NCBI RefSeq assembly: GCF_010994095.1
Contig: NZ_WJYO01000001.1
Location: forward strand, 620,001 to 684,000
Direction of reading: 5' to 3'
Origin: Mumia xiangluensis
GTDB lineage: Bacteria; Actinomycetota; Actinomycetes; Propionibacteriales; Nocardioidaceae
Length of the DNA: 64,000 nt
A program made the position numbers and the translations under genes. The stretch's first letter is position 1, and each line of letters starts with the position of its first letter. The notes beneath the pieces are model-generated. The model did not search any database, was not told where the DNA came from, and saw only the letters and a program-made list of their open reading frames with translations. This document shows positions 1 through 64,000 of the stretch, piece after piece.

Positions 1-524
1 CGGACGACGACGCGTTGCGACCGATGGGACGCGCCACGTCCGGCGTCACGGGGATGAAGTTCCGTGAGACCGACGAGCTGTTGTCGATGGCCGTGATCCA
101 GCCGGGCGAGCACGACCGGGAGCAGTTCGTCTTCACCGCCACGAACGGCGGCTACGCCAAGAAGACACCGGTGGACCAGTACCGCGTCCAGGGTCGCGGC
201 GGGCTGGGCATCAAGGCGATGAAGCTCCAGGACGAGCGCGGGTCGCTCGTCGGCGCCATGGTGGTCGACGACGACGACGAGATCATCGCGATCAAGGCCA
301 GCGGGCAGATCACGCGGTCCCGAGTCGCGGACGTGTCCTTTACCGGTCGTGACACGATGGGCGTCAAGTTCGTCGGTGTGAAGGGTGACGACGAAGTGGT
401 CGCCCTTGCGCGGAATGAAGAGAACTCGACACTGTTGGATACTGTCGATGAGTCCGACGCCGAGGAGACGGTCGAGGCACCGGAGCCGGAGACCACCACC
501 CCCGACGCCCAGGAGGAAGCATGA
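1..524 (+). CDS. gyrA: DNA gyrase subunit A, C-terminal end (5' truncated by window)
   Basis: This is the last part of the GyrA beta-propeller, the DNA-wrapping domain of the type II topoisomerase that introduces negative supercoils. The reading frame is open from base 3 with no start, so most of the gene lies to the left. Typical GyrA propeller segments are visible (LRPMGRATSGVTGMKF, GGYAKKTPVDQYRVQGRGG, TMGVKF), followed by an acidic tail rich in Glu and Asp. The stop codon overlaps the next start as ATGA, implying translational coupling with the DUF3566 gene. A gyrA-DUF3566-tRNA-Ile order is typical of actinobacteria close to oriC. Identification is secure; only the upstream extent is unknown. 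Confidence 0.96.
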   Translation, partial: DDDALRPMGRATSGVTGMKFRETDELLSMAVIQPGEHDREQFVFTATNGGYAKKTPVDQYRVQGRGGLGIKAMKLQDERGSLVGAMVVDDDDEIIAIKASGQITRSRVADVSFTGRDTMGVKFVGVKGDDEVVALARNEENSTLLDTVDESDAEETVEAPEPETTTPDAQEEA

Positions 525-1765
525 CGGACCGCAAGCCGAACCCCACGGCTCCCGAGCGGCCGAGGCAGAGCGCGCCCGACAGCGGTGCCACCAACGGTGG
601 CCAGCGTCGACCCGCCCAGCCCACGCCGGGGAGCCTGAACGGGGGTCGTCCTGCGCAGCGGCCTTCGAGCCCTCCTGCCGCGCCGGCGACGCCGGCCCCG
701 CCTGCGCCCCAGCAGCCGGCACCCCGTCCGGCCCAGCAGAACTCGCCCCGTCCCGGGCAGCAGGCCGCACCTCAGGGTCAGGGCCGTCCGAGCTCACCCA
801 GCGCCCAGGCAGCTCGACCTGGTCCGACGACGCCCGCGGCAGCGCCGGCCTCGCCCCAGCCAGGGCCGACCACGCCGACCACGCCGAGCACGCCACCCGC
901 AGCGCAGGCGGCTCCCGCCGCGCCGGCCAAGCCGGTGGGCACGCCACCGGCCGCGCCGTCGAAGCCTGCCCCGCCCGCGCCGGGCACCCGTCCTGCCGGT
1001 CAGTCGGCGCCCGCGCAGCAGGCGCCCGGCAAGCTCACCGCCGCGCAGTCGGCGCCCGCACAGCAGGCGCCAGGCAAGCCAGCGCCCGCACAGCAGGCGC
1101 CCGCCAAGCCAGCGCCCGCCAAGCCAGCGCCCGCACAGCAGGCGCCCGCCAAGGCGACGCCGAGTGCGAGCCCGGCGGCCCGCAAGGCTGACGACACGAC
1201 CGCCACGCGCCCCGCGGCGAAGGTCCCGGTCCAGACCGCCGGCGCCATCGCCGAGGCCGAGGCGAAGGCCAAGGACGCGCCGACGGTGACGCAGCCGGTC
1301 GTCTCGGTGCCGACCGTGTCCCCGGCCGAGCAGACCCGCACGGGCAAGCAGCGCCGGCCCAAGCCGTACGAGGATGCTCCGAAGGCTCCCGCCAAGACGA
1401 CCCGCAAGGCACGACTGCGTGTCCACCGCGTCGACCCGTGGTCGGTCATGAAGATGTCGTTCGCGCTCGCGATCGCTCTCGGGATCGTCACCGTCGTCGC
1501 TGTGACGCTCGTGTGGGCGGTCCTGGGAGCGGCCGGCGTCTGGGACGCGATCAACTCCACCGTGGCGACAGTCCTCAACGACAACGCGGACGCGTTCGAC
1601 ATCGGCGAGTACGTCGGGTTCGGTCGCATCATCGGTCTGACCATCGTCGTGGCGGCCATCGATGTCATCCTCATCACGGCGCTGGCCACCGTCGGAGCCT
1701 TCCTCTACAACCTCGCAGCCCAGCTTCTCGGCGGTTTCGAGGTCACGCTCGCCGAGGACGAGTGA
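521..1765 (+). CDS. DUF3566 membrane protein with long Pro/Ala-rich N-terminus
   Basis: 414 residues. Residues 1-270 are low-complexity Pro/Ala/Gln with repeated PAPAQQAP-like units and are probably disordered and cytoplasmic. Residues about 295-412 form the DUF3566 domain, starting RLRVHRVDPWSVMKMSF and containing two membrane helices (about 308-335 and 370-400). The domain is conserved immediately downstream of gyrA in actinobacteria and its function is not established. The start overlaps the gyrA stop by four bases (ATGA), so the two are co-transcribed. The N-terminal repeats come from near-identical GC-rich DNA segments at about 1010-1150, so this part may vary in length between strains. 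Confidence 0.9.
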   Translation: MTDRKPNPTAPERPRQSAPDSGATNGGQRRPAQPTPGSLNGGRPAQRPSSPPAAPATPAPPAPQQPAPRPAQQNSPRPGQQAAPQGQGRPSSPSAQAARPGPTTPAAAPASPQPGPTTPTTPSTPPAAQAAPAAPAKPVGTPPAAPSKPAPPAPGTRPAGQSAPAQQAPGKLTAAQSAPAQQAPGKPAPAQQAPAKPAPAKPAPAQQAPAKATPSASPAARKADDTTATRPAAKVPVQTAGAIAEAEAKAKDAPTVTQPVVSVPTVSPAEQTRTGKQRRPKPYEDAPKAPAKTTRKARLRVHRVDPWSVMKMSFALAIALGIVTVVAVTLVWAVLGAAGVWDAINSTVATVLNDNADAFDIGEYVGFGRIIGLTIVVAAIDVILITALATVGAFLYNLAAQLLGGFEVTLAEDE

Positions 1766-1771
1766 GACGTC

Positions 1772-1819
1772 ACCTGGTGCTGGCCGACCCCGATTTGGGC
1801 GGGCGACTCAGCACCAGGT
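1772..1819 (+). terminator. Hairpin after the gyrA-DUF3566 unit
   Basis: Eleven-base perfect arms (ACCTGGTGCTG and its complement, 1772-1782 and 1809-1819) enclose a 26-base loop just after the DUF3566 stop. No clear T-run follows. It could terminate the gyrA transcript. The right arm runs into a TAGAGT hexamer (1819-1824) that could be the -10 box for tRNA-Ile. Confidence 0.45.
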
Positions 1820-1852
1820 AGAGTCTCCGACGGTTCACCGCTTCGGAGACCG

Positions 1853-1927
1853 GGGCCTATAGCTCAGCTTGGTTAGAGCGCTTCCCTGATAAGGAAGAGG
1901 TCACAGGTTCAAGTCCTGTTAGGCCCA
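1853..1927 (+). tRNA. tRNA-Ile (GAT)
   Basis: 75-nt cloverleaf with a 7-bp acceptor stem (GGGCCTA/TAGGCCC), discriminator A at 1927, D-arm sequence AGCTCAGCTTGGTTAGAGC and T-loop GGTTCAAGTCC. The anticodon GAT is at 1888-1890 in a CCTGATAA loop context. CCA is not encoded. It lies between DUF3566 and the DLW-39 gene, the usual position near oriC in actinobacteria. Confidence 0.97.
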
Positions 1928-1954
1928 CTCGACCCCCACCTAGAGGAGTGTCAG

Positions 1955-2071
1955 ATGAAGAAGCTTGTGATCGCCGTCATCGCCGCCGCTGGTCTCTTCG
2001 TGGTGGTGAACCGGAAGAAGAAGGCCGGCAACGCTGCTCAGCCGTGGGCAGACGCGACCGACAAGGTCTGA
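1955..2071 (+). CDS. DLW-39-family micro-protein
   Basis: 38 codons: MKKLVIAVIAAAGLF, then VVVNRKKKAG and a polar tail QPWADATDKV. One N-terminal hydrophobic helix (about 3-20) is followed by a basic patch, so it is probably a single-pass membrane peptide with a cytoplasmic tail. The strong ribosome-binding site GAGGAG (1943-1948) sits 6 bases before the ATG. Size, position between tRNA-Ile and tRNA-Ala, and tail match the DLW-39 family found at this place in actinobacteria. The family-naming Asp-Leu-Trp triplet appears here as Gln-Pro-Trp. Function is unknown. Confidence 0.82.
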   Translation: MKKLVIAVIAAAGLFVVVNRKKKAGNAAQPWADATDKV

Positions 2072-2105
2072 CAGTCAGCTGGCGCACCTCGCGCCGGCGC
2101 CGTCC

Positions 2106-2178
2106 GGGGCTGTGGCGCAATTGGTAGCGCACCTGCTTTGCAAGCAGGGGGTTAGGGGTTCGAGTCCCCTCAGCTCCA
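2106..2178 (+). tRNA. tRNA-Ala (TGC)
   Basis: 73-nt cloverleaf. The acceptor GGGGCTG pairs with CAGCTCC with one G-U, and the discriminator A is at 2178. The anticodon TGC at 2139-2141 lies in a TTTGCAA loop closed by CCTGC/GCAGG. CCA is not encoded. It is 34 bases after the micro-protein stop and probably part of the same transcript. Confidence 0.97.
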
Positions 2179-2202
2179 CACTGTGATCTCCGACGAGATC
2201 GA

Positions 2203-2236
2203 CGAAGGCCGGATCCCTCAGGGGGTCCGGCCTTCG
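2203..2236 (+). terminator. Bidirectional terminator between tRNA-Ala and the amidotransferase
   Basis: Perfect 11-bp inverted repeat (CGAAGGCCGGA ... TCCGGCCTTCG) with a 12-nt loop, placed where the plus-strand tRNA operon meets the minus-strand amidotransferase operon. It includes the amidotransferase stop codon (2218-2220). Confidence 0.75.
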
Positions 2237-2982
2237 TGCTGTCCGGCCCCGCGCTCGCGGGCCACGGCCACGAAGCGACGTACGACCGTGGGAGGGTCGA
2301 CCACGACGCTGGCACGCGCCATGGCGTGGAGGGCGTCGTGCTCGGACGGCTCGAAGTAGCCGTGGTGCCGGTACGTCGTGATGCGGGTGCAGAGCCCCTC
2401 GACGTCGAGCTCGGGATGGAACTGCGTCGCGTAGACGTGCCGCCCCACCCGGAAGGCCTGCACAGGACAGAGGGGCGACGAGGCGAGCACGACCGCGCGG
2501 GGCGGCAGAGCGCTGATCGCCTCCTTGTGGCCGACGAACGCGTCGAAGGTGCTCGGAAGGCTCGCGAACACCGGATCCGCACGGCCGGCTTCGGTCAGGG
2601 TCACCGGGACCCTGCTGATCGGTTCAGCGAACTCGCGGTCGACCGTCGCGCCCTGGTGGGTGCCGAGGACTCCGATGCCGTAGCAGGCGCCGAGGAACGG
2701 CAGGTCCCGTGCGACCACCACGTCGAGGAGGTCGGCGAGCTCCCGTTCGACACGGCGCTGGACCACCGACTTGGCATCGTCGGGATCGCTCGCGTTGAAG
2801 GGTCCGCCTCCGAGCACGATGCCTGCGTAGTCGTCGACCTCGACGGTGCCGAGCGGGCCCTTCTCCATCCGGACGCGCCGCAGCGACTCCTCGGTCAGGT
2901 CGCCGAAGCGCAGGAAGGCGGCGTACTCCTCGTCGGCGGCATCATCGTCCTCGCGGATGCTCAGGAGCAGGAGCGGTTTCAC
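2218..2982 (-). CDS. Class I glutamine amidotransferase domain protein
   Basis: 254 residues from a GTG that overlaps the preceding stop as GTGA; longer in-frame extensions lie inside the upstream gene and are unlikely. The fold is a stand-alone GATase of the GMP-synthase type. The nucleophile elbow is FLGACYGIG (Cys about 100) and the catalytic His-x-Glu is TQFHPELD. The segment FVGHKEAI is the usual loop between them. It should hydrolyse glutamine to supply ammonia, but no synthetase domain is attached and the acceptor is unknown; some relatives are peptidase-like. It is the last gene of a three-gene minus-strand operon after the SGNH hydrolase and LLM oxidoreductase. Confidence 0.85.
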   Translation of the reverse strand: MKPLLLLSIREDDDAADEEYAAFLRFGDLTEESLRRVRMEKGPLGTVEVDDYAGIVLGGGPFNASDPDDAKSVVQRRVERELADLLDVVVARDLPFLGACYGIGVLGTHQGATVDREFAEPISRVPVTLTEAGRADPVFASLPSTFDAFVGHKEAISALPPRAVVLASSPLCPVQAFRVGRHVYATQFHPELDVEGLCTRITTYRHHGYFEPSEHDALHAMARASVVVDPPTVVRRFVAVARERGAGQHEGRTP

Positions 2983-3863
2983 ATCGCAGACCGTGCGTCG
3001 AGCAGCGTCGTCGCTACGTCGTCGAGCACCGACTCGTCCCCGGCGAACCATCCCGACTCACGCGGCCAGGTCGTGACGACGTCGGTGAAGCCGAGCCCGG
3101 CGGCCCGCTCCACCGCCTCGGTGAGAAACGCGACGCTCGACAGCGAGTAGACGGGCGCACCCGGATCGAGGAGGAGGTAGCGATCGATCGACCCTGGTTG
3201 CCGCCCCTCTGCCTCCAGAGCCGCATCCAGCTGATGCGTCTGCGCCGCGGTCTCCGCCCACCAGGCCTCCAGATCGCGGCTCGCGCCGCCGGTCGTCACC
3301 CAGCCTGCGCCGTACCGTGCGGCGAGCCGCATCGTTCGTGGGCCCGTTGCGGCGACGACGAAGGGCACACGCGGAACCTGGACGCACCCCGGTGTCCCTC
3401 GGGCGTCCACGGCGGAGAAGTAGGCGCCCTCGTGAGTGACATGCTCGCCGCGCAGGATCCGGTCGAGGAGATCCAGGAACTCACCGAACCTGTCGACCCG
3501 CTCGCGAGGTGTCAGTGGTCGTTGTCCGAGGACGGCGGCGTCGTAGTTCAGCCCGCCCACTCCCGCGCCGAGCATGAAGCGACCGCCGGACACGTCGTCC
3601 AGCGCTGTCACCTCGCGGGCGAAGTGCACGGGGTGACGGAAGTTCGGGGACGCGACGAGCGTGCCGAGCCGCAGGGACGACGTCGCCGCCGCGGCAGCGG
3701 TCAAGGTGACCGCCGCATCGAACCACGGGCCGTCGACGAGGTCGCGCCACCCGATGTGGTCGTACGTCCACGCGTGGGCGAAGCCGTACTCCTCAGCACG
3801 CCGCCACCGGGTCCCGGCGACCTCCCAGCGCTGGTCCGGAAGGATGACGATGCCGACTCGCAT
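2979..3863 (-). CDS. LLM-class (F420-type) flavin-dependent oxidoreductase
   Basis: 294 residues beginning MRVGIVILPDQRW. The TIM-barrel luciferase-like pattern is clear: EYGFAHAWTYDHIGW near residue 35, then LRLGTLVASPNFRHP, then ALDDVSGGRFMLGAGVG. Such enzymes use F420H2 or FMNH2 for hydride transfer, and actinobacterial members with this SxGRxxLGxGxG block are usually assigned to F420. The substrate cannot be read from sequence. The start is 26 bases after the SGNH stop and the stop overlaps the GATase start by four bases, so the three genes are translated together. Confidence 0.87.
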   Translation of the reverse strand: MRVGIVILPDQRWEVAGTRWRRAEEYGFAHAWTYDHIGWRDLVDGPWFDAAVTLTAAAAATSSLRLGTLVASPNFRHPVHFAREVTALDDVSGGRFMLGAGVGGLNYDAAVLGQRPLTPRERVDRFGEFLDLLDRILRGEHVTHEGAYFSAVDARGTPGCVQVPRVPFVVAATGPRTMRLAARYGAGWVTTGGASRDLEAWWAETAAQTHQLDAALEAEGRQPGSIDRYLLLDPGAPVYSLSSVAFLTEAVERAAGLGFTDVVTTWPRESGWFAGDESVLDDVATTLLDARSAM

Positions 3864-3889
3864 GGTTCGACCGTATGCCGGACCGGCGG

Positions 3890-4684
3890 CTACGTCGCGT
3901 CGTGCTGCCCGGCGGGCAGCACCGGTTGGAGCAACGGACGCTTCGCCGTACGGCCGTCGCCCGACGACCGTCCGGTGAGCCGGCGTCCGAGCCACGGTCC
4001 GACGTGCGCGCGGTACCAGGACACCTCGGTGCCGACGCGTTCCCGCGCACCGACGCGTACGGGCGGCGGCAGGGGCTCCTGCCACGCCCGACCGGCGTCG
4101 GGAAGGCCGGCGGTCGACGCCATGGCCGCCGCGAGCAGGGCGTGCCCGTCGGGGTTGAGGTGCAGCCGGTCGTCGGCCCACACCCGGGGGTCGCCCGCGG
4201 TGGGGACGGTCGCGATGTCGAGCAACGTGGCGCCGTACCGTGCGGTGATGGTGCGGAACCCGCGGTTCAGGGCGGCGACGCGTCCCCGCAGCGCTCGGCC
4301 GACGGGTGAGACGGCCGACAGGTCCGGGAACGTCATCAGAAGGACGGTGGCACCCTGACGCCGTAGCGGCCCGACCATCGCGTCGACGTCGGCGACGATG
4401 CGCTCAGCGGAGAACGTCGGCCGGATGAGGTCGTTCATCGCGACGACGAGGCTCACCAGGTCGGGTTCGAGCGCGAGCGCCGGCCCGAGCTGCTCGGCGC
4501 GGACCTCGGCAGTCACCTTCCCGCGTACGGCGAGGTTGGCGTACGTCGTCGCCGGATCGGCCTCGGCGAGCAGCACGGCGAACCGGTCGGCCCACCCGCG
4601 CGGTGCACCGTCCGCGTACGGGGTGTCCCCCACGCCTTCCGTCGTGCTGTCGCCGAGCGCCACGAATCGCCGGTAGGAAGCCAT
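3890..4684 (-). CDS. SGNH/GDSL-family hydrolase
   Basis: 264 residues. The four SGNH blocks are present: FVALGDSTTEGVG (nucleophile Ser about 12), NLAVRG (Gly), AMNDLIRP (Asn), and DRLHLNPDGH (Asp and His). There is no signal peptide or membrane segment, so it probably acts in the cytoplasm as an esterase or deacetylase of unknown substrate. A basic C-terminal tail (about 215-264, ending AGQHDAT) extends beyond the fold. It is first in the operon with the LLM oxidoreductase and GATase. Confidence 0.88.
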   Translation of the reverse strand: MASYRRFVALGDSTTEGVGDTPYADGAPRGWADRFAVLLAEADPATTYANLAVRGKVTAEVRAEQLGPALALEPDLVSLVVAMNDLIRPTFSAERIVADVDAMVGPLRRQGATVLLMTFPDLSAVSPVGRALRGRVAALNRGFRTITARYGATLLDIATVPTAGDPRVWADDRLHLNPDGHALLAAAMASTAGLPDAGRAWQEPLPPPVRVGARERVGTEVSWYRAHVGPWLGRRLTGRSSGDGRTAKRPLLQPVLPAGQHDAT

Positions 4685-4750
4685 GGCAGGAACGATAGCC
4701 GCGGCGGCGGTCGGCGACGGACGCCGGAACGGGCGCCCGCCGCCGGACGG

Positions 4751-7414
4751 TCACTCCACGTCGGTGAGCAGCGCTCCCCGGGCAGCGCGTCGACGGCGCT
4801 GCTCCGCGGGGTCCGGCACGGGCACCGCGGCGATGAGCTGGCGGGTGTACTCCTCGCGCGGTGCGTGCAGCACCTCCTGCCGGGTCCCCTCCTCGACGAT
4901 CCGCCCGTGGCGCATCACGGCGACACGGTTGGCGAGCGCGTCGACCACCGCCAGGTCGTGGCTGATGAAGAGGCAGGCGAACTGGAGGTCGCGCTGCAGC
5001 TCGGAGAACAGGTCGAGCACCTTCGCCTGGACCGACACGTCGAGGGCCGACGTCGGCTCGTCCGCGATCAACAGGTCGGGATCGAGCGCGAGCGCACGGG
5101 CGAGGCTCACCCGCTGCCGCTGTCCACCGGACAGCTCGTGCGGGTACCGGCCGGCGTACGACGACGGCAGCTGGACGCGGTCGAGCAGGGCGGCGACCTT
5201 GGCCCGTTGATCGGAGGCCGACAGGTCGCTCTGCACCTTCAGCGGCTCGGCGACGCACTCGCTGATCGTGAGGTGAGGATTGAGTGAGGCCGCCGGGTCC
5301 TGGAAGACGAAACCGAAGCGTCCGCGCATCGACCGGAGCCGACGGTCGGACTGCGACGTGATGTCCACGTCCCCGATGAGAACCGCGCCCTCCGTCGCCT
5401 TCTGCAGGCCGACGGCCACGCGACCGAGCGTCGACTTTCCGCTCCCCGACTCACCGACGAGACCGAGGACCTCACCACGACGCACGACGAGGTCCACGTC
5501 GTCGACGGCGCGGAACGACGGCTGTCCGAGGCGACCGGCGAACTCGACGGTCACCCCCTGCATGGTCAGCACCGCCGGCGCGTCCTCCGCCACCGGCGGC
5601 GCGCCGACACCCTGGCCGAGGTGGGGCACGGCGTCGAGCAGCCGGCGCGTGTACGGGTGACGCGGAGCGGCGAACAGCCGGTCGACCGGTGCCTGCTCGA
5701 CGATCTCGCCCCGGTACATCACGACGGCGCGGTCCGCGACGTCGGCGACGACCCCCATGTTGTGGGTGATGAGGACGATCGCCGTGCCGAGCCGGTCGCG
5801 CAGGTCGAGCAGCAGCTCGATGATGGCGGCCTGCACGGTGACGTCGAGCGCGGTGGTCGGCTCGTCGGCGATGATGACGTCCGGCTCGAGCGCGATCGCC
5901 ATCGCGATCATCACCCGCTGCTTCTGGCCGCCGGACAGCTGGTGCGGGTAGTAGTCCACCCGCCGCTCCGGGTCCGGCAGACCGACGAGGTCGAGGAGCT
6001 CGACCGCCCGCGCCCGCGCCTCCTTCTTGGAGATGTCGCGGTGCGTGCGGATCATCTCCACGAGCTGCCAGCCGACGGTGTAGACCGGGTCCAGCGCCGT
6101 ACCGGGCTCCTGGAAGATCATCGACACCTGGTCGCCTCGGACGGTGCGGAGCTTGCGCTCCGACATCCCGATCATCTCGCGCGAGTCGCCGCCGGAGCCG
6201 GCGCGCAGCAGCGCCGAGCCCGAGACCACCGCCGTCGCCGGCAGCAGACCCATGACGGCACGCGAGGTCACCGACTTGCCGGAACCCGACTCGCCGACGA
6301 CCGCGACCACCTCGCCCGGGGCGACGTCGAAGCTGACGCCCTTGACCGCATGGACCGGTGCTGCACCGGTACGGAAGGTGACCGCGAGGTCGGTGAGGCT
6401 CAGCGTCGCCACACGGCGTACGTCCTCGTCCACGGCGGCGGCCTCCTCGGCCACCTCCGAGTCCAGGCCCGCCTCCGCGACGGCGGCGGCGTACTCGGCG
6501 CTGATCTCCTCCTCGTCCGAGGTGGTGGTGTCGCCCCCGCGTGCCTTGAGCAGCGGGTTGAGGACGTCGTTGAGGCTCTCGCCGACCAGCGTCACGCCCA
6601 TCACCATCAGGACGATGGCCATGCCGGGGAAGACACCCGTCCACCAGATGCCGTTGGTGGCATCGGACATCGCCTTGTTGAGGTCGTATCCCCACTCGGC
6701 AGCCGACGACGGCTCGATGCCGAAGCCGAGGAAGCCGAGGGCCGCGAGCGTGAGGATCGCCTCCGACGCGTTGAGTGTGGCGATGACCGGGACCGACTGG
6801 CGGACGTTGGCGAGGATGTGACGGAAGAGGATGCGCGGCGTCCGGGTGCCGACGACGCGTGCCGCGTCGACGTACGGCTCCACCTTCACCGCGAGAGTGG
6901 CGTTGCGGACCACGCGGAAGTACTGCGGGATGAAGACGACGGTGAGCGCGATCGCTGCCGCGAGGACACCCCCGACCACTCCGGACGAGCCGCCTCCGAC
7001 CACGATCGCGACCACGATCGCCAGCAGCAGCGACGGGAACGCGTACAAGGCGTCCATCACCAGCACGAGCGCCCGGTCGACCGGGCCTGACAGGAAGCCG
7101 GACAGTAGGCCCAGTGGCACGCCGATGACGAGCGAGAACGAGACCGCGAGGACGATCACCGCGACCGCGGTGCGTGCCCCGTAGATCACCCGCGACAGCA
7201 CGTCCTGGCCACCGACGGTGGTACCCCACCAGTGCTCGGCCGACGGTGGCTGCTGGGTGCCGAAGGGGACGCCGTCGACACGGGTCTCGTTGAACCCGTA
7301 CGGCGCCAGCCAGGGCGCGAAGACCGCGAGGATCAGGAACACCGAGACCAGGATGAGGCCGGCGACGAGCATCCCGCGCTGGAGACCGCGGGTGGACTTG
7401 AGCAGTGAGATCAT
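4751..7414 (-). CDS. Peptide-type ABC importer: fused permease + two ATPase domains
   Basis: 887 residues that are usually three separate proteins. Residues 1-300 are a DppC-type inner-membrane permease (first helix about 15-37; EAA-type loop near VGTRTPRILFRHILANV). An acidic linker (about 300-345) leads to a DppD-type ATPase with Walker A GESGSGKS (Lys380), signature LSGGQKQR and Walker B VIIADEPTTALD. A DppF-type ATPase follows with Walker A Lys660, signature LSGGQRQR and LLIADEPTSALD. Both end in the HPYTRRLL/EEYTRQLI tail typical of oligopeptide ATPases. There is no internal stop or frameshift. It starts 10 bases after the DppB-like permease stop and completes the importer with the lipoprotein at 8626-10224. 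Confidence 0.93.
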   Translation of the reverse strand: MISLLKSTRGLQRGMLVAGLILVSVFLILAVFAPWLAPYGFNETRVDGVPFGTQQPPSAEHWWGTTVGGQDVLSRVIYGARTAVAVIVLAVSFSLVIGVPLGLLSGFLSGPVDRALVLVMDALYAFPSLLLAIVVAIVVGGGSSGVVGGVLAAAIALTVVFIPQYFRVVRNATLAVKVEPYVDAARVVGTRTPRILFRHILANVRQSVPVIATLNASEAILTLAALGFLGFGIEPSSAAEWGYDLNKAMSDATNGIWWTGVFPGMAIVLMVMGVTLVGESLNDVLNPLLKARGGDTTTSDEEEISAEYAAAVAEAGLDSEVAEEAAAVDEDVRRVATLSLTDLAVTFRTGAAPVHAVKGVSFDVAPGEVVAVVGESGSGKSVTSRAVMGLLPATAVVSGSALLRAGSGGDSREMIGMSERKLRTVRGDQVSMIFQEPGTALDPVYTVGWQLVEMIRTHRDISKKEARARAVELLDLVGLPDPERRVDYYPHQLSGGQKQRVMIAMAIALEPDVIIADEPTTALDVTVQAAIIELLLDLRDRLGTAIVLITHNMGVVADVADRAVVMYRGEIVEQAPVDRLFAAPRHPYTRRLLDAVPHLGQGVGAPPVAEDAPAVLTMQGVTVEFAGRLGQPSFRAVDDVDLVVRRGEVLGLVGESGSGKSTLGRVAVGLQKATEGAVLIGDVDITSQSDRRLRSMRGRFGFVFQDPAASLNPHLTISECVAEPLKVQSDLSASDQRAKVAALLDRVQLPSSYAGRYPHELSGGQRQRVSLARALALDPDLLIADEPTSALDVSVQAKVLDLFSELQRDLQFACLFISHDLAVVDALANRVAVMRHGRIVEEGTRQEVLHAPREEYTRQLIAAVPVPDPAEQRRRRAARGALLTDVE

Positions 7415-7424
7415 CGGTGTCTCC

Positions 7425-8513
7425 TCAGAACCGCACGCGGGGGTCGACGAACGCGACGATGACGTCGATCAGCAGGCTGGCGACGGCCACGATGATGGCG
7501 ATCACGGTGACGATGCCCTGGACGGCGATGAAGTCGCGCTTCACCAGGTAGTCGGCCAGCGTGTAGCCGAGCCCCTGCCACTCGAACGTCGTCTCGGTGA
7601 GGACCGCGCCGCCGAGCAGCAACGCCACCTGAAGACCCATCACGGTGACCACCGGGACGAGCGCGTTGCGGTAGGCGTGCTTCTTGACCACACGGCGCTC
7701 GGGGATGCCGCGGGCACGCGTCGCCGTCACGTGGTCGGTGCGCAGCGTGTCGATCAGGTTGACGCGGACCAGACGCAGGAAGATGCCGCCGGTCAGCAGG
7801 CCCAGTGCGATCGCGGGGAGGATCGCGTGCTTGAGCACGTCCCAGACGTACGCGGGGTCGCCCCACAGGATCGCGTCGACGATCATGATGTGCGTCTGCG
7901 GGTCGACGTCCTGCAGCGCCAGCTCGACCGACGTGCTGGCGCGCCCCGCGACCGGGAGTCCGAGCGGCACGAAGGCCAGCTTGAGCAGCAGGCCGACGAA
8001 GAACACTGGGGCGGCGTAGACGAGGATCGAGAACACTCGCAGCGTCGCGTCGGGCCAGGTGTCGCGGTGGCGCGCGGCGAGGCGCCCGAGCGGGACGCCG
8101 AGCGAGAAGGCCACGAGGAGCGCCCAGAAGGCGAGCTCGAGCGTGGCTGCACCGTTCACGATCAGGACGTCGGAGATCGCACGCCCGTCGGTCATCGCGG
8201 TGCCGAAGTCCCCGTGGAGGATCCCGGTCAGGTAGTCCCAGTACTGCTGGATCAGCGGAGCGTCGAGGCCTGCCGCAGCCTTGCGCTCGTCGATCTGCTC
8301 CGGGGTCAGGCGCCCGCCCTGCGCGGCACTGATCGGGTCGCCGATCACGCGCATCAGGAAGAACACGAACGTGACGAGGATCCAGACCATCGGGATCACC
8401 AGCGCCAGCCGCACGAGGAGGTAGCGGGTCAGCGGACTCAGGCCGCCGGAGCGGCGCCGGGCCCGGGGCGCGTCGGGCTGCTCGGACCCGGTCAAGAGCT
8501 CAGTGGTCGCCAT
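7425..8513 (-). CDS. Peptide-type ABC importer permease (DppB-like)
   Basis: 362 residues from ATG 8513 (MATTELLTG); a longer frame exists upstream but lacks conserved residues. The N-terminal helix LVRLALVIPMVWILVTFVFF and a DPISAAQGG-type periplasmic segment are typical of DppB/OppB. Five further hydrophobic helices follow, and the cytoplasmic coupling loop is TRARGIPERRVVKKHAYRN. It pairs with the permease half of the fused protein to form the membrane pore. It follows the binding-protein gene after 112 bases that contain a hairpin, consistent with lower expression than the receptor. Confidence 0.92.
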   Translation of the reverse strand: MATTELLTGSEQPDAPRARRRSGGLSPLTRYLLVRLALVIPMVWILVTFVFFLMRVIGDPISAAQGGRLTPEQIDERKAAAGLDAPLIQQYWDYLTGILHGDFGTAMTDGRAISDVLIVNGAATLELAFWALLVAFSLGVPLGRLAARHRDTWPDATLRVFSILVYAAPVFFVGLLLKLAFVPLGLPVAGRASTSVELALQDVDPQTHIMIVDAILWGDPAYVWDVLKHAILPAIALGLLTGGIFLRLVRVNLIDTLRTDHVTATRARGIPERRVVKKHAYRNALVPVVTVMGLQVALLLGGAVLTETTFEWQGLGYTLADYLVKRDFIAVQGIVTVIAIIVAVASLLIDVIVAFVDPRVRF

Positions 8514-8567
8514 CGGCTCAACTTTCCACGAGAGTGCTTTTCGGGAGTGCAGACGAGCAGGGCGAGC

Positions 8568-8585
8568 CCCGGCCAGTCGGCCGGG
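8568..8585 (-). terminator. Intercistronic hairpin between binding protein and permease genes
   Basis: CCCGGCC and GGCCGGG arms with a 4-nt AGTC loop. It lies in the only sizeable gap of the importer operon, just after the binding-protein gene. In many ABC operons such a hairpin stabilises the receptor mRNA or partly stops transcription. No T-run is seen. Confidence 0.45.
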
Positions 8586-8625
8586 ACCCGCCCCCACTCA
8601 GGTGCTGCTCAAACCTCGGTCGTCG

Positions 8626-10224
8626 TCACTTCGACAGCGACGTCAGCCGGAACTTGAACGCCGCGTCGAGCGTGTTCTCCACGCCCTTCACGTCGTCGGT
8701 CGCGACCGCGACCTGCGCGCCCGTGAGCAGCGGCAGCGTCGAGATCTGCTCGGCAGCGAGCTGCTGGACCTGGCCGAGGATCTCCTCGCGCTTGGCCTTG
8801 TCGGGCTCCGTGCGCTCTGCGGCGAGAAGGGCGGTCATCTGGGGATCCTCGTAGTGGTTCCCGATGAAGTTGCCCTTGTCGTAGAACGGCGTCACGTAGT
8901 TGTCCGCGTCCGGGAAGTCCGGGAACCAGCCGAGCTGGTAGACCGGGTACGAGTCCTTGACGCGCTCCGCGTTGTACGTCGTCCACTCGGCCGACTGCAG
9001 GTCGACCGTGAAGAGGCCCGTGTCCTCCAGCTGACGCTTGACCTCGTTGTACTCCTGGTCGGAGCTGCCGCCGTAGTGGTCAGGGTTGTACTGGAGAGCG
9101 ATCGTGACCGGCGTCTTGACCCCGGCGTCGGAGAGGAACTTCTCGGCCGCGGCCTTGTCCGGCTTCTCTCCGTACAGGTCCTTGAACGCCTCCGTGGCGC
9201 CCGGCAGACCCTCAGGGATCGGCGAGTACGCCGGCACGTAGGTACCCTTGTAGACCTGCTCGGAGATCGCGTCGCGGTCGAGCGACGATGCGACGGCCTT
9301 GCGGATCGCCAGCTTCTGAGCGTCGTCCGAGCCCGGCATCGTCTTCAGGTTGAAGACGATGTAGCGGAGCTCGCCACCGGCCCCCTTGTGGACGGTGACG
9401 CCGTCGGTGCCGTCGAGGCTCTCGATGTCGGTCGGCGTCAGCGAGCGCCAGGCCACGTCGATGTTCTTCTTCTCGATGTCGAGCTTGAGGTTGTTGCTGT
9501 CGGCGTACGTCTTCAGCGTGACCGTGTCGATCTGGGGGTCGTTGTAGGCGCCGTCGTAGTCGTCGTTCGCCTTGAACTCGGCCAGCTGGCCCTTCTCGTA
9601 CTTCCCGATCGTGTAGGGACCGGAGAAGCCCTGCGCCTCGACGGCCTCGTCGTCGCTCAGCGCCTTGTCGGCGGGGTAGGTCTGCTCGTCGACGATCGGA
9701 CCGGCTGAGGTCACCAGGACCTGTGGGAAGGTCTGGTCGTTCGGCGTCTTGAGCGTGAAGACGACGGTCTTGTCGTCCTTCGCCTCGACGCCCGCCATGT
9801 TGACCAGCAGCGAGGCCGGGCCGTTCGGATCCTCGATGTCGACGATGCGCTGGAACGAGAACGCCACGGACTTCGCCGTCAGCGGGTTGCCGTTGGCGAA
9901 CGTCAGCCCGTCCTTGATGGTGCAGGTGTACGTCGTCGGGGTATCGAACTCGCACTTCTCGGCGGCGTCCGGCTGGGGCTCCGTCTCACCCTCGGGGAAG
10001 TTCAGCAGGTACTGGTAGACCTGCGTCTGGACCATCAGCGAGCCGTTGTCGTACGACGCCGCTGGGTCGATCGACACGACCTTGTCGGTGGTGCCGACGA
10101 CGATGCTTCCTCCGCCGGAGCTGGATCCCTCGTCGTCGCTGTTGTTGCCTGCGCCGCACGCCGAGGCGCTCACGGCCAGGGCCGTGGCGCCAGCGATCGC
10201 CGCTGCTGCTCTCAGCTTGTTCAC
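8626..10224 (-). CDS. Peptide-type ABC transporter substrate-binding lipoprotein
   Basis: 532 residues, start GTG with AGGAG 7 bases upstream. A lipobox VSASAC (Cys23) and a Ser/Gly linker make it a membrane-anchored receptor. The rest is an SBP family 5 protein (DppA/OppA-like): KGGLTFANG-type motif as KDGLTFANGNPLTAKSVAFSF near residue 105, and AIRKAVASSLDRDAI near 305. Family members bind oligopeptides, dipeptides, nickel or sugars, so the ligand is not certain. It is the first gene of the importer operon; the secreted peptidases at 53-62 kb make peptides a reasonable guess. Confidence 0.92.
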   Translation of the reverse strand: MNKLRAAAAIAGATALAVSASACGAGNNSDDEGSSSGGGSIVVGTTDKVVSIDPAASYDNGSLMVQTQVYQYLLNFPEGETEPQPDAAEKCEFDTPTTYTCTIKDGLTFANGNPLTAKSVAFSFQRIVDIEDPNGPASLLVNMAGVEAKDDKTVVFTLKTPNDQTFPQVLVTSAGPIVDEQTYPADKALSDDEAVEAQGFSGPYTIGKYEKGQLAEFKANDDYDGAYNDPQIDTVTLKTYADSNNLKLDIEKKNIDVAWRSLTPTDIESLDGTDGVTVHKGAGGELRYIVFNLKTMPGSDDAQKLAIRKAVASSLDRDAISEQVYKGTYVPAYSPIPEGLPGATEAFKDLYGEKPDKAAAEKFLSDAGVKTPVTIALQYNPDHYGGSSDQEYNEVKRQLEDTGLFTVDLQSAEWTTYNAERVKDSYPVYQLGWFPDFPDADNYVTPFYDKGNFIGNHYEDPQMTALLAAERTEPDKAKREEILGQVQQLAAEQISTLPLLTGAQVAVATDDVKGVENTLDAAFKFRLTSLSK

Positions 10225-10292
10225 GTCGTTCTCCTCGGGTCAGAGGGGCACGGCCGAAAGATTTCGTGTTCGACCGGGCCCATCGGTAAGGA

Positions 10293-10309
10293 TGTCCGCC
10301 GGGCGGACA
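10293..10309. promoter_or_regulatory. 17-bp perfect palindrome in the importer/glyA divergent region
   Basis: TGTCCGCC-G-GGCGGACA in the 272-bp region between the binding-protein gene (minus) and glyA (plus). It could be an operator for either gene or an RNA hairpin. No recognisable riboswitch or clear promoter pair was found in the remainder of this region. Confidence 0.4.
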
Positions 10310-10496
10310 GCCGCACGGCACGCTACTCCTGACGGCAGCGACCACCTAGGACAGACGCCCAACCTTCACGCGACTGTTATCTGGGCCGTGAGGCGTCCGG
10401 GGCTCGACGCGCGCGGTCGACGTGCGGTGGTGCCCGTTACGCTGGGAGGGCCGGATCCTCCGCTTTCCGCCCGTCGCCGTGCCCAGGAGTCTGTCG

Positions 10497-11789
10497 ATGA
10501 CCACCAACCAGCCGTCCGCGCTGAACCAGTCGCTCGCCGAGTTCGATCCCGAGGTCGCTGCCGCCATCGACGCCGAGCTCGGTCGCCAGCGCGACACCCT
10601 CGAGATGATCGCGTCGGAGAACTTCGCGCCCCTGGCCGCGCTGCAGGCTCAGGGCAGTGTGATGACCAACAAGTATGCGGAGGGATACCCGGGCAAGCGC
10701 TACTACGGTGGTTGCGAGTTCGTCGACATCACCGAGAACCTCGCCATCGACCGGCTCAAGGCGCTGTTCGACGCGACCTATGTCAACGTCCAGCCGCACT
10801 CGGGCGCGCAGGCCAACGCCGCCGCCATGCACGCGCTCATCAAGCCCGGCGACACCATCTTGGGTCTCGATCTCGCGCACGGCGGCCACCTGACCCACGG
10901 CATGCGCCTCAACTTCTCCGGCAAGCTCTACAACGTCGTCGCCTACCACGTCGACGAGGCCACGCTCCGCGTCGACATGGACGAGGTGCGTCGCCTGGCG
11001 GTCGAGCACCGCCCGCAGCTGATCATCGCCGGCTGGTCCGCCTACCCGCGCCAGCTTGACTTCGCCGAGTTCCGCGCGATCGCCGACGAGGTGGGTGCCA
11101 AGCTCATGGTCGACATGGCGCACTTCGCCGGGCTCGTCGCGACGGGCCTCCACCCGAGCCCGCTGCCGCATGCGCACGTCGTCACCTCGACGACGCACAA
11201 GACGCTCGGTGGACCGCGCGGCGGCGTGGTCCTCACCAACGACGAGGAGATCGGCAAGAAGATCCGCTCGGCGGTCTTCCCCGGTCAGCAGGGTGGCCCG
11301 CTCGAGCACGTGATCGCCGCGAAGGCCGTCGCGTTCAAGATGGCCGCGCAGCCGGAGTTCAAGGAGCGCCAGGAGCGCACCCTCGAGGGAGCCCGCATCA
11401 TCGCCGAGCGGCTCAGCGCCGACGACATGCGTGCGGCGGGGGTCAGCGTGCTCACCGGCGGCACGGACGTCCACCTCGTCCTGATCGACCTGCGCGACTC
11501 GGCGCTGGACGGTCAGCAGGCCGAGGACCGTCTCCACGAGGTCGGCATCACGGTCAACCGCAACGCCGTGCCCTTCGACCCGCGGCCGCCGATGGTCACC
11601 TCCGGCGTCCGGCTCGGCACGCCCGCGCTCGCGACGCGTGGTTTCGGCGCCGAGGAGTTCCGCGAGGTCGCCGACATTCTCGCCGAGGCGCTCAAGCCGG
11701 AGATCGGGGACATCGAGGCGCTGCGCAAGCGCGTCGCCGCTCTGACCGAGCGCTTCCCGCTCTACCCGTCGCTGGCACCGCTGGCGTGA
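10497..11789 (+). CDS. glyA: Serine hydroxymethyltransferase
   Basis: 430 residues from ATG 10497, with AGGAG at 10485-10489. It interconverts serine and glycine using PLP and tetrahydrofolate, feeding one-carbon metabolism in the cytoplasm. Diagnostic blocks are ASENF near residue 40, [13 protein letters not shown] near 60, HLTHG near 130, and the PLP-binding [13 protein letters not shown] with Lys235. The length is normal. Its stop overlaps the GTG of the SURF1 gene as GTGA, so the two are coupled. The divergent neighbour is the peptide importer. Confidence 0.97.
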
Positions 11790-12676
11790 GCGCACCCTCT
11801 GCCCCGTCCCCTCGCCCCGTGGGGTGGTTGTCGCCGCGACTGTGGGGCCTGCACGCCCTGGTCGTCGCCGCGGTCGCCTTCACGGTGTCGCTGGGCCTGT
11901 GGCAGATGGGTGTGTACGACGACCGCCGCGCGGAAGCCGGGGTCTCGCAGCAGGACGCGCCGGCGAAGCCGCTGTCGGAGGTGCTCGAGCCGGACGACCC
12001 CTTCACGACCTCGGCCGGCTACCAGCACGTGACCTTCAGCGGGACGTACGGTCCGGCCGACGAGCAGGTGTGGGTGTACGGCCGTGAGCAGGACGGGCAC
12101 AACGGCTACTGGCTCGTCGCGCCGGTCGTCGTCGACGGCGCCGAGTCGACGTCGGACCGCCCGGCGGCGATGCTCGTCGTCCGCGGGTGGAGGCCGGAGA
12201 TCGGGGCGGGCGCCTTCCCGGCGGTCCCGACGGGCACCGTCGCGATCGAGGCGGTGCTCCAGCCAGGCGACGCTCGCGGTGGCGCCTTCGACGAGGACAC
12301 GCGCACCCTCGACGGCGTCCGCATCCCGCGCCTGGTCAACGCGATGCCGTACGACCTGTACGGCGGCTACGGGATCGTCACCACGCAGGATCCCGCGGAC
12401 ACCGCCGGGCTGACGCCCGCGGAGATCCCGCCGCCGGTGGTCGACAGCACGGCCGGGATCCGCAACCTCTTCTACGCGATCGAGTGGTGGATCTTCGGCG
12501 CGTTCGCGATCTTCATGTGGTGGCGCATGTGCCAGGACGTACGCCGTTCCGGCCGTGGCGGCGGACCGCAGCCCTCGCGCGTGCCGGCGGCCAAGCGGGC
12601 CGCACACGAGGCCGCGCGAGCGCGCGCCGCCGGCCGGCAGCCCGATCCTCGCGAAGACACGTCGTCGGTGCGTTGA
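11786..12676 (+). CDS. SURF1-family cytochrome oxidase assembly protein
   Basis: 296 residues, GTG start overlapping the glyA stop. SURF1 proteins help insert haem a into cytochrome c oxidase. The family layout is visible: one N-terminal helix (about 18-40) ending [14 protein letters not shown], the conserved block [10 protein letters not shown] near 75, VVRGWRPE near 130, then a C-terminal helix [20 protein letters not shown] near 225-250. The basic tail after it (about 250-296, [17 protein letters not shown]) is cytoplasmic. A DUF3817 gene follows 22 bases later in the same direction, as is common in actinobacteria. Confidence 0.9.
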
Positions 12677-12698
12677 GCGCCGAAGGTACCCTCGAACG

Positions 12699-13055
12699 GT
12701 GCCCAAGACACTCACCGCGTACCGGATCCTCGCGCTCGTCGTCAGCTTCTTCGTGATCGCCGTCGTCGGTGGCTGGATCATCAAGATGATCGCCACCGAG
12801 GGCACCTCGCTGTACGACCTCGGCGAGTTCACCGCCTCGATCTCCCCGATCCACGGCGTCTTCTACATGGTCCTGCTCGTGATCACCGCGATCCTCTCGC
12901 GGCAGGCCGGCTGGACCGTCGGGTTCACGCTCACCACGATGATCCTCGCGACGATCCCGTTCGTGTCGTTCTGGGCCGAGCACCGGGCCACGCAGCACAC
13001 CAAGGCGCTGTGGGCGACGTACGAGGCGGAGGCCGAGGCGGCCGCCGCCCAGTAG
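12699..13055 (+). CDS. DUF3817 integral membrane protein
   Basis: 118 residues from GTG 12699 (VPKTLTAYRILALVV). Three hydrophobic helices lie at about 6-30, 52-70 and 75-95, followed by a short Ala/Glu tail. The DUF3817 hallmark is the motif HGVFYMVLLV between helices one and two. Relatives sit beside cytochrome oxidase assembly genes or stand alone, and their function is unknown. Longer readings starting upstream overlap SURF1 and are not conserved-looking. It is probably co-transcribed with SURF1. Confidence 0.82.
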   Translation: MPKTLTAYRILALVVSFFVIAVVGGWIIKMIATEGTSLYDLGEFTASISPIHGVFYMVLLVITAILSRQAGWTVGFTLTTMILATIPFVSFWAEHRATQHTKALWATYEAEAEAAAAQ

Positions 13056-13071
13056 CCGCCGCCTGGTGCGG

Positions 13072-13848
13072 TCAGCGCCCGGCGAACGTCGCGTTGCCGG
13101 GGCCGTCTGCCAGGAAAGACCGGATCGCGTTGCGCATGTCCTCGGTGTCGTAGAGCGCCGCGGCGAGCGAGGTGATCTCTGCGTCGGCCGCCGAGACTCC
13201 ACCACGCTCGACTGCTCGCAGGACGTCCTTGGTCGCCGCGTGAGCGCGCGTCGGCCCCGCTGCCAGCGAGGTCAGCAGCGCGGCGACCGCGTCGTCGAAC
13301 TGGTCGACCGGGTGCACGCGGTTGACGACCCCCCACTGCTCGAGCGTCGCGGCGGGGTAGAGGTCGCCCGTCATCACGAACTCCTTCGCGCGACCGATGC
13401 CGGCCCGCGACGCGAGGCGCTGCGTGCCGCCCATCGTCGGGGTGAGGCCGACGACCTTCTCGACCAGGCCGAACTTCGCCCGGTCGGAGGCGACGATGAT
13501 GTCGCACGCGAGGGCGACCTCGAGCGCCCACGTGAGGCACAGCGCGTGCGCCGCGAACACGACGGGATAGTCGAGCGCTGCGATGCGCAGCGGCAGCTCG
13601 AGCATGCGGTCGAAGAGGACCTTGCCCTCGGCCGCCGACGTCTGGGCGTCGAACAGCGAGACGTCGACCCCGCCCGACACGACCTTGCCCTCGGCGCGGA
13701 TCAGCAGCGCACGGGGCGGGGCGGACGCGAGGTCGTCCAGGGCGTCCTCGAACGCCTGGTGGAGCTCGAGCGAGTAGAGGTTGACCGGCGGTGCCGCGAA
13801 CGTGAGGGTCGCGGCACCGCCCGGATCACGAGTCAGGGTGACAGTCAC
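13072..13848 (-). CDS. Enoyl-CoA hydratase/isomerase family protein
   Basis: 258 residues, GTG start two bases after the stop of the preceding gene (TGA-GG-GTG). It has the crotonase fold: LLIRAEGKVVSGGVDVSLF near residue 50 (first oxyanion block), FAAHALCLTWALEVALACDIIVA near 100, and TPTMGGTQRL near 135. The usual first catalytic Glu position reads GLTPTMGGTQ, so hydratase chemistry is uncertain; isomerase, hydrolase or another crotonase activity is possible. It sits in a two-gene operon with the basic YtxH-like protein and converges on DUF3817. Confidence 0.85.
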   Translation of the reverse strand: MTVTLTRDPGGAATLTFAAPPVNLYSLELHQAFEDALDDLASAPPRALLIRAEGKVVSGGVDVSLFDAQTSAAEGKVLFDRMLELPLRIAALDYPVVFAAHALCLTWALEVALACDIIVASDRAKFGLVEKVVGLTPTMGGTQRLASRAGIGRAKEFVMTGDLYPAATLEQWGVVNRVHPVDQFDDAVAALLTSLAAGPTRAHAATKDVLRAVERGGVSAADAEITSLAAALYDTEDMRNAIRSFLADGPGNATFAGR

Positions 13849-13850
13849 CC

Positions 13851-14441
13851 TCAGATCTTGTCGGACGACGACGTCGACGTGGTGCCGGGGTCGGTCTGGG
13901 CGGCGTCGTCGTCGAGGGCATCCGGCGGCTGCGGTGCCGACGGGCTCGGCGGCGGGGTGACCTTCTCGGTCGGTCGCACCGGCTCCGGCGGCGGCGGCGG
14001 GGGCGTGTACGTGCCGCCGGACGGCGACGACGTCAGCTTCTTCGCGGCGAACGCGATCGCGCCGCCGATCGCGGCGACGAAGAAGAGCTTGCGTACGCGG
14101 TGCTTCTTCTTCTTCGGCTCGTCCGGGACGTCGTCGGCAACCGCCTGGGCCTTCGTCGCCGCGGCCGTGGCGGCAACGACGGCGAGCTCGGCGGCTCGCT
14201 TCTGCGCCTTCCTGGCCTTGCGCTTCGACAGCTCCTTGGCGTGCTTCGCCTGGGCCTGGGTGTCGGCAACCGTCTGGGCAACGACAGGCGAAGCCGCCTC
14301 GCGCGCCTCCTCGATCTTGGGACCGACGGTGCTGGCGAGCGAGTCCGCCGCGTCGGAGACGGACTGGGAGGCGCTCTCCCAGAGCTCCCCGGCCTTCTCG
14401 GCGAGAGCCTCGCCCTTGGACTTCTTCTTGCGCAGCAACAT
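13851..14441 (-). CDS. Basic, Ala-rich YtxH-like protein with one membrane helix
   Basis: 196 residues from ATG 14441, with GGAAAGG upstream. It starts MLLRKKKSKGEALAEKAGELW, continues with a long Ala/Lys/Glu amphipathic helix (about 10-110, probable coiled coil), then a basic patch KKKKHRVRK, one short hydrophobic segment LFFVAAIGGAIAFAAKKL (about 125-142), and a Pro/Ser/Thr-rich tail. This resembles YtxH-type stress or envelope proteins, but no enzyme motif is present. Genes of this shape beside a cyclophilin gene are common in actinobacteria. Function unknown. Confidence 0.7.
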   Translation of the reverse strand: MLLRKKKSKGEALAEKAGELWESASQSVSDAADSLASTVGPKIEEAREAASPVVAQTVADTQAQAKHAKELSKRKARKAQKRAAELAVVAATAAATKAQAVADDVPDEPKKKKHRVRKLFFVAAIGGAIAFAAKKLTSSPSGGTYTPPPPPPEPVRPTEKVTPPPSPSAPQPPDALDDDAAQTDPGTTSTSSSDKI

Positions 14442-14584
14442 GATGGGCCTTTCCGTGGAACGGCGTGGTCTCGTTCCACCGTACCGATGTGGCGGTGCCA
14501 CCGCTGATGGGTCGGCTCTGATGGCTCGGCGCTGGGGCGTGCGTGGGAGGATGGGCGCAGTAGCAACGGAGACGAGAGGCAATC

Positions 14585-15106
14585 GTGGCTGACCAGTCTG
14601 TGACCCTGAAGACCAACCGTGGTGACATCACCATCAAGCTCTTCCCGAACCACGCACCCAAGACCGTGGACAACTTCGTGGGGCTTGCGACCGGTTCCAA
14701 GACCTGGCGTGATCCGAGCACCGGCGAGGAGAGCAACGCCCCGCTGTACGACGGGACCACCTTCCACCGCGTCATCGACCAGTTCATGATCCAGGGCGGC
14801 GACCCGCTCGGCACCGGCACCGGCGGACCGGGCTACCAGTTCGAGGACGAGTTCCACCCCGAGCTCCAGTTCGACCGCCCCTACCTGCTCGCGATGGCGA
14901 ACGCCGGCCCGGGCACGAACGGCTCGCAGTTCTTCATCACGACCGTGCCGACGCCGCACCTCAACCGTCGCCACACGATCTTCGGCGAGGTCGTCGACGA
15001 CGAGAGCAAGGCCGTCGTCGACGCGATCGGCACGACTCCGACCGGCCGCATGGACCGCCCGTCCGAGCCGGTCGTCATCGAGTCGGTCGTCGTCACCGAG
15101 GCCTGA
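14585..15106 (+). CDS. ppiA: Cyclophilin-type peptidyl-prolyl cis-trans isomerase
   Basis: 173 residues, GTG start after GAGAGG. It has a cytoplasmic single-domain cyclophilin layout with no signal peptide. Active-site blocks are FHRVIDQFMIQGGDP (Arg and Gln of the catalytic site, near residue 60), LAMANAGPGTNGSQFFIT (near 105) and LNRRHTIFGEV (near 135; the usual Leu-Asp-x-x-His is Leu-Asn here). It catalyses proline isomerisation during folding. Its neighbours, a divergent YtxH-like gene and a downstream rhomboid gene 25 bases away, match the conserved actinobacterial order near crgA. Confidence 0.95.
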   Translation: MADQSVTLKTNRGDITIKLFPNHAPKTVDNFVGLATGSKTWRDPSTGEESNAPLYDGTTFHRVIDQFMIQGGDPLGTGTGGPGYQFEDEFHPELQFDRPYLLAMANAGPGTNGSQFFITTVPTPHLNRRHTIFGEVVDDESKAVVDAIGTTPTGRMDRPSEPVVIESVVVTEA

Positions 15107-15131
15107 GCACGCTCCGTCGGACGACACCGCG

Positions 15132-16040
15132 ATGACACAACCCCCCTTCGACACCGGGGCGGCGCCTCAGCAGGTGCCGCCCCGGTGCTACCGGCACCCG
15201 GACCGCGAGACCTACATCGCGTGCCAGCGGTGCGGGAGGCCGATCTGCCCGGACTGCATGAACGAGGCCTCGGTCGGCTACCAGTGCCCCGAGTGCCTGC
15301 GTGAAGGTCAGGCCCACGTGCGCCAGGCGCGTACGGCCGGTGGCGGCCTGGTGCCCGGGCGCCCGGGGGTCGTGTCGACGACGCTGATCGGCATCAACGT
15401 CGCCGCGTACCTGATCATGTCGGTGACCGGCGGTCTCTGGCTCAGCCCGCTGTACCAGTGGGGAGTGATGCTCGCCGACGGCGGCGTCTTCCAACTGCCG
15501 GATGGGTCGCTCGCCGCTCTCGACGGTGTCGCCGACGGCGCGTACTGGCGGATGCTGACGTCAGCGTTCCTGCACGCGAGCATCCTGCACATCGGCTTCA
15601 ACATGTACGCGCTCTATCTCTTCGGCCCGGTGCTCGAGCGCTATCTCGGGACGGCGCGCTTCCTCGCCGCGTACCTCACGTCGGCCGTGGCGGCGTCGGT
15701 CTTCGTCTACTGGCTGTCGGGTGTCCACACGCCGACCCTCGGAGCCTCCGGTGCGATCTTCGCGCTGTTCGGCATGGCGCTGGTCATCATGTACAAGCAG
15801 GGGCAGGACGTACGCGGCCTCTTCGCGCTGCTGGCGATCAACGTCGTCATCACGTTCCTCCCCGGTCTCGACATCAGCTGGCAGGGCCACCTCGGCGGGT
15901 TCGTGACCGGCCTCGTCTTCGGTGCCGCCTTCGCGTACGCCCCGCGCGAGCGCCGCAACCTCGTCCAGTACGCCGTGTTCGGCGCCGTGTGGGTCGGGAT
16001 CGTCGGCGCGACCGTCGCCCGGACGCTGCAGCTCGCCTAG
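15132..16040 (+). CDS. Rhomboid intramembrane serine protease with N-terminal zinc finger
   Basis: 302 residues. An N-terminal cytoplasmic B-box-like zinc finger carries CYRHPD, CQRCGRPICPDC and CPEC (Cys/His ligands at about 18-55). Six or seven membrane helices follow. Catalytic residues are Ser206 in GASGAIFALFG and His253 in WQGHLGGF; HIGFNMYAL supplies the conserved His and Asn of helix two. Rhomboids cut substrates within the membrane; this substrate is unknown. The stop overlaps the converging DUF881 stop in a shared CTAG. Confidence 0.93.
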   Translation: MTQPPFDTGAAPQQVPPRCYRHPDRETYIACQRCGRPICPDCMNEASVGYQCPECLREGQAHVRQARTAGGGLVPGRPGVVSTTLIGINVAAYLIMSVTGGLWLSPLYQWGVMLADGGVFQLPDGSLAALDGVADGAYWRMLTSAFLHASILHIGFNMYALYLFGPVLERYLGTARFLAAYLTSAVAASVFVYWLSGVHTPTLGASGAIFALFGMALVIMYKQGQDVRGLFALLAINVVITFLPGLDISWQGHLGGFVTGLVFGAAFAYAPRERRNLVQYAVFGAVWVGIVGATVARTLQLA

Positions 16041-16798
16041 TCGATGCGCGTCGCGTACTTCAGGTCGACGGTGCCGGAGAACGCGGGCGCGACGATCTCC
16101 GTCTTGGCGTCGATGTCGAGGCCCAGCCGGTAGCGCTCGGCGTAGTCGCGATAGATCTCCACGGCTCCCGACCGGCTCAGGCCGGCGTACAGGTCGGAGA
16201 TGTCGCCGACGCCCTCGATCACGTACGGCGGGGAGTAGGGCACGCCGTTCAGGATGACGGTGTTGCCGACGCACTTGATGCCGGTCGTCGAGATGAGCCG
16301 CTGTCCCTGGACCGTGACCGCTGAGGCGCCTCCCTCCCACAGGGCGTTGACGAAGGCCTGGATGTCCTGCTGGTGCACCACGAGCAGGTTGGGGTCGAGG
16401 CCCGGCTCGTCGACGTCGCGTGGCGCGTCCTCGAGCACGATCCGAAGGCCGGGGCCGGTGACCTCGGTGAATCCGGCCTGCGCGCGGAGCGCCTGGACCT
16501 CGCGACGCGCCTCGACGACGGCGGTGTTGTCGACCTCGTCGGTGAGGGACTCGATCTGTCGGCCGAGGTCGTCGACCACCTGCTGCTGGGATGCGACCTT
16601 GTCGCGGCGCTGGTCGAGCAGGGTCGGCAGGTCCGTGACCTCCTTGCGGAGGTCGTCGCCCTCCGCGCTGATCGCACTGGTCACCAGGAGGATGCCGGCG
16701 AGCGCGGTCGTGACGGGCACGGCGATCCGCCACGGGCTGCGCGGCTGCGTACGAGGCCGCTGCCGAGGCGGCTTCGCGTCGTCGTCCGGGACCGTCAC
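16037..16798 (-). CDS. DUF881 membrane-anchored protein
   Basis: 253 residues, GTG start. A Pro/Arg-rich cytoplasmic head is followed by a single helix (about 24-43), a coiled coil (about 50-100, RRDKVASQQQVVDDLGRQIE), and the extracellular DUF881 domain with VTGPGLRIVLEDAP, LLVVHQQDIQAFVNALW and GGASAVTVQGQRL. DUF881 proteins accompany crgA and divisome genes in actinobacteria and may take part in envelope assembly, without a proven role. It diverges from crgA and shares the intergenic promoter region 16799-16904. Confidence 0.88.
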   Translation of the reverse strand: MTVPDDDAKPPRQRPRTQPRSPWRIAVPVTTALAGILLVTSAISAEGDDLRKEVTDLPTLLDQRRDKVASQQQVVDDLGRQIESLTDEVDNTAVVEARREVQALRAQAGFTEVTGPGLRIVLEDAPRDVDEPGLDPNLLVVHQQDIQAFVNALWEGGASAVTVQGQRLISTTGIKCVGNTVILNGVPYSPPYVIEGVGDISDLYAGLSRSGAVEIYRDYAERYRLGLDIDAKTEIVAPAFSGTVDLKYATRID

Positions 16799-16904
16799 GG
16801 GTGCTCTCCTTCTCGACCCGAGGTGCGCCGACTACGCTAGCGGACAGAGCCAACTGTCCAGCCCGCCCGTCTGGGGCGTGCCCTTCCCTGTCGAGGTGTC
16901 CTGA

Positions 16905-17198
16905 GTGTCCGAAGCCGAGTCCAAGAAGTCTGCAGCGCGTTCGGGGAATCCCGCGAAGCGTGAGGCGGCGGCAGCTCCTGCCAAGGAGCCTCGCAAGCCC
17001 GCGAAGCCGGTCAAGATCGGCAACCGTTGGGCGGCGCCGCTGATGATTGCGTGCGCAGTGATCGGCCTGGTGTGGATCGTCGCGTTCTACGTCGCCGGCA
17101 ACGAGATCCCTGGCATGAAGGAGCTCGGCTCCTGGAACCTCGTGATCGGGATGGGCTTCATCGTCGCGGCCTTCGGCTTCGCGATGAAGTGGGAATGA
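16905..17198 (+). CDS. crgA: Cell division protein CrgA
   Basis: 97 residues. The GTG start is fixed because the next upstream GTG is followed immediately by a stop. A Lys/Ala-rich cytoplasmic N-terminus (about 1-40) precedes two membrane helices (about 44-64 and 76-95) with the family block RWAAPLMIACAVIGLVWIV and the WNLVIGMGF segment. CrgA recruits divisome proteins and restrains FtsZ-ring formation in Streptomyces and mycobacteria. It converges on pknB across a strong palindromic terminator. Confidence 0.93.
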   Translation: MSEAESKKSAARSGNPAKREAAAAPAKEPRKPAKPVKIGNRWAAPLMIACAVIGLVWIVAFYVAGNEIPGMKELGSWNLVIGMGFIVAAFGFAMKWE

Positions 17199-17249
17199 CG
17201 CCGCCGGGCGAATGACAGAACTTCACCCGCACGACTTACACCGGTGTAG

Positions 17250-17281
17250 TTCTCCACACTGGGGATAAGCCCTGTGGAAGA
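17250..17281. other. Cluster of DnaA-box-like 9-mers
   Basis: Three 9-mers resembling the actinobacterial DnaA box occur within 32 bp: TTCTCCACA (17250-17258, plus strand), TTATCCCCA (minus strand of 17260-17268) and TCTTCCACA (minus strand of 17273-17281). The spacing is tight and the orientation mixed. The site lies between crgA and pknB and is not part of a gene. DnaA binding has not been shown here. Confidence 0.4.
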
Positions 17282-17318
17282 CGGAGGCCCTGGGATCAGC
17301 TGATCCCAGGGCCTCCGT
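17281..17318. terminator. Perfect 38-bp palindromic terminator between crgA and pknB
   Basis: Two 19-base arms with no unpaired centre, starting ACGGAGGCCCTGGG. It is placed where the plus-strand crgA transcript meets the minus-strand FHA/PknB operon, so it can stop both. It is among the longest perfect palindromes in the window. Confidence 0.85.
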
Positions 17319-17340
17319 CATGTCACACCGATCGTCGTGG

Positions 17341-19149
17341 CTATCCGCCGTCGTCCTCAGGGAAGAGGGGATCGGTCGGATCCGTCGGGACCTCAGGGTT
17401 GGTGGGGTCGGTCGTCGCCGGGCCGGTGGAGACCGTGAGGATGATCTGGTCGCCGGCGTCGGCCTGCTCGCCCGCACCCGGGATCTGCTCGGTGACGGTG
17501 CCGGGCGGCTGGTCGGACGCCGTCTCGATGACGCGCACCTCGAAGCCCGCGTCCTTCAGGATCTGCTCGGCCTCGTCGCGCATCTTGCCGACGACGTCGG
17601 GGACGTCGGTCTTGCCGGCAGAGACGGTCAGTGTGACCGACGTGCCCGGGTCGACCATCTCCCCGGGAACAGGATCCGTCTTGAGGATCTCGTTCTTCGG
17701 GGCGTCGGACTCCTGCGTGACGACCTCGGCCTTGAGGCCGAGCGCATCGAGCTCCTCCTTGGCCTGCTTGGCCTTCTTGCCGATGAGGTACGGGACCTCC
17801 ACCTGCTCGGGTCCGGTGCTGACCACCATGGAGACCTCGGTGTCGGCACCCTTGGGCGTGTCCATCCCCGCGGGCGGGTCGGTCGAGACGACCTTGCCGG
17901 CCTCCACCTCGGCGTTGGGCTGCTCGGTGACCGCGCCCATCGTGAAGCCGTACTCGTCGCCGGTGAGCCGGCGCTCGGCGTCGGCCCGGTCCATGCCGAC
18001 GACGTCGGGCATCTCGACCTTCGCCACCGGCGGCGGGTCGTTGTCGCCGATGAGCTTGGGGATGCCCCATGCAGCTCCACCGACGACGAGGAGGGCGGCG
18101 ATCACAGACAGGATCCAGATCCACCGCCTGCTCTTGCCGTCCTCGTCCTCGTCGGGTGACGGGAGGACGGCGGGGGCGAGGGCCTCGGTCGCGGCGGCGG
18201 GCGGGACGGCGGCGTACTGCGCGGTCGGCGCAGCCGATGCTGCGGTCGGCTGACCGGACAGCACGCGCTCGATGTCGGCACGCATGGCTGCGGCGCTCTG
18301 GTAGCGCTCGTCGGTGCGCTTCGCGAGCGCGGTCGCGACGACCCGGTCCACGACCGGCGTGACCTCGGGGTTGAACGCCGAGGGCGGCGGCGCCTGCTCA
18401 CGCACGTGCTGGAGGGCCACCGAGAGCGGGCTGTCGCCCTGGAACGGCGGGCGGCCGGTGAGCAGTTCGTAGAGGAGGCAGCCGGTGGAGTAGATGTCGC
18501 TGCGCGCGTCGACGGTCTCGCCACGCGCCTGCTCCGGGGAGAGGTACTGAGCGGTGCCGACCACGGCGGCCGTCTGCGTCATCGCCGAGGAGGTGTCCGC
18601 GATGGCCCGGGCGATCCCGAAGTCCATCACCTTGACCTGGCCCGACGGCGTCAGCATGACGTTGGCAGGCTTGATGTCTCGGTGGATGATGCCGGCACGG
18701 TGGCTGTAGTCGAGCGCCGCGAGGATGTCGGCGGTGATCTCCAGCGTGCGCTCGGGCAGGATCTTGCGGCCCTCGCGCTCCATCTCGCGCAGCAGGTCGC
18801 GCAGGGTCCGGCCCTCGACGTACTCCATGACGATGAACGGCACGGTGTGGCCGTCGGGTCCGGTGGCCTCACCTGTGTCGTACACGGCGACGATCGACGG
18901 GTGGTTCAGTGCGGCTGCCGACTGCGCCTCGCGGCGGAACCGTGCGAGGAAGGTGGGATCGCTGGCCAGGTCGGTGCGGAGGCGCTTGATCGCCACCGTG
19001 CGGCCCAGACGAAGGTCACGGCCGATCCGGACCTCGGCCATGCCGCCACTGCCCAGCAGACCGCCGATCTCGTAGCGGTCGCCGAGGCGGCCGTACGCTC
19101 CTGGCGGCCCTGCGTAGCCCTGTCCGGGGCCGGTGGGCGTTTCGGTCAT
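17341..19149 (-). CDS. pknB: PASTA-domain serine/threonine protein kinase PknB
   Basis: 602 residues from ATG 19149. The kinase domain (about 25-290) has the Gly loop LLGSGGMAEV, catalytic Lys55, HRDIKPANV with Asp158, DFG at 176-178 and an activation loop with several Thr. A juxtamembrane linker and one helix (about 345-365, IWILSVIAALLVVGGAAW) lead to three extracellular PASTA repeats (PDVVGM, PYLIGK, PDVVGK) and a Pro/Asp-rich tail. PASTA repeats bind muropeptides and set kinase activity in cell growth and division; mycobacterial PknB has four. It is the last gene of the fhaA-to-pknB operon, 73 bases after pbpA. Confidence 0.96.
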   Translation of the reverse strand: MTETPTGPGQGYAGPPGAYGRLGDRYEIGGLLGSGGMAEVRIGRDLRLGRTVAIKRLRTDLASDPTFLARFRREAQSAAALNHPSIVAVYDTGEATGPDGHTVPFIVMEYVEGRTLRDLLREMEREGRKILPERTLEITADILAALDYSHRAGIIHRDIKPANVMLTPSGQVKVMDFGIARAIADTSSAMTQTAAVVGTAQYLSPEQARGETVDARSDIYSTGCLLYELLTGRPPFQGDSPLSVALQHVREQAPPPSAFNPEVTPVVDRVVATALAKRTDERYQSAAAMRADIERVLSGQPTAASAAPTAQYAAVPPAAATEALAPAVLPSPDEDEDGKSRRWIWILSVIAALLVVGGAAWGIPKLIGDNDPPPVAKVEMPDVVGMDRADAERRLTGDEYGFTMGAVTEQPNAEVEAGKVVSTDPPAGMDTPKGADTEVSMVVSTGPEQVEVPYLIGKKAKQAKEELDALGLKAEVVTQESDAPKNEILKTDPVPGEMVDPGTSVTLTVSAGKTDVPDVVGKMRDEAEQILKDAGFEVRVIETASDQPPGTVTEQIPGAGEQADAGDQIILTVSTGPATTDPTNPEVPTDPTDPLFPEDDGG

Positions 19150-19222
19150 CGTCTCCTGCTTCCTTCAAGGCAACTGCTCAAAAATAGCGGTTGGGCGGTG
19201 AGCGCCCGTGTCAGAGGCCAAG

Positions 19223-20698
19223 TCATCGGCCGATCACCGCCTCGATGATCGACTTCGCGATGGGCCCCGCCAGGCGGCCGCCGGAGATGTCGTCGCGCCC
19301 CGTGCTGGACGACTCGACCACGACCGCGACGGCGACCTTGGGGTCGTCGGCGGGTGCGAACGAGACGAACCACGCGTACGGGGGACGATCAGGCGTGGAC
19401 TGCGCGGTCCCCGTCTTGCCGCCGACCTCGACGCCCGAGATCGCGGCTGGCGCACCGGTGCCGTTGTCGACCACGTCAACCATCATCTGACTCAGCCCAG
19501 CGGCTGTCCCGCCGGAGATCGCGTCCCGGATCTTCTCGGGCTCCGCGGTCTCGATCGTCTTGAGGTCCGGCGAGCGCACCGTCGACACGAGGTACGGCTG
19601 CATCAGCGCTCCGCCGTTGGCGATGGCGCCGGTGGCCATGGCCATCTGCAGCGGCGTGGCCGAGACCTCGTACTGACCGATACCGCTCTGCGCGAGCTGC
19701 GGCGGCTCGAGCTCCTTGTCGCGGTCGGTCGTGAACTGGCTCGCGTTGCTCGGAACCTGGTCGATCGGGCGCCGCGAGAAGCCGAACGCGTCGGCCTGGT
19801 CCTGCATGCCGGCCTGGCCGACCTGCATCGACAGGTCACCGAACGTCACGTTGCAGGAGACCTCGAGCGCCTGGGTGAGCGTGATCTGTTTGCCGCCGCA
19901 GTTGCCGCCGCCCTGGTTCACCAGCTCGTACGACCCGAAACCGGGTGCCGACAGGGACGACCCGCCCTTGACCGTGCTGTCCGGCTTGAGGCCGAGCTTC
20001 TCCATGGCTGCCGCGGCGGTGATGATCTTGAATGTCGACCCCGGCGGGAGGCTCTGCTGGGTGCTGCGGTTCAGCATCGGCTGGTCTTCGTTGGCGTTGA
20101 GCCGTTCCCACGCGTCCGAGACGGCCGTGAGGTCGTGGCTCGCGAGGACGTTCGGGTTGTAGGTGGGCGTGCCGGTCATCGCGAGCACCGCACCGGTGCT
20201 GGGGTCGATCGCCACGGCGGCGCCCTTCGCGTCACCGGGGAGGTCGGCGAGCCCTTCGGCGGCCGCGCGCTGCGCCTTGCGGTTGATGGTCAGCGACACG
20301 CTGCCGCCGCGAGGCTGGTTGGAGCCGATGAGGTCGACCACGCGGTTGACGAACAGGCGGCTGTCGCTGCCGGACAGGATCGAGTTCTGCGACTGCTCGA
20401 GCGCGCTGCGGCCGTAGGTGTAGCTGAAGTAGCCGGTGATGTCGGCGTACAGCTTGCCGTCCGGGTAGCGACGCTGGAACTGCCACTGGTCGTCGACCGG
20501 GACGCTCTCGGCGATCGGGCGGTCGCCGACGAGGATCGGACCACGCTCGCGCGAGAACTCGTCGTCGATCACGCGCTTGTTGCCGTTCTTGGCGTTGAGG
20601 GTCTCGGCGTCGACGAACTGGATGTAGTTGACGGCGAGCAGCAGCGACACGAACAGCGCCAGGCAGACGATGGACATCACGCGGATCGGCCGGTTCAC
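19223..20698 (-). CDS. pbpA: Class B penicillin-binding protein PbpA
   Basis: 491 residues; GTG start overlaps the rodA stop as GTGA. One N-terminal anchor helix (about 5-25) precedes a dimerisation domain and a transpeptidase domain with SxxK as STFK (Ser221), SxN as SCN near residue 280, and KTG at 428-430. It cross-links peptidoglycan outside the membrane, working with the RodA-type polymerase encoded just upstream. The length matches mycobacterial and Streptomyces PbpA. Confidence 0.95.
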   Translation of the reverse strand: MNRPIRVMSIVCLALFVSLLLAVNYIQFVDAETLNAKNGNKRVIDDEFSRERGPILVGDRPIAESVPVDDQWQFQRRYPDGKLYADITGYFSYTYGRSALEQSQNSILSGSDSRLFVNRVVDLIGSNQPRGGSVSLTINRKAQRAAAEGLADLPGDAKGAAVAIDPSTGAVLAMTGTPTYNPNVLASHDLTAVSDAWERLNANEDQPMLNRSTQQSLPPGSTFKIITAAAAMEKLGLKPDSTVKGGSSLSAPGFGSYELVNQGGGNCGGKQITLTQALEVSCNVTFGDLSMQVGQAGMQDQADAFGFSRRPIDQVPSNASQFTTDRDKELEPPQLAQSGIGQYEVSATPLQMAMATGAIANGGALMQPYLVSTVRSPDLKTIETAEPEKIRDAISGGTAAGLSQMMVDVVDNGTGAPAAISGVEVGGKTGTAQSTPDRPPYAWFVSFAPADDPKVAVAVVVESSSTGRDDISGGRLAGPIAKSIIEAVIGR

Positions 20699-22080
20699 AG
20701 CTTCACCACCTGGGTCGCGTCGTCCATCTGCAGCGGAGCGGACTCCGGCGGTGGACGGCGGCTCTGGTCGCTGATGCGGAGCAGCAGCGCGATGATCGCC
20801 CAGTTCGCGAGGATCGAGGAACCGCCGTACGAGAGGAACGGTGTGGTGAGGCCGGTCAGCGGGATGACACGGGTGACGCCGCCGACGACGACGAAGACCT
20901 GCAGCGCGATCGACACGGCGAGACCGGCGGCGAGCAGCTTGCCGAAGGCGTCACGGCAGAGCAGCGCGGTGCGGAGACCACGCTCGACGATCAGCGCGTA
21001 CATCAAGATGACGGCCATCGCGCCGGCCAGGCCGAGCTCCTCGCCGATGGACGCGAAGATGAAGTCGGAGTAGCCGAAGGGTGTGATCTCGGGGCTGCCC
21101 TGCCCGAGCCCTCGGCCCAGGAGACCACCCCACGCCATGCCGTACAGGCCTTGGACGAGCTGGTAGGTGCCGTCGGTGACGGGGAACGGGTGGAGCCAGG
21201 CGTCGATGCGGACCTGGACGTGGCCGAACGTCATCGCTGCGAAGGTGGCGCCGCCGAGGAACAGCGTCGTGCCGACGACGAGCCAGCCGGGACGCTCGGT
21301 GGCGATGTAGAGCATCACCACGAACAGGCCGAAGAAGAGGAGCGACGAGCCGAGGTCGCGCTGGAACACGAGCACCCCGAGGCTGACGAGCCAGGCGACG
21401 AGGATGGGACCGAGGTCACGGCCGCGTGGGAAGTCGATCCCCATGAACCGGCGACCGGCCAGGGCAAGCGCGTCACGCTTCACGACGAGGTAGCCGGCGA
21501 AGAAGATCGCGAGGCAGATCTTGGCGAACTCGCCCGGTTGCAGGCTGAACGGGCCGATCCGGACCCAGATCCGCGCTCCGTGGATCTCGGTGCCGATGAC
21601 GGGGAGGAGCGGCAGGATCAGCAGGACGAACGCGATCAGACCGAACGTGTAGGTGAATCGTTGGAGCTTGCGGTGGTCGCGCACGATCAGCAGGACGGCC
21701 ACGAACAGGGCCAGGCCCAGCGCGGTCCAGAGCACCTGCCTCCCCGCGAACTGGTTGGCGTCCGCGCCGGACCGGTCGAGCTCGGCGAGGTCGATCCGGT
21801 AGATCATCGCGACGCCGAGCCCGTTGAGGGTGACGACGAGCGGCACGAGGACGGGGTCGGCGTACGGGGCGACGAAGCGTACGACGAGGTGGGTCGCGAC
21901 CGCGATCACGACGAGGCATACGGAGAGGCCGAACACGAACCCGGGGATCCGGTCGCGCGCGCCGAGGCCGACCGCGCAGAACGCGGCGATCACGATCAGC
22001 AGCGCGAGCGCGACGAGGACCGCCTCGGCGCCTCGGCGCTTGCGGTAGACGACGCTGTTCGGGGCGGAGCTGGTGCTCAT
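20695..22080 (-). CDS. rodA: FtsW/RodA/SpoVE-family peptidoglycan polymerase
   Basis: 461 residues from ATG 22080, overlapping the phosphatase stop as ATGA. A longer frame reads back into the phosphatase gene and is not used. About ten to twelve membrane helices are present. SEDS-family blocks include FSLQPGEFAKICLAIFFAGY and GWGGLLGRGLGQGSP-like residues in the large extracellular loop (AWGGLLGRGLGQ), plus TGLTTPFLSYGGSS near the end. It polymerises lipid II glycans together with PbpA. Confidence 0.95.
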   Translation of the reverse strand: MSTSSAPNSVVYRKRRGAEAVLVALALLIVIAAFCAVGLGARDRIPGFVFGLSVCLVVIAVATHLVVRFVAPYADPVLVPLVVTLNGLGVAMIYRIDLAELDRSGADANQFAGRQVLWTALGLALFVAVLLIVRDHRKLQRFTYTFGLIAFVLLILPLLPVIGTEIHGARIWVRIGPFSLQPGEFAKICLAIFFAGYLVVKRDALALAGRRFMGIDFPRGRDLGPILVAWLVSLGVLVFQRDLGSSLLFFGLFVVMLYIATERPGWLVVGTTLFLGGATFAAMTFGHVQVRIDAWLHPFPVTDGTYQLVQGLYGMAWGGLLGRGLGQGSPEITPFGYSDFIFASIGEELGLAGAMAVILMYALIVERGLRTALLCRDAFGKLLAAGLAVSIALQVFVVVGGVTRVIPLTGLTTPFLSYGGSSILANWAIIALLLRISDQSRRPPPESAPLQMDDATQVVKL

Positions 22081-23402
22081 TCGACACCACCGCACTCCGC
22101 GCCGGGGGCGCTCGCCTGGGCGGGGTCGGCACACAGCGCAGCGATCTCGCGCAGCTGCTGGACGGTGTCACGCGCGTCGTCGAGCGACGAGGAGGCGATG
22201 CCCTTCTCGACCTGCTCGGCGCGGAAGGTCGGGAGCGACGCGACCGTGACCTCCGTGACCTCCTCGACGCTGTCGAGGTCGATCAGGGGCACGTCGGCCT
22301 GGATGCCACGGAAGATGGTGACGTTGCCGTCGGACGTGCCGACGTAGAACTGGTCCTGAGTCCAGTCGTAGGCGAGCTTGCCGGCGAGGGCGAGCAGGCC
22401 GACGACGACGACTGCCAGACCCAGGCGACGGAGCCACGGGTGTCGGCGGGGCGGCCGCGGCGCGTAGCGGAGCGCCTCGGGGTCGTTGACCTCGCGACGG
22501 CTGCCGTCGACCTCTCGGTCGGCCTCGTCGGTCGTCTCGGCTGCGTCGACCGGGTCGAGGCTCGTCGCCGTACGGGTCTGGGAGCCGCCGCGGCGGACCT
22601 GCTCGGCCGCTGCCCCGACGAGCATCGGCTGGCCGTCGGCGCTCGCCAGCGTCGGGTCGGGCGGGGCATCGAGGTCGATCATCTCGCCGAGGATGACGGT
22701 GACGTTGTCGGCGCCGCCGGCCGCGAGGGCGCGCTGCACGAGGTCGACCGCCGCGGCGTCGACGTTCGGAGCGCTCCGCAGCACGTCGGCGATGCCGTGG
22801 TCGTCGACCATGTCGGACAGGCCGTCGCTGCACAGGAGGTATCGGTCACCGACCTGGGGCTCGATCATCGTCAGGTCGGGCTCGGACTCGTCCCGGCCGA
22901 GCAGCACCCGCAGGATGAGCGACCGGTTGGGGTGCGTGCGCGCACCCTCGCGCGTCAGGCGCCCCTCGTCGACGAGGCTCTGGACGAGCGTGTGGTCCTT
23001 GGTGATCTGGTGCAGCTGGCCCTCGCGCATCAGGTACGCGCGAGAGTCGCCGATGTGGGCCAGGCCGAACGTCGTGCCGTTCCAGAGCAGCGCGGTCAGC
23101 GTCGTGCCCATGCCTTCGACGCTCGGGTCCTCCTCGATGACCTCGGCGAGGCGGTCGTTCGCGCGGTGCACGGCTCCGGCCAGCGCCTCGATCACGTCAC
23201 CCGACGGCGGACCGTCCAGGCGGCGTACGACGTGCATGACCTCCGACGACGCGAGGTCGCCGGCCGCGGCTCCGCCCATGCCGTCGGCGATCACCAGCAG
23301 GTGCTGGCTGGCGAAACCGGAGTCCTGGTTGGACGACCGGCGGCGTCCCACGTCGGAGAGCGCGACGTAGGTGTAGCCGAGGCGAAGCTGCTGGGTCGTC
23401 AC
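22077..23402 (-). CDS. pstP: PP2C-type serine/threonine phosphatase PstP
   Basis: 441 residues from GTG 23402, eight bases after the fhaB stop, with AGGCGG upstream. The PP2C domain (about 5-240) contains SDVGRRRSSNQDSG, VIADGMGGAAAGDLAS, GMGTTLTALLW, LAHIGDSRAYL, LLCSDGLSDMV and GADNVTVIL, which supply the metal-binding Asp residues. A basic linker and one helix (about 315-335) lead to an extracellular segment of about 90 residues. It reverses PknB phosphorylation. Confidence 0.95.
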   Translation of the reverse strand: MTTQQLRLGYTYVALSDVGRRRSSNQDSGFASQHLLVIADGMGGAAAGDLASSEVMHVVRRLDGPPSGDVIEALAGAVHRANDRLAEVIEEDPSVEGMGTTLTALLWNGTTFGLAHIGDSRAYLMREGQLHQITKDHTLVQSLVDEGRLTREGARTHPNRSLILRVLLGRDESEPDLTMIEPQVGDRYLLCSDGLSDMVDDHGIADVLRSAPNVDAAAVDLVQRALAAGGADNVTVILGEMIDLDAPPDPTLASADGQPMLVGAAAEQVRRGGSQTRTATSLDPVDAAETTDEADREVDGSRREVNDPEALRYAPRPPRRHPWLRRLGLAVVVVGLLALAGKLAYDWTQDQFYVGTSDGNVTIFRGIQADVPLIDLDSVEEVTEVTVASLPTFRAEQVEKGIASSSLDDARDTVQQLREIAALCADPAQASAPGAECGGVE

Positions 23403-23410
23403 GACACCGC

Positions 23411-23896
23411 CTACTTCCGGAGCTCGACCACGGTCTTGCCGAGGCGCACCGCGACGCCCAGGTCGACCGGGACGGGGGACGTCACGCGCTGGTTGCCCAG
23501 GTAGGTGCCGTTGGTGGAGCCGAGATCCTCGACGTACCACTGCTGGCCGTTCGTGGAGAAGCGCGCGTGACGCGTCGACACATAGTCGTCGTCGAGCCTG
23601 ATCGCCGCATCGGTGCCGCGCCCCAGGAGGATGTCGGCGCCCGTGACCGGGACCATCTGGCCGGCGTTCGGGCCGTCGATGACGACGAGCGTCGAAGGCA
23701 TGCCGCGCTTGGGCTTGCGCCCGCCCTTCGGTGCCTTCTGCTTCGGGGCCTTCTGGCGCGGTTGCTTCGGGGCGCGGGGCGTGTCGACCTTGGCGCCGAA
23801 GATGTCGGACCGGATCACGGACACGGCGGACAGGACGAACAGCCAGAGAACCGCGAGGAATCCGAGCTGGATGAGGGTCAGCGTCAGGTCGGTCAC
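23411..23896 (-). CDS. fhaB: Membrane-anchored FHA-domain protein FhaB/FipA
   Basis: 161 residues; the GTG start overlaps the fhaA stop as GTGA. An N-terminal helix (about 8-28) is followed by a Lys/Pro-rich linker and an FHA domain (about 70-160) with LLGRGTDAAIRL, STRHARF and LGSTNGTYLGNQRV, which bind phosphothreonine. In mycobacteria the equivalent protein links phosphorylated divisome proteins. It sits second in the operon after fhaA. Confidence 0.94.
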   Translation of the reverse strand: MTDLTLTLIQLGFLAVLWLFVLSAVSVIRSDIFGAKVDTPRAPKQPRQKAPKQKAPKGGRKPKRGMPSTLVVIDGPNAGQMVPVTGADILLGRGTDAAIRLDDDYVSTRHARFSTNGQQWYVEDLGSTNGTYLGNQRVTSPVPVDLGVAVRLGKTVVELRK

Positions 23897-24738
23897 CAGC
23901 GACCGCCTTGCGGACCTGCCTGCGGCGGTGGTCCGGCGGGTGGGAACGGTCCTGAGGACGGCATCGGGCCGGGCGGGGCGCCGGCGGGCCCCACAGGGCC
24001 GGTCGGGCCGACGGGCGGACCCGGGCGCGCGTGGGGGTTGCGGACGACGATGAGCGTGTTGCCGAGCTGGATCCGGGATCCGTCCGACAGCACGGCGTGG
24101 CTCACGCGGCGACCGTCGACCACGATGCCGTTGGTCGAGCCGAGGTCCTCGATGGCGACCCGGACGCCCGCGCCCTCCACGGTCAGCCGGACCTGCGCGT
24201 GGCGCCGCGACACCCCGGGGTCGTTGATGCGCAGCTGGGCCTCGGTGCCGCGGCCGATGACGACGCCGGGCGGCTCGACGGGATGGCGCACGCCGTTGAC
24301 CTCGAGCACGAGCGGCGCCTTGGCGACGGCGGTGTCGGTCATCCGGACACCGGCGGCTGGCGTCACTGCGGCGGACGCACGCGAGCGGATGCGGAACCGG
24401 CCCGTCGTCAGGTCGGGCTGGTGCACGAACTCCATCTTGAGCGGGCCTGCGAGCGTGTAGTGCTGCTCGGCGACGTGCTCGTGGACAAGCTCGGAGAGCT
24501 CGCCGGACAAGGTGCCGCCGTACGGGGCGAGCCGCTCGTAGTCGGTCTCGGCGAGCTCGACGGTGAAGTCGTTCGGGACGAGGACGCGGTCGCGCGAGAG
24601 GATCTGCGCGCCGCTGTCGAGCTCACGCTGCAGCGCGGCTGCGATCTCGACGGGCTGCACGGCGCTCTGGAACACCCGCGCGAACGCACCCGACACAGCA
24701 TTCTCGAGGCGCTGCTCGAAGCGCTGCAGCACTCCCAT
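23893..24738 (-). CDS. fhaA: FHA-domain protein FhaA (DUF3662 + FHA)
   Basis: 281 residues. Residues 1-125 are the DUF3662 domain (MGVLQRFEQRLENAVSGAFA, VPNDFTVELAETDYERL). A linker leads to a C-terminal FHA domain (about 165-240; VIGRGTEAQLRI, SRRHAQV, LGSTNGIVVDGRRV), then a Gly/Pro-rich tail. In mycobacteria FhaA binds phosphorylated MviN and regulates lipid II flux. It is the first gene of the minus-strand operon ending in pknB, so its promoter must lie in 24739-24927. Confidence 0.94.
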   Translation of the reverse strand: MGVLQRFEQRLENAVSGAFARVFQSAVQPVEIAAALQRELDSGAQILSRDRVLVPNDFTVELAETDYERLAPYGGTLSGELSELVHEHVAEQHYTLAGPLKMEFVHQPDLTTGRFRIRSRASAAVTPAAGVRMTDTAVAKAPLVLEVNGVRHPVEPPGVVIGRGTEAQLRINDPGVSRRHAQVRLTVEGAGVRVAIEDLGSTNGIVVDGRRVSHAVLSDGSRIQLGNTLIVVRNPHARPGPPVGPTGPVGPAGAPPGPMPSSGPFPPAGPPPQAGPQGGRW

Positions 24739-24838
24739 CGCTGCGACTCCCTCCAGTCGTCGGTGCCGGTCGGCGTCCGATCACGCGTACTCTTTCGGAC
24801 AAGAGCACTGCGCGTCCACCTGATCGTATCGGGCAGGT

Positions 24839-24862
24839 GTGTGCGACGGAGCGGTCGCACAC
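24839..24862. promoter_or_regulatory. Inverted repeat upstream of fhaA and tRNA-Leu
   Basis: GTGTGCGAC and GTCGCACAC arms separated by GGAGCG. It lies in the 189-bp divergent region feeding the fhaA operon and the tRNA-Leu gene. It could be a binding site or an RNA hairpin in either leader; the sequence alone does not decide. Confidence 0.4.
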
Positions 24863-24909
24863 AGTGCGGCGCCCACGCACCCTCCGAATCCACCGTTGGG
24901 GACGGCTGT

Positions 24910-24915
24910 TAGAGT
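24910..24915 (+). promoter_or_regulatory. Probable -10 box of tRNA-Leu
   Basis: TAGAGT preceded by TGT, giving an extended -10 form, 12 bases before the mature tRNA 5' end. The same hexamer lies 28 bases before tRNA-Ile (1819-1824). No convincing -35 box is seen. Confidence 0.4.
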
Positions 24916-24927
24916 TGCCTCGCACTC

Positions 24928-25010
24928 GCGCGAGTGGCGGAATGGCAGACGCGCTGGCTTCAGGTGCCAGTGTCCGAAAGGGCGTGGGGGTTCAAATCCC
25001 CCCTCGCGCA
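24928..25010 (+). tRNA. tRNA-Leu (CAG)
   Basis: 83-nt class II tRNA with a long variable arm. The acceptor GCGCGAG pairs with CTCGCGC and the discriminator A is at 25010. The anticodon CAG (24961-24963) lies in a TTCAGGT loop closed by CTGGC/GCCAG. CCA is not encoded. Confidence 0.97.
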
Positions 25011-25014
25011 CAGT

Positions 25015-25049
25015 CGAGATCCCGGTCAGGATTCCTGACCGGGATCTCG
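25015..25049 (+). terminator. Terminator of tRNA-Leu
   Basis: Perfect 16-bp stem starting CGAGATCCCGGTCAGG with a 3-nt ATT loop, five bases after the tRNA. No T-run follows, as is usual in GC-rich actinobacteria. Confidence 0.85.
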
Positions 25050-25095
25050 TGCGTTCGGGCGGCTCTTTCGGTCCCGCACGTGCGACCGTGGAGGG

Positions 25096-26337
25096 GTGAC
25101 GACGCCGGGACGCAACTGGGCCGAGACCCACACGTACGAGGCAGCTGCCCTGCACCGCCCGGCGGGCGTGGACGAGCTGCGGCGGCTCGTCGCGGCGGCG
25201 CCTCGCATCCGTGCGCTCGGCACCCGGCACGCGTTCCACGACCTCGCCGACTCCCCTGGCGTGCTGGTCAGCCTCGACGCGATCCCGGCCGACGTGGTCG
25301 TGGACCCCGACGCGCGTACGGCGACCGTCGGCGCGGGGATGCGCTACGGCGACCTTGCGCCCGTGCTGCACGACGCCGGGTGGGCGCTCGGAGCGATGGC
25401 GTCCCTCCCGCACATCTCGGTCGCGGGCGCGGTCGCGACCGGCACGCACGGGTCGGGAGACCGGATCCCCACGCTCTCCGACGCGGTCGTCGCGCTGGAG
25501 CTCGTCGGTCCGGACGGTGACCTCGTCACGCTGCGTGAGGGCGACCCCGACTTCGCCGGCGCCGTCGTGAGCCTGGGGGCGCTCGGGATCGTCACGCGGG
25601 TGACGTTGCGCGTGGAGCCGGCGTACGACGTGCACCAGTTCGTGCGCAACGCGGTCCCGTGGGAGACGGTGCTCGGCGACTTCGACGCGATCTCGTCCGC
25701 AGCCGACAGCGTCAGTCTCTTCACGCGGTGGGGCACGGACGTGGTCGACCAGGTGTGGATGAAGAGCCGGCGTCCGACCGAGCCGTCCGTGCCGTGGGGT
25801 GCGGCGGCGACCGCAGACCAGCATCCGATTCTCGGCATCGACCCGGTCCACGCCACCGTGCAGGGCGGCGTCGGTGGGCCGTGGTTCGAGCGCCTGCCGC
25901 ACTTCCGGATGGGGTTCACGCCCAGCGTCGGCGCGGAGATCCAGGCCGAGTACCTCCTGCCGCGTGACCGAGCCGCGGAGGCGTTCGCGGCCTTGCGGAC
26001 GATCGGCGCCCGGATCGACCCGCTGCTCCAGGTCACCGAGATCCGGACCATGCCGGGCGACGACCTCTGGCTGAGCCCGTCGTACGGGCGCGACACGGTG
26101 GCGATCCACTTCACCCTCGTCCGGGAGCCCGACGCCGTACGCCGCCTGCTGCCGGAGGTCGAGGGTGCGCTGGCGCCGTACGCGGCGAGGCCGCACTGGG
26201 GCAAGTGGTTCACCCTGGGTCGTGGGGCACTCGGCGAGCTCTACCCGCGGCTTCCCGACTTCGTGCGCCTCGCCGGCCGACTGGATCCCGAGGGGTGCTT
26301 CCGCAACGCGTTCCTCGAGGGGACGGTCTTCGGCTAG
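25096..26337 (+). CDS. FAD-linked alditol oxidase-like enzyme
   Basis: 413 residues, GTG start with GGAGG very close upstream. It resembles Streptomyces AldO throughout. The FAD-binding domain carries LGTRHAFHDLA, where His45 aligns with the covalent flavin histidine, and MASLPHISVAGAVATGTHGSG. The substrate domain carries TEIRTM (catalytic Glu and Arg) and RPHWGKWFTL (Lys). AldO-type enzymes oxidise xylitol or sorbitol to aldoses with O2, releasing H2O2; a related aldonolactone oxidase activity is possible. There is no signal peptide, so it is cytoplasmic. Its stop shares a CTAG with the converging SDR gene. Confidence 0.9.
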   Translation: MTTPGRNWAETHTYEAAALHRPAGVDELRRLVAAAPRIRALGTRHAFHDLADSPGVLVSLDAIPADVVVDPDARTATVGAGMRYGDLAPVLHDAGWALGAMASLPHISVAGAVATGTHGSGDRIPTLSDAVVALELVGPDGDLVTLREGDPDFAGAVVSLGALGIVTRVTLRVEPAYDVHQFVRNAVPWETVLGDFDAISSAADSVSLFTRWGTDVVDQVWMKSRRPTEPSVPWGAAATADQHPILGIDPVHATVQGGVGGPWFERLPHFRMGFTPSVGAEIQAEYLLPRDRAAEAFAALRTIGARIDPLLQVTEIRTMPGDDLWLSPSYGRDTVAIHFTLVREPDAVRRLLPEVEGALAPYAARPHWGKWFTLGRGALGELYPRLPDFVRLAGRLDPEGCFRNAFLEGTVFG

Positions 26338-27134
26338 AGCCCGACCTCGGCGAAGACGTCGCGACCCTTGCCGCCCTTCGCGAAGCGCAGTCCGATGTCG
26401 AGACCGCTGACGCGACGGAGGGTCGCACCGTGCTTCGGCTTCGACTCGATCATGTCGACGATCGCTGGTGCGGCCACGCTGACCGGGTCGGCGATGACGT
26501 TCATCTGCTTGCGGACCCTCGCGAACCCCTCCTGGCCGAGCTCGTGGGCCTCGCGAACCATCCCGTCGGTGACGACGACCCCGGGGCTGATCGACGCGAT
26601 CGTCACGGGTCCGCCGGCCGTCTCGCGCACCAGCGCCTCGGTGAAGGCGCGCAGGCCGCGCTTCGTCGACCCGTACACCGTCATGCCCGGGCGGATCTTG
26701 CCGTGCGACCCACCGCCGAGGATGTTGATCAGCTGGCCGTGCCCCTGCGCCGTCATGCCGCGTACGGCGACACGGCTGCCGAGGATCGTGCCGACCATGT
26801 TGGAGCTGACCATCTCGACGATCCACTCGGGCCGGAGGTCGACGACGGGGTGCACCGTACGAGCGACGCCGGCGTTGTTGATCCACACGTCGACCCCGCC
26901 GAGCTCGCCGGCGGCCGCGTCCCACAGCGCCTGGACCGAGGCCGGGTCGGACACGTCGCACGGCACGCCGAGCACGCGTCCGGAGCCTTCGACCTGCTCG
27001 ATCCGCTTGGCAGCGTCGGCGACCGACTCCTGGCCGCGTCCGCTCACCACCACGTCGTGGCCACGGCGGCGGAACTCCTCCGCCAGTCCGTAGCCGATTC
27101 CCTTGCTGCTGCCGGTGATCACCGCGGTCGTCAT
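26334..27134 (-). CDS. Short-chain dehydrogenase/reductase
   Basis: 266 residues. Classical SDR motifs are complete: cofactor loop TGSSKGIG near residue 8, NNAGVA near 92, catalytic Tyr-x-x-x-Lys as VYGSTKRG near 155, and SPGVVVTDG near 185. The Ser usually at 140 is replaced by the GGGSHG segment. The residues after strand two (SGRG) suggest NADP(H). The substrate is unknown. The promoter region just upstream (27139-27178) contains repeated GGAAC boxes. Confidence 0.9.
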   Translation of the reverse strand: MTTAVITGSSKGIGYGLAEEFRRRGHDVVVSGRGQESVADAAKRIEQVEGSGRVLGVPCDVSDPASVQALWDAAAGELGGVDVWINNAGVARTVHPVVDLRPEWIVEMVSSNMVGTILGSRVAVRGMTAQGHGQLINILGGGSHGKIRPGMTVYGSTKRGLRAFTEALVRETAGGPVTIASISPGVVVTDGMVREAHELGQEGFARVRKQMNVIADPVSVAAPAIVDMIESKPKHGATLRRVSGLDIGLRFAKGGKGRDVFAEVGL

Positions 27135-27138
27135 GCGA

Positions 27139-27178
27139 GGAACGTATATGATAGGAACGGTGTTCCGCTAGAGGGAAC
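27139..27178. promoter_or_regulatory. GGAAC/GTTCC box cluster upstream of the SDR gene
   Basis: A palindrome GGAACGGTGTTCC (27154-27166), a GTTCC-7-GGAAC inverted pair (27162-27178) and another GGAAC (27139-27143) surround an AT-rich stretch (TATATGATA on the plus strand) that could hold the SDR -10 box. This looks like an operator. No regulator gene is immediately adjacent; the nearest is the TetR at 27853-28473. Confidence 0.45.
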
Positions 27179-27193
27179 GCGCTTTCCGTGAGC

Positions 27194-27856
27194 TCACGAG
27201 CGGCGGCGCGACAGGACGTACGCGACGACACCGCACCCCGCGGCGTACAGGAGTCCGTGGCCGATGCGCAGCGCAGGACCACCCCAGAACTGCGGCAGCA
27301 CGAGGACGAGCGCGACCGCGAGCAGGACACCGCTGGCCCTCGGGTAGCGGCCGGACCGAGCGATCGCGACCGCGGCCAGCACCCCCGCCGCGGCGAGGAG
27401 CAGCAGCCCGACCCCGAACAGCGTGACGGCGACCGGCTGCTCCCGCAGCGTCGTGACCACGTCGAGCAGCGCCTGCCCACCGGGCGTCTCGGTGGCGAGC
27501 ACGTGGATGCCGAAGATCTCGGCGCCGAAGTAGAGGCCGGCGAACGCGGCGCCGGCCCACGCCGTCCCGACCGCCCAGCCGGCGACGACTGCTCCGGCGG
27601 TCCCGGCGAGCAGCGAACGGAGCCCGAGCAGTGCGGGCGCGAGCAGTGTGAGCCCGGCGATGCCGCACAGGTGGGCGAGGATCCAGCGGCCGGAGCCGAA
27701 CGCGGCCACGAGGTCGGCAGACGGTGTGGTCTCGTCGGCCCAGGGTCGCAGGATCGGGAACAGCGCGAACAGCGTGCCCGACGCGACGAAGGCGGTGACA
27801 GTCCAGGTCCGCGTACGGCTCGGCGTGGACGTTGCGGTGTGGGTGGCCGCGCTCAT
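27194..27856 (-). CDS. Six-helix integral membrane protein of unknown function
   Basis: 220 residues with six hydrophobic segments (about 20-38, 58-85, 87-115, 140-165, 170-187, 193-215) and no recognised catalytic motif. Short basic ends suggest both termini are cytoplasmic. The start ATG overlaps the TetR stop as ATGA. It is the third gene of the hydrolase-TetR-membrane protein operon, so the regulator probably controls it. I do not recognise the family; several small actinobacterial membrane proteins have this shape. Confidence 0.75.
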   Translation of the reverse strand: MSAATHTATSTPSRTRTWTVTAFVASGTLFALFPILRPWADETTPSADLVAAFGSGRWILAHLCGIAGLTLLAPALLGLRSLLAGTAGAVVAGWAVGTAWAGAAFAGLYFGAEIFGIHVLATETPGGQALLDVVTTLREQPVAVTLFGVGLLLLAAAGVLAAVAIARSGRYPRASGVLLAVALVLVLPQFWGGPALRIGHGLLYAAGCGVVAYVLSRRRS

Positions 27857-28473
27857 GAGGGTGCTCCCGACGGCGAGAGGTCGCCCTGCGCGGTGTTGAC
27901 CGCGGCGAGACCGAGGATGACGACGTCGAGCAGGGTGTCGAACGTCGTGTCGAGGTCCTCCGGGAGGCGGAAGCCGAGGTCGAGCTCGAGGGTGACGAAG
28001 CCGTGGACGGCCGAGCGGAAGATGCGTACGGCGTCGACGAGGTGGTCGTCCGGCGCACCCGCCCCGCGCAGCACCGCTGCCAGCACGGCGACCGCCTCCG
28101 CACCGACCGTGGCGAGGGCCGCGTCCGCGGGGTCGTCCGGGTCGGCTGCGACCTGCAGGGCGGCGTACCGGCCGGGATGCACCGTCGCGTAGTCACGCAT
28201 CGCGTGGCCGAGCGACCGGATCGCGTCCGGACCCGACCGGCCGACAGTCGCGCGGCTCGTCGTGCGGACCAGCTCCCCCACCGCGTGCACGGCGACCTCA
28301 CGGCGGAGGTCGGCGAGGGAGGCGACGTGCTTGTAGAGGCTAGGGGTCGAGACCCCCGCCTCCGACGCGACCGCGGCGAGCGTGAGGTCGGCGAAACCCG
28401 TACGGCCGCCGGCGTCGACCACGTCGAGGGCGACCGCCACCACGCGGTCGCGGTTGAGGCCGACCCTAGGCAT
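27853..28473 (-). CDS. TetR-family transcriptional regulator
   Basis: 206 residues from ATG 28473. The N-terminal helix-turn-helix reads LTLAAVASEAGVSTPSLYKHVASLADLRREV (about 28-58). The ligand-binding part contains HPGRYAALQ and IFRSAVHGFVTLE, the pattern of TetR regulators with a C-terminal WHG-type domain. Its start overlaps the hydrolase stop by eight bases and its stop overlaps the membrane-protein start, so all three are one operon and autoregulation is likely. The ligand is unknown; a hydrolase substrate is a reasonable guess. Confidence 0.87.
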   Translation of the reverse strand: MPRVGLNRDRVVAVALDVVDAGGRTGFADLTLAAVASEAGVSTPSLYKHVASLADLRREVAVHAVGELVRTTSRATVGRSGPDAIRSLGHAMRDYATVHPGRYAALQVAADPDDPADAALATVGAEAVAVLAAVLRGAGAPDDHLVDAVRIFRSAVHGFVTLELDLGFRLPEDLDTTFDTLLDVVILGLAAVNTAQGDLSPSGAPS

Positions 28474-29320
28474 CGGCGCCGCTCCGGTGCGTCGCCGAGG
28501 CGAGGAACGGCAGCAGCAGTGCGAGGACGTCGCCGGCGGCCTGGAGCTGCGGGTAGTGCCCGACCCCGCCGAGCACGACACCCTCGGCGCCCACGCTCTC
28601 GCGGGCGAACGCGAGCTCGGACTCGGGGTCGGAGAAGTCGGGGTCGGTGTCGCCGAAGACGGCCAGGACCGGCGTACGGACGTCGGGGAGGCGCGCCTCC
28701 GTCTCCCGGTGGTCGAGCGCCGTGGTGAGGCGACGGAACGCCCGGAGGTGGGCGGGGTCGCTGAAGGTCTCGCGCAGGAGCGCGATCCGTGCGTCGAGGT
28801 CTGGCGTCGGGCGGCCTTTGCTGAGGGCCGACCGCACGTACCAGGACCAGACGGCGGCGCCCCACGGGCGGGCGAAGAGGACCCGGTAGACGAGGCGCAG
28901 CAGAGAGCTCACGGCCGGCGAGACAGGCTCGCGGTAGAAGCCGGACAGTGTGACGACGCCGGCGACGAGCTCGGGCCGGTCGGCGGCCGCGATGAGGGCA
29001 GCGGACCCGCCCATCGAGTTGCCGACGAGGACGGCCGGGCCGGAGGCGAGGTGCTCGACGAGCGCGACGAGGTCGGACGCGGTGACGGCGTCGCCGTAGG
29101 CGCGGAAGTCGGTGTCGGAGTCGCCGTGGCCGCGCAGGTCGGTGACGACGACGCGATATCCGGCGTCGACCAGTGCCGGGGTGAGGAGCGCGTACGTCGC
29201 GCGGAGGTCGCCCATGCCGGGGACGAGGACGACGAGCCGACCCGCGCCGGCGTCCGTGTAGGCGATGCGGCCCTCGGGGACGGTGAGGTGCTGGAAGTCT
29301 GTGTCGGTGCTGTGGCTCAT
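28466..29320 (-). CDS. Alpha/beta hydrolase
   Basis: 284 residues from ATG 29320 (MSHSTDTDFQHL). Another ATG lies two codons upstream; a -10 box ending at 29328 favours 29320 as a leaderless start. The fold is shown by VVLVPGMGDLR (oxyanion region near 35), TDLRGHGDSD near 60, nucleophile elbow GNSMGGSAAL (Ser near 102), acid FGDTDPDF near 225 and catalytic His in GVGHYPQLQ near 255. It may be an esterase, lipase or haloperoxidase-type enzyme. It leads the TetR operon. Confidence 0.88.
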   Translation of the reverse strand: MSHSTDTDFQHLTVPEGRIAYTDAGAGRLVVLVPGMGDLRATYALLTPALVDAGYRVVVTDLRGHGDSDTDFRAYGDAVTASDLVALVEHLASGPAVLVGNSMGGSAALIAAADRPELVAGVVTLSGFYREPVSPAVSSLLRLVYRVLFARPWGAAVWSWYVRSALSKGRPTPDLDARIALLRETFSDPAHLRAFRRLTTALDHRETEARLPDVRTPVLAVFGDTDPDFSDPESELAFARESVGAEGVVLGGVGHYPQLQAAGDVLALLLPFLASATHRSGADA

Positions 29321-29327
29321 ATGCATC

Positions 29328-29356
29328 ACCGTACGGCTAATGGAATTAACTTTCAA
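29328..29356 (-). promoter_or_regulatory. Promoter of the hydrolase-TetR-membrane operon
   Basis: On the minus strand TTGAAA (29356-29351), a 17-bp spacer and TACGGT (29333-29328), with the coding start 8 bases after the -10 box, which implies a leaderless mRNA. The spacer holds the AT-rich TAAT-TCC-ATTA inverted repeat, a plausible TetR operator. Confidence 0.5.
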
Positions 29357-29406
29357 GGGGCGGTGCATGCGGTCGGGTGCGGGCATCCGTGTCGTACCGT
29401 GACGCA

Positions 29407-29838
29407 GTGACTGCCGATCCCGCGCCAGCGCCGTACGCCGTCTCCGACGACCCCGCGCTGCTCGACCGCGCCCGCATCCACACCTGGCTCAGCGAGGGTG
29501 CGTACTGGGCGCTCGGGCGGACTCGCGAGGTGCAGGACGCGGCCATCGACGGCTCGCTCAACTTCGGGGCGTACGACGCCGCGGGCGAACAGGTCGCGTA
29601 CGCCCGAGTCGTGACCGACCGGGTGACGTTCGCGTGGCTGTGCGACGTGTTCGTGGCTCCGGCTGCGCGGGGCCAGGGAGTCGGTGTCCTGCTGCTGGAC
29701 AGCGTCGTCGCTGCCCTCGACGCGATGCACCTGCGCCGGGCGGTGCTCGCCACCGCCGACGCCCACGGGCTCTACGAGAGGTACGGCTTCGCGGTGGTCG
29801 ACGAACCCGAGCGGTGGATGGTGCGGCCCGGCTCGTGA
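29407..29838 (+). CDS. GNAT-family N-acetyltransferase
   Basis: 143 residues from GTG 29407; another GTG at 29377 would add ten residues and cannot be excluded. The GNAT fold is clear: WLCDVFVAPAARGQGVGVLLLDSVV (about 85-108; the R/Q-x-x-G-x-G/A acetyl-CoA loop is RGQGVG) and ADAHGLYERYGF near 122. It acetylates an amine, probably a small molecule or protein N-terminus, but the substrate is unknown. It runs divergently from the hydrolase operon and ends inside a terminator hairpin. Confidence 0.88.
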   Translation: MTADPAPAPYAVSDDPALLDRARIHTWLSEGAYWALGRTREVQDAAIDGSLNFGAYDAAGEQVAYARVVTDRVTFAWLCDVFVAPAARGQGVGVLLLDSVVAALDAMHLRRAVLATADAHGLYERYGFAVVDEPERWMVRPGS

Positions 29839-29847
29839 GCCGGGCCG
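29824..29847. terminator. Terminator overlapping the GNAT stop codon
   Basis: CGGCCCGGCTC and GAGCCGGGCCG arms with a 2-base centre. It spans the GNAT stop (29836-29838) and lies between converging genes, so it can act on both. Confidence 0.7.
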
Positions 29848-29854
29848 ACGCCGG

Positions 29855-30517
29855 TCAGTCCACCCAGGTCGCGCCCTCCTGGAAGATCAGCTCGCCCTCC
29901 TCGACGCTGAGCGAGTCCTCGGGCCACTCGTCGGGGTCTCCCGGGAGCAGTCCCTCGTTGGCGACGGCGAGCGTCACCTGGGCGACCGGATCGACTCCGG
30001 ACGTGTCGCCGAGGCGACTCCAGCCACCCGGCCCGCTGCCGTGCGCGAGGGCGTACAGGGCGGCACCAAGATCGTTCACCGGCCCCTCGATCTCGTCCGG
30101 CGCGGCACGCTGCGCGACGATGCCGGCCGCGAGGACCGCCTGCGGGTCGGTGATCCGGTAGTCGGTGCGCTGGAGGATCGTCACCCCGGTGATGGCCTCG
30201 TCGAGGAGCGGCGCCGCGTCGGAGTCGTCGTCGTGCGCGTGGTCGTGCTCGTCGTCGACGTCCTCCTCGATGATCGCGAACGGCGGGAACGTGCCGCTGT
30301 AGTCGTACTGCGCCTCGTCGTACGCCTCCAGCGCGACGGCGAGCGCGTCCTTCGCGGCGCTGATCGTGGCGACGTCGGCGTCGGAGCCGGCCGCAGCGAC
30401 CGCGACGGTGTGGGTGCGGAGTGCGGAGGTGAGGGCCTCGGCGGCGCGGACGAACGAGTCCTTCGCCTCGTCGGTCCAGCGGTCCGGGCCGGTGTTCTCG
30501 GGGTGCTCGTCGGTCAT
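29855..30517 (-). CDS. Acidic conserved hypothetical protein
   Basis: 220 residues from ATG 30517 (MTDEHPENTGPDRW). Two parts are visible: an Ala-rich helical N-terminal half (about 15-75) and a C-terminal half with many Asp/Glu. Between them lies a highly acidic His-containing stretch, EEDVDDEHDHAHDDDSD (about 85-102), which could bind divalent metal. There is no signal peptide or membrane helix. I do not recognise a named family. It converges on the GNAT gene and is preceded by the repeat cluster 30540-30673. Confidence 0.65.
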   Translation of the reverse strand: MTDEHPENTGPDRWTDEAKDSFVRAAEALTSALRTHTVAVAAAGSDADVATISAAKDALAVALEAYDEAQYDYSGTFPPFAIIEEDVDDEHDHAHDDDSDAAPLLDEAITGVTILQRTDYRITDPQAVLAAGIVAQRAAPDEIEGPVNDLGAALYALAHGSGPGGWSRLGDTSGVDPVAQVTLAVANEGLLPGDPDEWPEDSLSVEEGELIFQEGATWVD

Positions 30518-30539
30518 GAGGTCGAGAGTAGCGCCGGGG

Positions 30540-30673
30540 GGTTTCGACTCGCTGCGCTCGCTCAACCAGCGGGGGGCGGGTTTCGACTCGCTGCGCTCGC
30601 TCAACCAGCGGGGGGGCGCTCGCTCAACCAGCGGGGGGTGGGTTTCGACTCGCTGCGCTCGCTCAACCAGCGG
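30540..30673. repeat. Dispersed repeat R1, cluster A (3 full + 1 partial copies)
   Basis: Three 33-bp copies (30540-30572, 30579-30611, 30641-30673) begin GGTTTCGACTCGCTGCGC and end CTCGCTCAACCAGCGG. A 19-bp partial copy sits at 30616-30634. All share one orientation. The cluster lies between the acidic hypothetical gene and the arfB stop. The same unit recurs at 51.1, 53.0 and 62.3-62.6 kb. Confidence 0.9.
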
Positions 30674-30677
30674 GGGG

Positions 30678-31121
30678 CTACTCGTCCCGCACGCGGCCGC
30701 GGTGGGACTTGGTCACCGACCGTCGGCGCTTCGCCTCGACCCGGCGCCGCTGCGACCCGCGGGTGGGCTTAGTCGCCACCCGTGGTCGGGGCGGGGGCGC
30801 GAGCGCGGTCCGGAGGCGTTCCGCGAGACGTTCGCGGGCCGCGACCCGGTTGCGCAGCTGGGACCGGTGCTCGGACGCGGTCACGCTGATCCGTGGACCG
30901 ACCGCAGCCAGGACGCGATCACGCTGCTGCGGCGTCAGCGTCTCGGACGCGGCGACGTCGAAGACGATCTCGACGCGGCTGTCCGTCGTGTTCACCGACT
31001 GCCCGCCGGGGCCCGGCGACCGCGAGAAGCGCTCGTCGATCTCGTGCTCAGGGACGACCAGCCCGCGGGGGATCCCGGGGCCGGGGGGAACGACGAGGGG
31101 GCCGGTCGCCGCCGGGCTCAC
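30678..31121 (-). CDS. arfB: Alternative ribosome-rescue factor ArfB (class I release-factor-like)
   Basis: 147 residues from GTG 31121 with AGGAG seven bases upstream. The peptidyl-tRNA hydrolase GGQ motif is in RSPGPGGQSVNTTDSRVE (about 40-57). The basic C-terminal tail (ATKPTRGSQRRRVEAKRR to the end) is the part that ArfB inserts into the empty mRNA channel of stalled ribosomes. No codon-recognition domain is present, as expected. It overlaps the upstream CoA-binding gene stop as GTGA. Confidence 0.92.
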   Translation of the reverse strand: MSPAATGPLVVPPGPGIPRGLVVPEHEIDERFSRSPGPGGQSVNTTDSRVEIVFDVAASETLTPQQRDRVLAAVGPRISVTASEHRSQLRNRVAARERLAERLRTALAPPPRPRVATKPTRGSQRRRVEAKRRRSVTKSHRGRVRDE

Positions 31122-31549
31122 GATGCTCCTGTCCCCCGATCGGTGCGCGACCACTCGATCAGAGGACAGGTGTCCATCACCATGGCGACGCCTGCCGCCC
31201 GGGTCCGCTCGAACGCCGCCTCGTCGATGACGCCGAGCTGGAACCAGACACCCTTGGCGCCGATCGCCACGGCCTCGTCGGCGAACGGACCCGCTGCCTC
31301 CGAGCGCCGGAACACGTCGACGACGTCCACGGGGAACGGGACGTCCGCCAGCGTCGCGTACCCCTTCTCCCCCAGCACCGTCGGTGCGTCGGGATGGATC
31401 GGGACGATGCGCTTGCCGCGGGACTGGAGGGCTTCGGCGATCCGGTACGCCGTGCGCGACCGGTCGCCCGACAGCCCGACGACGGCCCACGTCTCGAGGT
31501 CGTCCAGCATCAGCGAGACCGCGTGGGGGTCCTGCCACTCGGTGTCCAT
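31118..31549 (-). CDS. CoA-binding domain protein (YccU-like)
   Basis: 143 residues from ATG 31549. A Rossmann-type CoA-binding domain covers most of the protein: WAVVGLSGDRSRTAYRIAEALQSRGKRIVPIHP (about 20-52), then VDVVDVFRR and GAKGVWFQLGVID near 100, and VMVMDTCPLIE near 128. Such stand-alone domains are widespread and of uncertain role. It is coupled to arfB by a four-base overlap; whether this is functional or only positional is unclear. Confidence 0.87.
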   Translation of the reverse strand: MDTEWQDPHAVSLMLDDLETWAVVGLSGDRSRTAYRIAEALQSRGKRIVPIHPDAPTVLGEKGYATLADVPFPVDVVDVFRRSEAAGPFADEAVAIGAKGVWFQLGVIDEAAFERTRAAGVAMVMDTCPLIEWSRTDRGTGAS

Positions 31550-31590
31550 GAGACCGACGGTAGCGCTGCCGGGAGTGCCGCGCCCTTGTG

Positions 31591-31646
31591 TCCCTCCCGT
31601 GCTCTCTGTCCCGTGCTGTCTGTCCCGTGCTGTCGGTCCCGTGCTG
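31591..31646. repeat. 14-bp tandem repeat (4 units) in a divergent promoter region
   Basis: Units begin at 31591, 31605, 31619 and 31633. The consensus is TCTGTCCCGTGCTG; units two and three are identical, while one and four carry a few changes. The array ends 12 bases before the HNH lipoprotein GTG and starts 42 bases from the CoA-binding gene ATG, so it overlaps both promoter regions. Confidence 0.85.
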
Positions 31647-31658
31647 TAGAACCATCGG

Positions 31659-32621
31659 GTGCCCCTCCGTGCGACCCGCCTCGTCCTGGCTGCTGCTGCC
31701 GCCCTCCTTGTGCTCTCGGGCTGCGGTCCGGTGGACGGCGACCTGGCGGCGCAGGGGGCGACCGAGACCGCCGCGCCTGCGGAGGTCGCCGACCAGGTGA
31801 CGAGGGCGCGCACGATGCTGGACGGGCTCGAGGTCGCCGGCCGCGCACCGAAGACCGGCTACGACCGGGTCCGCCAGTACGGCCAGGCGTGGGCCGACGT
31901 CACCCGCACCGGCTGCGGCACTCGCGACAACGTGCTCGCCCGCGACCTGCGCGACCCCGAGAAGCGCAACGCGTGCGTGGTCGTCGCCGGGAGTCTCGAC
32001 GACCCCTACACCGGCTCGACGATCGCCTTCCGCAAGGCCGACGCGGCAGCGGTGCAGATCGACCACGTGGTCCCGCTCTCGCTGAGCTGGCAGCTCGGCG
32101 CGCAGCAGTGGCCCGTCGGCAAGCGCGTCGCGTTCGCGAACGACCCGCTCAACCTCCTCGCCGTCGACGGGCCGACCAACTCCAGCAAGTCCGACTCCGG
32201 CCCAGACGCGTGGCTGCCTCCCCACAAGCGGTACCGCTGCACCTACGTCATCCGCTTCACCCGTGTCGCCGCCGCGTACGCCCTGCGGGTGACCGCTCCG
32301 ATGAAGGCGGCGATCGTCCGCGTCCTCGACGGGTGCACGCGCGTCGTGGGCTCGCCGGCCGATCTCGAGCCGCTGCCGGAGTCGGTCTGGTCGTACGCAG
32401 CAGGGTTCGCGAAGGGTGCGTCGTCGAGCCCGCCGGCGACCGCGGCTGTCGACGCGAGCGCGTGCCCGGCCGCGAAGCCGGTCAAGGGCAACGTGCCCGG
32501 CGGAGGCGGGGACCGGATCTACCACCTGCCGGGCACCCGCTGGTACGCCAGGACGGTGCCCGAGGAGTGCTTCGCGACAGCCGCCGCGGCGGAGGCGGCG
32601 GGGTTCAGGTCTCCGCGATAG
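31659..32621 (+). CDS. Secreted HNH-nuclease-like lipoprotein with C-terminal sunset-type domain
   Basis: 320 residues, GTG start. A signal peptide ends in lipobox LSGC (Cys22). The middle (about 60-220) is a GmrSD/DUF1524-type HNH domain: GYDRVRQYG, CGTRDNVLARDL, IDHVVPLSLSW (metal-binding His), FANDPLNLLAVDGPTNSSKSD and WLPPHKRYRC. After a Ser/Pro linker, residues about 265-318 form a small domain CPAAKPVKGNVPGGG ... IYHLPGTRWYART ... EECF ... AEAAGFR, as in sunset-domain proteins. It is probably a cell-surface DNase. Its AG-to-GTG spacing is poor, and the start is chosen for the signal peptide. Confidence 0.85.
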   Translation: MPLRATRLVLAAAAALLVLSGCGPVDGDLAAQGATETAAPAEVADQVTRARTMLDGLEVAGRAPKTGYDRVRQYGQAWADVTRTGCGTRDNVLARDLRDPEKRNACVVVAGSLDDPYTGSTIAFRKADAAAVQIDHVVPLSLSWQLGAQQWPVGKRVAFANDPLNLLAVDGPTNSSKSDSGPDAWLPPHKRYRCTYVIRFTRVAAAYALRVTAPMKAAIVRVLDGCTRVVGSPADLEPLPESVWSYAAGFAKGASSSPPATAAVDASACPAAKPVKGNVPGGGGDRIYHLPGTRWYARTVPEECFATAAAAEAAGFRSPR

Positions 32622-32645
32622 CCCCGCGGCCCGACTCCCGCTCGC

Positions 32646-33059
32646 TCACCCGTCCTGCTCGGCGACCTCCGCGTCGCTGCGCAGGATGCAGAACTCGTTG
32701 CCTTCCGGGTCGGCGAGCGTGATCCATCCCGTGCCGTCGGGCCGGCGGAAGTCGCCGAGCTGCGTGGCCCCGAGAGCGAGGACGCGCTCGACCTCGGCGT
32801 CACGGGAGCGATCGGTCGGGCGCAGGTCGAGGTGGATGCGGTTCTTGATGGACTTGCCCTCGGGCACCTCGATGAACAGCACCGGTCCTGCCGCGCCGGC
32901 GCTCCCGTCGGCGGGCGGCACGATCATGCACTCCTCGTGGCCGGGCTCGTTCGGATCGCCGGGGACGTCCGTGTAGCCGACCAGCACCTGCTTCCACCAC
33001 TCGGACTGGGCGTAGGCGTCGTGCGCGTCGATGGTCGTGTGCGAGATCCGTGAACTCAT
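32646..33059 (-). CDS. VOC-superfamily (glyoxalase-like) protein
   Basis: 137 residues. The paired beta-alpha-beta fold of vicinal-oxygen-chelate proteins is suggested by SHTTIDAHDAYAQSEWWKQVLVGY at the start, KNRIHLDLRPTDR near 72 and WITLADPEGNEFCIL near 115. This form, with an internal hydrophobic swap, is common in actinobacteria and may bind a small hydrophobic compound rather than act as glyoxalase. It stands alone between converging and unidirectional neighbours. Confidence 0.85.
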   Translation of the reverse strand: MSSRISHTTIDAHDAYAQSEWWKQVLVGYTDVPGDPNEPGHEECMIVPPADGSAGAAGPVLFIEVPEGKSIKNRIHLDLRPTDRSRDAEVERVLALGATQLGDFRRPDGTGWITLADPEGNEFCILRSDAEVAEQDG

Positions 33060-33081
33060 GGCCCGACCGTACGACAGGGGG

Positions 33082-33747
33082 TCAGCTGTCCGTCACGGCC
33101 TCGGCGAGCCGACGCTGCTCGAGGGCGTCGAGGATCAGGTCGAGCCCGTACGCGTACTCGTCGCCGAACGCGTAGCCCGGCTTCATGACGTGCTCCACAG
33201 CGATCTCCGTCAGGTACGGAAGGTCGTGGGGAGCGACGTCGCCGAGGAACTCGCCCGCGACGTCCGCGGCGCCGTCCCCGTCGCTGAACGGGAGGTTGAT
33301 CTCCTGGACGACCTGCCCGAACAGCTGCGCGTCGAGCAGCGCGAAGGCGTGGGCGGCGAGGACGACGGAGAAGCCGCCCTGGCGGAGGCAGGCGAGGACG
33401 GCTTCGTGGTGCCGCAGGGTCGCGGGCGCGGGAGCCGACCGCGACTCGACGAACCCGACCGCCCACGGGTGGCGCAGGAGGACCTCGCGAGCGGACATGC
33501 AGCGCCTGCGGATCTCAGCACGCCAGTCCGTGCCGGCGACCGGCAGGTCGATCTCCGCGAAGACGAGGTCGACCATCCCGTCGAGCAGGGCGTCCTTGTT
33601 GGCGACGTGGTGGTAGAGCGACATCGCCTCGACCCCCAGCTCGCGCGCGAGCGCCCGCATCGTGAGCGACGCGGCCCCCGACTCGTCTGCAAGTGCCACG
33701 GCCGTCTGGAGCACGAGGGCGCGGGTCAGGGGTGGACGCCGTGACAT
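33082..33747 (-). CDS. TetR-family regulator of the divergent MDR oxidoreductase
   Basis: 221 residues from ATG 33747, chosen because AGGAG lies seven bases upstream; an ATG five codons earlier lacks this. The helix-turn-helix is LTMRALARELGVEAMSLYHHVANKDALLDG (about 30-60). The C-terminal part resembles the TetR_C effector domain with HHEAVLACLRQGGF and YAYGLDLILDAL. It is divergent from the oxidoreductase gene, with two matched palindromes between them, the usual arrangement of a local repressor. Confidence 0.89.
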   Translation of the reverse strand: MSRRPPLTRALVLQTAVALADESGAASLTMRALARELGVEAMSLYHHVANKDALLDGMVDLVFAEIDLPVAGTDWRAEIRRRCMSAREVLLRHPWAVGFVESRSAPAPATLRHHEAVLACLRQGGFSVVLAAHAFALLDAQLFGQVVQEINLPFSDGDGAADVAGEFLGDVAPHDLPYLTEIAVEHVMKPGYAFGDEYAYGLDLILDALEQRRLAEAVTDS

Positions 33748-33776
33748 GAGCTTCTCCTGCATGCGGGTTGCGCTGA

Positions 33777-33821
33777 CTTACACCGTAAGGCTAGCGTGGA
33801 GGTCTGTCCTTACAACGTAAG
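33777..33821. promoter_or_regulatory. Pair of TetR operator palindromes in a divergent promoter
   Basis: CTTACACCGTAAG (33777-33789) and CTTACAACGTAAG (33809-33821), centres 32 bp apart, about three helical turns. On the minus strand TTGTAA and TAGCCT with a 16-bp spacer give a tetR promoter between them. On the plus strand TAAGGT (33818-33823) is a -10 candidate for the oxidoreductase. Confidence 0.75.
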
Positions 33822-33833
33822 GTTGTGATTCAC

Positions 33834-34805
33834 GTGAAAGCGATCGTGCAGGACGAGTACGGCGACGCGGATGCGCTCCAGCTCCGGGACGTGCCCGACC
33901 CGGCTCCCGCGAAGGGCGAGGTCGTGCTCGACGTCCGAGCGGCCGGCCTCGAGCGCGGTGCCTGGCACCTCATGACCGGACTGCCGCTCGTCGGTCGTGC
34001 CGCGATGGGGATCCGGCGACCACGGTGGCCTCTCGGCATCGAGGTCGCCGGCGTGGTCGCGGCCGTCGGCGACGGCGTCTCGGAGCTCGCCGTCGGTGAC
34101 GCGGTCCTCGGCGCCGGCAGGGCTGTCTACGCCGAACGCGCGCGGGCCAAGGTCAAGCATCTCGTCGCGAAGCCGGACGAGCTCTCGTTCGCCGAGGCCG
34201 CCGCCCTCCCCGTCTCGGCCGTGACCGCGCTCCAGGCGGTCCGGGACGTGGGCCGGGTGAAGGCGGGAGACCGCGTCCTCGTCATCGGGGCGTCCGGCGG
34301 GGTCGGCACGTACGCCGTCCAGATCGCGCGCTCGCTCGGCGCCGAGGTCGCCGGCGTCTGCCGCACCGACAAGGTCGAGGGCGTGCGAGCGCTCGGGGCG
34401 GACCCGGTCCTCGACTACACGCGCGACGACCTCAGCAGTGTCGACGGCCGCTTCGACGTCGTCATCGACATCGGCGGGCGGCGCCCGCTCTCCCGTCTGC
34501 GACGGCTCCTCACACCGCGCGGGACGCTCGTCATCACCGGTGGCGAGGGCGGCGGGCGATGGCTCGGCGGCCTGGAGCGTCAGATGATCGTGCTGGTCTG
34601 GTCGCCCTTCCTCCGCCAGCGCCTCACGTCGTTCATCTCGGTCACGAAGGCTGCCGACCTCGCAACGGTCGCCGACCTCGCGGCACGCGGGGAGATACGT
34701 CCGGTGATCGACAGCACCTCGTCACTCGACGCGATGCCCGACGCGATGCGCAGGCTGGTCGCCGGCGACGTGCTCGGCAAGATCGTCATCAGCGTGTCCG
34801 GCTGA
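33834..34805 (+). CDS. Zinc-independent MDR alcohol dehydrogenase/quinone reductase
   Basis: 323 residues from GTG 33834 (VKAIVQDEYGDADALQL), the usual family start; a GTG three codons upstream is possible. A -10 box at 33818-33823 suggests a leaderless mRNA. The GroES-like domain carries PLGIEVAGVVAAVGDGV; the Rossmann cofactor site is VLVIGASGGVGTYAVQIA near 145. Zinc ligands are absent, as in NADPH quinone reductases. Physiological substrates may be quinones or reactive alkenals sensed through the adjacent TetR. Confidence 0.9.
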   Translation: MKAIVQDEYGDADALQLRDVPDPAPAKGEVVLDVRAAGLERGAWHLMTGLPLVGRAAMGIRRPRWPLGIEVAGVVAAVGDGVSELAVGDAVLGAGRAVYAERARAKVKHLVAKPDELSFAEAAALPVSAVTALQAVRDVGRVKAGDRVLVIGASGGVGTYAVQIARSLGAEVAGVCRTDKVEGVRALGADPVLDYTRDDLSSVDGRFDVVIDIGGRRPLSRLRRLLTPRGTLVITGGEGGGRWLGGLERQMIVLVWSPFLRQRLTSFISVTKAADLATVADLAARGEIRPVIDSTSSLDAMPDAMRRLVAGDVLGKIVISVSG

Positions 34806-34808
34806 GGG

Positions 34809-35957
34809 TCACTCCCACGCCGCGCGCCAGAACGCCTCGAACACCGGGGTGGGCTGCGGCGAGGACCACATCTGGTTCGTGAGGAGCACGGCCACAATGT
34901 CGGCGTCCGGATCGATCCACAGCGTCGAGCCCATGCCGCCGTCCCACCCGTACGACCCGGTGCGGCGGCCGTCGGGCTGGTCGCCGGTCTTCACGCCGAA
35001 CCCGAGCCCCCAGTCGGACAGACCGTCGGCGTCGATCTGACCGACCCGTGGCCTGGTCGCCTCCGCGATGATCTCGGCCGACAGCACGCGGGTGCCGTCG
35101 TCGGTGACGCCACCCGCACGCAGCATGCGCCCGAACGCGGCCAGGTCGGAGACCGTCGAGACCAGGCCGTCGCCGCCGTTGGGGAACGCGGGGGGCTTCG
35201 ACCACTGCCCGTCAGCCGGGTCGTACGGGGTGAGCGCGCCGCCGTCACCCGGCAGCCAGTGCGGGCCCAGCTCGACGGCCAGCCCCGGGCGTACACCGAA
35301 GCTGGTGCTCGTCATCCCGAGCGGGTCGAGCACGCGCTGGGCAAGCACGTCCGGCAGCGGGGCGCCGGCCGCCCGAGCGACGAGGACGCCGAGGACCTCG
35401 CACCCGGTGTGGTAGAGCCAGCGCTCCCCCGGCTGGTAGGACAGCGGCACCGACCCGACCGCTCGCATCCACGCATTGGGGTCCGGGTTGGTCTGTGGGG
35501 ACGGAGGTCCCGCCTGCAGCCCGAGACCCGCGAGCGCCGAGAGCACCGGACCCGGGAACGGGCCGGTGAAGTCGAGTCCGATGCCGAGCCGGAGCTCGAG
35601 CACGTCGGCGACCGTGATCGGGCGGCCGGCCGGGACGGTGTCGTCCAGCGGACCGGAGGGGTCGCTCAGGACGCGGCGCTCCGCGAGCTCCGGCAGCCAT
35701 CGCTCGACCGGCGCGTCCAGCCTGAGCGTGTGGTCGTTGAGGAGCGACAGCGCCGCCGCGGCGACCACGGGCTTCGTCACCGACGAGATGCGGAAGGGCG
35801 TGTCGACGCGCACGGGCCTGCGGTCGTCGGGCCCGTACGACCCGTATGCGCCGACGGCGACCTCGTCGCCGCGCACCACCAGCCAGGCGAGTCCCGGCGG
35901 CTCGGACCGATCGGCGAACGGGGTGACGGCTTCGGTGACACGGGACTGCAGATCCAT
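34809..35957 (-). CDS. Beta-lactamase-fold serine hydrolase
   Basis: 382 residues. Class C beta-lactamase/esterase motifs: SVTK in RISSVTKPVV (nucleophile Ser near 59), YHTG near 183 in the position of the YxN motif, and GWDGGMG near 340 in place of the His/Lys-x-Gly triad. There is no signal peptide, so a cytoplasmic esterase (EstB-like) or amidase is more likely than an antibiotic beta-lactamase. It converges on the MDR gene with three bases between the stop codons. Confidence 0.89.
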   Translation of the reverse strand: MDLQSRVTEAVTPFADRSEPPGLAWLVVRGDEVAVGAYGSYGPDDRRPVRVDTPFRISSVTKPVVAAAALSLLNDHTLRLDAPVERWLPELAERRVLSDPSGPLDDTVPAGRPITVADVLELRLGIGLDFTGPFPGPVLSALAGLGLQAGPPSPQTNPDPNAWMRAVGSVPLSYQPGERWLYHTGCEVLGVLVARAAGAPLPDVLAQRVLDPLGMTSTSFGVRPGLAVELGPHWLPGDGGALTPYDPADGQWSKPPAFPNGGDGLVSTVSDLAAFGRMLRAGGVTDDGTRVLSAEIIAEATRPRVGQIDADGLSDWGLGFGVKTGDQPDGRRTGSYGWDGGMGSTLWIDPDADIVAVLLTNQMWSSPQPTPVFEAFWRAAWE

Positions 35958-35984
35958 GGTTCTCCTTCGCGGAAGCTCTCAGGA

Positions 35985-36031
35985 ACGACCGGGCCGGGTC
36001 GCCGAACTCATCGGCGCCCGGCCCGGGTCGT
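35985..36031 (-). terminator. Terminator of the ABC exporter operon
   Basis: A long GC-rich hairpin (arms about 21 bases with a one-base bulge on each side, 5-base ACTCA loop) between the permease stop and the beta-lactamase-fold gene. It begins ACGACCGGGCCGGG. Confidence 0.65.
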
Positions 36032-36051
36032 ACGGTCGTGTTCGTCCGCGG

Positions 36052-36861
36052 TCAGCGGCGCACGGCGTCGCGACGGTAGAGCGCCCGCGACCACACGTAG
36101 CCGCCGACACCGATCAGCACGGTCCACCCGAGCGCGAGGAGGAGCTGCGAGCCGTCGACTCCGGTCCCCTCGAGCAGCGCTCGGACCGTCTCGATGATGG
36201 GTGTGAACGGCTGGTACTCGGCGAACCACCGGATGCCGCTCGGCATCGTCTCGACCGGCACGAACCCGCTGCCGAAGAACGGCAGCAGCATGACCGGAAG
36301 GATCACGTTGCTCGCTCCCTCGACGGTCTTGCTGCTCAGCCCGAGCGCGACACCCAGCCACGTGAGGGCGTACGCGACGACGATCAGCAGCCCGAGCGCA
36401 CCCAGCACGCCGGCTGCTCCGCCGTCGGCCCGGTAGCCGATGACGAAGGCGAACCCCAGCACCAGCACGAGACTGATCACGTTGAGGATCAGGCTGCCCA
36501 GCACGTGCCCCGTCAGCACCGACGACCGCGCGATCGCCATCGTCCGGAAGCGGGCGATCACACCCTCGGTCATGTCCGAGGCGACCGACACCGCCGTCAT
36601 CATCGACCCGATCGAGATCGTCATCGCGAGGATGGCGGGGGTGATGTAGGTGATGTACGCCGAGCGTCCGCCGGTGCCGACCCCGGCGCCGAACGCCTCG
36701 CCGAAGACCACACCGAACAGCACGAGGAACAGCACCGGCTGCAGGATTCCCCACGCCGACATGCCGGGGTAGCGCCAGGAGTGCAGGAGGTTGCGCCGCA
36801 GCATCGTCATCGAGTCACGGACGATCTGCGGGCGGTTGACGGGTGCGGTGGTCGTGCTCAT
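36052..36861 (-). CDS. ABC-2 type exporter permease (DrrB-like)
   Basis: 269 residues with six membrane helices. The ABC-2 pattern is visible: a cytoplasmic start RDSMTMLRRNLLHSWRYP, GILQPVLFLVLFG in helix one, SDMTEGVIARFRTMAIARSS and the TMPSGIRWFAEYQPFTPIIE block before the last helices. This is the daunorubicin-resistance DrrB family, which exports hydrophobic drugs or lipids with a DrrA-like ATPase. The start overlaps the ATPase stop as ATGA. The substrate is unknown. Confidence 0.9.
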   Translation of the reverse strand: MSTTTAPVNRPQIVRDSMTMLRRNLLHSWRYPGMSAWGILQPVLFLVLFGVVFGEAFGAGVGTGGRSAYITYITPAILAMTISIGSMMTAVSVASDMTEGVIARFRTMAIARSSVLTGHVLGSLILNVISLVLVLGFAFVIGYRADGGAAGVLGALGLLIVVAYALTWLGVALGLSSKTVEGASNVILPVMLLPFFGSGFVPVETMPSGIRWFAEYQPFTPIIETVRALLEGTGVDGSQLLLALGWTVLIGVGGYVWSRALYRRDAVRR

Positions 36862-37763
36862 CGTGCTGCCTCCGTGGGGCGCGGGTCGCCGGTGAGGGCG
36901 AGGAAGACGTCGTCGAGGTCGGGCGTGTGGATCGCCAGGTCGGCGACCTGCTCATCAGCGGCATCGAGCTCGTCGAGGATCGTGCGCAGCGAGCGGACGT
37001 CGCCGCCGTACGGCAGCCGCCGCGTCTCGCCCCCGGTCAGCGTGACCTCCACGTGGCCGGTCGGCACGAGCCGCTTGAGCTCGGCACTGGTGCCCTGCGC
37101 GACGAGGGTGCCGTGGTCGAGCACGGCGATCGTGTCGGCAAGCTGATCGGCCTCCTCGAGGTACTGGGTGGTCAGGAAGATCGTCACGCCGTCGGCGACC
37201 AGCTCGCGGACGATGTCCCACACGGCCCGGCGGCTGCGCGGGTCGAGCCCGGTGGTCGGCTCGTCGAGAAAGATCAGCTGCGGGTCGCCGATCAGGGTCA
37301 TGGCGAGGTCGAGGCGACGCTTCATGCCGCCGGAGAAGGTGGCCGCCCGATTCTTCGCCACGTCGGTGAGGTCGAAGCGCGCGAGAAGGTCGGTCGCACG
37401 GCGGCGGCCCTCCTCACGGTCGAGGTGCACCAGGTCTGCCATGAGGAGAAGGTTCTCCTCGGCTGTGAGCAGCCCGTCGATCGCGGAGAACTGGCCGGTG
37501 ACGCCGATCCGGGCTCGGACTGCATCCGGCTCGGTCGCGAGGTCGTGGCCGAGGATGCGCGCGGTGCCTGCATCCGGGCTGATGAGGGTCGACAGGATCT
37601 CGACCGCGGTGGTCTTGCCCGCGCCGTTCGGCCCGAGGAGCGCGAAGACGGTGCCGGGAGGGACGGTGAGGTCGATGCTGTCGAGGACGAGCTTGTCGCC
37701 GTACGACTTGCGGAGGCCGTCGGCGACGAGCGCCGGCGGTTGTGGCGGTGGTGTGGAGGTCAT
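36858..37763 (-). CDS. ABC exporter ATPase (DrrA-like)
   Basis: 301 residues. Walker A LLGPNGAGKTT near 45, Q-loop GVTGQFSAIDGLLTAEENL, signature FSGGMKRRLDLA near 145, Walker B LIFLDEPTTGLDPRSR near 165, and a C-terminal DrrA-type extension to residue 301. The GQFSAIDG segment is typical of the daunorubicin-resistance subfamily. It pairs with the permease through a four-base overlap. An EXLDI-protein gene lies upstream on the same strand, separated only by a tandem repeat array. Confidence 0.93.
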   Translation of the reverse strand: MTSTPPPQPPALVADGLRKSYGDKLVLDSIDLTVPPGTVFALLGPNGAGKTTAVEILSTLISPDAGTARILGHDLATEPDAVRARIGVTGQFSAIDGLLTAEENLLLMADLVHLDREEGRRRATDLLARFDLTDVAKNRAATFSGGMKRRLDLAMTLIGDPQLIFLDEPTTGLDPRSRRAVWDIVRELVADGVTIFLTTQYLEEADQLADTIAVLDHGTLVAQGTSAELKRLVPTGHVEVTLTGGETRRLPYGGDVRSLRTILDELDAADEQVADLAIHTPDLDDVFLALTGDPRPTEAAR

Positions 37764-37829
37764 GATGGGATTCCTCGTTCTGGGAAGAGGGCAGGCTCGC
37801 GCCCGCCGGGGATGCGGCGTTGGGGTTCT

Positions 37830-38061
37830 GCTGGTCGAGCGGCCCGGACCGCTGGTCGAGGCCGGAGCGTGAGCCCCGCCCGCTGGTCGAGGCCCGAGCG
37901 CTAAGCCCGCCCGCTGGTCGAGGCCGGAGCGCTAAGCCCGCCCGCTGGTCGAGGCCGGAGCGCTAAGCCCGCCCGCTGGTCGAGGCCGGAGCGTTAAGCC
38001 CGCCCGCTGGTCGAGCGGCCCGGACCGCTGGTCGAGGCCGGAGCGTTAGCGGAGGATCGAG
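37830..38061. repeat. 31-bp tandem array (repeat family R2) between EXLDI and ABC genes
   Basis: Six cores GCTGGTCGAGGCCGGAGCG (or one-base variants) start at 37851, 37882, 37913, 37944, 37975 and 38006, exactly 31 bp apart, with GCTAAGCCCGCCC filling the interval. A shorter 21-bp unit (GCTGGTCGAGCGGCCCGGACC) is at both ends: starts at 37830 and 38006, each followed 21 bp later by another core (37851, 38027). The array fills nearly the whole 301-bp gap 37764-38064. Intervals are identical, so it is not a CRISPR. Confidence 0.92.
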
Positions 38062-38064
38062 ACC

Positions 38065-38583
38065 TCAGACGTCCAGGTCCTCGACCGGAGCATGGTCGGC
38101 GGTGGCCTTGACGAGCGCGTAGAGCTCGGCCGGGACGTGGGCCTCGAGGTCGGCGGCTGTCTCGTACACGTCGACGGTGGAGGTCGCGGCTCCTGTCCCC
38201 CACGTCTGGTCGGAAGCGACGTACTTGCGCCAGCCGGATGCCTTGCCGTCGGCCCCGGCGGTCCAGGTCGTCTCGGGGCTGCGCTCCGTGTGGACGACGA
38301 ACTTGCCCGTACGCCCCTGGTAGACGCGGTAGTGCTCCACGCGGTCCTTCGTGGAGCGGCCCCACTCGGCGAGGAGGACGCCGACGAAGCGGGTGCGCTG
38401 GGTCTTGCCGACGCCGACCTTGACGGTGATCTCCGAGAAACCCTCCAGCTTGCCCTCCTCGGCTTCGACGAACCGTCGGAGCGCTGTCGAGATTGCCTTC
38501 GAGAGATTGCCTCCGACGAGCTCCTGGGCCCGTTGGTAGAGGGGCAGATCGCTGTCGGAGACGTAGATCGTCTTGTTCGGCAT
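38065..38583 (-). CDS. EXLDI-family protein, probable transcription regulator of the ABC exporter
   Basis: 172 residues. The start MPNKTIYVSDSDLPLYQRAQ followed by LSKAISTALRRFVEAEEG (to about 45) has the strand-helix-helix look of a ribbon-helix-helix DNA-binding domain. The middle (about 50-125) is beta-rich. The C-terminus ends PVEDLDV, matching the Glu-x-Leu-Asp-Ile/Val hallmark that names the family. These proteins usually sit beside DrrA/DrrB-type ABC genes, as here. The ATG directly follows a -10 box, so the mRNA is probably leaderless. Regulatory function is inferred. Confidence 0.85.
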   Translation of the reverse strand: MPNKTIYVSDSDLPLYQRAQELVGGNLSKAISTALRRFVEAEEGKLEGFSEITVKVGVGKTQRTRFVGVLLAEWGRSTKDRVEHYRVYQGRTGKFVVHTERSPETTWTAGADGKASGWRKYVASDQTWGTGAATSTVDVYETAADLEAHVPAELYALVKATADHAPVEDLDV

Positions 38584-38589
38584 GCGCTC

Positions 38590-38628
38590 ATCGTAGTCCG
38601 CTTTCGTATGCGTATCAATATACGTATA
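38590..38628 (-). promoter_or_regulatory. Promoter and operator-like palindrome of the EXLDI gene
   Basis: Minus-strand TTGATA (38618-38613), 17-bp spacer and TACGAT (38595-38590), six bases before the ATG at 38583. A nine-base inverted repeat, TATGCGTAT and ATACGTATA with one mismatch and a CAAT spacer (38607-38628), overlaps the -35 box. This AT-rich island in GC-rich DNA is a good candidate for autoregulation. Confidence 0.7.
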
Positions 38629-38673
38629 ACTGGAGCGTAGACGGCGCTGCGTCAGGGCGCAAGGGGGAAAAGC

Positions 38674-38712
38674 CGAAGGGCGGGCCGTCGATGATCGACG
38701 GCCCGCCCTTCG
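38674..38712 (-). terminator. Terminator of the FG-GAP protein gene
   Basis: Perfect 19-bp stem beginning CGAAGGGCGGGCCGTCGAT with a single central base, followed on the minus strand by GGCTTTTCCCCC. It lies 15 bases past the FG-GAP gene stop. Confidence 0.85.
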
Positions 38713-38726
38713 AGGGTCTGTGAGCG

Positions 38727-40217
38727 CTAGGGGGTGTGGCTCCAGATCCCGATCTTGTTGTTCTCGAAGCTCGAGAACACGATGTCGCTCGAGCCGTTGC
38801 GGTCGAGGTCGGCGATCTTCGCGCCGCCGGCCTGACCCCAGCCCTCGGACTCCGGCAGCAGGCGCTGCTGGAAGACCCCGGCGGCCGTCTGCTCGAACCA
38901 GTAGAGACGGAACGCTCCGTCGCCGGACACCGCGAGGTCCGTGTCACCGTCGTTGTCGATGTCACCGAACCCGGTCTTGCCCGGAGCTGCCTGACCCGGT
39001 CGCGTGCTGCCGACGAACTCCGCACCCGGGTCGACGCCCGCGGCGAGCGGAGCGACCGTCCAGCGGTCGCGCGGGTCGGCGGCCGGGGTCAGGAGGAAGA
39101 CGTTCGGCTTGGCCCGGAGAACGGCCGGCGGGCCTGCGTTGTCGAGGTTCGTGTGGTTGACGCCGACCCAGCGGTCGACCCCGTCGCCGAAGAGGTTCTC
39201 GGCCTTGTGGATGCTGAACGACGGGCCCTGTCCGCGGCTGATCTCGTGCATGACGAAGTCGGACGAGGAGAGGCCGTCAGTCGCGTCACCGACGCGCTCG
39301 AACCACACGAACGACGCCTCGCCGGTCGGCGGGCCGAGGACCACGGGGCTGACCCCGAAGTACTGCGCCGAGGCGATGTCGAGGTCGCCGTCACCGTCGA
39401 CGTCGGCCACCACCGGGCTGCTGCCACCGCGGTTGGCGAGCGCGACGGGCTCGGCGAAGCCGCCCTTGCCGTCGCCCTTGAAGAACTGGAGCTCGACGAC
39501 GTCGTCGGTGGTGCTGGACGGGTTGAACCCCTGCTCGCCGACCGTGACGATGTCCTTGCGGCCGTCGCCGTCGAAGTCGACGAACTGCAGGTCGTGGTAG
39601 GCGAACGGGCTGCCGGTGACGATGTCGTGCCGCTCCCAGTCGCGCAGCTCGGCGATGCACGTCTTGAGCGCCTCGAGGGTCCGCGAGGTCAGCGGGCACT
39701 TGGCGAGGGCGAGGATCTCGCGCACGCTGCGGGGGGTGTCGTGGTTCTCCCACCACGTCAGGGACCCGCGGCTGAAGCCCATGCCGCTGTCCCAGAAGTA
39801 GCCGGCGGGCTGGATGATGTCGACGTCGCCGTCACGGTCGACGTCAGCGAGGGTCGGTTCGCTCGGGAAGATGATGCCGTCCGACGGCTCGACCACAGGG
39901 GTCGTCTTCCACGAGCCGACTCCGCCGTCGCGGCGAGGGCCGGCGTTCTCGTAGACCGTGACCGAGCCCGGCTCCGGGAAGGCGGCCGGGCCCTGCATCG
40001 TGAGCTTGCCGTAGCTGGTCGAGACCAGCTCGGGACGGGAGTCGCCGACAAGGTCGTCGACGGAGGTGAACGCCGGGCCTACGGCGTCCTCGGCGACGAT
40101 GGTGCGGGTGAACGGCGAGGTCTCGTCGGCGGCGGCGGGGCTGCCTGCCATCGCCGCTGCAGCGACTGCCGCAGCGAAGGCCACGGCTGTCGTGGTGGTA
40201 CGGGTGGGGGATCGCAT
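38727..40217 (-). CDS. Secreted FG-GAP/VCBS-repeat protein
   Basis: 496 residues from ATG 40217 (AAGGAGC seven bases upstream). A Tat-unlike Sec signal peptide (about 1-30, ending GSPAAADE) precedes repeated calcium-binding loops of the DxDxDGxxD type: DVDRDGDVDII, DFDGDGRKDIV, DVDGDGDLDIA, DIDNDGDTDLA and DLDRNGSSDIV. These build a seven-bladed propeller like integrin alpha N-domains. No enzyme motif is seen. It may bind a polysaccharide or protein at the surface. It is transcribed divergently from the DUF4185-like gene. Confidence 0.88.
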   Translation of the reverse strand: MRSPTRTTTTAVAFAAAVAAAAMAGSPAAADETSPFTRTIVAEDAVGPAFTSVDDLVGDSRPELVSTSYGKLTMQGPAAFPEPGSVTVYENAGPRRDGGVGSWKTTPVVEPSDGIIFPSEPTLADVDRDGDVDIIQPAGYFWDSGMGFSRGSLTWWENHDTPRSVREILALAKCPLTSRTLEALKTCIAELRDWERHDIVTGSPFAYHDLQFVDFDGDGRKDIVTVGEQGFNPSSTTDDVVELQFFKGDGKGGFAEPVALANRGGSSPVVADVDGDGDLDIASAQYFGVSPVVLGPPTGEASFVWFERVGDATDGLSSSDFVMHEISRGQGPSFSIHKAENLFGDGVDRWVGVNHTNLDNAGPPAVLRAKPNVFLLTPAADPRDRWTVAPLAAGVDPGAEFVGSTRPGQAAPGKTGFGDIDNDGDTDLAVSGDGAFRLYWFEQTAAGVFQQRLLPESEGWGQAGGAKIADLDRNGSSDIVFSSFENNKIGIWSHTP

Positions 40218-40410
40218 GACTGCTCCTTGAAGCCGGTGTTCCACTTCCTGGAACGTCGTTTCATCGGGATTTCGCAGTCAATATGTCACAGGGTGAGCGA
40301 CGAAGTCGAGAGTTGTTCAGATACTTCCCGAGCAGCTCACGTCATGGACGTCACGCCGGGATCACGTGCCCGCAGGCCGTCTGCGCTCTACCGTCGACAG
40401 GAGAGCGAGC

Positions 40411-41607
40411 ATGGACGATCCCGAGCAGCAGCGGCCGGCGAGCACCTCGGGCCGACGGATCGGCATCGCGGTGCTCGTCGTCGTGTGCCTGGCGGTCGCC
40501 GGGCTCCTGCTGACGCTCGTGGTTCCCGGCGACGACCCGGAGACGACCGCCGACCCCGACGACGGCGCGTACGAGACCTCCTGCGTGAAGATCCCTGAGC
40601 TGCGGACCATCGACGACCTGCAGACGATCGTCGACACGATCCGGGGCGGCCCCGAGCTGCAGGGCGGTGACGTGGGCGCGGACCTCGAGCTGCAGGACGG
40701 CCGCCGCATCTGGCTCGTCGGCGACACGCTGCGGTCCGAGGAGTTCGACGGTCAGCGATTCGTCCGCAACTCGATGCTGCTCATCTCGCCAGGCTGCGCC
40801 CGTACGGTGTTGCCCGAGGACAACGGTGCGGTCATCCCCGACCGCGCCGACGGCGTCGGCTACTGGCCGATGTCGGTCGGGCGCGTGCAGCGCGGCGACG
40901 TCGACGTCGTGGGGGTCGGCGTCCAGCGAGTTCGCAGCACCGGCGGACCGAACACCACCGAGTTCGAGAACCTCGGCCCCGCCATCGCGGTGTTCCACGT
41001 CGAGCGCGGAGGCACCCCGCAGCTCGTCGAGGTGAAGGACCTCGGACCTGACGACCCCAGCCGTACGCGGCCGACCTGGGGCGCCGCCGTCGCCGTGGAC
41101 GACGACTGGGTCTATCTGTACGGCACGGCGAACCCGGAGACCGAGGGCGTCTTCGGCTACTCGCTGCGGGTGGCGCGCGTCCGCATCGACGACATCCGCG
41201 ACCAGCGCCGGTGGCGCTACTGGGACGGGAGCCGGTGGCAGCGGGATCCCGACTCCGCCCAGGAGCTGATCGCGGCACAGGGCGGCGTCTCCCAGACGTT
41301 GAGCGTGTTCGAGCAGGACGGCTCGTGGTACGCGGTGAGCAAGCAGGACGAGTTCCTCGGACGCAACCTCGTGATCTGGAAGGCACCGTCTCCGACCGGG
41401 CCGTTCACCGTGGCATCGACGGCGGCGACGATCCCGTCGGACGCAGCGACGGGGCAGCTGCGCTACATGCCGCTGGCACACCCGGCACTCCTCCCCGAGC
41501 ACGGTTCGGTCGTCGTCTCGTACAGCCGCAACAACACCGACGTCGGCAAGGTCGCCAGGAACCCGTTCCTCTACCGTCCTGAGTTCTTGCGCGTCGACCT
41601 CCCCTGA
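40411..41607 (+). CDS. Membrane-anchored DUF4185/DUF5005-like propeller protein
   Basis: 398 residues from ATG 40411 with AGGAG upstream. A short Pro/Arg-rich cytoplasmic head and one membrane helix (about 20-40, RIGIAVLVVVCLAVAGLLLTL) place the rest outside. Repeated Trp/Gly/Asp strands such as RRIWLVGDTLRS, GYWPMSVGRVQ, DDWVYLYGTAN and NLVIWKAPSPTGPF suggest a five-bladed glycoside-hydrolase-like propeller of the DUF4185/DUF5005 type. No catalytic residues can be assigned. It shares the 193-bp promoter region 40218-40410 with the FG-GAP gene. Confidence 0.72.
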   Translation: MDDPEQQRPASTSGRRIGIAVLVVVCLAVAGLLLTLVVPGDDPETTADPDDGAYETSCVKIPELRTIDDLQTIVDTIRGGPELQGGDVGADLELQDGRRIWLVGDTLRSEEFDGQRFVRNSMLLISPGCARTVLPEDNGAVIPDRADGVGYWPMSVGRVQRGDVDVVGVGVQRVRSTGGPNTTEFENLGPAIAVFHVERGGTPQLVEVKDLGPDDPSRTRPTWGAAVAVDDDWVYLYGTANPETEGVFGYSLRVARVRIDDIRDQRRWRYWDGSRWQRDPDSAQELIAAQGGVSQTLSVFEQDGSWYAVSKQDEFLGRNLVIWKAPSPTGPFTVASTAATIPSDAATGQLRYMPLAHPALLPEHGSVVVSYSRNNTDVGKVARNPFLYRPEFLRVDLP

Positions 41608-41704
41608 GTCCGGCAACGGCTTGCAGGACGCTCCGCGTGTCCGCGCATCGCCGTGGTGGCAGCGGCCCTAGGGTGAAAACACAGCACGATCAGTGGGGGT
41701 AGCC

Positions 41705-42271
41705 ATGACCGACCTGTCAGCACCATCGATCACTTCCGTCGCGAAGACCGCCTGGTGGGTCCTCGTCGCCCGCGCCCTCATCGCCCTCGGGCTCGGCATC
41801 ACCGCGCTGGTGTGGCCCGGCCCGACTGCGAAGGTGATCATCGCGCTCTTCGGCGTCTGGGCACTGGTCGACGGCATCATCGCCCTCGTCAGCATCTTCA
41901 CGAGCAGGGGCCGCTCCTGGGGCTGGTTGCTCCTCGAGGGCGTCCTCGGCGTCACGGCCGGCATCATCGCGTTCCGGGCGCCGGAGACGGTCGGCCTCGC
42001 GATCGTCATCGTGATCGCCTTCTGGTCGATCATGATCGGCGCGCTCGAGATCTCGGGTGCTCTGCAGATCCGCGAGGTCCCCGGCAGCGGGTGGGGGTGG
42101 CTCCTCACCGCCGGTATCTTCTCGATCCTGTTCGGCATCGTGCTGATCGCGTGGCCCGACATCGCCGCCAAGACCCTCATCGTCCTCATCGGCATCTACG
42201 CGATCCTGATCGGCCTCTTCTGGCTGATCACGGCGTTCATGATCCGCAAGGACGTCACGCAGCTCGACTAG
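41705..42271 (+). CDS. HdeD-like six-helix membrane protein
   Basis: 188 residues from ATG 41705 with GGGGG upstream; a GTG four codons earlier is weaker. Six short membrane helices occur in three similar pairs, with repeated GVWALVDGI, AFWSIMIGALEI and GIYAILIGLFWL segments, each like the DUF308/HdeD repeat. HdeD is linked to acid stress in E. coli, but actinobacterial members are uncharacterised. No operon partner. Confidence 0.87.
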   Translation: MTDLSAPSITSVAKTAWWVLVARALIALGLGITALVWPGPTAKVIIALFGVWALVDGIIALVSIFTSRGRSWGWLLLEGVLGVTAGIIAFRAPETVGLAIVIVIAFWSIMIGALEISGALQIREVPGSGWGWLLTAGIFSILFGIVLIAWPDIAAKTLIVLIGIYAILIGLFWLITAFMIRKDVTQLD

Positions 42272-42285
42272 CTGCCGCGGACGCC

Positions 42286-42320
42286 AACGCCCCACGCTGC
42301 GACCAGGGCCGTGGGGCGTT
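42286..42320. terminator. Terminator between HdeD-like and P450 genes
   Basis: AACGCCCCACG and CGTGGGGCGTT arms (allowing the inner G-C pair) around a 13-nt loop, in a convergent gap. The rest of the gap holds short GAGAGTGCTGC repeats. Confidence 0.8.
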
Positions 42321-42377
42321 GTGCTGGAAGCACACGTGTGGAGAGTGCTGCAGGAGAGTGCTGCGGCGGGGTGTCTG

Positions 42378-43655
42378 TCAGCCGTACAGGCGGACCGGCA
42401 GCTTCTCGATGCCGTACACGATCGAGCGCTGCCGGAACGCGAGGTCCCGCGGGTCGCACGCGAGCGTGATGTCGGGGAAGCGGCGGAACAGGCGCGGGTA
42501 CGCGGAGCGCAGCTCCATGCGGGCGAGCTCGGCGCCGACGCAGCGATGGAATCCGTAGCCGAACGTCACGTGCGACACCGGCCAGTCGCGGTGCGGGTTG
42601 AAGCGCTCGAGGTCGGGACCACCCGTACGGTGGTCGCGGTTGGCGCCGGAGAGCGAGCAGACGACGACGTCGCCGGCCGTGATGTGCCTGCCGAAGAGGT
42701 CGTGGTCGACCTTCGCGAACCGGGGGAACGCGACCTGGACGACGGTGAGGTAGCGCAGCATCTCCTCGACGACGGGATCGGCGAAATCGTCGTCCGCGAT
42801 CAGCCGGGCGCGTGCCTCCGGGTCGTTCATCAGCACCATGGCGCCGAGGGCGATGGTGCTTGCGGTCGTCTCGTGGCCACCGGTGAAGACACCGTCGGCG
42901 AGGCCGCCGAGGTCGTAGTCGGAGATGCTGTCGCCGACCTCCTCGATGATCTTGCCGATGAGTCCGTCACCGGGCGCGTCCCGTTGTGCCTTGGTGGCGT
43001 TCATCAGGAACGTGCGCGACTCGGAGATCGCGCCGAAGGCCGCACCGCCGCCGGACACGTCGAAGCGCGCCGAGCCGAGTGCGAAGAACTCCTCGCGCGA
43101 CTCGTCAGGCAGGCCGAGGAGCTCGCAGATCACGAGGAACGGCACCGCGAACGCGAAGTCGGCCATCAGGTCGACCTCCGGGCCCTTCTTCTCCATCACG
43201 TCGAGCTGGTGCTCGATGATCTCGTCGATCTTCGGCGTCAGGCGAGCGAGCCGGCGCATCGTGAACTCGGGCGTCAGGAGCTTACGGAGTCGGGTGTGCT
43301 CCGGTGGATCGGTGAACCCGAGCCCGCCGATGTCGCCGTCGGCGGCACCGACCTCGCCGACGAACGGACGGATGTCGTTGCTGTACGTGGTGCGGTCGGC
43401 GAGGACGGCCTGCGCCTCTTCGTAGCCGCTGACGAGCCAGATGTTCATCCCGAACAGGCCGGCGAGGCGTTTGACAGGCGCCTCGGCACGGACCCTCCCG
43501 AGCTGCGGGACCGGGTCGAGACCGTTGCGTCGCAGCGGCATCAGCCAACGGTTCGGGACGAAGGTCAGCTTCGAGAGATCGATGCCGTCCTTCTGCGACC
43601 GAAGCAACGTCCGCTGGGCGATCCGCGTGAGCAGATCCGTCGTCATCTTGCGCAT
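42378..43655 (-). CDS. Cytochrome P450
   Basis: 425 residues. P450 landmarks: I-helix GGHETTASTI near 262 (acid-Thr proton relay; here Glu-Thr-Thr), ExxR as EEMLR near 297, and haem loop FGYGFHRCVGAELAR with Cys372. Bacterial class I P450s use ferredoxin partners, none of which is nearby. The start ATG 43655 is followed by another ATG three codons later. The substrate cannot be inferred; the DUF488 gene upstream is in the same orientation, 54 bases away. Confidence 0.92.
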   Translation of the reverse strand: MRKMTTDLLTRIAQRTLLRSQKDGIDLSKLTFVPNRWLMPLRRNGLDPVPQLGRVRAEAPVKRLAGLFGMNIWLVSGYEEAQAVLADRTTYSNDIRPFVGEVGAADGDIGGLGFTDPPEHTRLRKLLTPEFTMRRLARLTPKIDEIIEHQLDVMEKKGPEVDLMADFAFAVPFLVICELLGLPDESREEFFALGSARFDVSGGGAAFGAISESRTFLMNATKAQRDAPGDGLIGKIIEEVGDSISDYDLGGLADGVFTGGHETTASTIALGAMVLMNDPEARARLIADDDFADPVVEEMLRYLTVVQVAFPRFAKVDHDLFGRHITAGDVVVCSLSGANRDHRTGGPDLERFNPHRDWPVSHVTFGYGFHRCVGAELARMELRSAYPRLFRRFPDITLACDPRDLAFRQRSIVYGIEKLPVRLYG

Positions 43656-43709
43656 AGTCCGACCAGACTAACGTTCGGCCGGGTCCGCGATGGCAGTCGG
43701 AGACCGATT

Positions 43710-44087
43710 TCAGGGATGTCCCTGAGTGCCCTGGGTGAGCACCTGGGCGAGTACGGGGACGGCGCTGCGCTCGATGGGCCTGGTGGCGGTGAGGAGCGTC
43801 AGAACCGCCCCGTCGGCCTGGCCCCTCAGGGCGTCGACGGCTTTGCGGCCGGCTGGTGCGTCGAGCTCGGCGCGGTAGCGACGGACGAACTCCTCGTACG
43901 GAAGGCCTCCGTGGTGGAGGGCGTGGCGAAGGTCGCTGCTCGGCGCCACGTCTTTGTCCCACGCTGCGAGGGCGAGGGCCTCCTTGCGTACGCCGCGCGG
44001 CCACAGCCGGTCGACGAGCACCCGCATCCCGTCGTCGTCAGCAGGAGGGTCGTACACCCGTCTGCCCTGAACGCGGATCGGCCCCAT
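43710..44087 (-). CDS. DUF488 family protein
   Basis: 125 residues. The family signature RVLVDRLWPRGVRKE is at about 22-36, with AWDKDVAPSSDLR near 43, YEEFVRRYRAEL near 65 and LLTATRP near 97. DUF488 proteins are small cytoplasmic proteins of unproven function. It may be co-transcribed with the P450 gene downstream. Confidence 0.88.
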   Translation of the reverse strand: MGPIRVQGRRVYDPPADDDGMRVLVDRLWPRGVRKEALALAAWDKDVAPSSDLRHALHHGGLPYEEFVRRYRAELDAPAGRKAVDALRGQADGAVLTLLTATRPIERSAVPVLAQVLTQGTQGHP

Positions 44088-44134
44088 GCCCTCAGTCAGT
44101 CACGTTCCCGTGCACGCAGCATGCCGACACGGGC

Positions 44135-44177
44135 GTGGGGTGGTCCCGGGCCACGTGGTGACCCGGAACCACCCCAC
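44135..44177 (-). terminator. Terminator of the ExeM-type nuclease gene
   Basis: GTGGGGTGGT and ACCACCCCAC arms extended by CCGGG/CCCGG across a one-base mismatch, 30 bases past the nuclease stop. Confidence 0.75.
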
Positions 44178-44207
44178 TGTCGTGATGGTGTCTTGCTGTG
44201 GCGCGCG

Positions 44208-46991
44208 TCAGCGTCCGAGGACGCGTGCCGTCACCGTCGTCTCCGACGCCGCATGGGTCGCGTCGCCGGTGTAGCGGACGGTGAGCTGGTGCGTGCCAGG
44301 CTTCAGCGCCTTCGCCGGGACCGCGACGACGGTCACGCCGAGGACGAGCTTCTGGCTCGCGAGCACGGTGTCGCCCTTGAGCACCTGGACGGTGCCGGTC
44401 GCCCGGGGCTTGACCTGCGCCGCGATGATCGGACCGAACAGCGGCGAGATTCCCGGCGTCGCCACCGCGCTCACCGTCGTCGGCGTGAGCTGCTCCTCGA
44501 GAGCGATGCCGACGAGCGCCGGATCGTGATCGCTGGAGCGGAATGCGGTCTCGTCGTAGAACAGCGTCGCGTTGTTGTTGTAGCGGCTGTACTCGTACGC
44601 GATCGGCTCCATCGCGTTGATCGACCAGACGCCCATGCCGGTGATGTCCGGCGCGGCCGCGGGCGATGCGAACACATGGTCGAGCGACCCGATCTCACCG
44701 TCGAACTGGTAGGTCTCCGCCGTCTCGTAGGTCTCCTCGAGGTCGACGTAGCCCGCGTCGCGCAGGACCGTGATCGGGTCCTCCTTCGAGTAGGAGTTGA
44801 GGTCGCCGGTGAGATAGACCTTGTCGGTCCCGGCGGCCGCCTTGACGGTGTCGGCGAACGCGACCAGCGCGTGCGCCTGCGCGACCCGCTCGACGTTGCC
44901 GGCACCCTGGTCGGGGTCCGGCGTGCCGGAACGCTTCGACTTGAAGTGGTTCACGATCGCCACGAAACGGTCGTCCTCGGTGCCGGCCACGGGCTGGAAC
45001 GCCTGCGCGAGCGGCTCGCGAGCATCCGCGAAGGCCGGGTCACCGACGAGCACGGTCGACGCGCCGACCGGAGCGACGACCGCCGGCTTGTAGATGAACG
45101 CCGTACGGATGAAGTCCTGCTCCGCGACCGGCGGCAGCGCCGATGCGTCGGGCGACGGGGCGTACGCCCAGGTGCCCGCACCGGCCGCCTCGTTGAGCGC
45201 CTCGGTGAGCGCGGCGAGCGCGGCGTCACGGTCCTTGCCGAACTTCACGGAGTTCTCGATCTCCTCCAGCGACACCACGTCGGCGCCGAGCGCGTTGATC
45301 GCGGCGACGATCTTCTTCTCCTGTCGCTCGAGCTGCACCGTGCTGGCGGCACCGCGCGGTCCTGCCTGGCCGACGCACTCGTCGACCGTCGTCGGGACTC
45401 CGTCGCGGTCGACGAAGTACTCGCACGAGATGCCGGTCGTCGCCTCGTACTCCTCGCCGGTGGTGATGAAGTAGTTGAGGACGTTGAACGCCGCCAGCGT
45501 GAAGTCGCCGCCGACCTCAGGCGCAGACTGCGGGCGCTCGGCGCCCGCGAAGGTCGCCGGGAGGACGTCGTTGGCGTCGTCCGCGGTGAGCTGGGCGGTC
45601 GGCTGCAGCTTCCACGCGCTGTTGCGGTAGTCGAGGACGACGTCCTTGACGAACGTCGCCGACGCCCCGACACGGATGGTCGTGTCGGCGTCGATCCACG
45701 GCTGCGGGGTGTTCTTGCCGCCGGCGGTGTAGTTCGTCGAGGAGCCGTCGTCGAGCGTGATCCGCTTGGTGGCGTTCTCCGCGTCCACGGCCTGCGAGGC
45801 GGCGCCGGGAGCGGCGACCTCGGTCGGGACGTACAACGGCGAGTCTCCGACCGCGAGGCCGAGCTCGGCGAACGTGTTGGTCGTGTAGTTGTTCGTCACC
45901 GTGAAGGGGCCCTTCGGGGTGACGAGCATGCCTTCGAGCGCCTCACGGGCAGCGTCGCCGAGCGGCAGCGCGAGCTCGGTGGCCTTGACCGCCTCGGCAG
46001 GCTCGTCGAGCACGACGACGTCAGCCGCGGCAGGGGTGATCTCGGTCATCCCGCCGAACTCGCTGACCACGCCGGTCAGCTCGACGTGGTCACCGACCGC
46101 GACCTTCGCGACAGCGGCGCTGCCGAAGACGAAGATGCCGTCGGAGGTGCCGGGCGTCGCGTCGCCCGCGCCGCCGCTGCCCGCCGTCTGGAGGTAGAAG
46201 CCGTTGAAGCCACCCGTCGGGTACGCAGCGGTGACCACGCCCTGCGTGATGACGGTGTCGCCGTCGTACGGGCTGGCTGCGCCGGTGCCCTGGATCTCGG
46301 CGATGGTGCGCTCCTCGACCGGGTTCGGCGTCGGCACGCAGGCCTCGCCGCACGCGGTGGGCGTCGGGGCGGCCGAGGTGAAGTCGGCGCTGTTGTTGTT
46401 GGTGTCGGTGCCGTCGGTCCGGTTGACCGACGCGGTCACCGAGTAGCCGCTCGCGACGGGTGCGGTCTCGGACGTGTTGGAGACTCCGTAGCCGAGGAGG
46501 TCCACGACGTTCGGGTTGGCCACGACGGTCGCACCGTCGCCGGTGAGGGTGTCGGCTGTCTTCGTCAGCGCGAGGGTGCCGCCGTTGGCGTTGCCGGAGA
46601 ACGCGATCGTCGACGGGGCGTCCGGCGTCGGCAGGGCGGCCCCGTTGGTCGAGTTCGCGTTGCCGCTCACGAGGTAGTGGGCGCCTGCCGGGATCGTCCC
46701 GGTCAGCGCGATCTTGCCGGTGAAGGCGGTCGTCGAGCTGTACGAGCGGTACTGGACGGTCCACCCGTCCACCTCGATCGGCGAGGACGTCGGGTTGTAG
46801 AGCTCGACGAACTTGTTGAGGTACGTGGCACCGGCGCTGCCGCCGTTCAGGTAGGCCTCGTTGATGACGAGATGGTCGGCGGGTACGGCGCTGGCCGGCG
46901 CCGCAGCGACGGCGCCGAGCGTGCCCGCGGCAAGCGCGCCTGCGGCCAGCAGCGACGTCGCGCGGGCGACGCGTGGGATGGAGCGTGACAC
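44208..46991 (-). CDS. Secreted ExeM/NucH-type endonuclease with lamin-tail and Ig-like domains
   Basis: 927 residues from GTG 46991, with AGGAGG six bases upstream. A Sec signal peptide (about 1-35) is followed by a lamin-tail domain (about 38-175; LVINEAYLNGGS, FVELYNPTSSPIEVDGW), an OB-type region (about 205-310; IAEIQGTGAASPYDG), the endonuclease/exonuclease/phosphatase domain (about 490-830; FNVLNYFITTG, SLEEIENSVKFG, VNHFKSKRSG, TGDLNSYSKEDP, SSDHDPALVGI) and a C-terminal Ig-like domain. It should degrade extracellular DNA. A PHO-box-like site lies upstream. Its last 90 residues closely match those of the neighbouring 5'-nucleotidase. Confidence 0.92.
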   Translation of the reverse strand: MSRSIPRVARATSLLAAGALAAGTLGAVAAAPASAVPADHLVINEAYLNGGSAGATYLNKFVELYNPTSSPIEVDGWTVQYRSYSSTTAFTGKIALTGTIPAGAHYLVSGNANSTNGAALPTPDAPSTIAFSGNANGGTLALTKTADTLTGDGATVVANPNVVDLLGYGVSNTSETAPVASGYSVTASVNRTDGTDTNNNSADFTSAAPTPTACGEACVPTPNPVEERTIAEIQGTGAASPYDGDTVITQGVVTAAYPTGGFNGFYLQTAGSGGAGDATPGTSDGIFVFGSAAVAKVAVGDHVELTGVVSEFGGMTEITPAAADVVVLDEPAEAVKATELALPLGDAAREALEGMLVTPKGPFTVTNNYTTNTFAELGLAVGDSPLYVPTEVAAPGAASQAVDAENATKRITLDDGSSTNYTAGGKNTPQPWIDADTTIRVGASATFVKDVVLDYRNSAWKLQPTAQLTADDANDVLPATFAGAERPQSAPEVGGDFTLAAFNVLNYFITTGEEYEATTGISCEYFVDRDGVPTTVDECVGQAGPRGAASTVQLERQEKKIVAAINALGADVVSLEEIENSVKFGKDRDAALAALTEALNEAAGAGTWAYAPSPDASALPPVAEQDFIRTAFIYKPAVVAPVGASTVLVGDPAFADAREPLAQAFQPVAGTEDDRFVAIVNHFKSKRSGTPDPDQGAGNVERVAQAHALVAFADTVKAAAGTDKVYLTGDLNSYSKEDPITVLRDAGYVDLEETYETAETYQFDGEIGSLDHVFASPAAAPDITGMGVWSINAMEPIAYEYSRYNNNATLFYDETAFRSSDHDPALVGIALEEQLTPTTVSAVATPGISPLFGPIIAAQVKPRATGTVQVLKGDTVLASQKLVLGVTVVAVPAKALKPGTHQLTVRYTGDATHAASETTVTARVLGR

Positions 46992-47062
46992 CTGGATCCT
47001 CCTAGAGCTGTGCGTCCGGGACGCTGTCGTTACGGGACGAGCATGCGGAGCGAAATGTGCGT

Positions 47063-47084
47063 GCGGGTGAACGGTGCGAGAACG
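47063..47084 (-). promoter_or_regulatory. PHO-box-like direct repeats upstream of the secreted nuclease
   Basis: On the minus strand GTTCTCGCACC is followed directly by GTTCACCCGCA, two 11-bp units with GTTC starts exactly 11 bp apart, as in actinobacterial PhoP sites. They lie just upstream of a weak TTTCGC-17-TAACGA promoter for the nuclease. Confidence 0.45.
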
Positions 47085-47085
47085 G

Positions 47086-47120
47086 ATGAGGGCCACGCCC
47101 TGCTGGACGTGGCCCTCATC
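47086..47120. terminator. Terminator between the 5'-nucleotidase and nuclease genes
   Basis: Perfect 13-bp stem, GATGAGGGCCACG and complement, with a 9-nt loop, six bases past the nucleotidase stop. It separates the two secreted enzymes into distinct transcripts. Confidence 0.8.
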
Positions 47121-47126
47121 TTTCGG

Positions 47127-49490
47127 CTACCGGCCGAAGACCTTCACGGTGATGACGGTCTGCGACGGCTTGTGTGTGCTGTCCCCGCCATAGCGGACCG
47201 TGACCCGGTGCGTCCCCGGCGGGAGCGCCCGTGCCTTCAGCCCGATCAGCGTCACGCCCCGGACGAGCTTCTGGCTGCCGAGGACCTTGCCGTCAGCCGA
47301 CACGACCTCGACGGTCCCGGTGGCCTTCGGCTTGACCTGAGCGACGACGACCGGGCCGAACAGCGGCGAGATACCCGGCGTCGCGACGGCGGAGATCGTC
47401 GTGGCGGTCTTGACCTTGACGACCGTGACCGGGAGCGACACCACAGTGCCCGACGGAGTTGCCGTCAGCGTGAGCATGGCGGGCCCCGTCGCGAGGGTCG
47501 CAGGCGCGGTGAAGCTCACGGTCGCCTGCCCGCCGGTGACCGGGAAGGTGCCGATCTCCGTCGACCCGATCTTGGCGGTCAGCGTCGTGTTCTGCGGGCT
47601 GTTCAGCGAGGTGAGGTCGAGCTTGGAGACGTTGAAGGAGTATTGGTCACCCGTCGTGATCGAGCTCGGCGCGCCGGAGACGATCGTTGAGCGGCGTGCG
47701 AATGACGGGCTGACCGGCGAGCCCTCCTCGAGGTACGCGATCCACGCGTCACGGTCGACCAGTCCCGAGTCCTTCGGGGCTTCGCCGTCGTCGAAGACGT
47801 GGAAGTTGTCTCCGCCGGTCGCCAGGAAGCTGAACGTCCCGATCCTGTAGTCCTTGGCGAGGTCGATCGGATCGCCGTTGATTGTGACCGAGTCGATGAC
47901 GCCCTTCTTGCGCGGATTGCCCTGAGGATCGGCCGGGACCGAGAGGTCGTCGACCTCGTGGAACGTGTAGGACACGTTGTCCGAGAGCCCGAGCTGGAGG
48001 TAGGCACGAGAGGGGACGTCACCGTCGTCCTCGCGCTGCCACTGCTGCTCGAGCATCGTCACGAACTGCTCACCGGTGAGCGTGACCGACCAGAGGTTGT
48101 TGACGAACGGCAGCACCGCGTTGGCCTGCGCGAACGTCACCACCCCGTCGGCGTCGGTCGGGATCGTCGGGTCGGGGGCGTACATGAGGTCGGAACGCAG
48201 GCCGCCGGGGTTCGCGACACCGATCTCGGCGTTGCCGCCCTGCTCGTCGTCGAGGCTGTCGCGGAGCGTGTTGGCGACCAGGTTGCCGAGCGTCGACTCT
48301 GACCCGCGATCGTCGCGTACGCCGGTAGCCGTCGGGGTCGGGTGCGTGTAGACCCCGTTCTCGTACGTGCCGCCGGTGAGCGCGGTCGTGATGTCGTTGG
48401 TGATCGTCGCCTTCGGCTGGTTGCCGACCGCGGCCGAGTTGGCGAGCGCGGCATCCACGATCTGCTTCACGGCAGCGACCCGCGGGTACTGGGCGACGAG
48501 GTCGGCGTCGGCCGTGGTGGTGCGTGCGACGACGCCGCGGGTGTAGGCGGTCACGTCGTCGGTCGCGGTGTCGTACGTGATCTCGACCTTGGCGACGCCC
48601 TCGCCGTAGTTGCCGGACTGGACGAGCGGGCGAGTGCCCGCGCCCCCGGGGATCGGCGCGTCGTACGCGTAGCGCTGGTGGGTGTGGCCCGTGAAGATCG
48701 CGTCGACCGAGGCGACCGTGTCGTTGACCATGTGGGCGAAGACCGGGCTCGCGGACACCTGCTGGTCGAGTGTGGCTGCGGCGTCAGAGAGGGGCGCGCC
48801 CTCGTGGTAGCTGGCGATGACCAGGTCGGCCTCACCGTTGGCGTCGTCGCCGTCCTTCAGCTCGCCTGCGACGCGGTTGACGGCGGCGACCGGATCGCCG
48901 AAGTCGAGGTCGGCGATGCCTGCGGGGCTGACGAGGCTCTTGGTCTCCTCGGTCACGACGCCGATGATCGCGACGTCGACACCGGCCACCGTGTACTCGG
49001 CGAACTCCGGGAGCGCCGGCGTCTCGGTGCCCTTCTCGTACACGTTCGCGCCGAGGAAGACGGGAGCACCGAACCGGTTGTTGCCCATCCTCGGGATGAC
49101 GCGGTCGGTGAGGTCGGCGAAGCCCTGGTCGAACTCGTGGTTGCCGACGGCGGAGTTGTCGAGCTGGAGCGCCTTGAGGACGTCGATCGTGGGGTTGTCC
49201 TGCGCGACCGCGGAGGCGAACAGCGAGGCGCCGATGTTGTCGCCGGCAGCGACGAACACCGTCTTGTCCTCGCCGCCGGCAGCTCGGAGCTGCTCGACGG
49301 TGCCCGCGAACTTCACGGTGTTGGAGTCGATCCGGCCGTGGAAGTCGTTGATGCCCAGGAACGTGAGCGTGACCTCGTCCACGGGCGCCGCCGAGGCGCT
49401 GGGGATGGCTGCGAGGGGTGCCGCGACGAGCGCGGCTACGGCGGCGACAAGGGTGGATCGCCGGAGAAGAGTACGTTGGCTCGGTCGCAT
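47127..49490 (-). CDS. Secreted 5'-nucleotidase / metallophosphoesterase
   Basis: 787 residues from ATG 49490, GGAGGAG eight bases upstream. A signal peptide (about 1-38, ending SASA) precedes the calcineurin-like domain (about 40-320) with metal motifs GINDFHGR, AAGDNIG, GNHEFD and GHTHQ. The 5'-nucleotidase C-terminal domain (about 335-560) has NLVANTLRDSL, NPGGLRSDL and ATGGDNFHVF. Two Ig-like domains follow (to 787). It releases phosphate and nucleosides from nucleotides outside the cell. It lies directly upstream of the ExeM-type nuclease, forming a DNA-degradation pair. Confidence 0.93.
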   Translation of the reverse strand: MRPSQRTLLRRSTLVAAVAALVAAPLAAIPSASAAPVDEVTLTFLGINDFHGRIDSNTVKFAGTVEQLRAAGGEDKTVFVAAGDNIGASLFASAVAQDNPTIDVLKALQLDNSAVGNHEFDQGFADLTDRVIPRMGNNRFGAPVFLGANVYEKGTETPALPEFAEYTVAGVDVAIIGVVTEETKSLVSPAGIADLDFGDPVAAVNRVAGELKDGDDANGEADLVIASYHEGAPLSDAAATLDQQVSASPVFAHMVNDTVASVDAIFTGHTHQRYAYDAPIPGGAGTRPLVQSGNYGEGVAKVEITYDTATDDVTAYTRGVVARTTTADADLVAQYPRVAAVKQIVDAALANSAAVGNQPKATITNDITTALTGGTYENGVYTHPTPTATGVRDDRGSESTLGNLVANTLRDSLDDEQGGNAEIGVANPGGLRSDLMYAPDPTIPTDADGVVTFAQANAVLPFVNNLWSVTLTGEQFVTMLEQQWQREDDGDVPSRAYLQLGLSDNVSYTFHEVDDLSVPADPQGNPRKKGVIDSVTINGDPIDLAKDYRIGTFSFLATGGDNFHVFDDGEAPKDSGLVDRDAWIAYLEEGSPVSPSFARRSTIVSGAPSSITTGDQYSFNVSKLDLTSLNSPQNTTLTAKIGSTEIGTFPVTGGQATVSFTAPATLATGPAMLTLTATPSGTVVSLPVTVVKVKTATTISAVATPGISPLFGPVVVAQVKPKATGTVEVVSADGKVLGSQKLVRGVTLIGLKARALPPGTHRVTVRYGGDSTHKPSQTVITVKVFGR

Positions 49491-49625
49491 CAGGGGACTC
49501 CTCCAAAGACGTGGATGCCGCTGACCATAGCGAGTCGAGGTAGCCAGCGCTGCCACAACGTATGACGGTTCCGCCACGTTCAGATGGCAACAATTGAGGG
49601 TTCGGACGGATCAGCAGGAGGTCCT

Positions 49626-50255
49626 GTGGGCGGCGACCACTATCTCGTCCCTGCGCGTGATGCCGAGGCAACCCTCGAGATCAAGGGCTCGCGCTTCCTC
49701 GGGTGGGTCCGCCGGGTCGGGTCCGAGGAGGACGCTCGCGCGTACGTCGCCGACGCGCGCCACCTCCACTGGGACGCGCGGCACCACTGCTCGGCCTTCG
49801 TGATCGGGTCGGACGGCGCCCTCCAGCGCAGCAACGACGACGGCGAGCCGAGCGGCACCGCGGGCGCCCCGATGCTGGACGTGCTCGTACGCCGCGAGGT
49901 GCGGGACGTCGTCGCGGTCGTCACCCGGTGGTTCGGAGGAACGCTCCTCGGCGCCGGCGGCCTCGTGCGGGCGTACTCGGACACGACCGCGGCCGCGCTG
50001 GACGCAGCGGGCCTGCTGCGCCGCGAGCTGCGGACGCGCGTCGAGATCCGGGTCTCGCACAGCGAAGCGGGGAAGGTCGAGAACGAGGTGCGCGCACGAG
50101 GTGTCGAGGTGCTCGGCGTGGAGTACGGCGCCGGCTCGGTCGTGCTCGCCGTCGCCGCGTGGCCGGAAGCGGTCACGTTCCTCGGCGAGCTCGTCGCCAC
50201 CCTCACCCGTGGTTCCGGGGACGTTGCGCCGGGCGAGACGTTCTGGGTGCCCTGA
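49626..50255 (+). CDS. YigZ/IMPACT-family protein (UPF0029)
   Basis: 209 residues from GTG 49626; AGGAGG is five bases upstream, which decides against the ATG at 49584. Family signature DDGEPSGTAGAPMLDVL is near residue 75, preceded by KGSRFLGW and HHCSAFVIG, with RWFGGTLLGAGGLVRAY near 105. YigZ proteins may act on translation regulation or as peptidase-related factors; function unsettled. It is divergent from the 5'-nucleotidase. Confidence 0.9.
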   Translation: MGGDHYLVPARDAEATLEIKGSRFLGWVRRVGSEEDARAYVADARHLHWDARHHCSAFVIGSDGALQRSNDDGEPSGTAGAPMLDVLVRREVRDVVAVVTRWFGGTLLGAGGLVRAYSDTTAAALDAAGLLRRELRTRVEIRVSHSEAGKVENEVRARGVEVLGVEYGAGSVVLAVAAWPEAVTFLGELVATLTRGSGDVAPGETFWVP

Positions 50256-50269
50256 GCCACCCCTCCCCT

Positions 50270-50335
50270 CCCCGATTTGTGGACTTCGTCAAGGTTTTCG
50301 GCCTCCGATTCCTTGTCAGAGTCCACAAATCGGGG
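50270..50335. repeat. Long-armed hairpin downstream of yigZ
   Basis: Perfect 16-base arms (CCCCGATTTGTGGACT at 50270-50285 and its complement at 50320-50335) flank a 34-nt loop that itself contains a CAAGG/CCTTG pair. A short AT-rich island for this genome. It could be a terminator, but the size and loop pairing suggest an RNA structure or a small repeat element. Confidence 0.7.
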
Positions 50336-50365
50336 ACGGGGCGGGTCCGGGGGTACGGTCGGGGG

Positions 50366-50578
50366 ATGGCGAAGAAGAGCTGGTCCGACCTCACCCCGAA
50401 CCAGCGGCGCGCCGTCGTGGCGGTCGGGGCGGCGGAGGTGGTTCTCACCACCGCGGCCCTGGTGAGCCTTGCTCGTACGCCGTCGGCTCGCGTGCGCGGC
50501 CCCAAGGCCGCGTGGGTCGCGGGATGCTTCGTGCAACCCTTCGGACCCGTCGCCTACTTCCTCGTCGGGCGCCGCTGA
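50366..50578 (+). CDS. Small PLDc_N-type membrane protein
   Basis: 70 residues from ATG 50366 (MAKKSWSDLTPNQR). Two hydrophobic segments (about 15-35 and 45-65) end in FGPVAYFLVGRR, the pattern of the PLDc_N (phospholipase D-nuclease N-terminal) small membrane proteins common in actinobacteria. GGGGG upstream could be its ribosome-binding site. Function unknown. Confidence 0.78.
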   Translation: MAKKSWSDLTPNQRRAVVAVGAAEVVLTTAALVSLARTPSARVRGPKAAWVAGCFVQPFGPVAYFLVGRR

Positions 50579-50588
50579 CCGCGACCGC

Positions 50589-51119
50589 TCAGAGGGCGTC
50601 GAGCCGGGCGAGGACGTCGCGGACGTGGTCGAGCGAGCGCTTGTGCGCGAGCCCCGTCGTGTCGTCGAAGTAGAGGCCGTCGCCGATCAGCTGGACCGTA
50701 CGCGCGAGCGCGTCGTCGCCGTAGTGCTCGGCGAGGACCGCGAACCATCCGTTGCGGAGCTCCGCGAGCGTCTCCCGAGCACGGGTGTCGTCCTGCGCGA
50801 CGCGTGAGGCCGCGATGAGCCCACGGTCGAACGCCGAACCGGTGTCGACCGACGTCTCGAGGTAGTAGCGGACAGGGCCCTGCGAGGCGTCCTTCATCTT
50901 GTCGACGTCGGCCCTCCCCTGCTCGCGCAGCCGGTCGAGCATCGCGTCGACCATCGCGTCCTTGCTCGGGAAGTGGTAGAGCAGGCCACCCTTCGACACC
51001 TCGGCACGCGCCGCGACCGCGTCGAGCGTCGCGATCCGGCTGCCGCCCTCGACGAGGAGCATCTCGAAGGCGTCCAGGATGCGGTCGCGGGTGGAGGCAC
51101 CGTCGGTTCGGGCGGACAT
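50589..51119 (-). CDS. TetR-family regulator of the divergent MFS exporter
   Basis: 176 residues. Helix-turn-helix IATLDAVAARAEVSKGGLLYHFPSKDAMVDAM (about 28-60). The C-terminal half carries DDTRARETLAELRNGWFAVLAE and GDGLYFDDTTG, seen in small TetR repressors next to QacA-type exporters. It is divergent from the MFS gene; two CCGTC-type inverted repeats in the intergenic region (51350-51388) are its likely operators. Confidence 0.9.
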   Translation of the reverse strand: MSARTDGASTRDRILDAFEMLLVEGGSRIATLDAVAARAEVSKGGLLYHFPSKDAMVDAMLDRLREQGRADVDKMKDASQGPVRYYLETSVDTGSAFDRGLIAASRVAQDDTRARETLAELRNGWFAVLAEHYGDDALARTVQLIGDGLYFDDTTGLAHKRSLDHVRDVLARLDAL

Positions 51120-51141
51120 GCGAGCACTCTAGCGAGGGGGT

Positions 51142-51274
51142 GGTTTCGACCCTTCGACCCTTCGACCCTTCGACTCGCTGCGCTCGCTCAGGACGGCGCT
51201 CGCTGCGCTCGCTCAGGACGGCGCTCGCTGCGCTCGCTCAGGACGGCGCTCGCTGCGCTCGCTCAACCAGCGGG
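51142..51274. repeat. Dispersed repeat R1, cluster C, with internal 25-bp and 8-bp tandems
   Basis: Begins GGTTTCGAC, then three CCTTCGAC units (8 bp), then three 25-bp units ending CTCAGGACGG (starts of GGACGGCGCT at 51191, 51216 and 51241), and closes with GCTCGCTCAACCAGCGG. It occupies the TetR side of the TetR/MFS divergent region, so it lies in or near the tetR leader. With the operators it accounts for the 333-bp gap. Confidence 0.88.
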
Positions 51275-51349
51275 GCTGCGCTCGTTCGACCTGCGGGGTG
51301 GGGTGGCGAAGAACACCACGAAACCGGTTGAGTCCTGCGACGCCGACTC

Positions 51350-51388
51350 TGTACCGTCTGGACGGGAATGACTGTACCGGCTGGACGG
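51350..51388. promoter_or_regulatory. Pair of operator sites for the TetR/MFS divergent genes
   Basis: GTACCGTCTGGACGG (51351-51365) and GTACCGGCTGGACGG (51374-51388), 23 bp apart. Each is an inverted repeat CCGTC-TG-GACGG, the second with one mismatch. They are 65-100 bases before the MFS start. Confidence 0.75.
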
Positions 51389-51452
51389 TTTACCTAGAGG
51401 TGGCCGCCAACGCCGGCCCACCACGTACCGACTCACCTGAACGGGGGACGCC

Positions 51453-53024
51453 ATGAGCACCACCACGCCCGATCGCTCGCACCTCACGCACGCCGGTGCC
51501 GGCACGCGCAAGCCGGTGGCGCCGACCCCTGCCCGCGCGGGCTGGCGTCAGTGGGGCGCGCTCGCCGTGCTGATGCTGCCCGTGCTGATGGTGAGCATGG
51601 ACAACACGGTCCTCAGCTTCGCCCTCCCCGACATCAGCTCGTCGCTGCGCCCGTCGGGTACGGCGCTGCTGTGGGTGGTCGACATCTACGCCCTGATGCT
51701 GGCCGGACTCCTCGTCGCGATGGGGTCGCTCGGCGACCGCATCGGGCGACGCCGGCTGCTGCTCGTCGGCGCCGTCGGCTTCGGCGCAGTGTCGTTCTTC
51801 GCCGCTCAGGCGGGCGACATCAACGGACTCATCGCAGCCCGTGCCCTGCTCGGCGTCTTCGGAGCGACCCTCATGCCGTCGACGCTGTCGCTGCTGCGCA
51901 ACATCTTCACCGACCGCCAGCAGCGACGGCTCGCGATCGCCGTGTGGGCCGCAGGGTTCTCGGCCGGCGCCGCACTCGGACCCGTCATCGGTGGCTGGCT
52001 CCTCGAGCACTTCACCTGGCACTCGGTCTTCCTGATCAACCTGCCGGTCGTCGCCCTGCTCGTGCCGCTCGCGCTGTGGCTGGTGCCCGAGTCGCGTGAC
52101 CCGAACCCGGGCCCCGTCGACCCGATCAGCATCGTGCTGTCGATGACGACGATGCTGCCGATCGTCTACGCGATCAAGACGTTCGCCGAGCACGGGTTCA
52201 CCGCCGTCGTCGGATGGGCCCTCGCGATCGGTGTCGCCAGCGTGGTCGTGTTCGTCCGGCGCCAGCTCGTCCGCGAGCACCCGCTCGTCGACGTGCGCAT
52301 GTTCCGCAACCGCGTGTTCTCGGGTGCCCTCGTCGCGAACCTGCTCAGCCTCATGGGCCTCACCGGGTTCCTGTTCTTCGGCGCGCAGTTCCTCCAGCTC
52401 GTCGTCGGGCTCGACCCGATGGACGCGGCGCTGGTCCTCGTGCCCGGACTCGTCGCGACGATCGCGGCCGGGCTCCTGGTCGTGAAGCTCGTGCCGCTGT
52501 TCGGCGTACGGGCTGTGGTGTCGGTGAGCTTCGGCCTGTCGGCCGTGGGCTACGCGATCGCGGCCTTCGCGGGCTCGGTGCCGTCGGCCACGTCGATCGC
52601 GGTCGCGTTCCTCGTGCTCGGCATCGGCATCGGCTTCGCGGAGACGCTGACCAACGACGTCGTGGTGTCGAGCGTTCCGGCGGAGAAGTCCGGCGCAGCG
52701 TCCGCGTTGTCGGAGACCGCGTACGAGATCGGTGCCGTGCTCGGCACCGCCGTGCTCGGCGGGATCCTGACCGCGACCTACCGCGCGCAGGTCGCCGTGC
52801 CGCCGCTCGCCGGGACCGAGGCCCAGCGCGAGGCCGCCGGCGAGACGCTCGGCGGTGCGATGGAGCTGGCCTCGAGCATCCCGCCGCAGGTCGGGCACTG
52901 GCTCGTCGACTCCGCACACCTCGCGTTCGACCACGCGGTGCAGACGACGAGCGCGGTGGCGATCCTCATCGCGCTGGGTGCGGCCGCGGTCTCGTGGTTC
53001 ACGCTGCGCGACGCGGGGCGCTGA
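51453..53024 (+). CDS. MFS drug exporter, DHA2 (14-helix) family
   Basis: 523 residues, GGGGGAC upstream of ATG 51453. Fourteen predicted helices. DHA2 markers: VSMDNTVLSFALPDIS in helix one, GSLGDRIGRRRLLLVGA (motif A) near 90, and GPVIGGWLLEHFTWHSVFLINLP (motif C) near 175. It resembles SmvA/QacA-type proton antiporters that expel cationic antiseptics and dyes. Control by the divergent TetR is strongly suggested. Confidence 0.93.
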   Translation: MSTTTPDRSHLTHAGAGTRKPVAPTPARAGWRQWGALAVLMLPVLMVSMDNTVLSFALPDISSSLRPSGTALLWVVDIYALMLAGLLVAMGSLGDRIGRRRLLLVGAVGFGAVSFFAAQAGDINGLIAARALLGVFGATLMPSTLSLLRNIFTDRQQRRLAIAVWAAGFSAGAALGPVIGGWLLEHFTWHSVFLINLPVVALLVPLALWLVPESRDPNPGPVDPISIVLSMTTMLPIVYAIKTFAEHGFTAVVGWALAIGVASVVVFVRRQLVREHPLVDVRMFRNRVFSGALVANLLSLMGLTGFLFFGAQFLQLVVGLDPMDAALVLVPGLVATIAAGLLVVKLVPLFGVRAVVSVSFGLSAVGYAIAAFAGSVPSATSIAVAFLVLGIGIGFAETLTNDVVVSSVPAEKSGAASALSETAYEIGAVLGTAVLGGILTATYRAQVAVPPLAGTEAQREAAGETLGGAMELASSIPPQVGHWLVDSAHLAFDHAVQTTSAVAILIALGAAAVSWFTLRDAGR

Positions 53025-53027
53025 GCG

Positions 53028-53162
53028 GGTTTCGACTCGCTTCGCTCGCTCAACCAGCGGGCAACGGCGCTCAACCAGCGGAGGGTGCTCGCTCAACCAG
53101 CGGGGGTTTCGACTCGCTTCGCTCGCTCAACCAGCGGGCAACGGCGCTCGCTCAACCAGCGG
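53028..53162. repeat. Dispersed repeat R1, cluster D
   Basis: Two full copies (starts at 53028 and 53106, with CGCTTCGCTCG in the middle) and three shorter copies of CTCAACCAGCGG, joined by GCAACGGCGCT-type spacers. It lies between the converging MFS and M6 peptidase genes, just before a terminator. Confidence 0.88.
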
Positions 53163-53170
53163 GCAACGGA

Positions 53171-53200
53171 CGGGCCCCGGGGATCGCTCCCCGGGGCCCG
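53171..53200. terminator. Bidirectional terminator between MFS and M6 peptidase genes
   Basis: CGGGCCCCGGGGA and its complement, 13-bp perfect stem with a 4-nt loop, in a convergent gap. Confidence 0.85.
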
Positions 53201-53219
53201 CTCGCGTGCGTGACTCAGA

Positions 53220-55637
53220 TCAGTTGATCTTGATCTTCATCGAGGTGCCGTTCTGCTCGAGCACCTTCACCTTGACGCCGACCGCGGGGAGCTTGACCCC
53301 GTGGTTCGGCAGCTCGGCGTACCAGTACTTCTTCGTGTCGTTGAAGACCGGCTGCGGAGCCTGCGCCCGGATGTAGCTGGCCTTGCCGTTCGTGTGCAGC
53401 GTCATCGAGTCGGCCTTGATGAGCCCGAACGGCGCGTCGTACACCTGGATGCGTGCCCGCCACGGTGCGCCCGTCGCGAGGTTGATGATCGGCTCCGGGT
53501 GCGCGTCGATCGGCAGGTTGCGTCCCTGACCGGGGTGGTCGGTCGTGTTGTTGTCCGCGACCGAGGTGTCCCAGTACGAGATGAGCAGGCCCTGGCCGTA
53601 GCGGTAGTGCTCCACCCAGTCCGGCTTCGTGTTGAGGAACCCGAAGTTGTACGGACCGGTCTCGAGGTACTTGTCGTACCCGACGTACGAACGGTGACCC
53701 ATGACGTAGTAGTTGTCGTACGGCAGGGTCGTCGTCGCGCCGACGATGCTGTAGCCGTCGAACGTCCACGCCGGCCCGCCGGCCTCGGCGCCGTCGGACA
53801 GGATGCTCGCGCCGTCGGCGGTCACCGCGATGTCGTCGAGGAACAGGCCGGGGCGGGTCAGGCCGCCGTCGGTCTTGTAGTACGACCGGAACAGGATCTT
53901 CTGACCGGCGTACGCGTTGAGCGGCACGACCACGTTGCCCCATGCGGGGTGCGCGCCGTCGAGGGCAGGGGCGCCGGACGCGTCTGCGCCGTACGCCGTG
54001 CCGTCGACCGTGCCCGGCAGCGACGTCCACGTCTTTCCGCCGTCCGTGGACGCCTGGAAGTACGCGTAGTCGTAGCCCTTCTCGATGTCCCAGCGCGCCT
54101 TCGCCGCGAACGACGCCGACGTCTTGCCGGTGAGGTCGAGCTCGGTGGTCATCGAGTTCGCGAGGTCGTCCGCAGCACCGGAGAAGAACTGCTTCGTGCC
54201 CGAGGCCGGCGCGCCGTAGCTGCGCGTGACCTGCTTCTTCGGCAGCACGACGACCGCGCCCTGCGCCTTGTTGGAGTTCCACTCCTGCGGGCCGAGCTCC
54301 AGCTTCTTCTTCTGGGTGGCCGCGACGACCTCGTAGTCGAGCCAGCCGAGCTGCAGCTTCTCCCACGCGCCGAGGTCGCCCGGTCGGGTGCCGAGCGGCT
54401 CGCCCTTGCCGTTGAGGCGGCTCTGTGCCATCAGCGTCCAGTACTCGTTGGAGTTGTCGCCCTTGCTCGAGGTGTCGTACGCGTCCGGCAGACCGAGGTC
54501 GTGGCCGTACTCGTGGACGAAGACCGACAGGCCGCCGTTCTCCGGCTGCAGCGTGTAGTCGCCGACCCAGAAGCCGGTGTCGCCGATCTCGGCGCCGCCG
54601 AGCGGGTTCTGCTCCGGGCCGGTGATGCCGGCGTCGGTGACGAAGGCGTACCAGCGGTGCGACCAGAGCGCGTCGCTGCCGTAGATCGGGTCGCCGTCCG
54701 CCTCGTCGCCGCCCGCGTGGACGATCTGGAAGTGGTCGATGTAGCCGTCGGACTCGTTGAAGTCACCGTCGCCGTCGAAGTCGTAGCGGTCGTAGGTGTC
54801 GTACGAGGCCAGCGCGGCCTTGATCTCGGCGTCGGTCTTGCCGGCGGCCTTCTGGTCCGCGACCCACGCGGTCACCGCGTCGCGGATGAGGTCCCAGGCG
54901 TTGGTCTCGGTGCCGTCGGCCTGCAGGCGTCCGTAGCGGGCCTCGTTGTACGGGACCTTCACCCAGTCCTGGACGGTGCCGTCGACGGTGTAGCGACCCG
55001 AGGACTGCGCCTCGTAGTAGGTCTTCACCGACTCGTCGCGCTTGCCGTCCGCGAAGTACAGGTCCTGGTAGTGGTCGCGGTTGTAGTCCGACTGCCAGAC
55101 GGTCGAGTTGTCCTTCGTCCGGTCGGGCTCCGGGATCTCGTTGTGGATCGGGCCGTCGAAGCGCTGTGGCTCGACGTCCTCACCGGTGACGTTCCAGCCG
55201 TCGTCCGGGAAGTCGGGGTGCCGCTCGTCGCCGAACTCCGTGAGGATCACGAAGATCTTGTCGGCGCGCTCCTGCTCGAGCTCGACGTACTGGTCCTGCT
55301 TCGTCGCCTTGGTGCCGGACTTCGCGAGCGCCTTGCGTCCGCGCGTGGTCGCGAGCGCGGCGGCCTCGGCGGGCGAGTACGACTTGCCCACCTTGACGAC
55401 CTCGGTCCCGTTCTTCACGACGGGCTCGGCGTCGCCGTTCACGACGGAGGTGAGCGCCTCTTCGCGGAGCGCTCGACGCTTGTCTTCGAGCGGGTTGGGG
55501 AGCTCGTGCTCCCGGTTCGCCTTCTCGGCGGCGGTGACCGGTGGCGCGGAAGCCGCTGTCCCCGGTGACATGAACGCGGCGGCGCCGAACGATGCGGCGA
55601 CGCCGAGCGTGATGACTGCCGTGCTGAGTCGTCTCAA
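53220..55637 (-). CDS. Secreted immune inhibitor A-type M6 metallopeptidase
   Basis: 805 residues from TTG 55637, chosen because GGGGAGAGA lies seven bases upstream; in-frame TTG codons also exist earlier (55676). The signal peptide is about 1-31 (ending GTAASA). A propeptide leads to the M6 domain with zinc motif HEYGHDLGLPD (His375, His379) and a nearby Asp-rich calcium segment YDFDGDGDFNESD. A C-terminal MAM/beta-sandwich region (about 520-730) follows. M6 peptidases degrade host or environmental proteins. Convergent with the MFS gene; its promoter faces that of the purine phosphorylase gene. Confidence 0.92.
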   Translation of the reverse strand: MRRLSTAVITLGVAASFGAAAFMSPGTAASAPPVTAAEKANREHELPNPLEDKRRALREEALTSVVNGDAEPVVKNGTEVVKVGKSYSPAEAAALATTRGRKALAKSGTKATKQDQYVELEQERADKIFVILTEFGDERHPDFPDDGWNVTGEDVEPQRFDGPIHNEIPEPDRTKDNSTVWQSDYNRDHYQDLYFADGKRDESVKTYYEAQSSGRYTVDGTVQDWVKVPYNEARYGRLQADGTETNAWDLIRDAVTAWVADQKAAGKTDAEIKAALASYDTYDRYDFDGDGDFNESDGYIDHFQIVHAGGDEADGDPIYGSDALWSHRWYAFVTDAGITGPEQNPLGGAEIGDTGFWVGDYTLQPENGGLSVFVHEYGHDLGLPDAYDTSSKGDNSNEYWTLMAQSRLNGKGEPLGTRPGDLGAWEKLQLGWLDYEVVAATQKKKLELGPQEWNSNKAQGAVVVLPKKQVTRSYGAPASGTKQFFSGAADDLANSMTTELDLTGKTSASFAAKARWDIEKGYDYAYFQASTDGGKTWTSLPGTVDGTAYGADASGAPALDGAHPAWGNVVVPLNAYAGQKILFRSYYKTDGGLTRPGLFLDDIAVTADGASILSDGAEAGGPAWTFDGYSIVGATTTLPYDNYYVMGHRSYVGYDKYLETGPYNFGFLNTKPDWVEHYRYGQGLLISYWDTSVADNNTTDHPGQGRNLPIDAHPEPIINLATGAPWRARIQVYDAPFGLIKADSMTLHTNGKASYIRAQAPQPVFNDTKKYWYAELPNHGVKLPAVGVKVKVLEQNGTSMKIKIN

Positions 55638-55818
55638 GACTTCTCTCCCCTTCTGCAACGGTTTGACCCGAGCCAACGTAGGCTCGTTCGCCCTATCCGT
55701 CTAGAGCAAGACTTTGTTTCGCTCGGCCTGATGCCAGCAGAAGAACGTCCGGTGCAGGGATGTACCCATAACACGTAGGGCCATGTACGCGGGGCAAAAC
55801 TCGTGCCACGATGCGTTC

Positions 55819-56661
55819 ATGCACGACCAGCGTGCCCAGAGCGCCGCGGCGGCGATCTCCGCAGCGAGCGGTGTCTCCGACCACGATGCCGTCGTCGTGC
55901 TCGGGTCCGGCTGGACCGACGCTCTCGGGTCGATCGGCGAACCCGCGTGGGTGTCGCCGGCCGACGAGCTGCCGGGCTTCGCCGCACCCACCGCGCCGGG
56001 GCACGCCGGTGTCGTGGCATCCGTGCCGTTGCGCACCGATCGCGGCAAGGTGGTGCACGTGCTGATCCTGAGCGGGCGCACGCACCTGTACGAGGAGCGA
56101 GGAGTGGACGCGGTCGCGCACGGCGTCCGCACCGCTGCCGCGTCCGGGGCTCGGGTGTGCGTCCTCACCAGCGCGAACGGGTGCCTCCACGACGAGTGGC
56201 CGTCGGGCACCGGTGTGCTCGTCGCCGACCACCTGAACTTCACCGCGACCTCGCCGCTGGACGGGCCGGAGTTCGTCGACCTGACCGACTGCTGGTCGCC
56301 GGGCCTGCGCCGTGTCGCGCGCGAGCTCGACCCGGTGCTGGTCGAGGGGACGTACGCGATGCTGCGCGGCCCCGAGTACCAGACGCTCGCCGAGCTGCGG
56401 ATGCTTCGTGCGATCGGCGCCGACGTCGTCGGGATGTCCACGGTCCACGAGGCCATCGCCGCGCGCGCCGCCGGCATGCAGGTCCTCGGCATCTCCGTCG
56501 TCACGACCACGGAGCTCGATGCTGACGGACAGCGGCCGGAGCAGACCGATCCCGACGCCGTGGTCGCTGCCGCAGCTCGTGCCGCCGCCGGGCTCGGGAG
56601 CACCATCCACAGCGTCCTGGCCGCTACCCTGCCCGTGACCGCAACGCCCCAGGAGTCCTGA
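55819..56661 (+). CDS. Purine nucleoside phosphorylase (PNP I type)
   Basis: 280 residues from ATG 55819. PNP landmarks: VVVLGSGWTDALG (phosphate site) near 27, LSGRTHLYE near 87, TSANGCLHDEW near 115 and EGTYAMLRGPEYQTLAELRMLRAIGADVVGMSTVHEAIAAR (about 178-218, base-binding Glu and Met). It splits purine nucleosides with phosphate to free base and ribose-1-phosphate. It overlaps the NCS1 permease start by one base (TGATG), so base uptake and salvage are co-expressed. Confidence 0.93.
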   Translation: MHDQRAQSAAAAISAASGVSDHDAVVVLGSGWTDALGSIGEPAWVSPADELPGFAAPTAPGHAGVVASVPLRTDRGKVVHVLILSGRTHLYEERGVDAVAHGVRTAAASGARVCVLTSANGCLHDEWPSGTGVLVADHLNFTATSPLDGPEFVDLTDCWSPGLRRVARELDPVLVEGTYAMLRGPEYQTLAELRMLRAIGADVVGMSTVHEAIAARAAGMQVLGISVVTTTELDADGQRPEQTDPDAVVAAAARAAAGLGSTIHSVLAATLPVTATPQES

Positions 56662-58151
56662 TGCCGATGGAACCACCCCCCTCTCGCCGCGAGCCTCTGC
56701 CCGGTGCCGGCCCGGTCTCCGCGCCGGCGGGTGCCATCGAGGCCAACGGGATCAACGTCATCGACGAGTCCGAGCGCAAGGGCACGCCACGCTCGCTGTT
56801 CTGGCCGTGGTGCGCCTCGAACATCTCGGTGTTCGGCGTGGCGTACGGCGCGTACTTCCTCGGCTTCGGCGTCTCCTTCTGGCAGGCCCTGATCGCGGGC
56901 CTGCTCGGCACGATCGTGTCGTTCCTGCTGGTCGGGATCGTCTCGATCGCGGGCAAGCGCGGCTCGGCTCCCACGATGGTGCTCTCGCGAGCGGCGTTCG
57001 GGGTCCGCGGCAACGCGCTGCCGGCAGCGGTGTCGTACGTCCTGCTCGTGGGGTGGGAGACGGTCCTCGTCGCCCTCGCGGCGCTCGCGAGCGCGTCGGT
57101 GATCGAGGAGCTCGGCGGTGGTGGCGGTGACGGTGCGCGCATCCTCGGGTTCGTCCTGACCGCGGCGGTCGTGATCGGTGCAGGCATCCTCGGCTTCGAC
57201 ACGATCATGCGGCTCCAGCGCTGGATCACGATCGCGACCGCCGTGCTCACCGTCGGCTACGTCGCGCTGACCGTCGACCACATCGACTGGGACGTCGTGT
57301 CGTCGGTGCCGTCGGGTGGCGCGGCTGCGGTCATCGGGCTGGCGGTGTTCGCGACGGCGGGCTTCGGGATCAGCTGGGTGAACTCCGGCGCGGACTACTC
57401 GCGCTACCTGCCCCGTACGGCGTCGGCGGGCGGAGTCGTCTGGTGGACCACCGTGGGCGGTGCGATCGCGCCGGTGTTCCTCGTGCTGTACGGCCTGCTG
57501 CTCGCGGGGTCGGACCCGGCGCTGCTCGCCTCCCTCAACGCCGACCCGATCGGCACGCTCGTGACGCTGCTGCCGACCTGGTACCTCGTCCCGTTCTTCC
57601 TCGTCGCGCTCGCGGGCCTCGTCGGCGGAGCCGTGCTCGACATCTACTCGTCGGGGCTCGCGCTGCTGACGCTCGGGCTGAAGACGCCGCGGTGGGTCGC
57701 GGCCGGGATCGACGGCGTGATCATGGTGATCGGAGCGATCTACTTCCTGTGGTTCGCCGACGACTTCTTCGGGCCGTTCCAGGGCTTCCTGATCACGCTC
57801 GCCGTGCCGATCGCGGCGTGGGCGGGCATCTTCATCGCCGACCTCGCGATCCGTCGTCGCGACTACGCCCCGCTCGACCTGTACGACCCGCGGGGGCGCT
57901 ACGGCGCGTGGAACGTCCCGACCGTCAGCTGGTTCGTGCTCGCCGTCGTCGTCGGCTGGGGGATGGTGACCAACACGTGGGCGGAGTGGCTGTCGTGGCA
58001 GGGCTACCTGCTCGGACCGCTCGGTCTCGGTGGCAAGGACGGCGAGTGGGCGTTCGCGAACCTCGGTGTCGTCGCCGCGCTCGCGATCGGGTTCGTCGGC
58101 TACCTGCTGACCGGCCGCGGCCAGGTGGCTCGTCAGGAGGCCAAGCGCTGA
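56661..58151 (+). CDS. NCS1-family nucleobase permease
   Basis: 496 residues; ATG shares a base with the PNP stop, with AGGAG seven bases upstream. About twelve helices. NCS1 features: NGINVIDESERKGTPRSLFWPWCASNISVFGVAYG near 30-65, SRAAFGVRGN near 112, GFGISWVNSGADYSRYLPR near 235 and a final charged C-terminus. Members import cytosine, purines, allantoin or thiamine-like bases with H+ or Na+. Pairing with PNP suggests a purine or cytosine substrate. Its end overlaps the converging MocR gene by 19 bases. Confidence 0.92.
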   Translation: MPMEPPPSRREPLPGAGPVSAPAGAIEANGINVIDESERKGTPRSLFWPWCASNISVFGVAYGAYFLGFGVSFWQALIAGLLGTIVSFLLVGIVSIAGKRGSAPTMVLSRAAFGVRGNALPAAVSYVLLVGWETVLVALAALASASVIEELGGGGGDGARILGFVLTAAVVIGAGILGFDTIMRLQRWITIATAVLTVGYVALTVDHIDWDVVSSVPSGGAAAVIGLAVFATAGFGISWVNSGADYSRYLPRTASAGGVVWWTTVGGAIAPVFLVLYGLLLAGSDPALLASLNADPIGTLVTLLPTWYLVPFFLVALAGLVGGAVLDIYSSGLALLTLGLKTPRWVAAGIDGVIMVIGAIYFLWFADDFFGPFQGFLITLAVPIAAWAGIFIADLAIRRRDYAPLDLYDPRGRYGAWNVPTVSWFVLAVVVGWGMVTNTWAEWLSWQGYLLGPLGLGGKDGEWAFANLGVVAALAIGFVGYLLTGRGQVARQEAKR

Positions 58152-59482
58152 TCGGAGGCGACGAGCCACGCGACGGTGTCGTGCTCGAAGCGGAGCCCGG
58201 CCGTCGCGAGACGAAGGTGGCGCGACCCCTCGACCGGCCCGGAGATCTCGGTTCCCAGACCGGCGCGGATGCCGGCGCGAGCGAGACGCCGAGCGACAGC
58301 CGGCGCGTCGGGGACCCGGACCCACAGCGCGAGCCCGTTCACGCCCGGGACGGTGACACCTCGGCGTCGCAGGGCGCCGGCGAGCATGTGCCACCGCCGC
58401 TCGTACCGTGAGGCCGCCTGCGCCACCATCGCCTGGACAGCGGGGTCGCCGAGCATCAGGGCGACCTTCCGCTGAGCCGTCAGCGGAGTGAAGGAACCCG
58501 TGATGTCCTGGCGGGCACGGAGCCGGTCCGTGACGGCCGCCGAACCGCCGACGAGTGCCATCCGGATCGTGGGACCGAGCGAGCGCTGGTAGCCGCGGAC
58601 GAGCACGGACTGGTCGGGGATCCACCGTCCGACCGATGCCGCGGACCGGTTCGCGAGGCTCGCCGCGCCGTCCTCCTCGACGACGAGGACGGCGCGCTCG
58701 GCGAGCACGCCAGCGAGCGCGTGGGCCCGGCCCGCCGTCAGGTGGTGGGCGAGCGGGTCGGCCATCCGTGGCTGGATCACGACCATCACCGGCCGTGACG
58801 CGAGCGCCTCCTCGAGTGCCTCGGGGATCATGCCCGCCTCGTCGCACGGGACATGGACGACCTGCGCGCGGACGGCCGCCAGGACCGCGCTCGTGTCCGG
58901 GGAGCATGCCGACTCGACCGCGACCCGGTCGCCAGGGTGCACGACCAGCGCGGCGAGCTGCGCGAGCGCATCGGCGTATCCCCACGCGACGGCGAGCCCG
59001 TCCGGCGCGAACGGCCACGAGTCGTACGCGACCCGTGCGAGGTCCTCGTCGACCTCGCTCGTCTCCGAGCGGTGCCACGCGAGTCGTTCTGCGGCGGCCG
59101 TGAGGTACGGGCCTGGGTCGGGGACGAGGTCCACGTCGTACGCCGGCGCGTCGAGGTCGATCCTCACGGGGAGCCTGTCCTCGTCCTCCGTCTCGGACGA
59201 GGGGATGCTCAGGTCGCGGACGAAGGTGCCGTTCCGCCCGTCTGAGCGGACGAGGTGCTCGTGACGCAGCAGCGTCCACGCGGTGGCGACGGTGGTGGCC
59301 CCGACGTGCAACGCGGCAGCCATCGCGCGGACCGTCGGCAGCCGGTCACCGTCAGTGAGGTCACCCTGCCGGATCAGCCGCGCGACATGGTCGGCGACCC
59401 CGCGTGCCGACGGCTCGACCACGCCGGCGGCGAGCTCGGCGGCAGGCATCGACCGGCTGTGGCGACGCTGCCTTCCTCCCAT
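58133..59482 (-). CDS. MocR/GntR-type regulator with degenerate aminotransferase domain
   Basis: 449 residues from ATG 59482. The winged helix-turn-helix covers about 22-90 (ARGVADHVARLIRQGDL, LPTVRAMAAALHVGATTVATAW). The rest is a fold type I aminotransferase domain. The lysine that normally binds PLP (S-x-S-K-x-L-x-P) is replaced: the block reads RGYQRSLGP, with Arg300, and the PLP-contacting Asp block reads VVEEDGAAS. So this protein probably cannot form an internal aldimine. It is convergent with the NCS1 gene and divergent from the M14 peptidase gene. Confidence 0.88.
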   Translation of the reverse strand: MGGRQRRHSRSMPAAELAAGVVEPSARGVADHVARLIRQGDLTDGDRLPTVRAMAAALHVGATTVATAWTLLRHEHLVRSDGRNGTFVRDLSIPSSETEDEDRLPVRIDLDAPAYDVDLVPDPGPYLTAAAERLAWHRSETSEVDEDLARVAYDSWPFAPDGLAVAWGYADALAQLAALVVHPGDRVAVESACSPDTSAVLAAVRAQVVHVPCDEAGMIPEALEEALASRPVMVVIQPRMADPLAHHLTAGRAHALAGVLAERAVLVVEEDGAASLANRSAASVGRWIPDQSVLVRGYQRSLGPTIRMALVGGSAAVTDRLRARQDITGSFTPLTAQRKVALMLGDPAVQAMVAQAASRYERRWHMLAGALRRRGVTVPGVNGLALWVRVPDAPAVARRLARAGIRAGLGTEISGPVEGSRHLRLATAGLRFEHDTVAWLVASDQRLAS

Positions 59483-59483
59483 G

Positions 59484-59611
59484 GTGAATTCTTAACGCTG
59501 CTGGCGACCTCCCGCCACTCCGCTGTCGGGATGCGGACGCGTGTCCTACTGGGAAGTCCGCACAATGCCGAACAATCGCGACCGCTCCCGACCCGTGAAT
59601 GGTCATTAACG
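59484..59611. promoter_or_regulatory. Two GTGAAT...TTAACG elements in the MocR/M14 divergent region
   Basis: GTGAATTCTTAACG (59484-59497) lies next to the MocR start and GTGAATGGTCATTAACG (59595-59611) upstream of the M14 gene, in the same orientation. They resemble the spaced direct repeats often bound by MocR proteins. Nothing else in the 181-bp gap stands out. Confidence 0.35.
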
Positions 59612-59663
59612 TGAGTCAACCCTCGCTGCACACCCGCGGCGGGTCCACGTGGAAGGGCAGCAC

Positions 59664-62318
59664 ATGCGACACAGACGATTGCTCCCCGCCGCCGTCGTGA
59701 CGGCGTCGGTCGCCTTGCTCGGGGCCAGCCTGGTCGCGTCCACCGCCACAGCGGAGGCGCCGTACAGGATCACCTTGCCGGCAGCAGCAGCCGGCATCCA
59801 GACCCCTGAAGAGTTCTTCGGGTTCGAGATGGGGGCGGAGGGGAAGCTCGCCGCGTACCCCGACGTCCTCGACTACATGAAGTCCATCGCCAAGAGCTCC
59901 GACCGCGTCGACTACGAGACGGTCGGCGAGACGACGATGGGCAACGAGTACGCCACCGTCTTCATCAGTGCTCCGAAGAACCTGGAGCGCCTCGACGAGA
60001 TCGTGGAGATGAACCAGAAGCTCTCCGACCCCCGCAGCACCTCCGAGGCGGAGGCGAAGGCGCTCGCGCGCGAGAGCGTCCCGATCTACCACCTCGAGGC
60101 CACGATCCACTCGACCGAGGTCGGCAACGGCCAGGCGATCAACGACATCGTGCACCGGCTCGCCACGGAGGACTCGTCCTTCACCGAAGAGGTGCTCAAC
60201 AACTCGGTGATCATGCTCGTCCCGTCCCAGAACCCCGACGGCCAGCACCTCGTGGTCGACCACTTCAACCGGACCGCGGGCACGAACCTCGCGCGGACGT
60301 ACCCGGACCTGTATCACAAGTACACAGGCCACGACGACAACCGCGACTGGACGATGTTCACCCAGATCGAGGCGCAGTACAGGCTCGAGCTGGAGAAGAA
60401 GTACCGCCCCGTGATGACGCACATCCTGCACCAGCAGGGCAACGGCGGCGAGCGCCTCTTCGTCCCGCCGTACGGGGGCGTCACCAGCGCCAACGTGCCG
60501 CCGAACATGAACGCGTCGAGCTCGGCCATCGGCCAGCACGCGATGCGTCAGCTCGCGGCCGAGGGCAAGTCCGGTGTGGGCACGCAGGACTACCACATCT
60601 TCTGGACCCTCGAGCAGCCCGTCGGGTTCTTCCCGTTCACCGGCACCGGCGCGTTCCTCACCGAGCTCGCCTCCGCGGTCGACCTGGCGTACCCGCAGAA
60701 GTCGACCAACGGCCAGCCGCTCGGCCCGCAGGTGCCCACGCAGGCGCTGATCGAGCCGTACGAGAAGGACACCTGGACTCTCAAGGACATCGTCGAGTAC
60801 GCGAACACCGCCACGTACGCGGGCATGGAGTACGTCGCGCAGAACGGCGAGAAGCTGCTGTACGACAACCTGTTCTCGGTGCCGCAGGAGTACATGGAGG
60901 ACGGCGTGAAGTCGGGCGTGGAGGCGTACGTCGTCGACGCCGACCAGCGTGACCCGTACGCGACGTACGAGATGCTGGAGCGTCTGGAGTGGACGCAGGT
61001 CGAGATCGATCGTGCGACCGCGCCGTTCACCGCAGGCGGCAAGCAGTACGCCGCAGGGTCGTACGTCATCAAGACCAAGCAGCCGCGCGGCAACTGGGTC
61101 GACCAGGTGCTCGGCAAGGACACGTACCCGACCGACGACCTCCCGTACGCGGAGGCGACCACGAGCCTGCCGATCCAGATGGGCGTCGCGGTCGACGAGG
61201 TCAAGGGGGCGTTCGACGCGCAGCTCGAGCGAGTCGAGTCCGTCGAGGTCCCGGCGGTGACCATGCCGGCAGCACCCGGTGCCGCGGGGGCCTACCTCGT
61301 ACGGCCCGAGTCGTACGGCACGATCCAGGTCGTCGCGGCCCTGCAGAAGTCCAACATCACCACGTTCCGAGCGGGCAAGGAGTTCGCCGACGGCGGCACG
61401 ACGTACCCGGCGGGCACGTACGTCGTTCCCGCGACGCCGCAGGCTCGCTCGGTCCTCGCGACCGCGACGAAGAAGGTCGGCGTCCCGGTTGCGGCGACGG
61501 CGGCGGCACCGAAGGTCGAGGGCATCCAGCTCAAGCCGCGCACGCGGGTCGGTCTGCTGCGCGGGGCGAACAACATGCCCGGCGGGTGGGACATGTGGCT
61601 GATGGACCAGTACGGCATCAACTACGAGGTCGTCGGTGCGCAGGACTTCCAGAGCGGCAAGCTGATCGACGTCTACGACACGATCGTGCTGCCGCAGGGC
61701 ATCTCGAAGTCGCGGATCGTCGACGGGCTCGACCCGGAGCGGTACGACGAGGAGTTCGCGTGGGCGTACGGCGTCGGCGAGAAGGGCTGGAAGAAGCTGC
61801 GCCAGTTCGTCAAGCAGGGCGGCACGCTGCTCGCGATCGGCAGCTCGGTCGCGACCGCCAAGGAGCTGATGGACCTGCCGATCGAGCCGGCGCTGCCGAC
61901 CGACCGGGACGTGTTCGCCACCGGCGGCAGCCTGCTCAACCACGAGTTCGACAGCTCCGACATGGTTGCGTGGGGCATGCCGGACGAGTGGCCGGTGTGG
62001 CTCTACAACACCCAGGCGTGGACGCCGACCGGCAACAAGGCCGACGTCGTCTCGACCTACCCGGAGTCGGACGTCCTCGCCAGCGGCTACCTCAAGGGTG
62101 AGGACCACATCAAGGGCAAGGCGAACGTCGTGTCGTTCGACATCGGCAAGGGCAAGGTCGTCACGTACGGGTCGGAGATCACGTTCCGTACGCTGCCGCG
62201 CTCCTCGTTCAACCTGCTCTACAACGCGGTGTACGGCGGACCTGCGGCGGAGGTGAACAAGACGCAGCTGCGGAACCTGAAGCCGGCCTTCGCGGCCAAC
62301 GGCACGCTCCTCCAGTAG
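59664..62318 (+). CDS. Secreted M14 zinc carboxypeptidase
   Basis: 884 residues from ATG 59664, GGAAGG seven bases upstream. Signal peptide about 1-33 (ending TATAEA). The M14 domain (about 45-400) has the zinc pair His-x-x-Glu in IHSTEVGN (His149, Glu152), the Arg of DDNRDW and LLVPSQNPDGQ-like MLVPSQNPDGQHL. The C-terminal half (about 560-884) is a second domain with repeated beta strands and a glutamine-amidotransferase-like segment (GGTLLAIGSSVATAKEL). It removes C-terminal residues from extracellular peptides. Divergent from MocR. Confidence 0.92.
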   Translation: MRHRRLLPAAVVTASVALLGASLVASTATAEAPYRITLPAAAAGIQTPEEFFGFEMGAEGKLAAYPDVLDYMKSIAKSSDRVDYETVGETTMGNEYATVFISAPKNLERLDEIVEMNQKLSDPRSTSEAEAKALARESVPIYHLEATIHSTEVGNGQAINDIVHRLATEDSSFTEEVLNNSVIMLVPSQNPDGQHLVVDHFNRTAGTNLARTYPDLYHKYTGHDDNRDWTMFTQIEAQYRLELEKKYRPVMTHILHQQGNGGERLFVPPYGGVTSANVPPNMNASSSAIGQHAMRQLAAEGKSGVGTQDYHIFWTLEQPVGFFPFTGTGAFLTELASAVDLAYPQKSTNGQPLGPQVPTQALIEPYEKDTWTLKDIVEYANTATYAGMEYVAQNGEKLLYDNLFSVPQEYMEDGVKSGVEAYVVDADQRDPYATYEMLERLEWTQVEIDRATAPFTAGGKQYAAGSYVIKTKQPRGNWVDQVLGKDTYPTDDLPYAEATTSLPIQMGVAVDEVKGAFDAQLERVESVEVPAVTMPAAPGAAGAYLVRPESYGTIQVVAALQKSNITTFRAGKEFADGGTTYPAGTYVVPATPQARSVLATATKKVGVPVAATAAAPKVEGIQLKPRTRVGLLRGANNMPGGWDMWLMDQYGINYEVVGAQDFQSGKLIDVYDTIVLPQGISKSRIVDGLDPERYDEEFAWAYGVGEKGWKKLRQFVKQGGTLLAIGSSVATAKELMDLPIEPALPTDRDVFATGGSLLNHEFDSSDMVAWGMPDEWPVWLYNTQAWTPTGNKADVVSTYPESDVLASGYLKGEDHIKGKANVVSFDIGKGKVVTYGSEITFRTLPRSSFNLLYNAVYGGPAAEVNKTQLRNLKPAFAANGTLLQ

Positions 62319-62328
62319 CGGCACACCT

Positions 62329-62537
62329 CGCTGGTTGAGCGAGCACTCTCCGCTGGTTGAGCGAGCACCCTCCGCTGGTTGAGCGAGCACTCTCCGCTGG
62401 TTGAGCGAGCACCCTCCGCTGGTTGAGCGAGCACCCTCCGCTGGTTGAGCGAGCACCCTCCGCTGGTTGAGCGAGCGAAGCGAGTCGAAACCACACAGCC
62501 GCCGCGGTTTCGACTCGCAAGCTCGCTCAACCAGCGG
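62329..62537. repeat. Dispersed repeat R1, cluster E: 22-bp tandem array ending in an inverted pair
   Basis: Seven CGCTGGTTGAGCGAGC cores start at 62329, 62351, 62373, 62395, 62417, 62439 and 62461 (22-bp period). The last runs on into a full-length copy to 62492. A second full copy lies in opposite orientation at 62506-62537, so the pair forms a hairpin with arms of about 31 bases and a 13-nt loop. This gap separates the converging M14 and carbonic anhydrase genes. Confidence 0.92.
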
Positions 62538-62619
62538 CTGGGGGCTCACTCGGCGTCGCGGAGCAGCTTGCCCGGCAAGCTCGCTCAACCAGCGGCTGGG
62601 GGCTCACTCGGCGTCGCGG
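62517..62619. repeat. 58-bp partial duplication including the carbonic-anhydrase gene tail
   Basis: The 45-base segment 62517-62561 recurs at 62575-62619. It contains GCTCGCTCAACCAGCGG and the stop with the codons for Arg-Asp-Ala-Glu of the gamma-CA gene. The copy outside the gene (62517-62561) is therefore a stray 3' end. Confidence 0.85.
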
Positions 62620-63128
62620 TGCAGCTCGGTGAGTGCGAGGTAGTTGCGTGCGTTCACCGTGAGTCGCTCGCGTTCCTCGTCGGTGAGGGCGCGGCGCACC
62701 TTGCCCGGCACCCCCGCGACGAGCGAGCCCGGCGGGATGTCGGCGTTCTCGAGGACGACGGTGCCCGCGGCGACCATCGAGCCGGCGCCGATCTTCGCGC
62801 CGTTGAGCACGACCGCGCCCATGCCGATCAGCGAGTCGTCCTCGACGGTGCATCCGTGCAGCACGGCGCGGTGTCCGACCGAGACTCCGCTGCCGAGCGT
62901 GACCGGCTTGTCGGTGTCGACGTGGAACACGCAGCCGTCCTGGACGTTGCTGCGCTCGCCGATCGTGATCGGTGCGTTGTCGGCGCGGAGGACGGCGCCG
63001 TACCAGACGCTCGCCTGCGGCCCGAGGGTCACGGCGCCGGTGAGGACGGCCGTCGGAGCGACGTACGAGGTGGGATCGAGATCGGGGCTGGTCCCGGCGA
63101 TGGTCCGGAGCAGAGGTGCGTCGGTCAT
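62604..63128 (-). CDS. Gamma-carbonic-anhydrase-like hexapeptide protein (YrdA-like)
   Basis: 174 residues from ATG 63128. Left-handed beta-helix hexapeptides run through VWYGAVLRADNAPITIGERSNVQDGCVFHV, with His metal ligands in VFHVD, VGHRAVLHGC (three His across about 78-100), then MGAVVLNGAKIGAGSMVAAGTVV. The closest families are YrdA/PaaY and CamH gamma-class carbonic anhydrases, some of which are active. It is co-oriented with the upstream TetR gene, 31 bases apart. Confidence 0.9.
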   Translation of the reverse strand: MTDAPLLRTIAGTSPDLDPTSYVAPTAVLTGAVTLGPQASVWYGAVLRADNAPITIGERSNVQDGCVFHVDTDKPVTLGSGVSVGHRAVLHGCTVEDDSLIGMGAVVLNGAKIGAGSMVAAGTVVLENADIPPGSLVAGVPGKVRRALTDEERERLTVNARNYLALTELHRDAE

Positions 63129-63159
63129 GGCCCCGATCGTGCCACGACCAGCAGCGCCT

Positions 63160-63711
63160 TCAGCCGAGGAGGGCTCTCCGCGCCATCTGGGTGAGCAGCT
63201 CCGCCATCGCGTCCTCGGAGATCCGGGCGCTGTGCGGGGTGGAGTTGAGGAGCCCGAACGTCGCCTGTACGGCGGCGCGTGCGGTCCGCTGGTCGAGGTC
63301 GGGCCGCAGGCTGCGCAGGGCCCCGACCCACGTGTCGACGTAGCCGAGCTGGAGCTCACGGACCTGTTCGCGGCTCGACTCGTCGAGGTTCGTCCACTCG
63401 CGCTCCTGCACGACGATCAGCGCAGGGTTCGTGAGCGCGAAGTCGATGTGGAACGCGACCAGCGCGTCGAGCGCCTCCTTGGCGTCGGTGGCCTGGTCGA
63501 CACGCGTGCGGCCGCCGGTGCGCAGGGTGTGGCTGATCCCGACCAGCATCTCGGACAGGATCGCATCCTTGCCGGGGAAGTGGCGGTAGAGCGCAGGACC
63601 CGACACCCCGCACGCGGCGCCGATGTCGTGGACTGAGACACCGTGGAACCCCCGCTCGGCGAAGAGCGCTGCAGCGGTGGAGAGGATCTGCTCCTGACGG
63701 ATGGTGGCCAC
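63160..63711 (-). CDS. TetR-family regulator
   Basis: 183 residues from GTG 63711 (VATIRQEQILSTAAALFAERG). Helix-turn-helix VSVHDIGAACGVSGPALYRHFPGKDAIL (about 25-52). The C-terminal pattern NPALIVVQEREWTNL and RELQLGYVDTWV resembles KstR2-like TetR regulators of lipid or acyl-CoA metabolism. It lies between the carbonic anhydrase gene and the structured RNA at 63.77-63.94 kb, which could be its leader. Confidence 0.88.
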   Translation of the reverse strand: MATIRQEQILSTAAALFAERGFHGVSVHDIGAACGVSGPALYRHFPGKDAILSEMLVGISHTLRTGGRTRVDQATDAKEALDALVAFHIDFALTNPALIVVQEREWTNLDESSREQVRELQLGYVDTWVGALRSLRPDLDQRTARAAVQATFGLLNSTPHSARISEDAMAELLTQMARRALLG

Positions 63712-63765
63712 GCGGCAATGCTAGGTCGCCGCCGACGGTGAGGGTCGGCGGCGCTCTCGATACAC

Positions 63766-63936
63766 AGAAAAAGAGCGGCCGGCGGAGAACCGCCGGCCGC
63801 TGGGTCCGTGAGCGGTCTCGGGTCCGCTCACGAACGCTTCTCCTCCGCGTCACGGGGGCCGCGCGGAGGAGGTTCGGGGTGTTACAGAGAGAAATCTGCC
63901 ATGAATTCACCCCTGTGGGAATGGCAGAATGCAGCC
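63766..63936 (-). ncRNA. Structured leader or small RNA with a six-residue ORF
   Basis: Minus-strand transcript inferred from a TATTAG -10 hexamer (63948-63943) to the terminator T-run. In order: an ATGGCAGA start-codon stem (CTGCCAT at 63927-63921 pairs with ATGGCAG at 63902-63896), a mini-ORF ATG-to-TAA at 63902-63882 (Met-Ala-Asp-Phe-Ser-Leu) with AGGGGTG five bases upstream, a CCTCCTCC stretch, a 10-bp hairpin with a CCCCC loop (63871-63840), a 9-bp hairpin (63832-63807) and the terminator. It ends at the window edge, so a gene further right might be its source. Confidence 0.5.
63774..63801 (-). terminator. Intrinsic terminator of the edge RNA
   Basis: AGCGGCCGGCGG and its complement with a 4-nt loop; on the minus strand the stem is followed by CTTTTTCT. 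One of the few terminators here with a clear T-run. It is 63 bases before the TetR start. Confidence 0.88.
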
Positions 63937-64000
63937 ATGTCACTAATACGCCATGCATGCGCCGTTTGGCTCGCGATTCCAGCAATTCCAGGACAGGGGC

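Follow-up and report, generated by a model that had tools for sequence, protein, structure and literature searches.

Lying between two divergently oriented regulator genes, the last few hundred nucleotides of the window, i.e., the whole stretch of 64,000 nucleotides of Mumia xiangluensis DNA (an actinobacterial genus of the family Nocardioidaceae) that was analysed, raise the question of what a strongly structured intergenic element is doing there. On one side, the minus strand carries the gene of a TetR-family regulator (TetR_N and TetR_C_24 domains; 63160..63711) and then that of a hexapeptide-repeat protein (62604..63128, minus strand), for which "carbonic anhydrase" was the name used in the sequence-only reading of this DNA. 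On the other side, the divergent neighbour, starting at 64054 in window numbering and just beyond the window end, encodes a protein that combines a TrmB domain with a C-terminal helix-turn-helix of the LuxR/AsnC type, and the element is found between these two genes in 6/6 Mumia genomes. The earlier reading had offered two possibilities, namely an attenuated leader of the TetR-carbonic-anhydrase operon, where the start codon of a six-codon mini-ORF would be masked by pairing, or an independent small RNA resembling the C-rich ones of actinobacteria. Considering the observed anatomy, conservation and position of the element together with the separate leaderless layout observed for the TetR gene, positions 63768-63885 of the minus strand are here interpreted, at a probability of about 0.68, as encoding a small RNA (sRNA) of about 118 nt, free-standing and acting in trans, which would run from a predicted start at 63885 +/-2 to a U-run. 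In another part of the window, 3' of the hexapeptide gene (62320-62560, minus strand), tandem GCTCGCTCAACCAGCGGAGGGT-type repeats and a GGTTTCGACTCGCTTCGCTCGCTCAACCAGCGG-type inverted repeat were also seen.

Folding of 63766-63950 (minus strand) yields -96.7 kcal/mol, where shuffled sequences average -64.7 (z -6.83; 0/200 shuffles as good), while 63767-63886 alone reaches a z of -6.90 and the three Mumia genomes tested give -6.9, -6.6, and -7.3. As much as -73.5 of the -96.7 kcal/mol belongs to three downstream hairpins, all on the minus strand, namely (i) hairpin 1 (63840..63871), with a 10-bp stem and a 12-nt loop CGGCCCCCGUGA invariant in Mumia, (ii) hairpin 2 (63804..63835), with a 12-bp stem and an 8-nt loop ACCCGAGA invariant in 6/6 Mumia genomes, which under a shorter cut (63810-63841) scored a z of -0.73, and (iii) hairpin 3 (63768..63801), where a 12-bp stem (63801-63790 with 63785-63774) followed by CUUUUU provides the element with its own intrinsic terminator. 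The U-rich tail is present in the Mumia rows and weakest in G003, and the end formerly predicted at 63767 agrees with the predicted sRNA end at the U-run. The letters of the mini-ORF, CTGCCAT/ATGGCAG, ATGGC/GCCAT, CCTCCTCC, the two hairpins with C-containing loops and the terminator were all located on the minus strand where they had been described. In contrast to what had been proposed, CCTCCTCC is not free for pairing with ribosome-binding sites since it is already engaged in the stem of hairpin 1, as its 5' arm.

As for the two alternative stems upstream, through which the mini-ORF start had been supposed to be masked or released, the claim holds in part. Both are partly conserved in Mumia, and the consensus fold of the six Mumia rows, the cut of which excludes the upstream arm, contains the start-codon stem, with the CCAU-RUGG pairs in 6/6 rows and the two outer pairs broken in G003; in the minimum-energy fold, however, the start-codon stem is missing, the upstream ATGGC/GCCAT stem is formed and GGGGUG pairs with CACCCC instead. 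When 224 centres were scored for inverted repeats in Mumia, those lying 31 nt (ATGGC/GCCAT), 47 nt and 15 nt (the start-codon region) before the -10 hexamer came first, second and third, respectively. These two switch stems compete with each other and not with the terminator, for which no competing structure appeared in single-sequence or consensus folds.

Considering the block just upstream of the hairpins, it appears better read as a promoter than as a coding sequence, to judge from its letters and their spacing. A -35-like TTCCCA (63916..63921, minus strand), in the form TTCC(C/A)A, is followed after 17 bases by an extended -10-like TGG-CAGATT (63893..63901, minus strand), invariant in the six Mumia genomes and corresponding to the mini-ORF start of the sequence-only reading. 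This spacing is identical in 6/6 Mumia genomes, while the distance onward to hairpin 1 varies by species, as expected if that stretch were the 5' tail of a transcript. The whole upstream block is nearly invariant in the Mumia alignment (CCATTCC, then GGTGAATTC-R-TGGCAGATTTCT); within it, GGTGAATTC, in the promoter spacer (63903..63911, minus strand), is a putative protein-binding sequence identical in 6/6 Mumia genomes and not retained in G010, a genome of a second genus described below. The weakness of the promoter reading is that the hexamer CAGATT is without the first T of TANNNT. In M. tuberculosis, extended -10 boxes, i.e., TGN before TANNNT, have been mapped in a minority of promoters and linked to higher activity (PMC3898074). 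The mini-ORF for its part has a start codon (ATG or GTG) in 6/6 Mumia genomes and a stop after six codons in 5/6, the stop being gone in G003; its codon 5 alternates between Ser and Phe among the six, and no short ORF was found in the G010 homologue when the frame was read by eye.

If the promoter reading holds, the start formerly predicted near 63936 would be some 50 bases too far 5', and the two upstream stems, located 5' of the predicted transcription start, could perhaps be DNA operators rather than RNA structures. A candidate operator is the inverted repeat centred 47 nt 5' of the -10 hexamer (63932..63959, minus strand; about -60). Cleanly formed in G002 and G004 (TGTCG-N-CGACA), it is weak or imperfect in the own genome, G005 and G003; in G010, CATGTCG..CGACATG, with 8/8 pairs, lies 27.5 nt before the -10 hexamer. 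Such upstream repeat positions are those of classical activators. Conversely, a longer or dual-function RNA can be envisaged, starting further 5', with both stems forming in the RNA and TTC-RTG-GCA-GAT-TTC being translated or pairing with targets. The near-invariance of that block in Mumia, the ATG or GTG kept in all six genomes, the rank of both stems among the three best of the 224 centres and the presence of one of them in the consensus fold speak for it, but the only part of the block surviving in G010 is the extended -10 shape TGGCAnATTTnT (TGG-CATATT there), codon 5 switches and the stop is lost in 1/6, and where a start at 63936 needs a TANNNT there is none (TATTAG in the own genome), in letters that are not conserved. 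Such a longer RNA is accordingly held to be quite improbable.

Another point is whether TetR depends on a transcript passing through the terminator, against which its own promoter layout speaks. Downstream of the latter, TAGCAT (63718..63723, minus strand), the predicted -10 box of a leaderless layout proper to TetR, is placed 6 nt 5' of the GTG at 63711-63709, and a -10 box is present 6-9 nt before the TetR start in 6/6 Mumia genomes. More broadly, a TANNNT box stands 5-9 bases before the start codon in 22/25 of the closest TetR homologues, including all six Mumia (25/30 loci were used, L053-L057 being left out as weaker matches), against a background of 50/4743 ATG/GTG sites at the same loci, TetR starts counted in. 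Outside Mumia and G010, this layout is seen in 15/18 homologues, some from genera without a detected sRNA element. In M. tuberculosis, leaderless mRNAs account for about one quarter of the genes whose primary start has been mapped (PMC3898074). Given the leaderless layout in its homologues, TetR most probably has a transcription start to itself, 3' of the terminator.

These observations bear directly on the attenuator, where the element would be the leader of the TetR operon and translation of the six-codon ORF would choose between termination and read-through. A GGTG five bases before the short-ORF start, a terminator followed by a gene on the same strand and the partial conservation of both switch stems in Mumia would fit such a leader. 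Nonetheless, TetR has its own leaderless layout in 22/25 close homologues, also in genera lacking a detected element; the mini-ORF is not conserved, with its stop lost in G003 and the ORF absent in G010; its start falls within the conserved promoter-like block; the switch stems are 5' of the predicted start; and the folds offer nothing that competes with the terminator. The attenuated leader once put forward is, as such, very hard to maintain, and of all the readings weighed it is given the least credence. Regarding the surroundings of TetR, tandem GACCGGCGGGAAGGGGCGCGCTC-type units in G002 (L006, L031) separate the sRNA terminator from the TetR promoter, the sRNA being intact. In several other genera (L036, L037, L039, L041 and others), GTTAAC-type palindromes precede the TetR homologue, with a divergent carboxylase-like frame (by eye); none was seen in the Mumia spacer, and TetR control may have been rewired in Mumia.

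Returning to the sRNA gene, the element was found by DNA search in 6/6 Mumia genomes, and among 98 relatives eight matched, i.e., the six Mumia and two others through 24 bases of the terminator palindrome only. A covariance model of the Mumia element (R1) applied to 341 family genomes returned six strong matches, all six Mumia; five weak matches at 25-29 bits (G016, G336, G190, G300, and G182) were inspected and taken as unrelated hairpins. With eight preliminary candidates scored in each genome and G010 escaping it, this search shows the absence of the element elsewhere only weakly. Within the Mumia alignment, invariance extends furthest over hairpins 1 and 2, loops included, and the terminator stem is nearly invariant. 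Two-sided change affects 1/34 pairs, a count reached by 102/500 shuffles, and the stems are as invariant as the loops; with stems varying so little, covariation inside the genus carries no signal.

A comparison outside Mumia was provided by G010, a Nocardioidaceae metagenome-assembled genome (MAG), where homologues of both genes, i.e., TetR (108498-109034, minus strand) and the TrmB/LuxR-type regulator (109293-110261, plus strand), are likewise divergent with a short gap. This gap contains, in order, TGGCATATTTGT, a hairpin with a CCCCCGU loop, a hairpin with a ACCCGAGA loop and a terminator-like hairpin of 19 pairs with a weak T-run, the -10-like box being TGGCATATTT. Respective to Mumia, the CCCCCGU and ACCCGAGA loops are kept and the stem sequences are replaced, from which it follows that the loops are probably functional parts. 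The whole G010 stretch folds at a z of -5.24 (-3.4 for an earlier, differently cut stretch), while hairpins 1 and 2 cut out singly, at z +0.96 and -0.59, are no better than shuffles. Since R1 gives the site 18.5 bits, below reverse-strand artefacts, its homology rests on synteny and common short motifs. In a collection of 84,980 species, from which the records of the window's own genome were possibly excluded, a three-motif pattern was matched by only three stretches, i.e., in Mumia sp. zg.B17, M. quercus and the Nocardioidaceae MAG. The two-loop pattern CCCCCGT-N12..42-GACCCGAGA gave 38 matches in 35/341 family genomes, against four for the backward-pattern control; with 30/38 loci folded, the 38 comprise the six Mumia sRNAs, one in G010, two in a hairpin near tRNA-Val, and 29 counted as chance. 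One of the latter, L117 (G300), reads CCCCCGT...ACCGGCGGCACGC...GACCCGAGA at about 1501, with 13 further bases in common with G010; without TGGCAnATTT upstream and without similar hairpins, it was not retained as a homologue. G010 is the one genome outside Mumia where a homologue was found, and the element would represent a new sRNA of the genus Mumia, related to that of one other genus.

Against this background, the spacer might have no RNA function at all, and comprise operators, what remains of a promoter, and a terminator insulating TetR between divergent regulators. The inverted repeats and the position between two regulator genes are compatible with such a view, but no invariant run in Mumia is longer than those of hairpins 1 and 2, loops included, and in G010 the loops persist despite new stems; as a pure insulator would have no need of loops, a spacer devoid of RNA function is deemed unlikely.

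The loop of hairpin 2 led to a second, putative RNA. Two of the loop-pattern matches (G171 and G190, genus g7) correspond to a distinct hairpin, exposing the same G-ACCCGAGA-C loop and lying 5' of tRNA-Val(TAC). DNA searches with this tRNA-Val hairpin gave matches in 254/341 family genomes at E <= 0.001, the matched part being known for the matches listed, and in 6/6 Mumia genomes, at one place each, upstream of tRNA-Val (E of about 2e-6). The own-genome copy (L156:1492-1535, minus strand; contig C2, about 459899-459924) is located behind a peroxiredoxin-like frame (by eye). Out of 25 exact GACCCGAGAC sites in the own genome, a stem of at least 5 bp exists at two, i.e., hairpin 2 (12 bp) and the tRNA-Val hairpin (15 bp); in G005, among the 12/13 loop sites fetched, it exists at the tRNA-Val hairpin only. 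In a class-wide sample allowing three mismatches, 27/37 Nocardioidaceae genomes match, with up to five matches per genome, changed stems and a mostly intact loop, against 35/357 genomes outside the family under the same criteria, nearly all with an altered loop. The weak R1 match in G016 (L023:1496-1537), taken above as unrelated, is a 14-bp hairpin that carries the ACCCGAGA loop although it lies inside a dprA-like frame (by eye), either by chance or as a further copy.

Among 40 fetched places (L236-L275), 38 qualify, for 39 copies in total, L243 and L261 remaining outside through a mismatch beside the loop-closing pair; tRNA-Val(TAC) is present at 20/40. The copies were chosen by a loop-containing pattern and a minimum stem length of 6 bp. 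Loop identity and pairs 1-6 therefore follow from this choice, which had no bearing on pairs 7-15, on the -10 box or on the U-tail. Similarly, the loop is carried by 30/30 BLAST loci, these being the best matches to a loop-containing query. In alignment A4 (40 rows, i.e., the 39 copies plus the own-genome copy; 39 distinct), the stem of 12-18 bp covaries, with 110 two-sided cells against a shuffled mean of 27 and a score of 0.525 against 0.131, each reached by 0/500 shuffles, and the signal collapses on sliding; two-sided changes affect 8/15 pairs, a bare count that 138/500 shuffles reach. In 28/39 copies, a TANNNT box begins 24-28 bases ahead of the loop, and no copy has one anywhere else in the 60 bases preceding the loop; NANNNT is found at 26-28 in 35/39, and TTT follows the stem in 34/39. 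No clear -35 was seen, TTGACA being matched at 4 or 5 of 6 bases in 15/28 tested. In the Mumia loci L151-L156, a GCACAGA-N6-TCTGTGC-type inverted repeat, clearest in L152, directly precedes the presumed -10 (by eye) and is a possible operator. From the position of the -10 box, the U-tail and the covarying stem, the hairpin looks like an RNA of about 45 nt that starts at the base of the very hairpin terminating it. No Rfam match was obtained in the loci scanned, and this RNA is apparently undescribed so far.

The link between hairpin 2 and this tiny RNA lies in the identity of the loop, with ten identical bases that occupy an equivalent structural position in Mumia and with the loop present also in G010. 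With a tiny-RNA profile including the CCGCYGG core (R2), hairpin 2 scored 18.4 bits (E 0.0096), i.e., less than the 20.4 bits obtained by a chance hairpin of the window, and homology is hence unsupported; the R2 match at 5563-5608 of the window, a GC-rich stretch without the ACCCGAGA loop, was rejected. Considering that a given 8-nt loop has by simple arithmetic, at equal base use, a chance of about 1 in 65,000, a partner common to hairpin 2 and the tiny RNA is considered plausible. Going further, the G-ACCCGAGA-C loop could be a lineage-specific RNA recognition element of Nocardioidaceae read by one partner, whether an RNA-binding protein or an mRNA site UCUCGGGU, the Mumia sRNA being a composite that carries this loop; such a view is tentative, and somewhat less probable than its contrary. 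If true, the Mumia sRNA could, e.g., compete with the tiny RNA for the partner.

For the Mumia sRNA itself, a mechanism can be proposed. RNA polymerase would start near 63885 from the extended -10 TGG-CAGATT and the weak -35 TTCCCA, a promoter of the kind often needing an activator, and the divergent TrmB/LuxR-type regulator, acting on the upstream inverted repeats, would be the most likely one. The transcript would then fold into three hairpins and end at the third, the intrinsic terminator. Loops 1 and 2 are probably the working parts and would most likely pair with G-rich stretches, e.g., the ribosome-binding sites of target mRNAs; alternatively, loop 2 may contact the partner common with the tiny hairpin RNA. 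As no dedicated study of Nocardioidaceae small RNAs was found in the open-licence literature, these RNAs seem hardly charted. Should the sRNA reading be true, Mumia would offer a compact test case with one regulator, one sRNA and two conserved loops. The tiny hairpin RNA has a wider bearing, since a covarying, promoter-bearing hairpin of some 45 nt, invariant in its 8-nt loop and without Rfam match, raises the question of what reads this loop.

Respective to known systems, the element has no Rfam match at gathering score and none convincing at E <= 10, in agreement with the earlier reading, where it was likewise left without a known family. The best sub-threshold match, ar14 (RF02344), resembles it through the CCUCCUCC strand and the GC-rich terminator hairpin, but with 23.4 bits against a gathering score of 58.8, and it belongs to another phylum, being alphaproteobacterial. 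Like attenuated leaders with short ORFs, the Mumia element presents a short ORF, then hairpins and a terminator; unlike them, its downstream gene has a promoter layout of its own and the ORF is not conserved. With the Nocardioidaceae ACCCGAGA hairpin RNA, it shares the identical G-ACCCGAGA-C loop on a long stem (12 bp in hairpin 2) and a -10-like box upstream, whereas the former consists of one hairpin, some 45 nt long and provided with a U-tail of its own, the stem core CCGCYGG of which is absent from hairpin 2.

The closest comparison is with 6C RNA, which is described as two stem-loops with around six C in each loop, of about 100 nt in C. glutamicum (PMC4046766), and is said to bind mRNA targets through its C-rich loops (Mai et al. 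2019, cited in PMC9569102). The Mumia element is also actinobacterial and intergenic, with two hairpins exposing C-containing loops, and it could be a diverged member performing the 6C job in Mumia. The two such hairpins followed by a terminator, the length of about 118 nt against about 100 nt in C. glutamicum (PMC4046766) and the finding of 6C in 0/6 Mumia genomes, a weak test where the control was found in 1/14 genomes and below cut-off, would accord with it. Nevertheless, RF01066 had no match at gathering score, nor up to E 10 at the locus, and the loops CGGCCCCCGUGA and ACCCGAGA hold runs of five and three C, not about six each, with no C run proper in the second; membership is therefore unlikely. 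Of the sequence-only alternative of a free sRNA of the C-rich actinobacterial kind, the free sRNA is retained, with its promoter-like block, hairpins, terminator and occurrence in one genus and one more, and the assignment to 6C is not. The Mumia sRNA would not be 6C, yet it may have a similar working mode, in which C-containing loops meet their targets.
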